This document shows positions 1-37,131 of a stretch of 37,131 bases of DNA, one piece after another; within the stretch, counting starts at the first letter, position 1, and each line of letters starts with the position of its first letter. The stretch is taken from assembly GCA_030038175.1 (NCBI GenBank), contig JASHPN010000306.1, positions 1-37,131 on the forward strand, given 5' to 3'. This DNA is from Verrucomicrobiia bacterium. GTDB taxonomy: Bacteria > Verrucomicrobiota > Verrucomicrobiia > Limisphaerales > UBA11358. Position numbers and translations under genes: made by a program. Under the pieces are notes generated by a model. The model made no database searches, was not told where the DNA came from, and was given only the letters and a program-made list of their open reading frames with translations.

Positions 1-339
1 CAGCTCATGCGCCGCGTGCCGAAGGGCAGGCTCACCACCATTGACGAGCTGAGAAAATTTCTCGCCCGTCGGCACGGCGCAACCATTGCGTGTCCCATTA
101 CCACCGGAATTTTTGCGTGGATCGCCGCGAACGCCGCCGATGAGGCGAGAGCCGAAGGCGAAAGGAAGATCACACCCTACTGGCGCACCTTGAAGACCAG
201 GGGCGAATTAAATCCGAAATATCCCGGCGGCATCCCTGGATTAAAACGCAAACTTCTTGCCGAAGGTCATAAAGTGATGCAAAAGAACAGCCGTTTTTTT
301 GTGGCCGATTTCGAAAAGCGACTTTGCAAGTTGATTTGA
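1..339 (+). CDS. MGMT-family (alkyltransferase-like) protein, 5' end outside window
   Basis: The reading frame is open to the first base of the window, so the start is probably upstream; the in-frame ATG at 7 is likely internal. The visible 112 residues carry the 'VPKGRLTTIDELRKFLARRHG' region and the block 'ACPITTGIFAWIAANAA', followed by 'ITPYWRTLK' and 'ELNPKYPGG'. I recognise this as the MGMT family protein related to the DNA-binding half of O6-alkylguanine alkyltransferases. It lacks the classical PCHR active-site motif found in the second MGMT-type gene of this window (28155-28715). Its role is inferred as DNA-damage related, and the substrate is unknown. No close neighbour in the same direction is visible. 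Confidence 0.7.
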   Translation, partial: QLMRRVPKGRLTTIDELRKFLARRHGATIACPITTGIFAWIAANAADEARAEGERKITPYWRTLKTRGELNPKYPGGIPGLKRKLLAEGHKVMQKNSRFFVADFEKRLCKLI

Positions 340-809
340 ATAGTTGGCTGCACCGACCGCCGCCCCGATTTGTTTTGACAGGACGAACATGATTCACAGG
401 GGATGATTTGGATCGGCAAACAAAGGGGCGCGGACAGCTTTGTCCGCGCGAATATCGCACAAACAGGGAACGTTCGGCCAAGGCTGTGCGTGCCCTCCAT
501 CAGAGGTTTGTGCGCCGCCTCGTTTTCAAATTCGCCCAAACCGCGGAAAATCCTCAGGACGTCATCGGAGCGCGGGATTTATCCCGCTTCACGCCCGGAA
601 TGGCGGCATCGCCGCAGTAGCGGGTTGCTCGCGGCTTCGGACGTGAAGCGACTTGAAGGTCGCGCCCCGAATCATACACTGTTATGCCTCTCACTGCTAT
701 GGCGCGGCACGGCGCACGCATGCTCTCTTTCGTTTGGTAAAAAAGGGTGGCTCGGACATCTTAACACCTGAAAATAAACGCACGCTATCATGTGTTCAGA
801 GAAGGGATC
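340..809. other. Gene-free stretch with small palindromic repeats
   Basis: I see no supportable gene in these 470 bases. They hold three repeat-like structures. One is a perfect 9-bp hairpin (GCGCGGACA-GCTT-TGTCCGCGC, 428-449). The second is a 7-bp hairpin GCGGGAT-TT-ATCCCGC (572-587). The third is a dispersed repeat at 637-669 that recurs inside the ogt gene. None is followed by a T-run, so they are not convincing terminators. Confidence 0.6.
637..669. repeat. Dispersed repeat, second copy inside ogt at 28573-28606
   Basis: The segment reads TCGGACGTGAAGCGACTTGA followed by AGGTCGCGCCCCG. It matches 28573-28606 almost base for base apart from one inserted T and compensating C/T and G/A changes in the stem. 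The core (GCGACTTGAAGGTCGC here, GCGGCCTGAAGGCCGC in the other copy) is a hairpin. The paired changes conserve the stem, as expected of a REP-like element. Confidence 0.7.
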
Positions 810-1820
810 TCAGCTTGACGTTTGATTCAATTCCGGCGGCGGATTGTCCGCAGTCGTGGGCGGTTCTGCGTCCCCAAGATTTTCGAGAAAAGTCGCTGAG
901 GGAGCGAAAAACAGGCTTCCGGTGACTGCCCGGCTAAAATCCAAAAGCCGGTCATAATTGCCCGGCGGCCGTCCAATAAACATGTTCTCAAGCATCTGTT
1001 CGGTTGTGCGCGGGGAACGGCTGTATCCAATGAAGTAGGTCCCAAATTCTCCCTGGCCGGGTTTGCCGAAAGGCATATTGTCCCTCAGAATTTTGACCTC
1101 TTTTCCATTTTCGACAATGGTCGTGAGGGCATTGTGGGCTGAGGTTGGTTTCACCGCATCGCTCAATTCAATATCAGATAGTTTTTTGCGCCCGATGATC
1201 TGCTCTTGCGCCTCGATTGGGAGCGCGTTCCACCGGCTCATATCATGGAGATATTTCTGAATAATGACATAACTTCCCCCCGCAAACCGGGGGTCTTCTC
1301 CAGCGACGAGCGCGGCATCGAGCGCGGCCCCGGCGCGCGGATTTTCTGTTCCATCAACAAACCCCAGCAGGTCACGATCCTCGAAATAACGGAACCCGTG
1401 TGTTTCATCAACCGCCTGAACCGCTCCTTTAATCCGCTCCATGATTTGGGTCACCATCTCAAAACACAAATCCATTCTCCGGGCCCGGATATGAAACAGT
1501 AAATCGGCGGGAGTAGAAACGGCATGGCGCTCCCCCGACCGAATCTCGCGGAAGGGATGAAGTTCCGCCGGGCGGGGTTTTCCGAAAAGTCTATCCCATA
1601 CATCCGATCCGAATGCCGCCACACACGAGAGTCCTCCTTCGACGCGACGGAAATCCACGGCGCGGAAGATTCCGGGGAGATCAGCGCAGAGCGAGCGGAC
1701 GGTGGCATAGCTCTCGCGGTCCGGCTTGATGCTGACAACCAGGAATATCGCGGCACTGGTGAGCGGCGCCAGTACGGGTTGAGGCACAGGTATTGAATTT
1801 TGTTCGCTGGGAAGGTTCAT
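810..1820 (-). CDS. DyP-type heme peroxidase
   Basis: This 336-residue protein is a dye-decolorizing peroxidase of the YfeX/EfeB superfamily. It uses heme and H2O2 to oxidise organic substrates. The family signature GFVDGTENP lies at residues 153-161 with catalytic Asp156. The proximal heme ligand is likely His229 in 'TSAHN', and the distal Arg is about residue 246 in 'KILRDNMPFG'. Length fits the family (about 300-340). There is no signal peptide or Tat motif, so it is probably cytoplasmic or an encapsulin cargo, but no encapsulin gene is visible here. The C-terminus is Pro/Thr-rich and could serve as a targeting tail. It is transcribed alone, and the downstream intergenic region holds no clear terminator. 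Confidence 0.9.
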   Translation of the reverse strand: MNLPSEQNSIPVPQPVLAPLTSAAIFLVVSIKPDRESYATVRSLCADLPGIFRAVDFRRVEGGLSCVAAFGSDVWDRLFGKPRPAELHPFREIRSGERHAVSTPADLLFHIRARRMDLCFEMVTQIMERIKGAVQAVDETHGFRYFEDRDLLGFVDGTENPRAGAALDAALVAGEDPRFAGGSYVIIQKYLHDMSRWNALPIEAQEQIIGRKKLSDIELSDAVKPTSAHNALTTIVENGKEVKILRDNMPFGKPGQGEFGTYFIGYSRSPRTTEQMLENMFIGRPPGNYDRLLDFSRAVTGSLFFAPSATFLENLGDAEPPTTADNPPPELNQTSS

Positions 1821-1992
1821 ATCATAATGGCATCTTGCCGATAATTACGGCTTTATTAAAAGTTGGCACGATCGCCGGCGGTGATCTCGATAGCACAGAA
1901 CCACATGCCAAATTGCCCGAATGGGCCGCTCATAATACTCCTTTCAATGCTTTATCCAGGATTTCCGATTTAATTTGTTGTTGATGGCATCA

Positions 1993-2056
1993 AATTGGCC
2001 GTCGCAGGCCGTTTTCGCGATTATCCTTCCGACGCTCGTCTTTGCAAGTTATTTCA
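1993..2056. repeat. Dispersed 60-bp repeat, copy A
   Basis: This segment resembles 8700-8766. Both contain TTTCGCGATTATCCT (15 identical bases), then after a short variable spacer TTTGCAAG and ATTTC. Both lie upstream of minus-strand genes: about 170 bp before the DyP gene and just before the HAF gene. Function is unknown. Confidence 0.6.
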
Positions 2057-2089
2057 TCGTAAAATTGAGCCGCTTTTGAGTTTTGGCGC

Positions 2090-2962
2090 TCAGCCAGGAG
2101 CGGATTCCATGGTACGGTAGGTCACCACGATTTGCCAATTCGCGTAGTTGGAGTCAAATGCCTGCATGGCGGCGACCATTTGGGAGGCAAAGGTCGTTTC
2201 AATAATGCTGTTTTGGCCGGGCCAAATTTTGAATTGAATGCGCAAATATTTCCAGTTGCCAGGCGTGGCATGAACTTTGCCAAAAACCGGGTCTGTCAAA
2301 ATGATGGCGTCGAACTGCGCCTGGATACCTTTGGCAACATTTTGGATGGTCTCGACAACCGCATTTTGGTCGGATTTCGCTGGGATTTGGACATCTGCGC
2401 AGGCCAGGATACCGCCGTGGGGAAAGCGGCTGACGTTGGCAAGATTCCGGTTGGGCACAAAAATCTCCTGATTATAAAAATTAATGACTTTCGTAAAGCG
2501 CAGGCCGATTCGCTGGACGCGCCCGATGACTCCATTCATCAAATCCACGCTGTCTCCCACGTCCATCGCGTCCGAAAAGATAAGCGTGATTCCCGTCACG
2601 ACGTCTTGAATGAGGCCTTGCACGCCGAAGCTCAAGGCCAATCCGATGACCGCCGCGCTGCCAATGTAAGTTTGCAGCGTGCCATTGTCATTGGGAAATT
2701 CGAGAGTGATGATGATATAAACGGCCACCGCATAAATCACAAAAGTCACCGTGCTGGCAATCAGCCTGGTTAACGTGATGAATTTTGGCTGCCGGGTTAC
2801 GAATCCAAAGCGGTCCTTTTTTTCGCGGCCTCGAGTGATTAAGGCTTCGCTGAAATTGGTGACAAATTTGACAATAAGATGCGCGAGGAAAGCCAAACCG
2901 ACGATGACGGCGATGCGCGCCAAATGATCCGTGCTTTTCCAAAAAACCTCAATCGTGTTCAT
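2090..2962 (-). CDS. MscS-family small-conductance mechanosensitive channel
   Basis: A 290-residue inner-membrane channel that would open under membrane tension and release solutes during hypo-osmotic shock. The ATG at 2962 was chosen; an in-frame TTG at 2971 would add three residues. Three membrane segments are visible: about residues 13-35, 63-87 and 95-130. The last is the pore-lining helix rich in Gly/Ala ('IGSAAVIGLALSFGVQG'). It is followed by the MscS beta-domain ('DVVTGITLIFSDAMDVGDSV...GVIGRVQRIGLRFTKV') and the alpha/beta C-terminal domain. Length matches E. coli MscS (286). An AT-rich promoter-like element about 55 bp upstream is shared with the cardiolipin synthase gene, which also affects membrane stress. 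Confidence 0.92.
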   Translation of the reverse strand: MNTIEVFWKSTDHLARIAVIVGLAFLAHLIVKFVTNFSEALITRGREKKDRFGFVTRQPKFITLTRLIASTVTFVIYAVAVYIIITLEFPNDNGTLQTYIGSAAVIGLALSFGVQGLIQDVVTGITLIFSDAMDVGDSVDLMNGVIGRVQRIGLRFTKVINFYNQEIFVPNRNLANVSRFPHGGILACADVQIPAKSDQNAVVETIQNVAKGIQAQFDAIILTDPVFGKVHATPGNWKYLRIQFKIWPGQNSIIETTFASQMVAAMQAFDSNYANWQIVVTYRTMESAPG

Positions 2963-3025
2963 GAAGAGCAATCAGGTAATTTTGCCGGTAAAACGGATTT
3001 TATACCGTTATCCAGCGCGCAGCCT

Positions 3026-3065
3026 ATTATAATTTTACGGGAATTTTATAACTGGAATGTCATTG
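3026..3065 (-). promoter_or_regulatory. Promoter-like motif upstream of mscS, shared with cls
   Basis: Read on the minus strand the element contains AATGACA, then TTATAAAATT, then GTAAAATTATAAT. The same three blocks, in the same order and with spacing differing by one base, occur at 7093-7131 upstream of cls. The terminal TATAAT is a possible -10 box, 54 nt before the mscS start codon. No canonical -35 lies 16-18 bp upstream of it, so the sigma factor is unclear. Confidence 0.5.
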
Positions 3066-3214
3066 GAAACAATTCACATTTATGCGACACTCCGGCGCGG
3101 GTGGGTTTCCGGCCCCAGTGATTATGTTGATGATAGAATTTTCAGCGTGCGTACGGAGGGATTTCGCGCCATGCACTGGGGAAGCTCCGATCTCACGATA
3201 GCGAGAGGTATCAC

Positions 3215-5551
3215 ATGCATCCAAGAATTGACATGAATCTTGGCATTCAAGGCGATCCCGATGCCTGGGTGCATTCAGCCTGCATTCTGTGCTCCAATGG
3301 CTGCGGCCTGGACATCGCAGTCAAGAATGGACGGATCGTGGGCGTCCGCGGCGCCGCGAATCATCCCGTCAATTTCGGCCATCTTGGCCCGAAAGGCGAG
3401 CATAGCTGGGTTGCCAACCACTCCAAGCGCCGCGGCACGACGCCGATGATTCGCCGCACGAAAGGATCCCCGCTGCAATCGGTGAGCTGGGCCGAAGCCA
3501 TGGATTTCTTTACCGAAAAATTCAAAGCCGCATGGCAATTGGGTCACCAGAACCTGGCCTGCTACAACTCCGGACAACTCACGGTTGAGGAGTTGTACAC
3601 CCTGGGAAAGCTTTGGCGCGGCGGCCTGCAATCCTCCAATATTGACGGCAACACTCGTTTGTGTACCGCCACCTCCGCCACCGGCCTTATGGCCAATTTC
3701 GGCGTGGACGGCCCCGTTGCCTCCTATGTGGACGTGGACCAGGCCGACTTGCTGTGCCTTTACGGTCACAATGTTGCCGAGGCGCAAACGGTTCTTTGGG
3801 AGCGGATGCTGGCATCGAAACGGGCGCGCGGCGGACGAATTATTGTTGCCGACCCCCGCAAGACCCCGACGGTTCGCCAGGGAGCCGACCTGCATCTTCA
3901 ACTGCGCGCCGGCACCAATGTAGCGTTGATGAACGGCATCATTCACTTGTTGATCGCACGTGGCTGGGTGGACCGCGACTTTGTGGCGAAATACACGGTT
4001 GGATTCGAGCATCTTGAGGAAGCAACCCGCGAGTATTCGCCTGACCGGGTTGCAGAAATCTGCGGCGTTCCCCGGCACGATCTCGAAACGGCAGCCGAAT
4101 GGATCGGCGCCACACCGCGCATGGTTTCGACTGTGCTGCAAGGGTTTTATCAGAGTGTCGAGGCCACCGCCTCATCTTCGCTGGTGAACACCGTGCATTT
4201 GCTCGCCGGGGCGATCGGCAAGCCCGGCGCGGGTCCCTTGTTGATGGCGGGCCAGCCCTCAGCGATGGCAAACCGTGAAACGGGCGCGGGCGGTTCCTAC
4301 CCGGGTTACCGCAACCCGCATAGCGAAGTGCAAATGCGCGACCTGTGCAAACAGTGGAATCTTGATTTCGACAAATTCCATCACGAAATTCCAAAAGACA
4401 TTCTCCTCATGATGGAGATGGCCGAGCGCGGCGAGATCGAGTTCATGTGGGTAATCGGAACCAACCCGCTCGTCAGCCTGCCCGATCAAAACCGCAGTGA
4501 GCGGATCCTGCGTCGCCTCTTCCTGGTCGTGCAAGACCCTTTCATTGATGCGGAGACGGTGGATCTGGCGGACATTTATCTTCCGGCGGCGATGTGGGGA
4601 GAGAAGACGGGCTGCATCACCAACGCGGATCGCAGCGTCAATCTCCTTCTGCAGGCCGTCAAGCCACCGGGAGAAGCGCGGAGTGATTTCGACATCTTCG
4701 TGGAGGCTGCCAACCGGCTGGGATTCGAAGACCGGGACGGCGCGCCGCTGATACCGTTCAAGGAACCCAGGGACGCGTTCGAGGAATGGCGCCGGGTTTC
4801 AAAAGGGCGGCCCTGCGACTACTCCGGGATAACCTATGAATTGATCCTGCAAATGGGGGCGGTCCGCTGGCCCTGCAACGAGCGGCGTCCCAGGGGATCT
4901 GAGCGCTTGTACGAGGACTTTAAATTCTGGACCGGTATTGACGAATGCGAAACCTTCGGCACTGATTTTCTCACCGGTAACAAGAATACCCGCAATGACT
5001 ATGAGCGGATTGACCCGAAAGGCAAAGCATTCCTGAAGCCCGCGCACTGGCGTCGGCCGCCCAATCCGCCGTCGGACGCGTACCCTTTCGTGCTCATTAC
5101 CGGGCGGGTGGTCTATCACTTTCACACCCGCACGAAGACCGGTCGCTCCACGGCGTTGAATGAACGCGCGCCTCATGCTTACGTTGAGATTCACCCGAAG
5201 GATGCTGCACGGCTGGAGATCGGGCTGGGCGACATGGTTGAGATCACATCCCCGCTTGGACGGTGGGAAGGAGTGGCAATGGTGGTTGATTCGGTTCGGC
5301 CTGGGGAAGTGTTTGTGCCGTTCCATTACGGCCATGGAGCCCAATCGGCCAATCAACACACCTGGTACGCGCGGGACCCGGTCAGCAATCAGCCGCTGCT
5401 CAAATCGTCGCCGGTCGCCGTTCGGCGGCTCAGCTTCGGGCAGCCGGAGCCATGGCTGTTGGCGCGTCTGGCAGAGCTGAACGGCGAATCCAAAGAGCCA
5501 TTTGCCGCTCGCGAATTCGGCGGTACCGTCAACCTGACGGTTCAAAGCTGA
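3215..5551 (+). CDS. Molybdopterin (bis-MGD) oxidoreductase, nitrate reductase/formate dehydrogenase-like
   Basis: A 778-residue catalytic subunit of the DMSO-reductase superfamily, preceded by GAGAGG 8 nt before the ATG. An N-terminal cluster motif C23-x2-C26-x3-C30 is present, but the usual fourth Cys in 'LCxKG' is Gly58 ('HLGPKG'). I recall related proteins annotated as nitrate reductases with the same LGPKG, so this may be a subfamily trait rather than damage. The central molybdopterin domain (about 70-480) includes 'GTNPLVSLPDQNRSERIL' and 'ADIYLPAAMWGEKTG'. The C-terminal MopB-CT domain ('PFVLITGRVVYHFHT...NERAPHAYVEIHP...FHYGHG') spans about 625-760. There is no Tat signal, so a cytoplasmic location is likely. 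The partner subunits and substrate are not visible. It converges on cls with only 3 nt between stop codons. Confidence 0.88.
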   Translation: MHPRIDMNLGIQGDPDAWVHSACILCSNGCGLDIAVKNGRIVGVRGAANHPVNFGHLGPKGEHSWVANHSKRRGTTPMIRRTKGSPLQSVSWAEAMDFFTEKFKAAWQLGHQNLACYNSGQLTVEELYTLGKLWRGGLQSSNIDGNTRLCTATSATGLMANFGVDGPVASYVDVDQADLLCLYGHNVAEAQTVLWERMLASKRARGGRIIVADPRKTPTVRQGADLHLQLRAGTNVALMNGIIHLLIARGWVDRDFVAKYTVGFEHLEEATREYSPDRVAEICGVPRHDLETAAEWIGATPRMVSTVLQGFYQSVEATASSSLVNTVHLLAGAIGKPGAGPLLMAGQPSAMANRETGAGGSYPGYRNPHSEVQMRDLCKQWNLDFDKFHHEIPKDILLMMEMAERGEIEFMWVIGTNPLVSLPDQNRSERILRRLFLVVQDPFIDAETVDLADIYLPAAMWGEKTGCITNADRSVNLLLQAVKPPGEARSDFDIFVEAANRLGFEDRDGAPLIPFKEPRDAFEEWRRVSKGRPCDYSGITYELILQMGAVRWPCNERRPRGSERLYEDFKFWTGIDECETFGTDFLTGNKNTRNDYERIDPKGKAFLKPAHWRRPPNPPSDAYPFVLITGRVVYHFHTRTKTGRSTALNERAPHAYVEIHPKDAARLEIGLGDMVEITSPLGRWEGVAMVVDSVRPGEVFVPFHYGHGAQSANQHTWYARDPVSNQPLLKSSPVAVRRLSFGQPEPWLLARLAELNGESKEPFAAREFGGTVNLTVQS

Positions 5552-5554
5552 GGT

Positions 5555-7027
5555 TTACAATATCGGACCGAGCATGGCGAGGGTGTTGTTCCAAGACTTT
5601 CGCGGCAAGGACCATGCCTCAACAACCAGGCGTGTGACCGGACGCGACCGCGCCAGGAACTCTCGTTGCCGGTCGTATAGCACGCCCGTAAGATCTACAT
5701 CGTAAAGCAGTATGTTATTTTCATAATTCAGTTCAAAACTGCGCCGGTCCATGTTTGCCGATCCGATAAGGGTAATTTCACCATCGAGCGTAAGCGTCTT
5801 GGCGTGTAACAGGCCTCCAACGTATTCGTGAATCTCCACGCCGGCGGCGAGCAGGTCGGCATAATAACTGCGGCTTGCGCCAGCCACAATCCATGAGTCG
5901 TTACGCGCTGGGAAGATGATCGTCGTTTTCACGCCCCGTTGCGCCGCCGAACACAACGCATTCTGCAACGATTCATCGGGCACATAATATGGCGTCGTAA
6001 TCATTAATTCCCGCCGCGCCGCGTAAATCAGCGATTCAAACATTTCCGGCATCGCCGAGAATCTGGCGGTAGGACCGGTGCCAATGACTTGTGCCGGGAA
6101 ACCTGGCGGCACTGTCGGCCACGGCGCCCGCAGCAGGTTGTCGAGATTTTCATTGGTGGCGCTCATCCAATCGCACGCGAATAGCCGCTGGTTCTGGCGG
6201 GCAATCGGTCCCTCAAACCGCATCATCACGTCCACCCACGGCGCAAACTTCGCCTTCACGCGGAACTCCGGGTCGGCGCAATTCTGGCTGCCGCAGTAGG
6301 TGATGCCATGGTCAATGACCACGATTTTGCGGTGGTTGCGCAAATCGATTCGGCGGAATGGCGCCCGCAAGAGCGGATGGCTGAGCGCCAGCGCCACACC
6401 TGTTTTTACCCCGGCGGAATGCATCGCACGCCACATGGCCGACTTCAACAGGGCTCGGGATCCAAGTCCGTCCACCATCGCCCGGCATTCCACACCGCGT
6501 GCCGCCGCCCGCTGGAGTGCCTCGGCGACGCGGCTTCCATTTTGGTCTGTCAACCAGATGTAGAACAGCACATGCACATGCTCCTTGGCCGCATCAATGT
6601 CCGCCACGATCGCCGAGACCGCCGCATTGGAATCCGCCAGCAGCCGCGCCGAATTTCCTGCGACTGGCTCGAAGCCGCTGATGGAATGGCCGACACGAAA
6701 CAAGGGTTCGTATCGTTCGGGAATCTGCGGGCGTAAGTTCACCTGTTGAGCCGCCGCTCCCGACCCCGGGGGTGGCATATTACGTTCAACCTCCCGCAGC
6801 TTCTCCAGCCGCCGCCGTCCGATATTCACCTCGCCGAACAGCATATAAGCAATCACACCGGCCATTGGGAGCGCCAGGATTACCGCCAGCCAGGCGATGC
6901 GCGACGCCGGTTCGCGATGCGGGCGCAACATTACGCGCACCAACACCGCGATCTCGATCGCGATGCCGGCTGCCAGGATGAAGGATGACGGGTTCAATTT
7001 GCCTTGTTCTCGATCAACCGCGGCCAA
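5555..7027 (-). CDS. cls: Cardiolipin synthase, phospholipase D family
   Basis: A 490-residue membrane enzyme that would join two phosphatidylglycerols into cardiolipin. Two N-terminal membrane helices (about residues 14-34 and 43-64) precede two PLD/HKD catalytic motifs: H232-x-K234-x4-D239 ('NHRKIVVIDH') and H408-x-K410-x4-D415 ('LLHAKTLTLDGE'). Both are followed by the expected 'GSQN' and 'GSANMD' segments. Domain order and length match bacterial ClsA. The start is a TTG at 7027; no ATG precedes the first helix, and the next Met is residue 33. It is monocistronic and convergent with the molybdopterin oxidoreductase. The upstream AT-rich motif it shares with mscS suggests co-regulation, perhaps by membrane or osmotic stress (inference). 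Confidence 0.92.
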   Translation of the reverse strand: MAAVDREQGKLNPSSFILAAGIAIEIAVLVRVMLRPHREPASRIAWLAVILALPMAGVIAYMLFGEVNIGRRRLEKLREVERNMPPPGSGAAAQQVNLRPQIPERYEPLFRVGHSISGFEPVAGNSARLLADSNAAVSAIVADIDAAKEHVHVLFYIWLTDQNGSRVAEALQRAAARGVECRAMVDGLGSRALLKSAMWRAMHSAGVKTGVALALSHPLLRAPFRRIDLRNHRKIVVIDHGITYCGSQNCADPEFRVKAKFAPWVDVMMRFEGPIARQNQRLFACDWMSATNENLDNLLRAPWPTVPPGFPAQVIGTGPTARFSAMPEMFESLIYAARRELMITTPYYVPDESLQNALCSAAQRGVKTTIIFPARNDSWIVAGASRSYYADLLAAGVEIHEYVGGLLHAKTLTLDGEITLIGSANMDRRSFELNYENNILLYDVDLTGVLYDRQREFLARSRPVTRLVVEAWSLPRKSWNNTLAMLGPIL

Positions 7028-7400
7028 GTCGGAGCCGCGCCCGTAGAGAATCCAAGATCGGCAGCTTTACACGATTATGGGACAGGTCGTCCATTATAAT
7101 TTTACCGTTATTTTATAAACGATTGTCATTTAGAATCGGATGAATTATGCCCCATTAGTGTGGCGTCGCCCCTGGACCGCACTGTAAATCGAATGTTAAT
7201 GCTGCCGTCCCATGATCCAGTAAACGACGGGCAAAAAGCGGCTGTTTACAGGCACACAAAATTGCTGGACAAGTTTTTGTATTCCCACTAAAAGCAATTC
7301 AAACGTTTACAGGTTGCCGTGTTTGCTCCACGAGCAGCGCACGCGCTTCCGGGGGAAGGCAAAAGACAGGAGCCGATGCGCTTCAATGCGCACACGTTGA
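7028..7400. other. Gene-free stretch upstream of cls
   Basis: No gene is supported in these 373 bases. They contain the cls promoter-like motif (7093-7131), two copies of GTTTACAGG (near 7229 and 7305), and a short inverted repeat TGCGC-TTCAAT-GCGCA just after the 3' end of the HAF gene. The last has no T-run and is a weak terminator candidate. Confidence 0.5.
7093..7131 (-). promoter_or_regulatory. Promoter-like motif upstream of cls, shared with mscS
   Basis: On the minus strand it reads AAATGACA, then TTTATAAAATA, then GTAAAATTATAAT, ending about 65 nt before the TTG start of cls. It is the counterpart of 3026-3065. Thirteen bases (ATTATAATTTTAC on the plus strand), nine bases (ATTTTATAA) and seven bases (TGTCATT) are identical in order. 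Confidence 0.5.
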
Positions 7401-8642
7401 TTATTGGCTTAGCCGAAAAAACTCCTCTTTGTCGGAGCGGCTATTGGTCACGATGTACTCACCGTTGGCAACAACCGGCTCGGTCGGATCGGTGGTCCAG
7501 GTTGCCGGTGGTGTCAGGTTGGTCGTGGTTTGCAAAATCAAGCCGGACCAATTGGCAGGCCAGGTCAGGATCACATTGGTATCCGAAAGGGCAATGGCCA
7601 GGGAATAAAGCGGCGTCAGGAGAAAGGCGTGTGTCTGGCCAAGCGAGTTGGTGCCCTGGCCGCAAATTTGTCCAGCGGCATTCATCCCAAGAGCAAAGCT
7701 CAACACCAGGCCCGAATTCGTGGGGATTAATGAGTTGAGATCCACCATCTTTCCATTGGTGTATAGGAACGCATGGGAGCCTCCGTTCGTCGCAGCAGAA
7801 TCGCCAAGAATCTCACCGTTGTTGCTGATATAAAATGCCGTGGTATTTGTCCCGCCATCGCTATTGACACCGCCCAGGGTTCCGAGGTTGGTTGAAACGA
7901 ATGCGCCGTCGCTATACAAAAAGGCCTCCTTCCCGGGGGGAAGTGACGTCTCCAGTAACCCTACGATTTGGCCGGAGTCATTTATACTATAGGGAACGAT
8001 ATTGCCGCCGTAAGCCAAAACGGATACCACGCTGTTGCTATCGAGTAATGCATAACTTAAGTCGCTCGAAAGAACCCGGCCGATGATTTCGCCATTGTCG
8101 TTAATGGCTTCGGTTGTGCTGAAATTGGTGGCAGCGGAAATGTTCAGATCCGTCATCGTTCCGCCGCTAAAGAGGAATGCGTGTGTCACTTCGTTGGTTG
8201 TGTCGGCATCGCCTGCGATCTGACCGCTATTGTTAATATCGCTGGCGGCACTGTCCGTGCCACCCAGGGTCCCCAAATCTATCATCGTATTCGAATAGAG
8301 GAACGCGTGGAGGTCGCCATTGGCGAGACTGGCTGAACCGACGATTTGACCGCTGTCATTGATGGCCAGGGCAAGGCTATTCGTGCCGCCCAGCGTGCCC
8401 AAATCCTTCATGACGCCCCCGCTATAAAGAAAAGCGTGCTCATCCCCGCCGCTCGTGTTGGCGTTTCCAACCACCTGGCCGCTATCGTTAATTGAGAGCG
8501 CCTGACTGAAATTGCCGCCCAGCGTCCCCAGGTCCGTGAGTTGATAAGTTTGGGCGCGCGCCCAGGGCAGGCCGAGAAAGATCAGCGCCAAAAACAGCGC
8601 CGGCCGCCGCGAAATGCGACCGGGAATGCGCGTATTTCTCAT
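7401..8642 (-). CDS. Secreted HAF-repeat protein
   Basis: About 413 residues from the chosen ATG at 8642. That start gives a normal signal peptide ('RRPALFLALIFLGLPWARA'); an upstream in-frame ATG at 8693 would add 17 residues. The mature part is a string of HAF-type extracellular repeats, each with 'DLGTLGG', then 'A.SINDSGQVVG', then 'HAFLYS'. I count about six to seven repeats between roughly residues 30 and 340, some imperfect. The last 70 residues ('VILTWPANWSGLILQTTTNL...DKEEFFRL') are a Verrucomicrobia-style C-terminal module found on many exported proteins. Such repeats probably form a beta-propeller-like fold. The biological role is unknown. It is not obviously operonic with trmL, which lies about 200 bp upstream. 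Confidence 0.82.
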   Translation of the reverse strand: MRNTRIPGRISRRPALFLALIFLGLPWARAQTYQLTDLGTLGGNFSQALSINDSGQVVGNANTSGGDEHAFLYSGGVMKDLGTLGGTNSLALAINDSGQIVGSASLANGDLHAFLYSNTMIDLGTLGGTDSAASDINNSGQIAGDADTTNEVTHAFLFSGGTMTDLNISAATNFSTTEAINDNGEIIGRVLSSDLSYALLDSNSVVSVLAYGGNIVPYSINDSGQIVGLLETSLPPGKEAFLYSDGAFVSTNLGTLGGVNSDGGTNTTAFYISNNGEILGDSAATNGGSHAFLYTNGKMVDLNSLIPTNSGLVLSFALGMNAAGQICGQGTNSLGQTHAFLLTPLYSLAIALSDTNVILTWPANWSGLILQTTTNLTPPATWTTDPTEPVVANGEYIVTNSRSDKEEFFRLSQ

Positions 8643-8699
8643 TTGGGAATTTTGAGTTATCGTTCGGGCTTTCCCATTTGACGGGTTGCTCATGGCTCT

Positions 8700-8766
8700 G
8701 AATTGCCTTTGCCAACCGTCTTTCGCGATTATCCTCCCAGACTCCGGGTTTGCAAGCCATTTCGTG
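8700..8766. repeat. Dispersed 60-bp repeat, copy B
   Basis: Counterpart of 1993-2056, sharing TTTCGCGATTATCCT and TTTGCAAG...ATTTC. It lies directly upstream of the HAF gene, between it and trmL. Confidence 0.6.
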
Positions 8767-8843
8767 GGCTTCAGGATGGGTGCTCTGATTTTTTTGTTTC
8801 GTTTTCAGGTCATCTGAAAACACAGGCGGGATGCGCTGTGCCA

Positions 8844-9308
8844 CTAAATTTCACCGTGAAAACCCTGTTGTCGCAGGGCCTCGAATAAAACCAGGGCAGC
8901 GCAATTGGACAGGTTCAGGGAACGGGATTTCGGGTTGAACATGGGGATCCGCAGCCATCGCTCACGGTTTTTCTCCAATAGGCTTTTGGGCAGACCGGCG
9001 GTTTCGCGGCCAAAGACCAGATAATCGCCGGCCGAGAATTTGACCTCACTGTAAAGTTTTGGCCCGCCGGATTCGATGAACCATAGACGGGCGCTGCCGG
9101 AGGGTTGTTTTTCGAATGCGTTCCAGTTCGGCCAGCGATGCCATTTGACGTGTTGCCAGTAATCCATGCCGGCGCGCTTGAGCTGGGTGTCGTCCAATTT
9201 GAATCCGAATGGTTCGATGAGATGCAGCACCGTGTTCGTGGCGGCGCAGAGCCGGGCGACGTTGCCGGTATTCGGCGGAATTTCGGGTTCGACCAGGACG
9301 ATGTTCAT
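8844..9308 (-). CDS. trmL: tRNA (cytidine/uridine-34-2'-O)-methyltransferase
   Basis: A 154-residue SPOUT-superfamily methyltransferase that would 2'-O-methylate the wobble base of leucine tRNAs using SAM. The N-terminus 'MNIVLVEPEIPPNTGNVARL' is the family signature. The SAM-binding trefoil-knot motifs follow: 'LVFGRETAGLP' (about residues 95-105) and 'IPMFNPKSRSLNLSNCAALVLFEA' (about 120-143). Length matches TrmL (about 155). It lies downstream of ruvX-truA on the same strand with a 113-bp gap, so it may be a separate unit of RNA-modification genes. The gap holds a half copy of a palindromic element. Confidence 0.93.
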   Translation of the reverse strand: MNIVLVEPEIPPNTGNVARLCAATNTVLHLIEPFGFKLDDTQLKRAGMDYWQHVKWHRWPNWNAFEKQPSGSARLWFIESGGPKLYSEVKFSAGDYLVFGRETAGLPKSLLEKNRERWLRIPMFNPKSRSLNLSNCAALVLFEALRQQGFHGEI

Positions 9309-9384
9309 GGCGGTAACAATTCGGTAGCTAATATTCTTCGCTTTTCACAATTTTCGTGTGAAAAAATCCTCGAACGCGAGGCGC

Positions 9385-9420
9385 GTTCGAGCACACGCGA
9401 GGGCGCGGATGCTCCCCGTG
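9385..9420. repeat. Half copy of the 145-bp MITE-like element
   Basis: The bases CACACGCGAGGGCGCGGATG followed by CTCCCCG match the right terminal arm of the full elements at 10615-10759 and 16479-16622 (ACGCGAGGGCGTGTGCGCTCCCC type). No matching left arm is seen. It sits against the 3' end of truA. Confidence 0.6.
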
Positions 9421-9421
9421 C

Positions 9422-10171
9422 TCAATACTGGACCCTCCAAAGCACCAGTCCGTGGGCTGGGGCGGTCATGCCGGCGACGCGGCGGTCGCGTTGGGCCAGC
9501 ATGTGTTTGATTTGGTCTGGAGGAAATTTGCCAAGGCCGGCCTGGACAATTGTTCCGGCCATGCCGCGGCACATTTTATAGAGAAAGCCGTCGCCTTCGA
9601 TGATCACGGTGATTTGCTGTCCGGATTTTCGGACGTCGCATCGGGTCACAGTCCGAACGGTGCTTTCTTTTTTATAACCCGGATTGGCGGCAAACGATTG
9701 GAAATCGTGTTTGCCGACGAACAAACGCGCCGCCGATTTCATCCGCTCCAGGTCCAATTTGACTGGGACGTGCCAGGCCGTGTGGCGGAGCACGGGATTC
9801 ATGGCGGGATGGTTCCAGATGAAATAACGATACTGCTTTCCGACTGCGTCGAATCGGGCATGGAATTTCTCGCGCGCACGGTTTGCGGATGAGACACGAA
9901 CATCTTCCGGAAGCCAGGCATTTAATGCGAGCGGAAGTTTGCGGAGGGACATTTTAAATTCGGCCTGCGGAATTTCGAAATGCGCCACCATGCCGAGCGC
10001 ATGAACGCCGGTGTCCGTCCGGCTCGAGCCATGCAGGGCAGGGGACGAAGGGAATAATTTTGCAAGAGCGCCTTCGACGATTTGTTGCACGCCGGTGCCG
10101 GTCTTTTGCGTCTGCCAGCCTTCGTAATGGGTTCCGTCGTAGGCGATGACGAGTTTGAATTTCACAATCAC
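9422..10171 (-). CDS. truA: tRNA pseudouridine(38-40) synthase
   Basis: A 249-residue TruA-family enzyme converting U38-U40 of the anticodon arm to pseudouridine. The start is GTG. Key motifs are 'YDGTHYEGWQTQ' (about residues 10-21), the catalytic 'GSSRTDTGVHALG' with Asp at about residue 53, and the C-terminal 'GDGFLYKMCRGMAGTIVQAGLGK'. Length is typical (about 250). The start codon overlaps the ruvX stop by four bases (GTGA), indicating translational coupling with ruvX. Its 3' end abuts the half repeat at 9385-9420. Confidence 0.95.
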   Translation of the reverse strand: MIVKFKLVIAYDGTHYEGWQTQKTGTGVQQIVEGALAKLFPSSPALHGSSRTDTGVHALGMVAHFEIPQAEFKMSLRKLPLALNAWLPEDVRVSSANRAREKFHARFDAVGKQYRYFIWNHPAMNPVLRHTAWHVPVKLDLERMKSAARLFVGKHDFQSFAANPGYKKESTVRTVTRCDVRKSGQQITVIIEGDGFLYKMCRGMAGTIVQAGLGKFPPDQIKHMLAQRDRRVAGMTAPAHGLVLWRVQY

Positions 10172-10578
10172 ACCCCGGCATCCAAATAGCTTTGTAACAG
10201 GAGCGCGGCGGCCATTTTGTCCACTTTGTCCTTTCGCTTTTGGCGGCGGACACCGCCCTGGATCATGATTTTGTTGGCCTGCAGACTCGTGAGGCGCTCA
10301 TCCCGCATTAAGATCGGTACGGTGATGGCGGCTCTGACGGCGGCGGCAAAAGCTTCAGCTTTTTGGGCAGCCGGGCCAAAGGTGCCGTCCATGTTGCGGG
10401 GCAGGCCAATGAGGACGAGATCTACTTCCTTTTCAATAAGGAGTTGCTTGAGGCGGTCCAGGAATTGGGCGAAAGGCTCGGCGGGAATCCATTCGAGCGG
10501 TTGGGCGATGGTTTTGGTTTCATCGCTCAACGCCACGCCGATCCGTTTGGTTCCAGGGTCCAGGGCCAGAATGCGCAT
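10168..10578 (-). CDS. ruvX: Putative pre-16S rRNA nuclease / Holliday junction resolvase RuvX (YqgF)
   Basis: A 136-residue RNase H-fold nuclease of the YqgF family. The start was placed at the ATG giving 'MRILALDPGTKRIGVALSDE', the universal N-terminus with the first catalytic Asp (residue 7). A longer frame upstream (to 10659) only translates a repeat and a simple-sequence tract. Other family motifs are 'DLVLIGLPRNMDGTFG' and 'MRDERLTSLQANKIM', and the last acidic residue is in 'KVDKMAAALLLQSYLD'. It is the first gene of a coupled ruvX-truA pair. A 4 x 7-bp tract lies about 10 nt upstream of the start, and there is no clear Shine-Dalgarno. Confidence 0.92.
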   Translation of the reverse strand: MRILALDPGTKRIGVALSDETKTIAQPLEWIPAEPFAQFLDRLKQLLIEKEVDLVLIGLPRNMDGTFGPAAQKAEAFAAAVRAAITVPILMRDERLTSLQANKIMIQGGVRRQKRKDKVDKMAAALLLQSYLDAGV

Positions 10579-10588
10579 CGGAGGAATT

Positions 10589-10616
10589 AAAAAGGAAAAA
10601 GGAAAAAGGAAAAAGG
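10589..10616. repeat. 7-bp tandem repeat (AAAAAGG x4)
   Basis: Four uninterrupted AAAAAGG units lie between the ruvX start codon and the MITE-like element. On the coding strand of ruvX the tract is CCTTTTT x4, where a ribosome-binding site would be expected. A change in copy number would alter leader length. Confidence 0.75.
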
Positions 10617-10759
10617 GGAGAGCACGCGCCCTCGCGTGCGGCGGTTGACGCCTCGTCAACCACTCGGGTGCGCCACCGCGCCCGTTTCGACGCGCGGTGG
10701 CGCGCGTCGTTCCGACTGCGAGGCGCAGTTGGAGGCACGCGAGGGCGTGTGCGCTCCCC
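10615..10759. mobile_element. MITE-like palindromic element, copy 1
   Basis: A 145-bp element with imperfect terminal inverted repeats of about 25 bp. The left arm starts GGGGAGAGCACGCGCCCTCG, and the right arm is its complement ending GTGCGCTCCCC; about 23 of 25 positions pair. Internal parts (GCGGTTGACGCCTCGTCAA and the GCGCC/GGCGC block) match the second copy at 16479-16622. It has no coding capacity and lies between glgE and ruvX. Confidence 0.7.
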
Positions 10760-10764
10760 GGAAA

Positions 10765-12774
10765 TCACAAAAAATAATCAAAATCGTGCTCGGTGCGGGT
10801 GTAGCGGCGGAGACGCAGGATATGGCCGGGAAGGCGATGCGGGTTTAGCTCCACATAATTTCTGCGGCCGCTCCAAAAGAAACGCGTGTCCGTAAGCAGA
10901 TCATGCATCTGAAAGGTGCGGCTCGGCTCAAGTTCAAACTCTTCCAATGGCAAATCGAGCCAGCCGCTGTGGGTGTAATGCGGGTTTAAATTGACGACGA
11001 CGAAAATGATGTTGGATTTGTCGTCGGACGTCTTGCTGAAGGCCAGGAGTTGCTCGTTGTCCGTGGGGTGAAATTTTAGGCCGTTGTTGGATTGAAGTGC
11101 GGAATTTTCCCGGCGAATCTGGTTGAGCCGGGTAGTGAGGCCTTCGAGATTCTGTGGCGCGGCCAGGTCCCAGCGGCGAATTTCGTATTTTTCGGAATTG
11201 AGATATTCTTCGCTGTCCGGCTCGCGCGGCGCATTTTCGCATAGCTCAAAGGCAGGCCCGTAAATGCCATAGTTTGCGCCCAGGGTGACCGCCAGAATCA
11301 GGCGGATCATGAAGGCCTCGCGCCCGTCGCTTTGCAAAAATTGTGTCAGGATATCCGGCGTATTGGGCCAGAGATTATACCGCATGAAATCGGACAGGGG
11401 CGGGCGGGTTATTTCCGTAAAATACTCGGTCAATTCCGCTTTGCTGTTGCGCCAGGGGAAATAGTTGTAGCTTTGCGTGAACCCGAGTTTCGCCAGCCGA
11501 TACATCATTTTGGGGCGGGTGAAGGCCTCGGACAGAAAGATGAGTTCGGGATTTTTGCGTTTTAACTCGCCAAGGCACCATTCCCAAAAGGCAAACGGCT
11601 TGGTGTGCGGATTGTCCACGCGAAACACTTTGACGCCTTGCTCTATCCAGAACTCAAAAACGCTTTTTAATTCACTCCACAAGCCCCGCCAGTCCTCGCA
11701 TTCGAAGTTGAACGGCACGATGTCTTCATATTTTTTTGGTGGATTTTCCGCGTATTGGATGGAACCGTCCGGCCGCTTGAGAAACCATTCCGGATGTTCC
11801 TTAATGTAAGGATGATCCGGCGCGCATTGAAAGGCGATGTCGAGCGCAATTTCGATTTTGTGACCGCGGGCGTTTTCAACGAGCCGGCGGAAATCCTCCA
11901 GCGTGCCCAATTCCGGGTGAATGGCCTTGTGCCCGCCTTCGCTGGAACCGATGGCCCAGGGACTGCCGGGTTCGCCCGGTTGGCAGATACGATGGTTGTT
12001 CTTTCCCTTTCGGAAGGATTTGCCGATCGGATGAATCGGCGGCAAATACAGAATATCAAAGCCCATCCGGGCAATTCGGGGTAATTGGGCCTCGCAATCC
12101 TTGAACGTGCCATGGGCACCGGCCACAGCCGTGGAACGCGGGAAAAGCTCATACCAGGCTCCGGAGCGCGCGAGCGCGGGATCAACGGTCACGCGGAGTT
12201 CTTTGTCATAGGCGGTGGCAAAACGGCGATCGGGATAGCAGACCATGACTTCGGCCATTTCCGAGTCGAGCGCGAGCGCGCCCGCCGATTTACTGTCTTT
12301 CTCCCCGCGCAATGCGTTCGCCCATGCCTTCATCTTTTCTGTTTCCGCGGCATTCGCCATTTTGGCGGCATTTTCAATCAGCTCGACGCCCACCAAAATA
12401 TCCGCCGCCACGTCCTGGTCCGCGTCGAGCCTCTTTTTCAAATCGCGCCGCCATGACTTAAAATGATCCACCCAGGCTTCGATCGTATAAAAATAGACTC
12501 CGATGGTTGTGACCGTAAATTCCCCGCGCCAGCGATCATTGACGAGGAATTCCATGGGTATTTCCGTCCAATTCGACTCGGATTCGGCGCGAAACTTGAG
12601 GACAGCGCCCAGAACGTCGTGGCCGTCGGCAAAAATATCGGCTTCCACCACGATGCGCTCGCCGATCGTGCGTTTGACCGCAAATTGGCCGCCGTCAATT
12701 TCGGGTGTGACATTTTCGATGGCCGCGCGGCAATTCGCTGTAGGAAATGCATTTTCTCCTTTTGGGTCCGTCAT
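10765..12774 (-). CDS. glgE: Alpha-1,4-glucan:maltose-1-phosphate maltosyltransferase (GH13_3)
   Basis: A 669-residue GlgE. It transfers maltose from maltose-1-phosphate to the non-reducing end of alpha-1,4-glucan, in the trehalose-to-glycogen route. An N-terminal beta-sandwich domain (about residues 15-110, 'GERIVVEADIFADGHD') precedes a GH13 barrel. The nucleophile is Asp387 in 'VFRVDNPHTKP' and the acid/base Glu416 in 'FLSEAFTRP'. The family-typical 'YELFPRS', 'YLPPIHPIG' and 'GGHKAIHPELGT' segments are all present. Length fits (about 660-700). The usual partners (treS/mak, glgB) are not in this window, so the gene is isolated here. No Shine-Dalgarno is evident before the ATG. Confidence 0.95.
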   Translation of the reverse strand: MTDPKGENAFPTANCRAAIENVTPEIDGGQFAVKRTIGERIVVEADIFADGHDVLGAVLKFRAESESNWTEIPMEFLVNDRWRGEFTVTTIGVYFYTIEAWVDHFKSWRRDLKKRLDADQDVAADILVGVELIENAAKMANAAETEKMKAWANALRGEKDSKSAGALALDSEMAEVMVCYPDRRFATAYDKELRVTVDPALARSGAWYELFPRSTAVAGAHGTFKDCEAQLPRIARMGFDILYLPPIHPIGKSFRKGKNNHRICQPGEPGSPWAIGSSEGGHKAIHPELGTLEDFRRLVENARGHKIEIALDIAFQCAPDHPYIKEHPEWFLKRPDGSIQYAENPPKKYEDIVPFNFECEDWRGLWSELKSVFEFWIEQGVKVFRVDNPHTKPFAFWEWCLGELKRKNPELIFLSEAFTRPKMMYRLAKLGFTQSYNYFPWRNSKAELTEYFTEITRPPLSDFMRYNLWPNTPDILTQFLQSDGREAFMIRLILAVTLGANYGIYGPAFELCENAPREPDSEEYLNSEKYEIRRWDLAAPQNLEGLTTRLNQIRRENSALQSNNGLKFHPTDNEQLLAFSKTSDDKSNIIFVVVNLNPHYTHSGWLDLPLEEFELEPSRTFQMHDLLTDTRFFWSGRRNYVELNPHRLPGHILRLRRYTRTEHDFDYFL

Positions 12775-12898
12775 TAAATACCTCCGTGTCCTTAAGATAG
12801 CTCAAATTTTGATTTTTTCATCGAAAAATGGCCACACAGGAAACCGCAACCGAAGAAGATGGATGATAAAGGATTGAAGATGGAAAAGGCGGACGTGC

Positions 12899-12936
12899 TG
12901 CGACTGGTCTCCCGATAAATCGGGAGACACAGTCGC
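12899..12936. repeat. Compound hairpin repeat (CTGCGRCTGG family), copy 1
   Basis: A nested palindrome. The inner stem GTCTCCCGAT-AA-ATCGGGAGAC (12907-12928) is flanked by an outer stem GCGACTG/CAGTCGC (12900-12906 with 12930-12936). The same plan with different stem sequence occurs at 19516-19549, so the structure is conserved while bases vary. Confidence 0.7.
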
Positions 12937-12991
12937 GCTCCGGGCGCGGGTCCAGAGCCAAGAAGATGGATGATGAAGTTTTTGGGACGAC

Positions 12992-13071
12992 GTAGCGGCG
13001 TTTCGGCAGAACGCCTCCATATCCAGGAACCAAGGAAATAATTGCGGCGCTCGACCGAAGCGCCGCTACGC
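12992..13071. repeat. 80-bp inverted-repeat element
   Basis: The arms CGTAGCGGCGTTTCGG (12992-13007) and CCGAAGCGCCGCTACG (13056-13071) pair at 15 of 16 positions around a 48-base centre. The GTAGCGGC end resembles that of the larger element at 13835-14005, suggesting one repeat superfamily. Confidence 0.7.
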
Positions 13072-13102
13072 CGTTTCATTGAAAAATATTGATAATCAAT
13101 CG

Positions 13103-13130
13103 TTGACACCCGGCGAAAACATGGTTTAAT
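13103..13130 (+). promoter_or_regulatory. Sigma-70-type promoter of rplU-rpmA
   Basis: TTGACA (13103-13108), a 16-bp spacer, then TTTAAT (13125-13130), 25 nt before the rplU ATG. This is among the clearest housekeeping promoters in the window. Confidence 0.65.
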
Positions 13131-13155
13131 GTTCAACCCTTTGCGGGAAAAACTT

Positions 13156-13464
13156 ATGTACGCAGTTTTAGAAACAGGCAGTAAACAATATCGGGTCGCC
13201 GCGGGCGACACGCTGGAAATCGAGCGCCTTGATGTCGAGGCGGGCAAACCGCATACGTTTGACCGTGTGTTGATGGTGGGCGGGGACAAAGTGACCGTGG
13301 GCGGTCCGACTGTCGCCGGCGCCACTGTCATTGCCGACGTGGTCGGGCATATCCGCGGCGAGAAGAAGCTGACGTTCAAGATGAAGCGCCGCAAGGGCTA
13401 CCACAAATCCATCGGGCACCGGCAGGAACTGACCGTGGTGAAGATCAAGGAAATCAAGCTCTGA
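13156..13464 (+). CDS. rplU: 50S ribosomal protein L21
   Basis: A 102-residue bL21, which binds 23S rRNA in the large subunit. The start 'MYAVLETGSKQYRV' is the universal N-terminus; an upstream in-frame ATG at 13129 falls in the promoter and was rejected. The conserved block 'GDTLEIERLDVEAG', the central 'VLMVGGDKVTVGGPTV' and the C-terminal 'KMKRRKGYHKSIGHRQ' are all present. Length is standard. It is followed 30 bp later by rpmA, the conserved bacterial pairing, with a shared promoter upstream and terminator downstream. Confidence 0.97.
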   Translation: MYAVLETGSKQYRVAAGDTLEIERLDVEAGKPHTFDRVLMVGGDKVTVGGPTVAGATVIADVVGHIRGEKKLTFKMKRRKGYHKSIGHRQELTVVKIKEIKL

Positions 13465-13494
13465 TTGGCCTCCGAACTATTTAATTAAGATTTT

Positions 13495-13755
13495 ATGGCA
13501 CACAAAAAAGGACAAGGCAGCGTTCGTAACGGCCGGGACAGCGTCAGCAAACGGCTCGGCGTGAAGGCATTTGGCGGTGAATTTGTCACCGCCGGCAGCA
13601 TCATCGTCCGCCAGCGCGGAACCAAATTTGTCGCGGGCAAAAACGTCGGCATTGGGAGCGATTGGACGTTGTTTGCGCTAACGAGCGGGAAAGTCCAGTT
13701 CGACAAAAACGGCAGCCGCGTGAACGTGGTGGCGGAAGCTGCGGCGGCGAATTAA
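13495..13755 (+). CDS. rpmA: 50S ribosomal protein L27
   Basis: An 86-residue bL27 whose N-terminal tail reaches the peptidyl-transferase centre. It begins '[20 protein letters not shown]', with the typical AHKKG start and no N-terminal processing extension. The core '[33 protein letters not shown]' follows. There is no Shine-Dalgarno before the ATG, only an AT-rich TTAATTAAGATTTT leader. It is co-transcribed with rplU, and a strong intrinsic terminator follows 21 bp after the stop. Confidence 0.97.
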
Positions 13756-13776
13756 TCGGCAATCAAATAAATTTTA

Positions 13777-13807
13777 CGGCGAGGCTTCGGCCTCGCCGTT
13801 TTTTTTT
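13777..13807 (+). terminator. Rho-independent terminator of rplU-rpmA
   Basis: A perfect 9-bp stem CGGCGAGGC (13777-13785) and GCCTCGCCG (13790-13798) with a TTCG tetraloop, followed by an unbroken run of nine T (13799-13807). Confidence 0.95.
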
Positions 13808-13834
13808 GTGCGTCGAAGGTGCGGAGGCAAGTTC

Positions 13835-14005
13835 GTAGCGGCAGGCATCTCTGCCCGCCGTAGAGTCGGCGCTTCCAGCGCAGCGGAACAATCATATGAC
13901 TGCAGCCTTATGTTCGTGACACAGAGAGTCTGTCCGCGCTCGAACGATAATTTCGGGCGGCTGGAAGCACGCCCTCTACGTCAGGCCGGGGAGGCCCGAC
14001 GCTAC
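13835..14005. mobile_element. 170-bp palindromic element
   Basis: The outer ends are GTAGCG (13835) and CGCTAC (14005). An inner pair of 20-base arms, 13860-13879 (GTAGAGTCGGCGCTTCCAGC) and 13960-13979, matches at 16 of 20 positions when complemented. Small local hairpins such as GGCAGGCATCTCTGCC sit inside the arms. It has no coding capacity. Its right end overlaps the stop codon of the GH2 gene, so the element supplies the gene's terminus. Confidence 0.65.
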
Positions 14006-16419
14006 TTCACCTTCAAACGCACACTATCTGAAGTGAGTCCGGGTGATGTCGCCGTCACTTCAATTGTTCCCGTTTGTGTGCCGGCTTCGATGACGGCGAT
14101 GCAGTGGCCATGAAAAGCATGGCGTTCTGGCGCCTTGTCTGAATCGTGGTCGGCCGGATCGCCGTTGCCCGTTCCCAGGATTTCTCCATCGCCGGCAAGT
14201 TGGAAGGACACTCGATTTGCCGAATCCGGAACGACATGTCCCTGTTCGTCCAAAATCGAAACGGCCACTACCACCGCGTCCTCGTCGTTGGCCCGCAAGG
14301 TTGTTCGGCTCACGGAAAGACGGATTGAGGCCGGATTGCCGGTTGTGGTGATTTCGTCCGTTGCCACAGTCTTTCCATCCGTGGAGGCGCGGGCGATTAG
14401 CTGGCCGGGTTGATAAGGCACTTGCCATTCCAAACGGCCATCGTGCGGCATGTTTTGTTTGCCCAGGCTGCGGCCATTCAGGAACAGCTCGACTTGTTTG
14501 GCGTTGCTAAAGGCGATGACGCGAATATTTTGCCCTTCTTTGCCGGGCCAATTCCAGGAATCAGGCATCAGATGAACCATCGGTTTGTGCGACCAGCAGG
14601 ACTCGAAATAATAATATTTATCTTTGGGAAAACCGCATGAATCCATGAGACCGGTGTTGTTGGCGACATCCGGCCAGCCGTCCGGATTGGGTTCGCCCCG
14701 GTAATCAAAGCCGGTCCAGGTATAGGAGCCGCACATGAACGGCCGCGTCACTACCGCCAGCCAATTGCTATCGCTCAAGTTATAGCAACTGCACATCCCC
14801 GTTTTCTTGTCATTGGCGTATTGCCCGCGCGTGGTCTTTTCGTTCGTGTCCTCGCTGCCAAAGAGCGCTTTGTGAGGATAGCGCTTGTGGACCGCGTCAT
14901 AGACTTTGGTGCTGTAATTGATTCCCACGATGTCCTCAACGTCCGCCATGCCGTTGGTGAGCCAGCCGCCGCTCATCGCGCAGGTAATGGGGCGCGTCGT
15001 GTCCAATTGATGCACGGATTGCATCATGGCCGAAAAGATGCGCGCGCCTTCGGGTTTTCCCTGCAACTTCTCTTCGTTGCACATGGACCACATGATGATG
15101 CTCGGATGATTGCGATCGCGCAGGATCATGGTATCGAGATCGGAAAAGTTGGTATAGGTGCTTCCAGACGGGGTCTTGGGCGTTTGGGGATCTCCCAGAT
15201 GCCGGTTTTCGTCCATGACCAGCATGCCCAAGCGGTCACAGGCGTCTAAAACGGATTCGTTGGGCGGATTATGCGCGGTGCGCCAGCCGTTGCAGCCCAT
15301 TGCCTTCAACTGCGCCACCCGCCACGGTTCCAAACTGTCCGGGACCGCTATCCCGACGCCCGGAAAATCCTGGTGATTGGCCGTGCCCTGGATTTCGACG
15401 CGCTTGCCATTCAGGAAAAAGCCTTGGTCGGCGTCATAGCGAATGGTTCGTATTCCAAAAGTCGTGGTCGTAGAATCCACCGGTTTGCCGTTTTCCAGAA
15501 TCATCGTTTGCAATTGATAAAGCGCGGGCGATTTAAGGGACCATAGCTTTGGCTTATTAATGACCGTTTGCTGGTCCGCCTGGTAATGGCTGTTGGCAGA
15601 GACAGTCGTTTCCGACCTGACGGTCTTGAGTAATTTGCCGCCCGGCGCCCGGATGCGGGATACGATTTCACATTGGGCGGGTTGGGATTCATTGTTTTCA
15701 ACGGTGGTCTGGATGTTCAGGTCCGCCTCGCCGTCGGCGCCCTGGTCACCGCCGGGGACGGTTGAAATCACGTAGGTACCCCATTGGGCCAAATGCAACG
15801 GCGAGAGCGCGGTCAGGCGGACATGCCGATAAATGCCTCCGCCTTCATACCACCAGCCTTCAAACTGCCGGGGATCCACCCGTACGACGATGACATTGTC
15901 GGCGCCCGGTTTGGCAATTTGCGAAATATCGTAGGAAAACGGAGTGTAACCGCTCGGATGTTCTCCCAAAAATTCGCCGTTCAGCCAAACTTTACTGTCG
16001 CGAAATACGCCGTCAAAATCGAGCCGCAGCACTTTCCCGGCGTCGGAGGCGGGCACGGAAAAATGTTTGCGATACCAGGCCGGCTTATAGGTCAGGTAGC
16101 CGTGGCTGCGAATGTCTTTGTTTTTGGAATCGCTGAAAGTTCCCCCGAGAACATAATCATGCGGGACGTTGATATGCTGCCATTGGCTGTCATCGTAATC
16201 GCCGGCAATCACTTGATCGGGCGAATCCACGTCGCCCAAATGAAACCTCCAATCGGCGTCGAGCGATGTTTCGATCCGCAACCGCTGTTGTGGCGAAGTC
16301 GCAGTTTCAGCTTGCGGGGTGGTTTGACCTGGCCGGTTAGTGGAACAGGAGGTCAGCACGACCATTCCGGTCGTTGCCAATGCACAAACGATTGCAAAAG
16401 GGCGGATATTCTTTTTCAT
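14002..16419 (-). CDS. Lipoprotein glycoside hydrolase family 2 (beta-galactosidase/beta-glucuronidase-like)
   Basis: 805 residues from the ATG at 16419. A longer frame to 16671 only reads through the MITE-like element and was rejected. The signal peptide ends in lipobox LTSC (Cys25), so the enzyme is probably membrane-anchored and exported. Domains in order: sugar-binding jelly roll (about 50-205, 'WYRKHF', 'VWLNGEFLGEHPSGYTPF'), immunoglobulin-like domain (215-325), and TIM barrel (330-620) with acid/base Glu449 in 'MWSMCNEE' and nucleophile Glu523 in 'LFGSED'. C-terminal Ig-like domains complete it, including the bacterial GH2 module 'ANDEDAVVVAVSILDEQGHVVPDSANR'. Substrate is uncertain. 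It is transcribed divergently from the CAP-domain gene. Confidence 0.9.
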   Translation of the reverse strand: MKKNIRPFAIVCALATTGMVVLTSCSTNRPGQTTPQAETATSPQQRLRIETSLDADWRFHLGDVDSPDQVIAGDYDDSQWQHINVPHDYVLGGTFSDSKNKDIRSHGYLTYKPAWYRKHFSVPASDAGKVLRLDFDGVFRDSKVWLNGEFLGEHPSGYTPFSYDISQIAKPGADNVIVVRVDPRQFEGWWYEGGGIYRHVRLTALSPLHLAQWGTYVISTVPGGDQGADGEADLNIQTTVENNESQPAQCEIVSRIRAPGGKLLKTVRSETTVSANSHYQADQQTVINKPKLWSLKSPALYQLQTMILENGKPVDSTTTTFGIRTIRYDADQGFFLNGKRVEIQGTANHQDFPGVGIAVPDSLEPWRVAQLKAMGCNGWRTAHNPPNESVLDACDRLGMLVMDENRHLGDPQTPKTPSGSTYTNFSDLDTMILRDRNHPSIIMWSMCNEEKLQGKPEGARIFSAMMQSVHQLDTTRPITCAMSGGWLTNGMADVEDIVGINYSTKVYDAVHKRYPHKALFGSEDTNEKTTRGQYANDKKTGMCSCYNLSDSNWLAVVTRPFMCGSYTWTGFDYRGEPNPDGWPDVANNTGLMDSCGFPKDKYYYFESCWSHKPMVHLMPDSWNWPGKEGQNIRVIAFSNAKQVELFLNGRSLGKQNMPHDGRLEWQVPYQPGQLIARASTDGKTVATDEITTTGNPASIRLSVSRTTLRANDEDAVVVAVSILDEQGHVVPDSANRVSFQLAGDGEILGTGNGDPADHDSDKAPERHAFHGHCIAVIEAGTQTGTIEVTATSPGLTSDSVRLKVK

Positions 16420-16478
16420 TGAAAATAAGACGTTAACAAAATCCCGGAGGTTAACAAAGAAAAAGGTGTCCGGAGAAT

Positions 16479-16622
16479 GGGGAGCGCACACGCCCCCGCG
16501 TGCGGCGGTTGACGCCTCGTCAAGCGTTTTGGACGCGCCGCCGCGCTGGTTCAACGCGTGCCGGCGCGCGTTTTTCCGACTCCGAAGCACAGTCGAAGGC
16601 ACGGGAAGCGTGTGCGCTCCCG
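16479..16622. mobile_element. MITE-like palindromic element, copy 2
   Basis: A 144-bp relative of 10615-10759. Both begin GGGGAG and carry GTGCGGCGGTTGACGCCTCG near the left end; the right end is GCGTGTGCGCTCCC. The terminal arms pair imperfectly. It lies in the divergent region between the GH2 gene and the CAP gene. There is no coding capacity. Confidence 0.7.
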
Positions 16623-16658
16623 TGACTTGCAAAATTCGAGATGTGTCATTGAATATCA

Positions 16659-16686
16659 TTGACAAATCCAAATCTTATTCTAAAAT
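16659..16686 (+). promoter_or_regulatory. Promoter of the CAP-domain gene
   Basis: TTGACA (16659-16664), a 16-bp spacer, TAAAAT (16681-16686), about 40 nt before the ATG. A second TATAAT lies at 16698-16703 within TTAAATTATAAT, reminiscent of the end of the mscS/cls motif. Confidence 0.6.
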
Positions 16687-16727
16687 CAACCTTAAATTAT
16701 AATCAGGCGTGATGGTTTGATTTTGAT

Positions 16728-19325
16728 ATGGTCACCCGACTTCATTTCAGAACATGTCGTTTTTTCGTGGCTGTTGCCGGGGTCATTTTTTCTTCCTTTG
16801 CCGGGGTTTGTCAGGAAATCCGGTCTTATCAGCCGGTGCCGCCGGATTTAGGCCAGGCCGCTCCGGCTCCGCCAAATTTTGTGCTAAACCCTCCTCCAAC
16901 GGGAGGCATTCGTCCATTGTTTCAGCAGCCGGTCACGGGCGGGTTGTCCGTCAATACGGATTCACGCGAAGAGGTGCGGGGATTTTACGATGCCATCTAC
17001 CCGGCTTCCGACAATGTGCCGCAGGATTCAACGGCGGATGCGTCCAGTTGTTTTCCGGGACATAATTCGGACGCGTTTCAAAATGCCGACGTGCTGCGCA
17101 TCAATTGGTTTCGAGCCATGGCCGGAATGCCGGCCAACATTTATCTGGATCCACTGGATGACTGGGGCTCGCAGCAAATGGCGGTGATGATGTCGGCCAA
17201 CGACGCGCTAAACCACGACCCGCCGCCCACCTATCTCTGCTATAATACGAACGCGGCCGCTTACGCGGGTGGGGATCAATGCCTGGGTGGCGATGGCGCG
17301 GAAGCGGAAACGCTGTTCATTTGGGATTATGGGGCGACGAACTTCGAAGTAGGGCATCGCCGTTGGATTTTGTATCCGGAAGAAAATGTTATGGGGGTGG
17401 GTGATGTGCCTGGCTCGGGGACCCTGGCCGCGAACCTGACATTCGTTTTTGATCCACAGAACTCGAGCGTGCGTCCTGCCACGCGCCAGCCTTACGTTGC
17501 CTGGCCGCCGGAAGGTTATGTTCCGTATCAGGTCGTGTTTCCCTACTGGTCCTTTGCCCTCACCAACGCGGATTTTACCAACGCGACGGTGACGATGACC
17601 AGCAATGGCGTTCCGGTTTCGACCGTGATTCAACCCTATCGAGTCGGTTACGGAGAGAACACGCTTGTCTGGGTGCCGATGGGACTGGACGCGACAACCG
17701 GCGGCACGTCTTTTCCATTTGACGGCACGGACACGGTGTATAGCGTGACGGTGGGAAACATTAATTATAATGGCGCGATTATCAGTTATTCCTACAACGT
17801 GACTGTATTTGATCCTGCTGCGGCGGGGAGCGACTATATCCCAAGCGTCCTGAAGGGTCCCGCCCAGGCCGTTGCCGGCGCCGGCACGGTTTACGATGCG
17901 ACACCGCCGGTCAATCCCAATGTCACCAGTTATAATTTTATGACCGCGCAATTGGCTTCCGGCAATTTGTTTGATAATGCCAGTGAAGGGATTGTCAATT
18001 TTACCCTGACACCGCCGCCGGATTACACCGTCACCACCACGGACCCGAACGGATCGGCGACCTGCTTCAACCTGGAACACGCGGGCACCAACAGCTATTA
18101 TCCGCAATTGTTCCAATTAAACGAAGTTCTATTGCCGGCAACAAACACGGTTGTTTCCTTTGAGGGCGAATTGGGCTATGCGACAACGAATGAAGTGGCG
18201 CGCGTCCAGGTATCGGCCGACGGAGGCGCAAATTGGACGGACCTTTACGCGCGGCCCGGTGACGATACCCCGGATTCGAGCTTAACGAACACGACGCTTT
18301 CGCTGTCCAATTATGCCGGCGATACGGTATTGCTCCGGTTCAATTTCGATTATCAGGGTGGCGAATATTATGACGGCGGCTATCCGATCGGCTGGTTCTT
18401 CACCGATATTCTGATCACCAACACGCTGGCGCTGGTTAATCAGGCCACCAACAATTCCACCGTCACCAATATCGTTTCGGGAAACCTCGCGGATTCGGGA
18501 TACAACGGCCTGACCAATTTCACTCTTTCGCCGCCCCCTTATTATTATGTCATTACCAATCCGCCGGTCGGGTCTGAACCGTTGTGCTTTCACCTGGCGC
18601 ACATTGACCCGACTTCGCAAATGCTGCAATTGAATGAGACGCTGGTCCCGTCGGCTAATTCCGCGATTAGTTTTTCGAGCCAGCTGGGTTATGCGACCAG
18701 TGATGAATACGCCCTGGTGGAAGTATCCACCAATAACGGCGCGAATTGGACTGACTTGTTCTCTGAGGCGGGTTCCAACGGCTCCGGCGAAACGAACTTC
18801 ACGCCTTGCACATTATCGCTGGCGTCCTGCGCGGGCCAGCCCACGTTGCTGTGCTTCAATTATTCATTCACCGGCGGCAGTTTCTATGTGGGAAGCGCCA
18901 ATTATTTCGGCTGGAACATCGAGGACATCCTGATCACCAACACCCAGCAACAGCTCGTTACGACGATAGACACGACAAACTTCATTTTCACGCCGTCTCA
19001 ACCGGGAACGTACCTCCTTCAGGACCAGCCGGTAATCTTCAATCAATTTGCCTTGTCGCCCGGACCGGTCACGCTGGTTACCGCTGTATCGCCGCAAACA
19101 ATCCTGATGAACCCGCCGGTGGCGACGAACCGCCAGGTGCAATTGAATTTTACCATCAGTGGCCTTTCCGCCACGACTTTTAGTCTTCTACAGGCGGCGA
19201 AAGTGACCGGCCCGTGGACGACGAACAATGGCGCGCCTTTCACCACCAATGTTCCCGGCACCTCCTATTGCTTTACGGTAACAAATGATTCGGCGGCGCA
19301 GTTTTATCGCGTGCAATCGCCCTGA
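16728..19325 (+). CDS. Large secreted CAP (SCP/PR-1)-domain protein with duplicated beta-sandwich domains
   Basis: 865 residues. A signal peptide (about 1-28, 'FFVAVAGVIFSSFAGVCQE') and a Pro-rich linker precede a CAP-like domain (about 75-240). Supporting segments are 'VLRINWFRAMAGMPANIYLD', 'DALNHDPPP' (candidate His), 'GGDGAEAE' and 'GHRRWILYP'. After a region of about 150 residues come two clear tandem copies (about 405-570 and 580-745) of a module with 'SGNL.D....G.TNFTL.PPP', 'LQLNE.L.P..N..ISF...LGYAT', 'GANWTDL' and 'GWF.TDILITNT', resembling MAM or immune-inhibitor-type sandwich domains. The C-terminus 'VTGPWT...AAQFYRVQSP' is a Verrucomicrobia export-type end. Function is unknown, probably an extracellular hydrolase or binding protein. 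A decayed copy of its 3' end lies at 19610-19669. Confidence 0.8.
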   Translation: MVTRLHFRTCRFFVAVAGVIFSSFAGVCQEIRSYQPVPPDLGQAAPAPPNFVLNPPPTGGIRPLFQQPVTGGLSVNTDSREEVRGFYDAIYPASDNVPQDSTADASSCFPGHNSDAFQNADVLRINWFRAMAGMPANIYLDPLDDWGSQQMAVMMSANDALNHDPPPTYLCYNTNAAAYAGGDQCLGGDGAEAETLFIWDYGATNFEVGHRRWILYPEENVMGVGDVPGSGTLAANLTFVFDPQNSSVRPATRQPYVAWPPEGYVPYQVVFPYWSFALTNADFTNATVTMTSNGVPVSTVIQPYRVGYGENTLVWVPMGLDATTGGTSFPFDGTDTVYSVTVGNINYNGAIISYSYNVTVFDPAAAGSDYIPSVLKGPAQAVAGAGTVYDATPPVNPNVTSYNFMTAQLASGNLFDNASEGIVNFTLTPPPDYTVTTTDPNGSATCFNLEHAGTNSYYPQLFQLNEVLLPATNTVVSFEGELGYATTNEVARVQVSADGGANWTDLYARPGDDTPDSSLTNTTLSLSNYAGDTVLLRFNFDYQGGEYYDGGYPIGWFFTDILITNTLALVNQATNNSTVTNIVSGNLADSGYNGLTNFTLSPPPYYYVITNPPVGSEPLCFHLAHIDPTSQMLQLNETLVPSANSAISFSSQLGYATSDEYALVEVSTNNGANWTDLFSEAGSNGSGETNFTPCTLSLASCAGQPTLLCFNYSFTGGSFYVGSANYFGWNIEDILITNTQQQLVTTIDTTNFIFTPSQPGTYLLQDQPVIFNQFALSPGPVTLVTAVSPQTILMNPPVATNRQVQLNFTISGLSATTFSLLQAAKVTGPWTTNNGAPFTTNVPGTSYCFTVTNDSAAQFYRVQSP

Positions 19326-19452
19326 GCGCAGATGCAGTTATGACCGTATGATCCCGCAGCCGCATCCATACCTGCTTCTCGTTTGAAATGAAAACATTCC
19401 TTGTCACCGATTTAAAGATGTTCCTTGTCCGACGAGAATCAAGCGATTTTCG

Positions 19453-19574
19453 GGCAGTGTCCTGAATTGGCGCATTTAGAACGCCACCGGGCGCGGAACA
19501 GCGTTCGTAGCCGCTGCGGCTGGTCCCGCTCGGAGCGGGACACAGCCGCGATCCGACCGAGATAGGACACTGCC
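19453..19574. mobile_element. 122-bp palindromic element enclosing a compound hairpin
   Basis: Terminal arms GGCAGTGTCCT (19453-19463) and AGGACACTGCC (19564-19574) are perfect complements. Inside lies the second copy of the CTGCGRCTGG compound hairpin (19516-19549). It was inserted just upstream of the CAP-gene relic. Confidence 0.7.
19516..19549. repeat. Compound hairpin repeat (CTGCGRCTGG family), copy 2
   Basis: Inner stem GTCCCGCT-CGG-AGCGGGAC (19523-19541) and outer stem GCGGCTG/CAGCCGC (19516-19522 with 19543-19549). It has the same layout as 12899-12936, with compensatory differences in both stems. Confidence 0.7.
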
Positions 19575-19609
19575 GAATTTCATAGGCTACCGTCCAAACG
19601 GGCAGTTCG

Positions 19610-19669
19610 TATTGCTTTACCGCGACGAATCATTCGGCGGAGGAATTCCATCACTGGTCATCGCTCTAA
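19610..19669 (+). pseudogene. Relic of the 3' end of a CAP-type exported protein gene
   Basis: Twenty codons including the stop align without gaps to the last twenty codons of the CAP gene: relic YCFTATNHSAEEFHHWSSL-stop, intact YCFTVTNDSAAQFYRVQSP-stop. About 70% of bases match by eye. The upstream sequence is unrelated and is occupied by a palindromic element, so only the tail survives. It could come from a duplication of this gene or from a lost paralogue. Confidence 0.6.
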
Positions 19670-19715
19670 CCAAAAATCCAAAATGCGTTTCGCAGCCCGA
19701 CCGACAGACGCACTA

Positions 19716-19844
19716 TTACAATTGGACAGTACTCGCGGTGCTTAAACCAGTGTCGTCAGTCGTCGTGTGATGGCAACAACTGGGGAGGGAAGCGGCGAGA
19801 AGTGTGATGATGGTCAAGGCCGCGATTTGAATGATTTTTTTCAT
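19716..19844 (-). CDS. Micro-lipoprotein, tandem copy 1 (42 aa)
   Basis: A 42-residue peptide with an N-terminal signal 'MKKIIQIAALTIITLLAASL' and a lipobox-like LPSC followed by a second Cys. The mature part is about 20 residues, rich in His/Thr/Asp. It is too short for most gene finders. It resembles the adjacent copy at 19871-19948 in both peptide and leader (both have ATG followed by seven A, and TTTTGAGTT upstream). It recalls entericidin-type small lipoproteins in form only; no homology is claimed. Function is unknown. Confidence 0.5.
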   Translation of the reverse strand: MKKIIQIAALTIITLLAASLPSCCHHTTTDDTGLSTASTVQL

Positions 19845-19870
19845 AGGGGTTTATGGTTTTGAGTTCTGTT

Positions 19871-19948
19871 TCAGGCGCAACAACCCGTAAGGACAATGGC
19901 GAGAAGCGTGATAAGGATCAGGGCCGCGAATTGAATGATTTTTTTCAT
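19871..19948 (-). CDS. Micro-lipoprotein, tandem copy 2 (25 aa)
   Basis: A 25-residue peptide with the signal 'MKKIIQFAALILITLLAIVL' and a good lipobox LTGC at residues 20-23, followed only by Cys-Ala. If processed by signal peptidase II the mature product would be a three-residue lipopeptide. It is 104 bp upstream of copy 1 on the same strand with a homologous leader, so the pair is a tandem duplication. An upstream in-frame ATG (20056) gives no signal peptide and was rejected. Function is unknown. Confidence 0.5.
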   Translation of the reverse strand: MKKIIQFAALILITLLAIVLTGCCA

Positions 19949-20210
19949 AGGAGTTCTTAGTTTTGAGTTTTTATTCCGACACTTCCAATGGCAAGCCTTG
20001 GTACCTTTCGCCCTGGAATTAAAAACCAGATTAGACTTTGGCAATAATGATGGCAAGAACGAAAACTTATTGTTGCTCAGGCGCTTGCAAGGCGTTCCAT
20101 TCTTTCACGTTAGAGATGCGCCCGATTGAAGAAATCAGGCGAATGCCGATGCCCTGTTGATTTCGCCCGATTGCTGAGATATGATAACAAGGATTCACAG
20201 GCTGAGGATT

Positions 20211-21452
20211 ATGTTGGCGACTCCAGAGATGATACGAGAAGCGAGGCAACTTTCCCGGTTGGAACAGCTCCTGCCGGAGTGGCAGCGTGTGCCTTTGTAT
20301 CATACCTTCCTGGCGCAGCGGCCCGCAGGCGGTGATATTCTTGCGGCGTTAAATACATTCCCGTTTACCGGCAAGCGCGAAATGCGCCAAAGCTTTCCCT
20401 TTTTGCCGCCCGGCCAAAGCCTGGAGCAATTGCTGGAGCGGGAAGCGGTGGAATTGGAACACACGTCCGGCACTTCGGAAGAGCAATTGCCAGTGTTGTT
20501 CAAACGGGGGTGGTGGGACGTCCAGGAACAGCGCGCGTTGCGGTTGAACCCGCAGGTTTCAAATGTTTTAGACAAATATCCCAATGCCCGCCGCGCCACG
20601 CTCACTACGCCTGCCTGCAATGGCCGCGTGTGTTTTTCCGCGTGGCGTTCGCGGGCGCATCGCACCTTTGGAAACACGCTGTTCGTCAATCAGGCGCGCA
20701 TCCCATTTGTGCTGGCGGATGCCGACCTTGAGCGCATGGCCGACGAAATGGCCGACTGGGCTCCGCGCTTTTTAGACCTGGACCCGGTGCACGGCGCGTG
20801 GTTTGCGCTCTATTGCGAGCGGCGGGGCATCCGCTTCCCCTCCCTGGAATTTTTGCTTTGCAGTTACGAATTTGTGAGCGTCGTCCATCGCCGGATCTTG
20901 CAGCGCGTTTTTAATGTGCCGGTTCTGAATCTCTACGGCTCGACGGAAACCGGACATCTTCTCATGGAAGACGGGCAGGGGAGAATGAAGCCATGTTACG
21001 AAAACGCATTCCTTGAAGTCGTTGACCCGGAGGCGCGCGGCGTCGGCGATTTGGTGGTGACCACTCTCACCAATGATTATATGCCGCTCCTGCGTTACCG
21101 GATTGGGGATCTCGTGAAACGCCACGAGCTGCCATACGAAACGGCGTATGTGGTTCATGGCCGCGCTCGCGACGCCATCCGCTCTCAGGACGGCCGGCGC
21201 GTCACGACCTGGGATGTGGACCAATGCTTCGCCGGTGTCGCCGGGATCGTGCATTACCAACTCCATCAGGATAAAGACCAATATCGTCTGCGCTATATCC
21301 CGGAGGAAGACGGCCCGCAGGCCAATGACATAAAGGCGGTCGCAGAGAAGTTGGACCACTTGCTGTGTCCTTCAAAGCCGGTCGAAATAGAATCCGCGGC
21401 GATGCTTCCGCCCGCGCCATCGGGAAAGTTCCGGCTTACGATAGCGGCCTGA
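20211..21452 (+). CDS. PaaK-like adenylate-forming enzyme (phenylacetate-CoA ligase family)
   Basis: 413 residues from the ATG at 20211, preceded by GAGG 6 nt upstream; another in-frame ATG at 20181 has a poorer site. The ANL-superfamily signatures are present: the phosphate-binding loop 'EHTSGTSEEQLPV' (about residue 83), 'NLYGSTETGHLL' (about 243, A5-type motif) and 'LLRYRIGDLV' (about 293, A7-type). A C-terminal small domain ends in 'PPAPSGKFRLTI', where the Lys would act in adenylation. It would activate a carboxylic acid to an acyl-adenylate and probably a thioester. The substrate is unknown, and no pathway partners are adjacent. The protein is shorter than typical PaaK (about 430-440), as in CapK-like members. 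Confidence 0.8.
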   Translation: MLATPEMIREARQLSRLEQLLPEWQRVPLYHTFLAQRPAGGDILAALNTFPFTGKREMRQSFPFLPPGQSLEQLLEREAVELEHTSGTSEEQLPVLFKRGWWDVQEQRALRLNPQVSNVLDKYPNARRATLTTPACNGRVCFSAWRSRAHRTFGNTLFVNQARIPFVLADADLERMADEMADWAPRFLDLDPVHGAWFALYCERRGIRFPSLEFLLCSYEFVSVVHRRILQRVFNVPVLNLYGSTETGHLLMEDGQGRMKPCYENAFLEVVDPEARGVGDLVVTTLTNDYMPLLRYRIGDLVKRHELPYETAYVVHGRARDAIRSQDGRRVTTWDVDQCFAGVAGIVHYQLHQDKDQYRLRYIPEEDGPQANDIKAVAEKLDHLLCPSKPVEIESAAMLPPAPSGKFRLTIAA

Positions 21453-21542
21453 ATTGGACTGAGGCCGTGAAGCAATCCCGCCGACTTGGTTTTAAATGCG
21501 GAAGATCGAATTCTCCATAATAACAAAATTTGACTCATTCCT

Positions 21543-21557
21543 GTTATCGGTGGTAAC
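21543..21557. promoter_or_regulatory. Likely ParD operator
   Basis: An imperfect palindrome GTTATC-GGT-GGTAAC with one mismatched pair, 18 bp before the parD start. It follows a TTGACT -35-like box (21530-21535), so repressor binding there would cover the promoter, as expected of an autoregulated toxin-antitoxin operon. Confidence 0.45.
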
Positions 21558-21574
21558 GTGAAGGAATGTGATAT

Positions 21575-21844
21575 ATGAATGTTTCGCTGACGCCGGAGTT
21601 GGAGAAGTTTGTGGAAAATGAGGTCCAGAGTGGTCTGTACCAGACCGCGAGCGAGGTTGTTCGCGCCGGTCTTCGGCGCTTGAAGGACGACCGGCCCGCA
21701 CACATGCCCACAGTTCCAAAGTCGCTGAAGGAACTGGAGGCGCAATTGTTGCAAAGCATTGACCAAATTGACCACGGCGAAGCGACGGACGTTGACGAGA
21801 TGATGCGCCGGCTGCGCAGACGGATAAAGGCGGCCCGTGGGTAA
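21575..21844 (+). CDS. parD: ParD-family antitoxin
   Basis: An 89-residue ribbon-helix-helix antitoxin that binds DNA and neutralises ParE. The N-terminal 'MNVSLTPELEKFVENEVQSG' and 'YQTASEVVRAGLRRLKD' form the RHH fold. The C-terminal half (about 45-89) is the charged toxin-binding tail 'EMMRRLRRRIKAARG'. AAGGAA lies about 9 nt before the ATG. It overlaps the toxin gene by 8 bases, the usual type II arrangement. Confidence 0.9.
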   Translation: MNVSLTPELEKFVENEVQSGLYQTASEVVRAGLRRLKDDRPAHMPTVPKSLKELEAQLLQSIDQIDHGEATDVDEMMRRLRRRIKAARG

Positions 21845-22149
21845 ATTTGTCCTTGCCCCATGTATCGAGGATGAGCTCTGGGCAATTTGGACTTTCATCG
21901 CTCAAAATAATCCCGATGCCGCCACCGAAGTTATTGAAGCCGCGTATGCGACGTTCAAGGCTCTCGCCGAGAGACCGAGTTTGGGCAGACTGCGAAAATT
22001 TAACAATCCCCGTTTGAAGGGCGTTCGCTCATGGCGCATTGGCGGCTTTGACACTATCTAATTTTCTACCGCCCAGTCGCCGAAGGGGTTCAGGTGCTTC
22101 ATGTCTATCATGGTGCGCGGGACATTGATTTGTTATTTGGTGAAAAATA
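21837..22149 (+). pseudogene. parE: ParE-family toxin, frameshifted near the C-terminus
   Basis: The GTG start at 21837 opens a RelE/ParE toxin, a putative gyrase poison. The first frame encodes 74 residues ('MGKFVLAPCIEDELWAIWTF...GVRSWRIGGFDTI') and stops at 22059-22061. Continuing in another frame from 22055 gives 'YLIFYRPVAEGVQVLHVYHG' then 'ARDIDLLFGEK' with a stop at 22149, which is exactly the missing ParE C-terminus. One base lost in GACACTATC would explain this. The C-terminal strand and helix are part of the fold, so the toxin is probably inactive. A sequencing error or programmed frameshift is possible. Confidence 0.8.
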
Positions 22150-22281
22150 AGGCAGGCGATTCACTATGATCCGGAAACGAGAGAACCGAGTGAAATCACA
22201 CAGCAATTGCGGGATCGGGGACGAAATGTCACCACTCCCTAAACACGTTGCGCCTCTCTATCGGCAGCCGCTGCCGTGCCA

Positions 22282-22719
22282 TTAAGCTTCAACCTCGCAC
22301 ACTTCATCGCACCATTTCTGGACCTGATCCTTGATCAGATCCCGAATTTGGCGGGTGCGTTCCAGTTTTTGCCCGTGAGTGCCCTGGATGGCCGACGGGT
22401 CGGGAAAACTCCAATGCAACCGCCGGGTCACGCCTGGGAAAATCGGACATTTCTCCGCGCTGGCTTCGTCACATACCGTGATCACGTATTGAAAGAGTTT
22501 GCCCGATTTGAAAATGTCGAATACCGATTTGGTCTGGTTTCCGGAAATATCAATTCCAATCTCGTTCATCGCTTCCACGACAGTCAGGTTCAGCTTTCCG
22601 GGCTCGAGTCCGGCGCTGGAGGCTTCGAATCGTTCGCCGCAGATTTGGTTCAGGAACGCTTCGGCCATCTGGCTGCGCGCGCTGTTGTGAATACAGATAA
22701 ACAGGACTTTTGCTTTCAT
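22282..22719 (-). CDS. arsC: Arsenate reductase, low-molecular-weight phosphatase type
   Basis: 145 residues from the ATG giving '[20 protein letters not shown]'; a longer frame only extends into the upstream gene. It reduces arsenate to arsenite for export. The phosphatase-type loop C-x5-R-S ('CIHNSARS') starts at about residue 10, and the later catalytic region '[18 protein letters not shown]' has the redox cysteines of thioredoxin-coupled ArsC enzymes. 'HWSFPDPSA' carries the conserved DP. It is the last gene of the acr3-DUF6428-arsC operon, 10 bp after its neighbour. Confidence 0.93.
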
Positions 22720-22729
22720 AACGTGCGTT

Positions 22730-23209
22730 TTAGCAGCAGCATTTCTTTTCTTTTGTCTTTGGCGCCAGTTTGAACTGATACGGTTTATTGAGGTGGGGCG
22801 GCAGGCAGCGGTCTTCGGCCAGGCAGGCGGTGTGCTTAATACCAAGATGGAGCATTAAGGCGCCGCCATCGGTTTCAATCTTTTCGATCGGAAAATGGGA
22901 AATGAATGGCGCTTCGTGTTCGATGTCAACCTCAGGGTCTTCTTTTTCGAAAAATGACGCGGACTTTTCGAGAATGGCCGACAATTTGCCGGCCGTCAGC
23001 CGATGGTCAGTGTCATCCTGAAACCATGTTTGCAGGCGGCAGACGACATCGGTGCGGCGCGTTCCGCCGCAATCAATGTACTGCTTATCAATCCGGGCCA
23101 CTTCCGTGACATGGGCATGCGGGGGAATTTTGCTCCCGGTGGGCAGGGTGAAGCGAATGTTTTGCGAGGCATTTTTTGATAATATTCTTTTGAATTCAGA
23201 CAGTTTCAT
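22730..23209 (-). CDS. DUF6428 family protein, arsenic operon
   Basis: A 159-residue cytoplasmic protein that I recognise as DUF6428, often encoded in arsenic-resistance operons. The N-terminal '[10 protein letters not shown]' and '[20 protein letters not shown]' regions are family-typical. '[20 protein letters not shown]' and '[12 protein letters not shown]' hold conserved Cys. The protein ends in a triple-Cys tail (KKCCC) that could bind As(III) or another thiophilic metal (inference). It overlaps the end of the acr3 gene by 14 bases and precedes arsC by 10 bp, so it is clearly operonic. Confidence 0.8.
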
Positions 23210-24290
23210 AGGCTTTTGGCGTTTGGAATGGACGGCTGTACCAGCCGCGCGACTGGTTGCATAATTTGCAAACTGAAAGCATCACCGGAACCTCTACCAG
23301 CACCCCCACCACCGTCGCCAGCGCCGCCGGGGAATCTGCGCCGAACAGGGTGATGGCCACGGCCACGGCCAGCTCGAAGAAATTACTCGCCCCAATCAGG
23401 GAGCCGGGCGCGGCGATATTATGTTCCACGCGCAGAGTGCGCATGAGTAGATAGGTTATGGCGGAGTTAAAATACACCTGAACGATGATCGGCACGGCCA
23501 AAAGCAACACGGCGAACCATCGGGCGGTGAGGTTTTTTGATTGGAAAGCAAAAATTAAAATCAGCGTCAGCAGCAGTGCTCCGATCATGATGGGATGGAA
23601 TTTTGGCAGAAAATGCGTCTCAAACCATTCTTTGCCGCGGAATTTCAACAAAACCGTCCGGGTCAGCCAGCCGGCCGCCAAGGGAATGACGATGAATACG
23701 ATCACCGACGTGATCAGCACCTGGGCAGGAACGATTACGTGCGCAACACCGCAAAGGAACATGACCATCGGCGCGAACGCCACGAGCATAATAAGGTCGT
23801 TCATCGCGACCTGAACCAGGGTATAGGCCGGATCGCCGTCCGTCAGGTAACTCCACACAAAAACCATGGCGGTGCATGGCGCCGCGGCGAGAATGATCAG
23901 TCCGGCGGTGTAGCCTTTCGCCGTTTCCGGCCCAACCCAGTTCGCGAAAATATGCTGCATGAAAAGCCAGGCAAGAAATGCCATGGTGAACGGCTTGACG
24001 AGCCAATTGACAATGAACGTGACCGCCAATCCCGCCGGTCTTCGCGCAATCCCGCCAATGGCGCTGAAATCCACCTTCAGCATCATTGGATAAATCATCA
24101 GCCAGAGAAGAACTCCGATGGGAATATTGACCTGCGAACCTTGCCCAAACTGCATGCGGCTCAATGACGCGGTCAGGGCGGGAAGGCATTTGCCCAGCAG
24201 CACGCCGGCGACCATGCAGAGAAAAACCCAGAGGGTCAGGTAACGCTCAAAAGGGCCGAGTCGCCTTTTGGTTTTTGTTTCTTCGTTCAT
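23196..24290 (-). CDS. acr3: ACR3-family arsenite efflux permease
   Basis: 364 residues from the ATG at 24290. The upstream in-frame ATG (24320) overlaps the -10 box of the deduced promoter, so it cannot be the start. It exports As(OH)3 driven by membrane potential. About ten membrane segments are visible. The conserved segment 'LILAAAPCTAMVFVWSYLTDGDPAYTLVQVAMND' (paraphrased by its core AAPCTAMVFVWS) contains the essential Cys, and 'GASNFFELAVAVAITLFG' is a second hallmark. Length is slightly above bacterial ACR3 (about 350). It is the first gene of the three-gene operon divergent from arsR. Confidence 0.94.
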   Translation of the reverse strand: MNEETKTKRRLGPFERYLTLWVFLCMVAGVLLGKCLPALTASLSRMQFGQGSQVNIPIGVLLWLMIYPMMLKVDFSAIGGIARRPAGLAVTFIVNWLVKPFTMAFLAWLFMQHIFANWVGPETAKGYTAGLIILAAAPCTAMVFVWSYLTDGDPAYTLVQVAMNDLIMLVAFAPMVMFLCGVAHVIVPAQVLITSVIVFIVIPLAAGWLTRTVLLKFRGKEWFETHFLPKFHPIMIGALLLTLILIFAFQSKNLTARWFAVLLLAVPIIVQVYFNSAITYLLMRTLRVEHNIAAPGSLIGASNFFELAVAVAITLFGADSPAALATVVGVLVEVPVMLSVCKLCNQSRGWYSRPFQTPKAYETV

Positions 24291-24298
24291 GCCGGAAC

Positions 24299-24355
24299 GC
24301 ATACGCGAATCCGTATGCATGATAGGCTTGTTTTCGTATATGTCAACACGTATAT
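24299..24355. promoter_or_regulatory. Divergent ars promoters and ArsR operator sites
   Basis: On the minus strand TTGACA (24346-24341), a 16-bp spacer and TATCAT (24324-24319) form a promoter for acr3. On the plus strand TTGTTT (24328-24333), 17 bp and TATATA (24351-24356) would drive arsR with almost no leader. A perfect palindrome GCATACG-CGAATC-CGTATGC (24299-24318) lies at the acr3 start site. CGTATAT occurs twice more (24335-24341, 24349-24355) around the -35, giving four CGTAT half-sites. Confidence 0.65.
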
Positions 24356-24364
24356 ATTAATTGG

Positions 24365-24697
24365 ATGCGTGACTTTGCCTTGTTTTTCGCGGCGCTTTCG
24401 GACGAAACCCGATTGCGCCTGTTGAGCCTGATCCGGAGCCGCGAGGTGTGCGTCTGCTATTTGCAGGAAGTGTTAAATACGAACCAGCCGAAGATTTCGC
24501 GCCATCTGGCCTATCTCAAGAAGGCCGGGTTGGTGAAGGGGCGGCGTGACGGCAAATGGACGCACTATCGCCTGGCGAAACTGGACGGCGAACGAAAAAG
24601 GCTATTGTTCGAAACCTTGGATTGCGTCGGTCGGGAAACGCAGATTGCAAAAGATTATCAACGACTGCAAAACGTTAATTGCGAGCGCGGGATTTGA
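24365..24697 (+). CDS. arsR: ArsR-family arsenic-responsive repressor
   Basis: A 110-residue winged-helix repressor that releases DNA on binding As(III). The helix-turn-helix segment is 'QPKISRHLAYLKKAGLVKGRRDGKWTHY' (in part). The metal-sensing motif is 'SREVCVCYLQEVL', with the CxC pair at about residues 29-31, matching the ELCVCDL motif of E. coli ArsR. The N-terminus 'FFAALSDETRLRLL' is standard. Deduced promoter spacing implies a nearly leaderless transcript. It is divergent from acr3-DUF6428-arsC and its stop codon lies in the loop of a 9-bp hairpin. Confidence 0.94.
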   Translation: MRDFALFFAALSDETRLRLLSLIRSREVCVCYLQEVLNTNQPKISRHLAYLKKAGLVKGRRDGKWTHYRLAKLDGERKRLLFETLDCVGRETQIAKDYQRLQNVNCERGI

Positions 24698-24705
24698 ATC
24701 CCGCG
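24686..24705 (+). terminator. Palindrome over the arsR stop codon
   Basis: CGCGGGATT-TG-AATCCCGCG is a perfect 9-bp stem with a 2-base loop that includes the TGA stop of arsR. There is no T-run, so termination is doubtful. A related GCGGGATTTATCCCGC hairpin occurs at 572-587, so it may be a repeat. Confidence 0.4.
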
Positions 24706-24752
24706 ATAAGGCGCTTTGACAGTGTGGCGCGGTGTTTGGCCAATTGGCCGGT

Positions 24753-25034
24753 TCACTGCTCCACGACATGGCCGTGAACCCCGGTCACCCGATCCTTGTC
24801 GTCGAAGGAGACGATGAAGACGACGGAATCGGTTCCGCCGTCCTTAACATCCCATTCGGCGTCGCGGCCCGCATTGTGAACCGGTTGGCCCAGGTCCGTA
24901 TAGACCGTTTGCCTGGTCATTCCCGGGTGGATCCGGTGAATGGACTGGTAAATGTCCTGGGTTGGCTTAGTGGATGTGCAGCCCACTAGGACCAATCCCA
25001 GCAGGCCAATCATGCATTGGTTGGTCGTTTTCAT
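24753..25034 (-). CDS. Small lipoprotein, SmpA/OmlA (BamE)-like fold
   Basis: 93 residues with a lipoprotein signal: 'MKTTNQCMIGLLGLVLVGC' has lipobox LVGC with Cys19. The mature part has 'IHPGMTRQTVYTDLGQPVH', which resembles the 'GMTxxqVxxllGxP' helix-loop of SmpA/OmlA domains. Two to three strands follow ('WDVKDGGTDSVVFIVSFDDK', 'RVTGVHGHVVE'). It is probably anchored in a membrane facing the periplasm. A BAM role cannot be claimed, since this fold is widespread in small lipoproteins. It converges with arsR and is monocistronic. Confidence 0.65.
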   Translation of the reverse strand: MKTTNQCMIGLLGLVLVGCTSTKPTQDIYQSIHRIHPGMTRQTVYTDLGQPVHNAGRDAEWDVKDGGTDSVVFIVSFDDKDRVTGVHGHVVEQ

Positions 25035-25241
25035 GGCGAAGCATCAGATAGTTATGGCAATAACGGGACAAATCCAACGGGAGGTTGGCTGCCGCGTGAG
25101 AGAAATTCTGATTAGGTTTCTTCACGCAACAATATAGCTCAACAGTTAAAGACTGTCAATTATACCATACAATATGCAGTATATGGTTAGTACTACTAAT
25201 TGTTGTGTAATAGAGTTTCCAGCAACGCATGGCGATGACTG
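25035..25241. other. AT-rich intergenic region with two inverted repeats
   Basis: No gene is seen. Two palindromes stand out: ACAGT-TAAAG-ACTGT (25142-25156) and ACCATA-N12-TATGGT (25164-25187). Base composition is markedly more AT-rich than the flanks. These may be binding sites for a regulator of a downstream or upstream gene. Confidence 0.4.
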
Positions 25242-25292
25242 GTGGAAAATTCATGCTTTTTGCCGGGGATTGCGGCAAAATGCGGAGTTGAC

Positions 25293-25405
25293 ATGAAACC
25301 GGTACTGGAAAATTCAAATTTTAAGATCCAGCGGGGAACGCGGGCAGCATCGGGCGATTCCGGCGACGACGCGCCGGGCAAAATGTCATTGTTGAATGCA
25401 GCCGG
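25293..25405 (+). pseudogene. Decayed 5' copy of the ABC ATPase gene at 26633
   Basis: Starting at the ATG, the first 44 bases match the intact gene at all but a few positions (both begin ATGAAACCGGTACTGGAAA). After an internal deletion of about 35-40 bases the match resumes at CGCGGGCAGCAT and GGGCGATTC, and runs through the former Walker A region (CGGGCAAAA) with a 1-base loss. About 45 bases upstream also resemble the intact gene's leader. The frame now fuses into the calpain-like gene's 5' extension, which is why I reject that long start. Confidence 0.7.
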
Positions 25406-25424
25406 CAGAAGTAGATTTAGTTCA

Positions 25425-26561
25425 ATGAAATCCCGGGTTGTCAGAATGACGGTTACGCTTCTCGTGACTTGTATTTTTTCCAGGACGCTGGTGTGTTTTG
25501 GGGAAAATATTCCAGGTTTTCGCCAAATTGTCGCCGCTGATTTTGCGCGGTGGGACAGTAATCATGACGGCGAATTAAGTCCCGGCGAAATCAACGCATT
25601 GATTGAAAATCCGCAAGTGAAAGGCGAGGAAGCCGCCGCCGTGGTCGTGATCAGAAACATTTTCTCCAAAAGCAAAAGGGTGGACACGTCTAAAAGACTA
25701 AGTCGTGACCAGCTTCTGGGATTTGCGGAAGATCCGTCGGTGGAAAACTGGTTTTACTGGAACAGCGAGGAAATCAACTCGTGCAATCACGCGCTTTTTC
25801 TTCCGGGAGATCCGAATCTGAAAACGGTTCAGCAAGGTCAAACGGGTGATTGTTATTTGATTGCCGTGATTGGCGCGCTGGTCAATAGCCGACCGCAGGA
25901 CGTTCAAAATATGATCAAACCCCTGCCGAATAATTCGTTCGAAGTGGACTTTCCGGACGGCACAAAATCTGTGGTTGCGGGCGCGACCGACGCGGAATTA
26001 ATTCAAGGAGCAAAAGTGGCTGAAGACCATGGCATCTGGCTGGATATTCTGGAAAAGGCCTTTGCCGAAACGCGGTTTGGCAACAATCCATCGGCGAATG
26101 GCGGAGCAGCGGAAGTTCCAACGGCTGAAGTGCCGAGAGATATTCTTTCGGGCGGAAAGACACCGCGATCGATTGAGCGATTTACCGGCCATAAAGTCGT
26201 TACCCTCCGGCTGGACCAGGCAAATGGAAACAACGCGCGGCCGACAGTCCGGCAAATTCGTGATTTATTGCTCCGGCTCACTCGAGAGCATCGTGTCATC
26301 ACGGCAGGAGCATTAACAAGAGACATTAAATTGCCGCCCGGATTGGTACGAAGGCATTGCTGGGCTGTCGTCGGGTACGAACCCAATTCACAATTGATTC
26401 GCATATTCAATCCATGGGGCAATGAATTCGAACCAAAGGGAACGCCCGGGCTTGCCAATGGCTATGCGGTCCATCATGGTGTATTTGCGATGCCTCTCCG
26501 GGAATTTATTCAGGAATATCGAATATTGAACTACGAGACCGACGAGCCACTGAACGGTTAA
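25425..26561 (+). CDS. Secreted EF-hand/calpain-like (C2) cysteine protease
   Basis: 378 residues from the ATG at 25425, which gives a signal peptide (about 1-26, 'RMTVTLLVTCIFSRTLVCFG'). Longer in-frame starts at 25242/25293 only add the ABC-gene relic. An EF-hand-like loop 'DSNHDGELSPGE' (residues 44-55) precedes a calpain-type catalytic domain. The Cys is C143 in 'QQGQTGDCYLIA', His is H311 in 'RRHCWAVVGY', and Asn is N329 in 'IFNPWGNEF'. All three catalytic positions are intact. Calcium binding is suggested by the EF-hand but not shown. Secreted bacterial calpain-like proteases are poorly characterised. It precedes the ABC ATPase gene by 71 bp on the same strand. Confidence 0.85.
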   Translation: MKSRVVRMTVTLLVTCIFSRTLVCFGENIPGFRQIVAADFARWDSNHDGELSPGEINALIENPQVKGEEAAAVVVIRNIFSKSKRVDTSKRLSRDQLLGFAEDPSVENWFYWNSEEINSCNHALFLPGDPNLKTVQQGQTGDCYLIAVIGALVNSRPQDVQNMIKPLPNNSFEVDFPDGTKSVVAGATDAELIQGAKVAEDHGIWLDILEKAFAETRFGNNPSANGGAAEVPTAEVPRDILSGGKTPRSIERFTGHKVVTLRLDQANGNNARPTVRQIRDLLLRLTREHRVITAGALTRDIKLPPGLVRRHCWAVVGYEPNSQLIRIFNPWGNEFEPKGTPGLANGYAVHHGVFAMPLREFIQEYRILNYETDEPLNG

Positions 26562-26632
26562 TGGCGCCGGTCACCATGCGCGTTTGAATTCCGTGTTTTT
26601 TTTCCGCTCTTTCACGTAAAATCAAAATTTGC

Positions 26633-27433
26633 ATGAAACCGGTACTGGAAATTTCAAATCTTAAGATTCAGCGGGATGGGGTGACGATTCTTAACGGCGT
26701 GAACTGGCGTGTGGACCGCGGGCAGCATTGGGCGATTCTGGGCGCCAACGGTTCGGGCAAAACCTCGCTCCTCAGCGCACTGACGGGTTATCTTATGCCG
26801 ACGGCCGGCGAAATTGTTTTGCTGGGGGAAAAATATGGCCGAACCGATTGGCGTGAATTGCGAAAAAAAATCGGAATTGTCAGTTCGTCCGTGCGGCAAA
26901 TGATGGCGGATGATGAACCGGCCCTTGAGTCGGTGGTGAGCGGGAAATTTGCGATGATTGATTATTGGGGCCGGTTGTCACGAGCCGATAAAAGCCGTGC
27001 GCTCGGGATTCTAAAGCAAATCGAATGCAGCCATTTGGCGGCACGACCATGGCGCGTGTTGTCACAGGGAGAGCGGCAGCGGGTCCTGATTGGACGCGCG
27101 CTCATGGCGCGACCCCGGGTGCTAATTTTGGACGAGCCTTGTGCGGGACTGGACCCGGCGGCGCGGGAACATTTTCTGCTTTTCCTCCAACGGCTGGGGC
27201 AAAGAAAAAACGCGCCGGCGTTGGTGCTCGTGACTCATCACGTCGAGGAAATCATGCCGGTCTTTTCGTGGGTCTTGATTTTAAAGGAGGGCAGGGTGCT
27301 GGCGTCCGGGGACAAGGGGAAGACGTTGACTGCCAAAAACTTGTCGAGTGCATTTAATGCAAAATCGCGGTTGCGACTTGTTTCGGGCCGTTTTGCAATG
27401 AACGTGGTGGCTAAAAAAGGCGCCGTGGTGTAA
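26633..27433 (+). CDS. Orphan ABC transporter ATP-binding protein
   Basis: A 266-residue cytoplasmic ABC ATPase. Walker A 'GANGSGKTS' is at about residues 38-46, the signature 'LSQGERQRVLIGRAL' at about 144-158, Walker B 'RVLILDEPCAGLD' at about 161-174, and the switch His in 'VLVTHHVEEI' at about 200. It has the look of YlmA/ModF-like single-domain ATPases, with no permease or binding protein nearby, so the transported substrate, if any, is unknown. Its 5' end is duplicated at 25293-25405, with the calpain-like gene between the copies. Confidence 0.88.
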   Translation: MKPVLEISNLKIQRDGVTILNGVNWRVDRGQHWAILGANGSGKTSLLSALTGYLMPTAGEIVLLGEKYGRTDWRELRKKIGIVSSSVRQMMADDEPALESVVSGKFAMIDYWGRLSRADKSRALGILKQIECSHLAARPWRVLSQGERQRVLIGRALMARPRVLILDEPCAGLDPAAREHFLLFLQRLGQRKNAPALVLVTHHVEEIMPVFSWVLILKEGRVLASGDKGKTLTAKNLSSAFNAKSRLRLVSGRFAMNVVAKKGAVV

Positions 27434-27552
27434 ACATGCTCATCATTGACAGGCGAGTCGGAAAAAAGCCGGGTTCATTGTTCTGCGTCCGATTTTTGTG
27501 ACCCGGTGGATTAAGTGATCTTTCGGGCAGTCGTCTCAAGAAAACTTGTCGG

Positions 27553-28044
27553 TTAGTTCGTCACTGCAATGCGGGCCCACGCCTGATAATCTTCTGATTT
27601 TATCTTCGTCATTTGGGCGTCCAGGTCCTTTTCCGCAGTATCCCAATCGGCGCTATTGGTTCGATAAGCAGCCCGATACAATGCCAACCCTTTCGCCAGC
27701 GACCTGGCCATGTCCGGACCTGGACACTGCAACAAGCCTTCCGTTCTTATCCATTGTCCGGCTTTTCCCAAATTGGGAGCCGGGTATTTAAGAAAGATAT
27801 CTGCCCTTCCAAAGCAAATGGATTCCATCCAACGGATGGCGGCCGGAACATAGCCCCCTCGCAGTTTCTGCAATGATACCAAAAATCCAAGACTTTCGGT
27901 GAAATCGCCAGAAACGAGTCCGGCAACTGAACCTTCCCGGTAACCATTGCAATAACCGCTGTGGTAAGCAATCCGATATGTGAGCGCGGCGCATATAGCA
28001 CAGGCGGTCAGCGAAACCAGAATCCAACGAATTGTGTGTTTCAT
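27553..28044 (-). CDS. Hypothetical protein with N-terminal membrane anchor
   Basis: 163 residues of unrecognised family. An N-terminal hydrophobic segment (about 7-27, 'WILVSLTACAICAALTYRIAY') is probably a membrane anchor or uncleaved signal. The rest is soluble and mainly helical, with Cys at about 32, 87 and 106 and a helical C-terminal part 'DWDTAEKDLDAQMTKIKSEDYQAWARI' (shown in pieces DWDTAEKDLDAQ, SEDYQAWARI). The gene stands alone: the next gene in the same direction (ogt) ends about 110 bp upstream. No function is proposed. Confidence 0.6.
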   Translation of the reverse strand: MKHTIRWILVSLTACAICAALTYRIAYHSGYCNGYREGSVAGLVSGDFTESLGFLVSLQKLRGGYVPAAIRWMESICFGRADIFLKYPAPNLGKAGQWIRTEGLLQCPGPDMARSLAKGLALYRAAYRTNSADWDTAEKDLDAQMTKIKSEDYQAWARIAVTN

Positions 28045-28154
28045 ACCAGTAGATAGACACCGGTCTCACTATTTTTGTATATTGAATATCCGAATATGTC
28101 GCTCCAATAGGAGCCTGTTCCATCTGATTTCGTTTTTCTGGAAATAGGCCGGCC

Positions 28155-28715
28155 CTAACGGGCTTCCGCGCCAATCGAAACGCCTTCGATTTCAAGGAGT
28201 TTGCATTTCCAGCCGAGGCCGCTGGAAAAGCCGCCGATTTTGTTATTGGCGGCCAGGACGCGGTGGCAGGGCACAAATACCGGAATATGATTTGCGCCAC
28301 AGGCAGCGCCGACAGCGCGAACGGCTTTGGGATTGCCAATCGCTTTCGCAATCTCGCCATAGCTTTTGGTTTTGCCGAAAGGGATTTTGAGCATTTCGCG
28401 CCAGACGCTCTTTTGAAATTCCGTGCCGTCCAGGTCCAGTGGGGGCAATAGGCCGGGCGATTTTCCGGAAATTATTTTTGCAAGGGCGGTTTGGGTGACT
28501 CGATGCCAGGCGCGAAGGTCGGTCGGGATTTCGGGGGCGCGGCATTCATGCTGCTTCCGCGTCCCTTCGGTATCGGACGTTGAAGCGGCCTGAAGGCCGC
28601 GCCCCGGTTCCGGGCGCACGGGCAGGTTCAACTCCGCAAGGCCGTATTTGCTGTAAAAGGCGACGAAGGTTCCGAGCGGGGTGGCGATGGGAAGTTGAGT
28701 CAGCGGGCGAGGCAT
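28155..28715 (-). CDS. ogt: Methylated-DNA-[protein]-cysteine S-methyltransferase
   Basis: A 186-residue O6-alkylguanine-DNA alkyltransferase that repairs alkylated bases by suicidal transfer to Cys150 in 'PCHRV'. The DNA-binding helix region 'SYGEIAKAIGNPKAVRAVG' and 'FQKSVWREMLKIPFGKT' are canonical. A segment at about residues 34-62 ('RPEPGRGLQAASTSDTEG' and following) is extra compared with the family. It coincides with a dispersed DNA repeat at 28573-28606, so a REP-like element appears to be inserted in frame within the N-terminal domain. The gene starts 6 bp after the upstream membrane-protein gene, as the third member of an operon. Confidence 0.92.
   Translation of the reverse strand: MPRPLTQLPIATPLGTFVAFYSKYGLAELNLPVRPEPGRGLQAASTSDTEGTRKQHECRAPEIPTDLRAWHRVTQTALAKIISGKSPGLLPPLDLDGTEFQKSVWREMLKIPFGKTKSYGEIAKAIGNPKAVRAVGAACGANHIPVFVPCHRVLAANNKIGGFSSGLGWKCKLLEIEGVSIGAEAR
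28573..28606. repeat. REP-like repeat inside ogt coding sequence
   Basis: Copy of the repeat at 637-669; the hairpin GCGGCC-TGAA-GGCCGC is perfect here. It encodes about residues 37-48 of Ogt without breaking the frame. Confidence 0.7.
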
Positions 28716-28721
28716 AGAATG

Positions 28722-29249
28722 TCAGTGGTGGGTTGTGAAAAATAAAATGATGCCGAGCAGCAATAAAAACAAAACCGCGGTAAACAGAATGAAACGGTTC
28801 CGCGCCACGCGCTTTTCGTAGCGTAAAGGGCGCAGGCCGTGGACACCGCCGGCCGCCAGATAATTGACCAGGCGCGGATTGCTCGTCGTGGGCCGGCGAA
28901 ATTGGTCGCGCAGCTTTTGCAGCAAGCCTGGTAAATCGTATTTGCGAACGCCCAATTCGTTGAAGCGATCCGAAGGCTCCATTTCGGTCGTTGGTTTCAG
29001 CGGTTTGATTTCTTCAAACACAGGCTCGGCGGCAGGTGGTTTTGGCGGCGGGTCGTTCCTGCGGGACACGGTGTTTCCGTGGGGGATCGCCGTGGAGCGA
29101 AGCTTCGGCGCCGGGACCTTTTGGAGTTGCGAATCCAGCCGTTTGATTTCGGCTTCGAGCGTCGCAATTTGTTCGCTCAGGGCGCGCTCGCGATCGGAAA
29201 TCGGGTCCGCCGGCCCGCCCTTTTTCCCTTTGTTTTTCTCCGCCGCCAT
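28722..29249 (-). CDS. Tail-anchored coiled-coil membrane protein B (unknown family)
   Basis: 175 residues. A Lys/Gly-rich start (about 1-15) leads into a predicted coiled coil (about 19-44, 'RALSEQIATLEAEIKRLDSQL'). A Pro-rich linker follows (about 45-90, 'DPPPKPPAAEPVFEEIKPLKP'), then a basic region 'RNRF', then one C-terminal membrane helix (about 151-172, 'FILFTAVLFLLLLGIILFF') ending in 'TTHH'. There is no signal peptide, so the bulk is cytoplasmic with a C-terminal anchor. It lies 9 bp after gene A (29259-29912) and 6 bp before ogt. The A protein has the same architecture, suggesting a paired complex. I do not recognise a family. Confidence 0.7.
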   Translation of the reverse strand: MAAEKNKGKKGGPADPISDRERALSEQIATLEAEIKRLDSQLQKVPAPKLRSTAIPHGNTVSRRNDPPPKPPAAEPVFEEIKPLKPTTEMEPSDRFNELGVRKYDLPGLLQKLRDQFRRPTTSNPRLVNYLAAGGVHGLRPLRYEKRVARNRFILFTAVLFLLLLGIILFFTTHH

Positions 29250-29258
29250 AATCTTCGT

Positions 29259-29912
29259 TTAATGGCGCAACAGCAATGCGACCAGCAGGCCGATCAAGGC
29301 AAGCCCGACCGCCAGGACCGGCCAGGTCATCGCCAAACCGAATCTGCAAAGCTGGCCAAAGCTCAGACGGGTGAACGGCGTGTGCGTGGAAGGGGCTGGG
29401 GTTTCGGGGGCGGGTTTCTTCGCGTTCTCGCCGGCCAGCACGGGAATCTTCAACCGCGCCGAGTTCCATTCCATTCGCGCATTCTCGATGGCGGTGAGCG
29501 CGCGCGTCAGTTCGACGTTGAAATTTTCCCTGGTCCAGGCTTCTTCGTGGATGGTCTCAACTTTGCCCAATACGTCCCGGAAATCCGCGAGCGTTTTTTT
29601 CATTTGCTCGCTTTCACGGCGGGCGTTGAACTCTGCTTCTTCGAGCAGGCCCACGCCGCGCGTCAGATTTTGGATGATTTCCTGCCGGCCATTTTGAAAT
29701 TCAACCTGGCGCCGGCGCAATTCCTCCAGCGATGCGCGCTCACGTTCGAGTTCCTCCTGCGCCCGCTTGAGTTCAACCAGCTTTTGTTGCGCTTCCACCA
29801 CCTTGCGGTCCACTTCTTCGCGCGTCGGCGCGCGAAGCGAATCGCCGGCCGGCGTTTTGTGTGCGTGAAAATCGGTGTCAATAAATTCGGTGGCGTCGTA
29901 TTCAGCAGCCAT
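29259..29912 (-). CDS. Tail-anchored coiled-coil membrane protein A (unknown family)
   Basis: 217 residues. After an acidic N-terminus ('EYDATEFIDTDFHAHKTPAGD') comes a long coiled coil (about 32-115, e.g. 'KLVELKRAQEELERERASLE' and 'LRRRQVEFQNGRQEIIQNLT'). A helical segment to about 155 and a Pro-rich linker (about 160-180) follow. The C-terminal helix is about 190-214 ('TWPVLAVGLALIGLLVALLL') and ends 'RH'. It has no catalytic motif and no signal peptide. It is the first gene of the A-B-ogt operon. A structural or scaffolding role at the inner membrane is possible but not shown. Confidence 0.7.
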   Translation of the reverse strand: MAAEYDATEFIDTDFHAHKTPAGDSLRAPTREEVDRKVVEAQQKLVELKRAQEELERERASLEELRRRQVEFQNGRQEIIQNLTRGVGLLEEAEFNARRESEQMKKTLADFRDVLGKVETIHEEAWTRENFNVELTRALTAIENARMEWNSARLKIPVLAGENAKKPAPETPAPSTHTPFTRLSFGQLCRFGLAMTWPVLAVGLALIGLLVALLLRH

Positions 29913-30094
29913 GATGCGACTTTAACGCCGTTCCAAATGCGTGTAAAGCGGTTGTTTTAATTTGCACGACGGTCCGAGGCTGAATTGCATTCTGCAAGGC
30001 TGTTTTGGGTGTTTTTCAAAAGAACGGCACTGGCATGGTTTTGGCTCTAATGCCTCAGTCTGAATTGAAGATACAACAAAACAAAGGAGCGCTT
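29913..30094. promoter_or_regulatory. Divergent intergenic region with a sigma-54-like motif
   Basis: TGGCATG (30031-30037), four bases and TGGCT (30042-30046) resemble a -24/-12 promoter (GG and GC 12 bp apart; one mismatch in the -12 box), about 50 nt before the DUF1328 gene. This is suggestive only. Confidence 0.25.
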
Positions 30095-30259
30095 ATGTTA
30101 ACTTGGACGGTCATATTTCTCATCGTTGCCCTGATCGCGGCGGTATTGGGTTTCACCGGCATAGCCGGAGCGGCGGTGGGTATCGCACGAATTCTGTTTA
30201 CCATTTTTCTCATCCTGTTCCTTGCCTCATTGATCCTTGGGCTGGTACGGGGGCATTAA
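30095..30259 (+). CDS. DUF1328 small membrane protein
   Basis: 54 residues, almost wholly hydrophobic, with two membrane helices separated by '[14 protein letters not shown]'. The start '[20 protein letters not shown]' with Gly/Ala-rich centre and '...LVRGH' end is the DUF1328 (YtjA-like) family pattern. AAAGGAG lies 6 nt before the ATG; a longer upstream frame was rejected. Members are often stress-induced in other bacteria (family knowledge). It is followed 16 bp later by another small membrane gene, so the two are probably co-transcribed. Confidence 0.85.
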
Positions 30260-30275
30260 CCAAAGGACAAAGATT

Positions 30276-30479
30276 ATGAATAAAGCAATTGGACTGGCGT
30301 TATTGGCGGTAGGCATCGCGTTAATCATTTACGGTATTGATGCCTCCAACTCGGCAAGCTCGGCAATTTCGAGGACTTTCACGGGATCGCCAACAAATAA
30401 AACCCTTTGGCTGTTGCTGGGGGGCATTGCATCCGCCATTTGTGGGCTGGTGTTGACGTCTGTGCCGTCGAGACGATAA
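30276..30479 (+). CDS. DUF3185 small membrane protein
   Basis: 67 residues with two membrane helices. The first has 'GLALLAVGIALIIYGIDASN', and 'SAISRTFTGSPTNKT' is the conserved polar loop. The second is 'LWLLLGGIASAICGLVL'. This matches the DUF3185 family. AGGA precedes the ATG by about 9 nt. It forms a likely two-gene operon with the DUF1328 gene. The function of the family is unknown; the pairing suggests an envelope-stress role (inference). Confidence 0.8.
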   Translation: MNKAIGLALLAVGIALIIYGIDASNSASSAISRTFTGSPTNKTLWLLLGGIASAICGLVLTSVPSRR

Positions 30480-30498
30480 AGGCTGGGCGGAAATCCAC

Positions 30499-30804
30499 TT
30501 AAGTCTTGGCCCGCCAATCAGTTTTGGCGAGGCCGAATTTTTGGGTCAATCCCTTTAAAAAATCGAAGGAATCAGCGTTTAAGCGCGCCCGCCACCATAC
30601 TTCGCAGGTCATTTCATTTAGCGTCGCATTCTCGTCCAATGTCACCGAGGAGGATCGAATTCGGTATCCCGCCGACATTATAAAATTTATGATTTCGATT
30701 TCCTTCGGAGGATTCGGGCCGGCGACGATGAGCAACGTGGCCTGGTGATGTTGTTTGATGCTTTTTTCCACGTATTTGGGTCCTGCCAAAATGAACATTC
30801 CCAA
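30499..30804 (-). pseudogene. Truncated MgtC/SapB-like C-terminal domain
   Basis: About 100 residues beginning near 'MFILAGPKYVEKSIKQHHQ'. The sequence looks like the linker and cytoplasmic C-terminal domain of MgtC/SapB-type membrane proteins ('EIINFIMSAGYRIRSSSVTL', 'TCEVWWRARLNADSFDFLKG', ending 'AKTDWR'). The expected N-terminal membrane helices are missing. Directly upstream lies a palindromic repeat (30809-30859) through which the frame would read. Either the repeat truncated the gene, or a short stand-alone protein starts at TTG 30804 or ATG 30798. Family assignment is tentative. Confidence 0.45.
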
Positions 30805-30806
30805 TT

Positions 30807-30880
30807 CTCCCTCTCCCAGCCTGCCGCGCCGAAGCCTGGCGAAGGCGGGCGGGAGAGGGCAGGGGTGAGGGCGAGCCGTT
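30807..30880. repeat. GGGAGAGGG-type intergenic palindrome
   Basis: CCCTCTCCC (30809-30817) pairs with GGGAGAGGG (30851-30859). The inner bases AGCCTGCCGCGCC and GGCGAAGGCGGGC form a second stem. Such elements are common between bacterial genes. Here one sits exactly at the broken 5' edge of the MgtC-like fragment. Confidence 0.65.
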
Positions 30881-30925
30881 CCAACAAAAACGCCGTCCGT
30901 CTCGCAATCTACTTGCCAATCTTCG

Positions 30926-32506
30926 TCACCAAATCCTTACCAGCACCACCCCGTGCCGCGGAACTACGGCGCTGAATGAGTCCCGGAATTTCCCGATGTC
31001 CTTCTGCCGCCATAAATCGCGCACGCGATGTTTGCCCTTTAGGCCCAAATCCGAAAACTTGGCCTCCACCGTGGCTGGTGATTCGCCCCGATTAAACAGT
31101 CCCACTGCGTGCGAACCGTCCGCCATTCCTTTGGCCCAAACTTCCAGGTCTCCATCTTTGGATACGCGCGCTGCCTGTTGCGCCAATGGGTCCTGGTCCA
31201 CGGCCAGTACTTCGTCATTGCTCAACAGGCCCAGGGTAAAGTCATCGAGTTGTGTCATGTCGCAGCCGATCAGCAGCGGGGCCGTGAGCAAACACCACAG
31301 GCTGATATGTGTGTATTGTTCGTTGGGTGTTAGCTCCGTGGGCCGTAACGCGCCCCATCCCAGTTGCCCCACTACCAGCATGTCCGGATCATTGAAATGT
31401 CCCGGCCCGGCATATTTTTCATGTCCATTTTGGCTAAAGCCGATGCGCGACATGCTTTTCCAGTTGTCCCGAATATCGCCCGTCGTGCGCCACGAATTGC
31501 CGCCCACTTCCGCGCCCCATTCCCAGACATTGCCCATTCCATATTGGCAAAGACTGTAAATAATGTCCCGGGGCTGTTGATCCAGCGCCGATCGCATCAC
31601 CTGGTATGGCCGCATCAATTGCTCACGATCTTTGGTGTGGGAACCGCCCCAGGTTTTGAGCTTCATGTAATTTGTCGAAATCCCTCGTTCCGCTTCCAGT
31701 GACGGCATGTAGGAACACCAATCGTACTTCAAATAATCAAAGCCCCAGTCCGCGTATTGCTGCGCGTCGAGTTGCTCATGATCGAAACTTCCGACACACC
31801 CGCCGCAAGTCCACGGGCCTGGCGATGAGTATAATCCAATCTTTAAACCAAGGCCGTGGACATAATCAGCCAGGCCCTTCATGTCCAGAAAGCGCGGATT
31901 GGGTAAAATCCGTCCGTCCGTGTCACGGTATGGCCCTTGAAGCGTCGGGTCCTGGGAATCGCGGTTCACCTCCCAAAAATCGTCTATATTGATGTATGTC
32001 CACCCGTGATTGATCAGGCCGCTGGCCACCATCGCGTCCGCCGCCGCTTTCACTTTGTCCTCGCTCACGGCATGTGCAAAACAGTTCCAACTATTCCAGC
32101 CCATGGCCGGGGTCAACCCGATTTTCGGCCCGCAAACGATATTGAACCGCTGCTTCGCGCTGCCCTGTCGGTTCTTCGCATGCAACGTTACCGTGTAATC
32201 GCCTGGCGTGGTCAGCATTCCCGTAATTCGCCCGGATTGCGCGTCGAGATGCAAACCAGCGGGCAAATGCCGCGCAGAAAAAATCATCGGCCGCTCTCCC
32301 GTGGCTGCGACGGTGAACAAAAACGGTGTGCCGGGCCGGACTCCAAAAATCCCTGCACTATTGATGCGTGGTTTTGGCAACGGTTTGGGAGTCAAAATCG
32401 TCGCCGCCGTGTCCGACACTTCGTTCGTCGGCGCATAAACCGCCGCCCTCGTTGACAATGCAAAAATACAAAGGAGAAGAACCAAATACCTTGGATTGTG
32501 TTTCAT
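30926..32506 (-). CDS. Secreted GH27 alpha-galactosidase with N-terminal Ig-like domain
   Basis: 526 residues from the ATG giving a signal peptide (about 1-22, 'RYLVLLLCIFALSTRA'). It removes terminal alpha-1,6-galactose from galactomannans or oligosaccharides. A putative-Ig domain (about 50-125, 'LPAGLHLDAQSGRITGMLTT PGDYTVTL' in pieces) precedes a GH27 barrel. The barrel has 'MGWNSWNCFAH', nucleophile Asp262 in 'YLKYDWCS' and acid/base Asp344 in 'WRTTGDIRDNW'. A C-terminal beta-sandwich ends the protein. It is divergent from a GH2 gene and part of the glycosidase cluster. Confidence 0.94.
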   Translation of the reverse strand: MKHNPRYLVLLLCIFALSTRAAVYAPTNEVSDTAATILTPKPLPKPRINSAGIFGVRPGTPFLFTVAATGERPMIFSARHLPAGLHLDAQSGRITGMLTTPGDYTVTLHAKNRQGSAKQRFNIVCGPKIGLTPAMGWNSWNCFAHAVSEDKVKAAADAMVASGLINHGWTYINIDDFWEVNRDSQDPTLQGPYRDTDGRILPNPRFLDMKGLADYVHGLGLKIGLYSSPGPWTCGGCVGSFDHEQLDAQQYADWGFDYLKYDWCSYMPSLEAERGISTNYMKLKTWGGSHTKDREQLMRPYQVMRSALDQQPRDIIYSLCQYGMGNVWEWGAEVGGNSWRTTGDIRDNWKSMSRIGFSQNGHEKYAGPGHFNDPDMLVVGQLGWGALRPTELTPNEQYTHISLWCLLTAPLLIGCDMTQLDDFTLGLLSNDEVLAVDQDPLAQQAARVSKDGDLEVWAKGMADGSHAVGLFNRGESPATVEAKFSDLGLKGKHRVRDLWRQKDIGKFRDSFSAVVPRHGVVLVRIW

Positions 32507-32641
32507 CGTCCATAAAAATCCAATTTCCCGCACGCCCCTGTCAACGTAAAATCCAAAAAATTCAAGTGCCTCCCGCCCATACAGCCTGTATAAATCCGTA
32601 TGCACACGAAAGAATATGGATGGACGACTCCGTTGGCTGGC

Positions 32642-35350
32642 ATGCTCTCAAATTTCAAATTTCAAATTTCAAATCTTAGGTTCGCGCTCCTGCTTTTCCC
32701 CGCCGCATCGTTATGCGTGGCAAACGCTCAGCCTGCCCCCGAACCGCCCCTCCAGTTGACGTCCGGCTGGCAATTGCAGGACGCCGCCAAAGTCTCGGAA
32801 TCAGGCAAATCCATTTCAACGCCGGATTATCAGCCGACCGGCTGGCTTGGCGCAACCGTCCCGGGCACGGTCCTCACCAGTTTGGTCAACGACGGCATCT
32901 ATCCCGAACCCCTCTACGGCGCCAATAATATGGCCATCCCCGACAGCCTCTGCCGTGCTTCCTACTGGTATCGGTCGGTGTTTCAGGTTCCGGCATCGTA
33001 TGACGGCAAACAAATCTGGCTCAATTTTGATGGAATCAATTACGCCGCCGAAGTTTGGGTTAATGGCCGGCATGCGGGCGACATTCACGGCGCCTTTGTG
33101 CGCGGCATTTTCAATATTACCGCCGACGTGACGCCCGGACAGCCTGCCGCGCTCGCCGTGCATATTCTGCCTGAACCGCATCCAGGGAAATCTCACCAAA
33201 AAACCCTCGCTTCGGGCACTGGAAAAAATGGCGGCGTCACCGCGTTCGACGGCCCGACCTTCCTGTGCAGCATCGGCTGGGACTGGATTCCGACGATTCG
33301 CGATCGGGACATGGGCATTTGGCAGGGCGTCAGTCTTTCCGCCACCGGCCCAGTCGTATTGCAGGATCCCTACGTTACTTCGGACCTGCCATTGCCGCGA
33401 ACTGACTCCGCCGATTTGACCGTGCAGGCAACTCTCCATAATGCCACAGAACAGCCGGAAACCGGCGTGCTCAGCGGTACTGGCGATCATATTCAATTTC
33501 AGGAAAATATTTCGCTGAATCCCGGCGAAACCCGCACCGTCGTTTTTTCTCCGGTCACAACACCCTCGTTGCATCTAAACAAGCCCCGTCTCTGGTGGCC
33601 AAACGGTTACGGCCCCCAAAACCTTTATCAGTTGCATTTGAGTTTTTCGACCGGCGGCACGGTCTCGGACGCGCGCGACGTCAGTTTCGGCATTCGCAAA
33701 ATAACCTATTCGGTTCCCGGCTCGGATAATCTGACGCTCTCGGTCAATGGCGTTCCGGTCGTGGCCAAAGGCGGCGATTGGGGAATGGACGAAGCCATGA
33801 AACGGATTCCGCGCGACCGGCTCGACGCGATGATTCGCATGCATCAAATGGCCAATTACACGATTATTCGCAATTGGGTCGGCCAAAGCACCAGCGAAGA
33901 CTTTTACGAGTTGTGCGATAAATATGGCATCCTGGTCTGGGACGAATTTTTCCAGCCCAATCCCGCCGATGGCCCGAATCCGCTCGACGCCGGCCTGTAT
34001 TTTTCCAATGTGCGCGACAAACTTTTGCGGTTTCGGCAGCATCCCTGCCTCGCTCTTTGGTGCGCGCGCAACGAAGGCGATCCTCCGCCCGTTATCGGTC
34101 AGGGCATCCAGCGATTGATTGACGAGTTGGACCCCCACCGGCTCTACCAGCCCAGTTCCACCTCCGGACGAGGGGTCATGTCGCATGGACCGTATCACTG
34201 GCGCACGCCGCGGGAGTTTTATGTGTTTCCCGAGGCCGAAGCGTTCAAGACCGAAATCGGCTCGATGTCCGTCCCAACCCTCGAAGCCATTCACGCCATG
34301 ATGCCGCCGAGCGATTGGAATGTCATCAATGAGGATTGGGCTGAGCACGATTTCTGCAAAGGCGCGCAACAGGGCAACAAATATCCCGGCATTTTGGACC
34401 AGCGCTACGGCCAAATCACGACCCTGGCCGATTTTGTCCGCAAATCCCAATTGGCCGACTACGAATCCTTTCGCGCGATGTACGAAGGCCGGTTCGCCAA
34501 ATTATTCCATCCCGTCACCGCCATCATCACCTGGATGAGCGATCCCGCCCAGCCGAGCTTCGTGTGGCAGCTTTACAGCCACGACCTCGAGGCAAACTCC
34601 GCGCTGTTCGCCGTGCGCAAAGCCTGCGAGCCGGTCCATATCCAAATGAACCAAAACGACTGGCACGTCATGGTTATCAACAACCGGCCTGAGCCGTTGA
34701 AGCTCAAGGCCAAAACGATGGTATTCGATTTGGACGGCACCTTGAAATATGCGCATTCGGACAAGATAACTGCGGCGCCGAGCGCGGCCACCGATGCCGG
34801 CGAGATTCAATTCCCCGACAATCTGTCCGCCGTGCATTTCGTAAAACTGGAATTGCGGGACGGCTGGGACCGCCTCATCTCGGACAATTTTTATTGGCGC
34901 GCAACGCCCGATCAGCCGGACAATTTCCAGGCCTTGAACCAATTACCCGTCGTCCCGCTCAAGATCCGGGCCACAGGCAGCGAAAAAGACGGCCGATATC
35001 TGCTCAATGTTTCGGTGCATAACGCGACCCATTCTGTCGCCCTCATGGCCCATCTGCAATTGCGCCAGGCCAAATCCCTCCGGCGCGTTTTGCCTGTATA
35101 TTACAGTGATAACTATATTTCGCTGCTCCCCGGCGAGACAAAGAAGCTGACAATTGAAGCCGATTCCGCCGATTTGGATGGCGAGCCACCATTGATCGCG
35201 GTAGATGGCTGGAATGTGACCGTCAACAACGCCTCTACGTTCGGCAGCGCCGTCACCGTTATTCCCAACGCCGAAGCCCGGGACATTGCCGTTAGTGACG
35301 CAGTCGGCGCGGCGCCCCTTCTCCTCAACATGGACGGCAGCCGCCCATGA
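32642..35350 (+). CDS. Secreted GH2 glycosidase, beta-mannosidase-like
   Basis: 902 residues from the ATG at 32642, chosen because the signal peptide then ends near 'SLCVANAQ'; the ATG at 32600 adds 14 residues. Domains: sugar-binding jelly roll (about 35-235, with 'YWYRSVFQVP', 'VWVNGRHAGDIHGAF', 'SIGWDWIPTIRDRDMGIWQG'), Ig-like domain (240-355) and TIM barrel (360-600). The acid/base is Glu478 in 'LWCARNEGD' and the nucleophile Glu538 in 'FKTEIGS'. C-terminal sandwich domains follow. The pattern resembles exo-acting beta-mannosidases, endo-beta-mannosidases and exo-glucosaminidases; the NEG motif favours the mannosidase side. The first codons hold a 4 x 7-bp tandem repeat. Confidence 0.88.
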   Translation: MLSNFKFQISNLRFALLLFPAASLCVANAQPAPEPPLQLTSGWQLQDAAKVSESGKSISTPDYQPTGWLGATVPGTVLTSLVNDGIYPEPLYGANNMAIPDSLCRASYWYRSVFQVPASYDGKQIWLNFDGINYAAEVWVNGRHAGDIHGAFVRGIFNITADVTPGQPAALAVHILPEPHPGKSHQKTLASGTGKNGGVTAFDGPTFLCSIGWDWIPTIRDRDMGIWQGVSLSATGPVVLQDPYVTSDLPLPRTDSADLTVQATLHNATEQPETGVLSGTGDHIQFQENISLNPGETRTVVFSPVTTPSLHLNKPRLWWPNGYGPQNLYQLHLSFSTGGTVSDARDVSFGIRKITYSVPGSDNLTLSVNGVPVVAKGGDWGMDEAMKRIPRDRLDAMIRMHQMANYTIIRNWVGQSTSEDFYELCDKYGILVWDEFFQPNPADGPNPLDAGLYFSNVRDKLLRFRQHPCLALWCARNEGDPPPVIGQGIQRLIDELDPHRLYQPSSTSGRGVMSHGPYHWRTPREFYVFPEAEAFKTEIGSMSVPTLEAIHAMMPPSDWNVINEDWAEHDFCKGAQQGNKYPGILDQRYGQITTLADFVRKSQLADYESFRAMYEGRFAKLFHPVTAIITWMSDPAQPSFVWQLYSHDLEANSALFAVRKACEPVHIQMNQNDWHVMVINNRPEPLKLKAKTMVFDLDGTLKYAHSDKITAAPSAATDAGEIQFPDNLSAVHFVKLELRDGWDRLISDNFYWRATPDQPDNFQALNQLPVVPLKIRATGSEKDGRYLLNVSVHNATHSVALMAHLQLRQAKSLRRVLPVYYSDNYISLLPGETKKLTIEADSADLDGEPPLIAVDGWNVTVNNASTFGSAVTVIPNAEARDIAVSDAVGAAPLLLNMDGSRP
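32648..32675. repeat. 7-bp tandem repeat (TCAAATT x4) in the signal-peptide region of GH2
   Basis: Four adjacent heptamers (three TCAAATT, one TCAAATC) lie 6 bp after the chosen ATG and encode part of 'SNFKFQISN'. Because seven is not a multiple of three, gain or loss of one unit would shift the frame. Confidence 0.75.
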
Positions 35351-35820
35351 CGAATCACGGATTTGAACAACAAAACAACGAAATGAACAACGCATCTTTC
35401 GTCTCTTGTGTCCCTTGGGTCCTTTCCACCGTTCATAAAAACGCCTCCGCCCGGTGAAAAAAAGAAAACGCGCGACGAAGTCCTAAATGAGATTGGCGCT
35501 CCCGATAATCGGGATTAATAGCTCCGAAGAGCGACCCTTGCGGGTATGTCCTGACGCCCCGGCACAAAGATCTCAAAACCGGAAGTTGGACCCAGGTAAT
35601 TTCGTCGCGCACAGCCACCATCCCACATTTTGAGCCCACGGCAACCGAAAGTTGTTCACAATTTATTCACCAGAACGAGATCATATCCACCCAACGCGTC
35701 AGATATGCCCGATCTGTCGAAGACAGCATCTGTTCCATCCGGTCCATGAGTCGTATTCATATCTGTAGCTGGACCATCTCGATGCTTGTCTGGGGTATTA
35801 TTTGCCGCGATGCTGGAAAG
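35351..35820. other. Gene-poor region with structured hairpins
   Basis: 470 bases between two GH2 genes. They contain three adjacent hairpins (35500-35545) and, on the minus strand up to 35656, an open tail reading 'DAVFDRSGISDALGGYDLVL' that looks protein-like but has no recognisable start. No complete gene is supported. Confidence 0.5.
35500..35545 (-). ncRNA. Possible structured RNA: three consecutive tight hairpins
   Basis: On the minus strand: ACCC-GCAA-GGGT (35545-35534), GCTC-TTCG-GAGC (35532-35521) and CCCGA-TTA-TCGGG (35513-35501), separated by only 1 and 7 bases. GNRA and UUCG tetraloops closed by G/C-rich stems are typical of folded RNA. They occur only on this strand; the plus-strand loops are TTGC and CGAA. 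No known family is recognised. It could instead be a dispersed repeat. Confidence 0.35.
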
Positions 35821-37131
35821 ATGAAACCCAAAGTCCTCGCCGCCCTCGTGCTCGGGCTCTGCCTCGGCGCACGCATCAGTGCCGCCGATGTCCTCCCGTT
35901 GGCCGGTGAATGGCGCTTCGCCCTCGACCCGCGCGACCTCGGCACGAACCAGAATTGGTGCGACAAAGCGCTGCCGAACAAAATCAAATTGCCCGGCATC
36001 CTGCAGGCGCAAGGTTACGGCAACGACATCAGCACGAACACTCCGTGGGTGCTCACGCTGGGCGATGCATGGTGGAAGCTCCAGCCGGCCGCGCTACGCG
36101 AACATTTCTCGCAACCGGGACATGTGGAAGTGCCGTTCCTTTCCCAACCGCCGAAACATTATCTCGGCGCGGCGTGGTATCAGCGTGATTTTGACATTCC
36201 CGCCGATTGGCGCGGCCGCCATATGACTTTGTTCCTCGAACGGGTGCATTGGAAAAGCACCGTTTGGCTGGATGACAGGGAATATCCATCGCAGGACAGC
36301 CTCGCGGCGCCGCACGTGACCGATCTCGGCAGCCTGACGCCGGGCAAACATCACCTCACCATCTGCGTGGATAATCGCCTGCAACTGCCGGCGGCCGGCC
36401 ACTTGCTGGATTCACACAGTATCTCCGACGCGCTCGGTGCAACGTGGAACGGCATCGTCGGCAAAATCGAATTGCGCAGCATGCCGCCAGTGTGGGTTGA
36501 GGACGTGCAGGTCTTTCCGGATGTCACAAACAAATCCGCGTTAGTTAAAATTAAAATCGGCAACGTCACCGGAGAGGCCGGCGCGGGCAGTATTGCCGCT
36601 GTTTTCGATGGAATGGATTCCATTGACGTGCCGGCAGCGATTCCGATTTCATGGGGTCCCGCCGGGGGAACCGCTGAGTTGGAAATTCCAATACCCAAAG
36701 CGAACTTATGGGACGAATTTCATCCGAATCTCCAATCGTTCACCTTGCAACTTTTCTCCGCCGCCGGCGGCCATCCAGTGATGACGTATCCCGTGACCTT
36801 CGGTTTTCGCCAAATCACAGCCAACGACAAGAGCATATTCGTGAACGGCCGGCTCGTGAACCTGCGCATGACTCATTTCGGCGGCGATTTTCCGCTGACC
36901 GGTTATCCGCCGATGGATGTCGCGCCTTGGAAAAAGATTTTCCAGACGTGCAAGGATTATGGCTTGAATGGAATGCGTTTTCACTCCTGGTGCCCGCCGG
37001 AAGCGGCGTTTGAGGCGGCCGATGAAATGGGCTTCTATCTGCAACCGGAGTGCGGTTTGTGGGCGGATTTTGGCAATGCGCCCACGCGCAATTTTCTCGA
37101 CGTGGAGACCGAGCGCATCCTCGCCGCCTAT
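35821..37131 (+). CDS. Secreted GH2-family glycosidase, 3' end outside window
   Basis: 437 codons are visible from the ATG at 35821 (GGAAAG just upstream) and the frame is open at the window end. A signal peptide 'KVLAALVLGLCLGARISA' leads to a jelly-roll sugar-binding domain ('LAGEWRFALDPRDLG', 'LGAAWYQRDFDIP', 'SHSISDALGATWNGIVGKIE'), an Ig-like domain (about 225-340) and the start of the TIM barrel ('MTHFGGDFPLTGYPPMDV', 'GLNGMRFHSWCPPEAAFEAA'). The catalytic Glu residues would lie beyond the edge. Substrate is unknown. It follows the beta-mannosidase-like GH2 in the same direction after a 470-bp gap, as the third visible gene of the glycosidase cluster. Confidence 0.85.
   Translation, partial: MKPKVLAALVLGLCLGARISAADVLPLAGEWRFALDPRDLGTNQNWCDKALPNKIKLPGILQAQGYGNDISTNTPWVLTLGDAWWKLQPAALREHFSQPGHVEVPFLSQPPKHYLGAAWYQRDFDIPADWRGRHMTLFLERVHWKSTVWLDDREYPSQDSLAAPHVTDLGSLTPGKHHLTICVDNRLQLPAAGHLLDSHSISDALGATWNGIVGKIELRSMPPVWVEDVQVFPDVTNKSALVKIKIGNVTGEAGAGSIAAVFDGMDSIDVPAAIPISWGPAGGTAELEIPIPKANLWDEFHPNLQSFTLQLFSAAGGHPVMTYPVTFGFRQITANDKSIFVNGRLVNLRMTHFGGDFPLTGYPPMDVAPWKKIFQTCKDYGLNGMRFHSWCPPEAAFEAADEMGFYLQPECGLWADFGNAPTRNFLDVETERILAAY

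Follow-up and report, generated by a model that had tools for sequence, protein, structure and literature searches.

ZipA and EzrA are bitopic proteins that tether FtsZ to the membrane and carry their membrane helix at the N-terminus. FtsL and FtsB (DivIC) have a short cytoplasmic N-terminus, a membrane helix near it and a coiled coil in the periplasm. A third type is represented by ElaB and YqjD, which we take to be of the DUF883 type and of which YqjD is linked to ribosomes. ElaB is described as a C-tail-anchored inner-membrane protein of Escherichia coli (PMC6389858). Among the Verrucomicrobiota, an annotated ftsB is listed for Verrucomicrobium spinosum (PMC12283558, Table 1), and FtsE, FtsX and MinCDE were possibly lost at the PVC ancestor, according to the relevant part of PMC2474590. 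The dcw clusters described for this phylum comprise, in the main-text parts of the respective papers, only classical genes (PMC1845146, PMC12283558). A review of PVC division (PMC5147048) does not use the words hypothetical, coiled, tail-anchored or unknown function, nor the names Pedosphaera and Kiritimatiella, and the PVC signature paper names, in its available parts, one small signature protein, CT421.2 (PMC3444138).

Here, we describe two small genes, A and B, that lie directly before ogt and that compare with these systems as follows. A and B resemble ZipA and EzrA in being bitopic, with a long, presumably cytoplasmic part that could hold a partner away from the membrane. They are anchored at the C-terminus, however, which sets them apart from the general description of ZipA and EzrA, and neither family is among the matches listed for A and B. 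With FtsL and FtsB they share the character of two small, bitopic, division-linked coiled-coil proteins that are possibly paired. In A, by contrast, the coil precedes a C-terminal hydrophobic helix rather than following an N-terminal one; a simple test found this helix, with a tail of 0-12 residues behind it, in 81/81 A proteins, while the same kind of test found a C-terminal membrane helix in 33 of 595 other ORFs (60-260 aa) of the same loci. The only FtsL-like family match for A or B was a sub-threshold one to ftsL_broad (E 0.46). The C-terminal membrane anchor of ElaB and YqjD is present in both A and B, but a match to the ElaB/YqjD sequence family is found neither for A and B of the window (among matches up to E 1) nor among the matches of 41 A members (E 0.001) and 31 B members (E 0.01). 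To our knowledge, ElaB and YqjD are not described as forming a conserved two-gene unit close to dcw genes. The described dcw clusters of Verrucomicrobiota have ftsQ, ftsA and ftsZ in the same order as loci presented below, but their main-text descriptions mention neither A and B nor a LysM-TPR protein nor ogt (PMC1845146, PMC12283558).

The window, that is, the whole stretch of 37,131 nucleotides analyzed here, is an entire 37-kb contig of a 5.4-Mb draft genome. The three genes are separated by 9 bp (A-B) and 6 bp (B-ogt); an earlier sequence-only reading had given these gaps and the gene coordinates exactly. The features are as follows:

29259..29912, minus strand: gene A, a 217-aa tail-anchored coiled-coil protein
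28722..29249, minus strand: gene B, a 175-aa tail-anchored protein
28155..28715, minus strand: ogt, O6-methylguanine-DNA methyltransferase, 186 aa, third gene of the operon
29871..29888, minus strand: A residues 9-14, acidic-aromatic N-terminal motif EFIDTD
29556..29822, minus strand: A residues 31-119, one long predicted helix (AlphaFold2)
29436..29522, minus strand: A residues 131-159, predicted helix folded back on the rod (AlphaFold2)
29265..29360, minus strand: A residues 185-216, C-terminal membrane helix with a G-x5-P motif
29121..29204, minus strand: B residues 16-43, short predicted helix (coiled coil; AlphaFold2)
28794..28880, minus strand: B residues 124-152, conserved basic juxtamembrane block NPRLVNYLAAGGVHGLRPLRYEKRVARNR
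28731..28793, minus strand: B residues 153-173, C-terminal membrane helix
29919..29947, minus strand: promoter-like site directly upstream of A, by consensus match only

The promoter-like site is a weak candidate, since the region contains four such sites where shuffled sequence would give 1.2. The Ogt protein is an ordinary member of its family, matching PF01035 (Pfam, E 1.6e-33) and TIGR00589 (NCBIfam, E 1.2e-31) and containing the motif PCHRV. Elsewhere in the window, two small tandem proteins with DUF1328 and DUF3185 (30095-30479, plus strand) are divergent from gene A, and positions 30800-30890 hold a dispersed repeat of the CCCTCTCCC...GGGAGAGGG type with 41 matches in the genome, including itself. 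A bacterial protein with a calpain-family cysteine protease domain (PF00648), preceded by an EF-hand-like stretch recognized by eye, is encoded at 25242-26561 (plus strand). At 23196-24697, a PF01758-family transporter is divergent from an ArsR-type regulator, perhaps an arsenite-efflux arrangement.

The AlphaFold2 model of A has a mean pLDDT of 82 and a pTM of 0.42. Its rod helix (residues 31-119; block means of pLDDT at least 90) comprises 89 residues and would by arithmetic measure ~13 nm if straight. Between a low-confidence linker (pLDDT <50 at 165-177) and the C-terminus, the model places the hydrophobic helix 185-216, which in A frequently ends in basic residues. The model of B (mean pLDDT 70, pTM 0.24) contains helices at 16-43 and 143-174 and a middle part of low confidence; the protein starts with an MxxxKKK-type end followed by the short helix and finishes with the block NPRLVNYLAAGGVHGLRPLRYEKRVARNR and a hydrophobic helix. 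Two coiled-coil proteins of the same plan, both with a membrane helix ending in His, had been proposed from the sequence. The long helix 31-119 agrees with this for A, while the coil of B is short (~28 residues). Both proteins do end in a membrane helix and share an architecture, but no homology between them is detectable (hhalign probability 1.2%), nor is there support for an internal duplication within either one. The terminal His is incidental and not conserved, as the last residues of relatives vary (RR, RK, KR, NN and others).

The motif [DEN]F[VIFY][DEN]x[DEN] near the start of A is present in 77/79 A proteins of the order (EFVDTD and similar) and in 14 of the 41 rows of a diverse set, in which G192 is invariant and F111, W126, L135 and P198 are nearly so. 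In B, 13 of the 18 invariant columns fall within the basic juxtamembrane block 124-152, and in many distant genomes the profile match is limited to this block and the helix. Columns of the distant B set have a mean identity of 18%. Over 61 loci, median identity to the window is 67% for A, 54% for B and 51% for Ogt. A is thus more conserved than the adjacent enzyme, and in a largely helical rod this suggests a binding surface. According to the positive-inside rule, basic residues flank the cytoplasmic side of a membrane helix, and the basic block before the membrane helix of B therefore argues for a cytoplasmic N-terminus. The topology of A, whose helix is flanked by basic residues at either end, is less clear.

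As anticipated from the sequence, the two proteins are unrecognized: neither A nor B has a significant match in Pfam or NCBIfam, and no convincing relative among PDB sequences was found for either (matches with B begin only at E 0.027 and are designed coiled coils). Foldseek with the A model gave no match at E 0.001 or better. VIA-align returned Z values of up to 7.6, over residues ~76-168 only and of a kind common for helical models, so that A cannot be called free of a known fold; none of its fold matches points to a partner. Matches to GrpE, OmpH, Mis12, Nuf2-like proteins, spectrin and Mediator were rejected because they are weak, scattered and located in coiled-coil stretches. An SMC or Rad50 identity was likewise rejected. 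A of the window aligns with SMC, Rad50 and ASRP models over inner stretches only, at 9-13 bits versus cut-offs of 300-1000, and the matches among 41 A members (the SMC-related ASRP in 11, Rad50 in 10; best E 7.6e-6) look like coiled-coil noise; A has little beyond its coil and tail helix and lacks an ATPase head with Walker motifs. A role in chromosome positioning, also suggested by the sequence-only reading, was dropped as a general link, since these matches look like noise and ParB near A-B is confined to four loci of a single family (L120-L122, L155). The literature searches brought up no published account of either protein.

Across the order, 59 genomes were searched, the window's own among them; 54 have A, these same 54 have B, and they cover 22/24 genera. 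In a sample of 41 loci, made up of the window, 20 further loci of its genus and 20 from other families of the order, A always lies beside B on the same strand, at a distance of 1-115 nt (41/41). B also follows A in 79 of 80 named loci (L156-L235, kept of 227), the exception ending 401 nt after A; the three counts are not independent, since L156-L235 share contigs with some of the genomes (e.g., L156 and G025:C395). The five genomes without A and B (G022, G026, G033, G044, G051) were also negative with a deeper A profile. Two of them, G026 and G033, belong to the window's own genus and are 95 and 94% complete, so the absence there may be real.

Within the phylum, the order-level A profile matched 133 of 387 genomes (at least 85% complete, E 0.001 or better). 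A diverse A profile matched 188/387 (E 0.001 or better) and added genus g26, with genomes of 2.2-3.5 Mb; weak matches to the A5 profile (E >1e-5) are those of G122, G139, G172, G237, G243, G348 and G400, and weak order-profile matches in G310, G330, G407 and G443 are absent from the diverse-profile matches. The order-level B profile matched 40 of the 387 genomes, 35 of them beside an A match, with weak matches away from A in G068, G157 and G206. A small tail-anchored ORF, down to 61-69 residues in length, stands directly after A in 38/40 distant loci and in 20/20 further ones; because the profile reaches so few genomes, position and tail anchor are the main grounds for identifying B in the distant ones. 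A occurs without a B candidate in L117 and L118, and B without a detectable A in L289 (G367) and L290 (G402), where it directly follows a LysM-TPR gene. In a 0.9-Mb genome, two A-match pieces in short frames (G094:C1:775706-776071) are probably a remnant, and the congener G115 has no A match. A-B is a conserved two-gene unit through the order and beyond. The proposal of an undescribed paired membrane protein system, which would have fallen had A and B failed to co-occur or belonged to known families, is borne out by this neighborhood comparison, though the four loci with a single gene show that pairing is not absolute. The unit is common but dispensable in some lineages and would thus resemble an accessory adaptor rather than a core part of the divisome.

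A neighborhood of division and cell-wall genes was found in another class, where locus L127 reads LysM-TPR protein, A, B, ogt, MurG, Mur ligase (taken as MurC), Ddl, FtsQ, FtsA and FtsZ. Apart from A and B, these genes were identified by Pfam domains, and the TPR+LysM protein has, by eye, a lipoprotein-like start. In other classes, the order-level profile gave 98 genomes with A, of which we examined 80 (74 better matches and 6 weaker ones), assessing closeness to A by eye across the 80 and then by computation for the 23 close ones. In 19/80, from six families, A is followed at 1155-2890 nt by a MurG-type match (PF04101) on the same strand, compared with a rough chance estimate of 0.04 of 80 (arithmetic for 3 kb, one strand and a ~3-Mb genome). 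An Ogt match 685-840 nt after the A match is present in 18/80, from eight families, and 14/80 have both genes close after A. Searches with the L127 proteins served to read 18 of these 19 loci: a B candidate stands between A and MurG in 18/18, and MurG was recovered in 18, MurC in 16, Ogt in 13, Ddl, FtsQ and FtsA in 12 and FtsZ in 10, with a LysM-TPR protein upstream in 16; some stretches end early. L140, L257 and L266 show no fts genes despite 9-11 kb of room. In 61/80 genomes, many of them drafts, MurG is not close to A. In the window's own genome, A-B is not beside the mur-fts genes, and the best MurG match is on a different contig (C236); elsewhere in the window's class, the neighbors of A-B are gatC/gatA-like in some cases and pyruvate-dehydrogenase-like in others (by eye).

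Further neighbors recur in particular sets of loci. In other classes, a TPR+LysM protein is encoded directly upstream of A in L127, L132-L134, L136, L137, L140 and L150. A permease cluster (PF16949 in L067) stands immediately before A, or almost so, in L062, L067, L073-L075 and L128-L130, and a metallo-beta-lactamase-fold hydrolase (PF00753 in L154) comes right after a B of 67-69 aa in L152-L154.

Based on these associations, we posit that A-B is a membrane adaptor pair serving the division and peptidoglycan-synthesis machinery of Verrucomicrobiota. This is our best guess, with a probability of roughly 0.42, and it draws on the position before murG, the LysM-TPR neighbor, the conserved rod and the paired tail anchors. 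A and B would be inserted tail-first with their N-terminal parts in the cytoplasm and would associate as a pair at the membrane. The A rod could then keep a partner off the membrane by means of its conserved helix surface and the acidic-aromatic N-terminal motif, and this partner might belong to the cytoplasmic or peripheral part of the machinery, as MurG and FtsZ/FtsA do. The TPR+LysM protein may be a third partner. As for ogt, it may have been carried along in the operon since early on or be co-regulated with the other genes. The adaptor reading is weakened by its basis in association: MurG is not near A in most of the other-class genomes examined, FtsZ occurs where A does not (22/22 genomes without detected A, 21 of them over the cut-off and including G026 and G033), each gene is sometimes found alone, and the 0.9-Mb genome retains only pieces of A.

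A competing, somewhat unlikely explanation is that A-B acts with the LysM-TPR protein as a general scaffold of the envelope or membrane, involved in organization or stress, and that its position in the dcw cluster is an accident of lineage. The neighbors of A-B do vary outside the dcw lineages. The LysM-TPR gene is directly upstream without dcw genes in view in L132, L133 and L137, lies 3-4 kb upstream in L067, L073 and L078, and remains beside B where A is missing (L289, L290), which suggests a three-gene set and keeps this explanation alive; the cluster-c11 permease upstream of A at several loci would fit it as well. An accident of lineage, however, accounts poorly for a position before murG that recurs in six families, with a run extending to FtsZ in 10/18 loci.

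The second alternative gives ogt the central role: the operon would couple alkylation repair to division, with Ogt repairing O6-methylguanine while membrane-bound A-B would brake or time division in response to damage. In the order, ogt lies downstream of A-B in 32/41 loci (21/21 of the same genus, including the window, and 11/20 others), counting ORFs of at least 80 aa, so that L078 was scored as lacking it although a 61-aa ogt-like ORF follows B. It also follows A-B in 61/80 named loci, five of the 19 misses having <1.2 kb of contig left, and lies 685-840 nt after the A match in 18/80 other-class genomes. When 51 Ogt proteins were placed in a tree, the 36 linked to A-B and the 15 unlinked ones were largely separate, with 4 label changes versus a shuffled mean of 13.2 (0/500 shuffles as low), and the 19 order-level linked Ogts group together (95/97); row L274 was left out of this tree, in which many branchings are uncertain and bootstrap values had not converged. 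The pattern would be consistent with a single origin of all A-B-linked Ogts, but a constraint holding the unlinked Ogts together was not rejected (p-AU 0.132). Many genomes, moreover, keep A-B without an adjacent ogt. MurG follows A-B with no ogt in between in G148, G153, G291, G322 and G352, and in G153, G291 and G322 Ogt is encoded away from A-B and falls into a separate group of the tree. These gene orders would fit an ancient A-B-ogt-murG operon with later losses. The possible link to DNA damage raised by the sequence-only reading comes down to the adjacency of ogt, and the division and cell-wall cluster is the stronger context for A-B; we consider a repair-division coupling clearly unlikely. 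It is quite improbable, too, that A-B is an adaptor particular to Verrucomicrobiota which ancestrally shared one operon with the repair enzyme and the mur-fts genes and thereby tied division or wall synthesis to alkylation damage in a group described as having lost Min and FtsEX.

Similarly doubtful is a role like that of ElaB and YqjD, in which A-B would tether ribosomes or other cytoplasmic particles during slow growth. The topology class is the same and the C-terminal helix of A often has a basic end, but the lack of a family match speaks against this, and neither the pairing of the genes nor their location in the dcw cluster would be explained. That A and B are fast-evolving or chance ORFs with no common function, as the lack of family matches and the opposite-strand ORFs overlapping both genes might suggest, is hardly credible given their conservation over the order and beyond and their near-constant adjacency.

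If the adaptor reading holds, it would bear on a question for which the PVC bacteria are a main testing ground, namely how division changed or came to do without FtsZ. With FtsE, FtsX and MinCDE possibly lost in this lineage, uncharacterized membrane proteins whose genes adjoin murG and the fts genes suggest themselves as stand-in adaptors. Targeted deletion is established in V. spinosum (PMC12283558) and makes the idea testable if that species has A-B. The pair may thus be an overlooked part of envelope building or division in Verrucomicrobiota.
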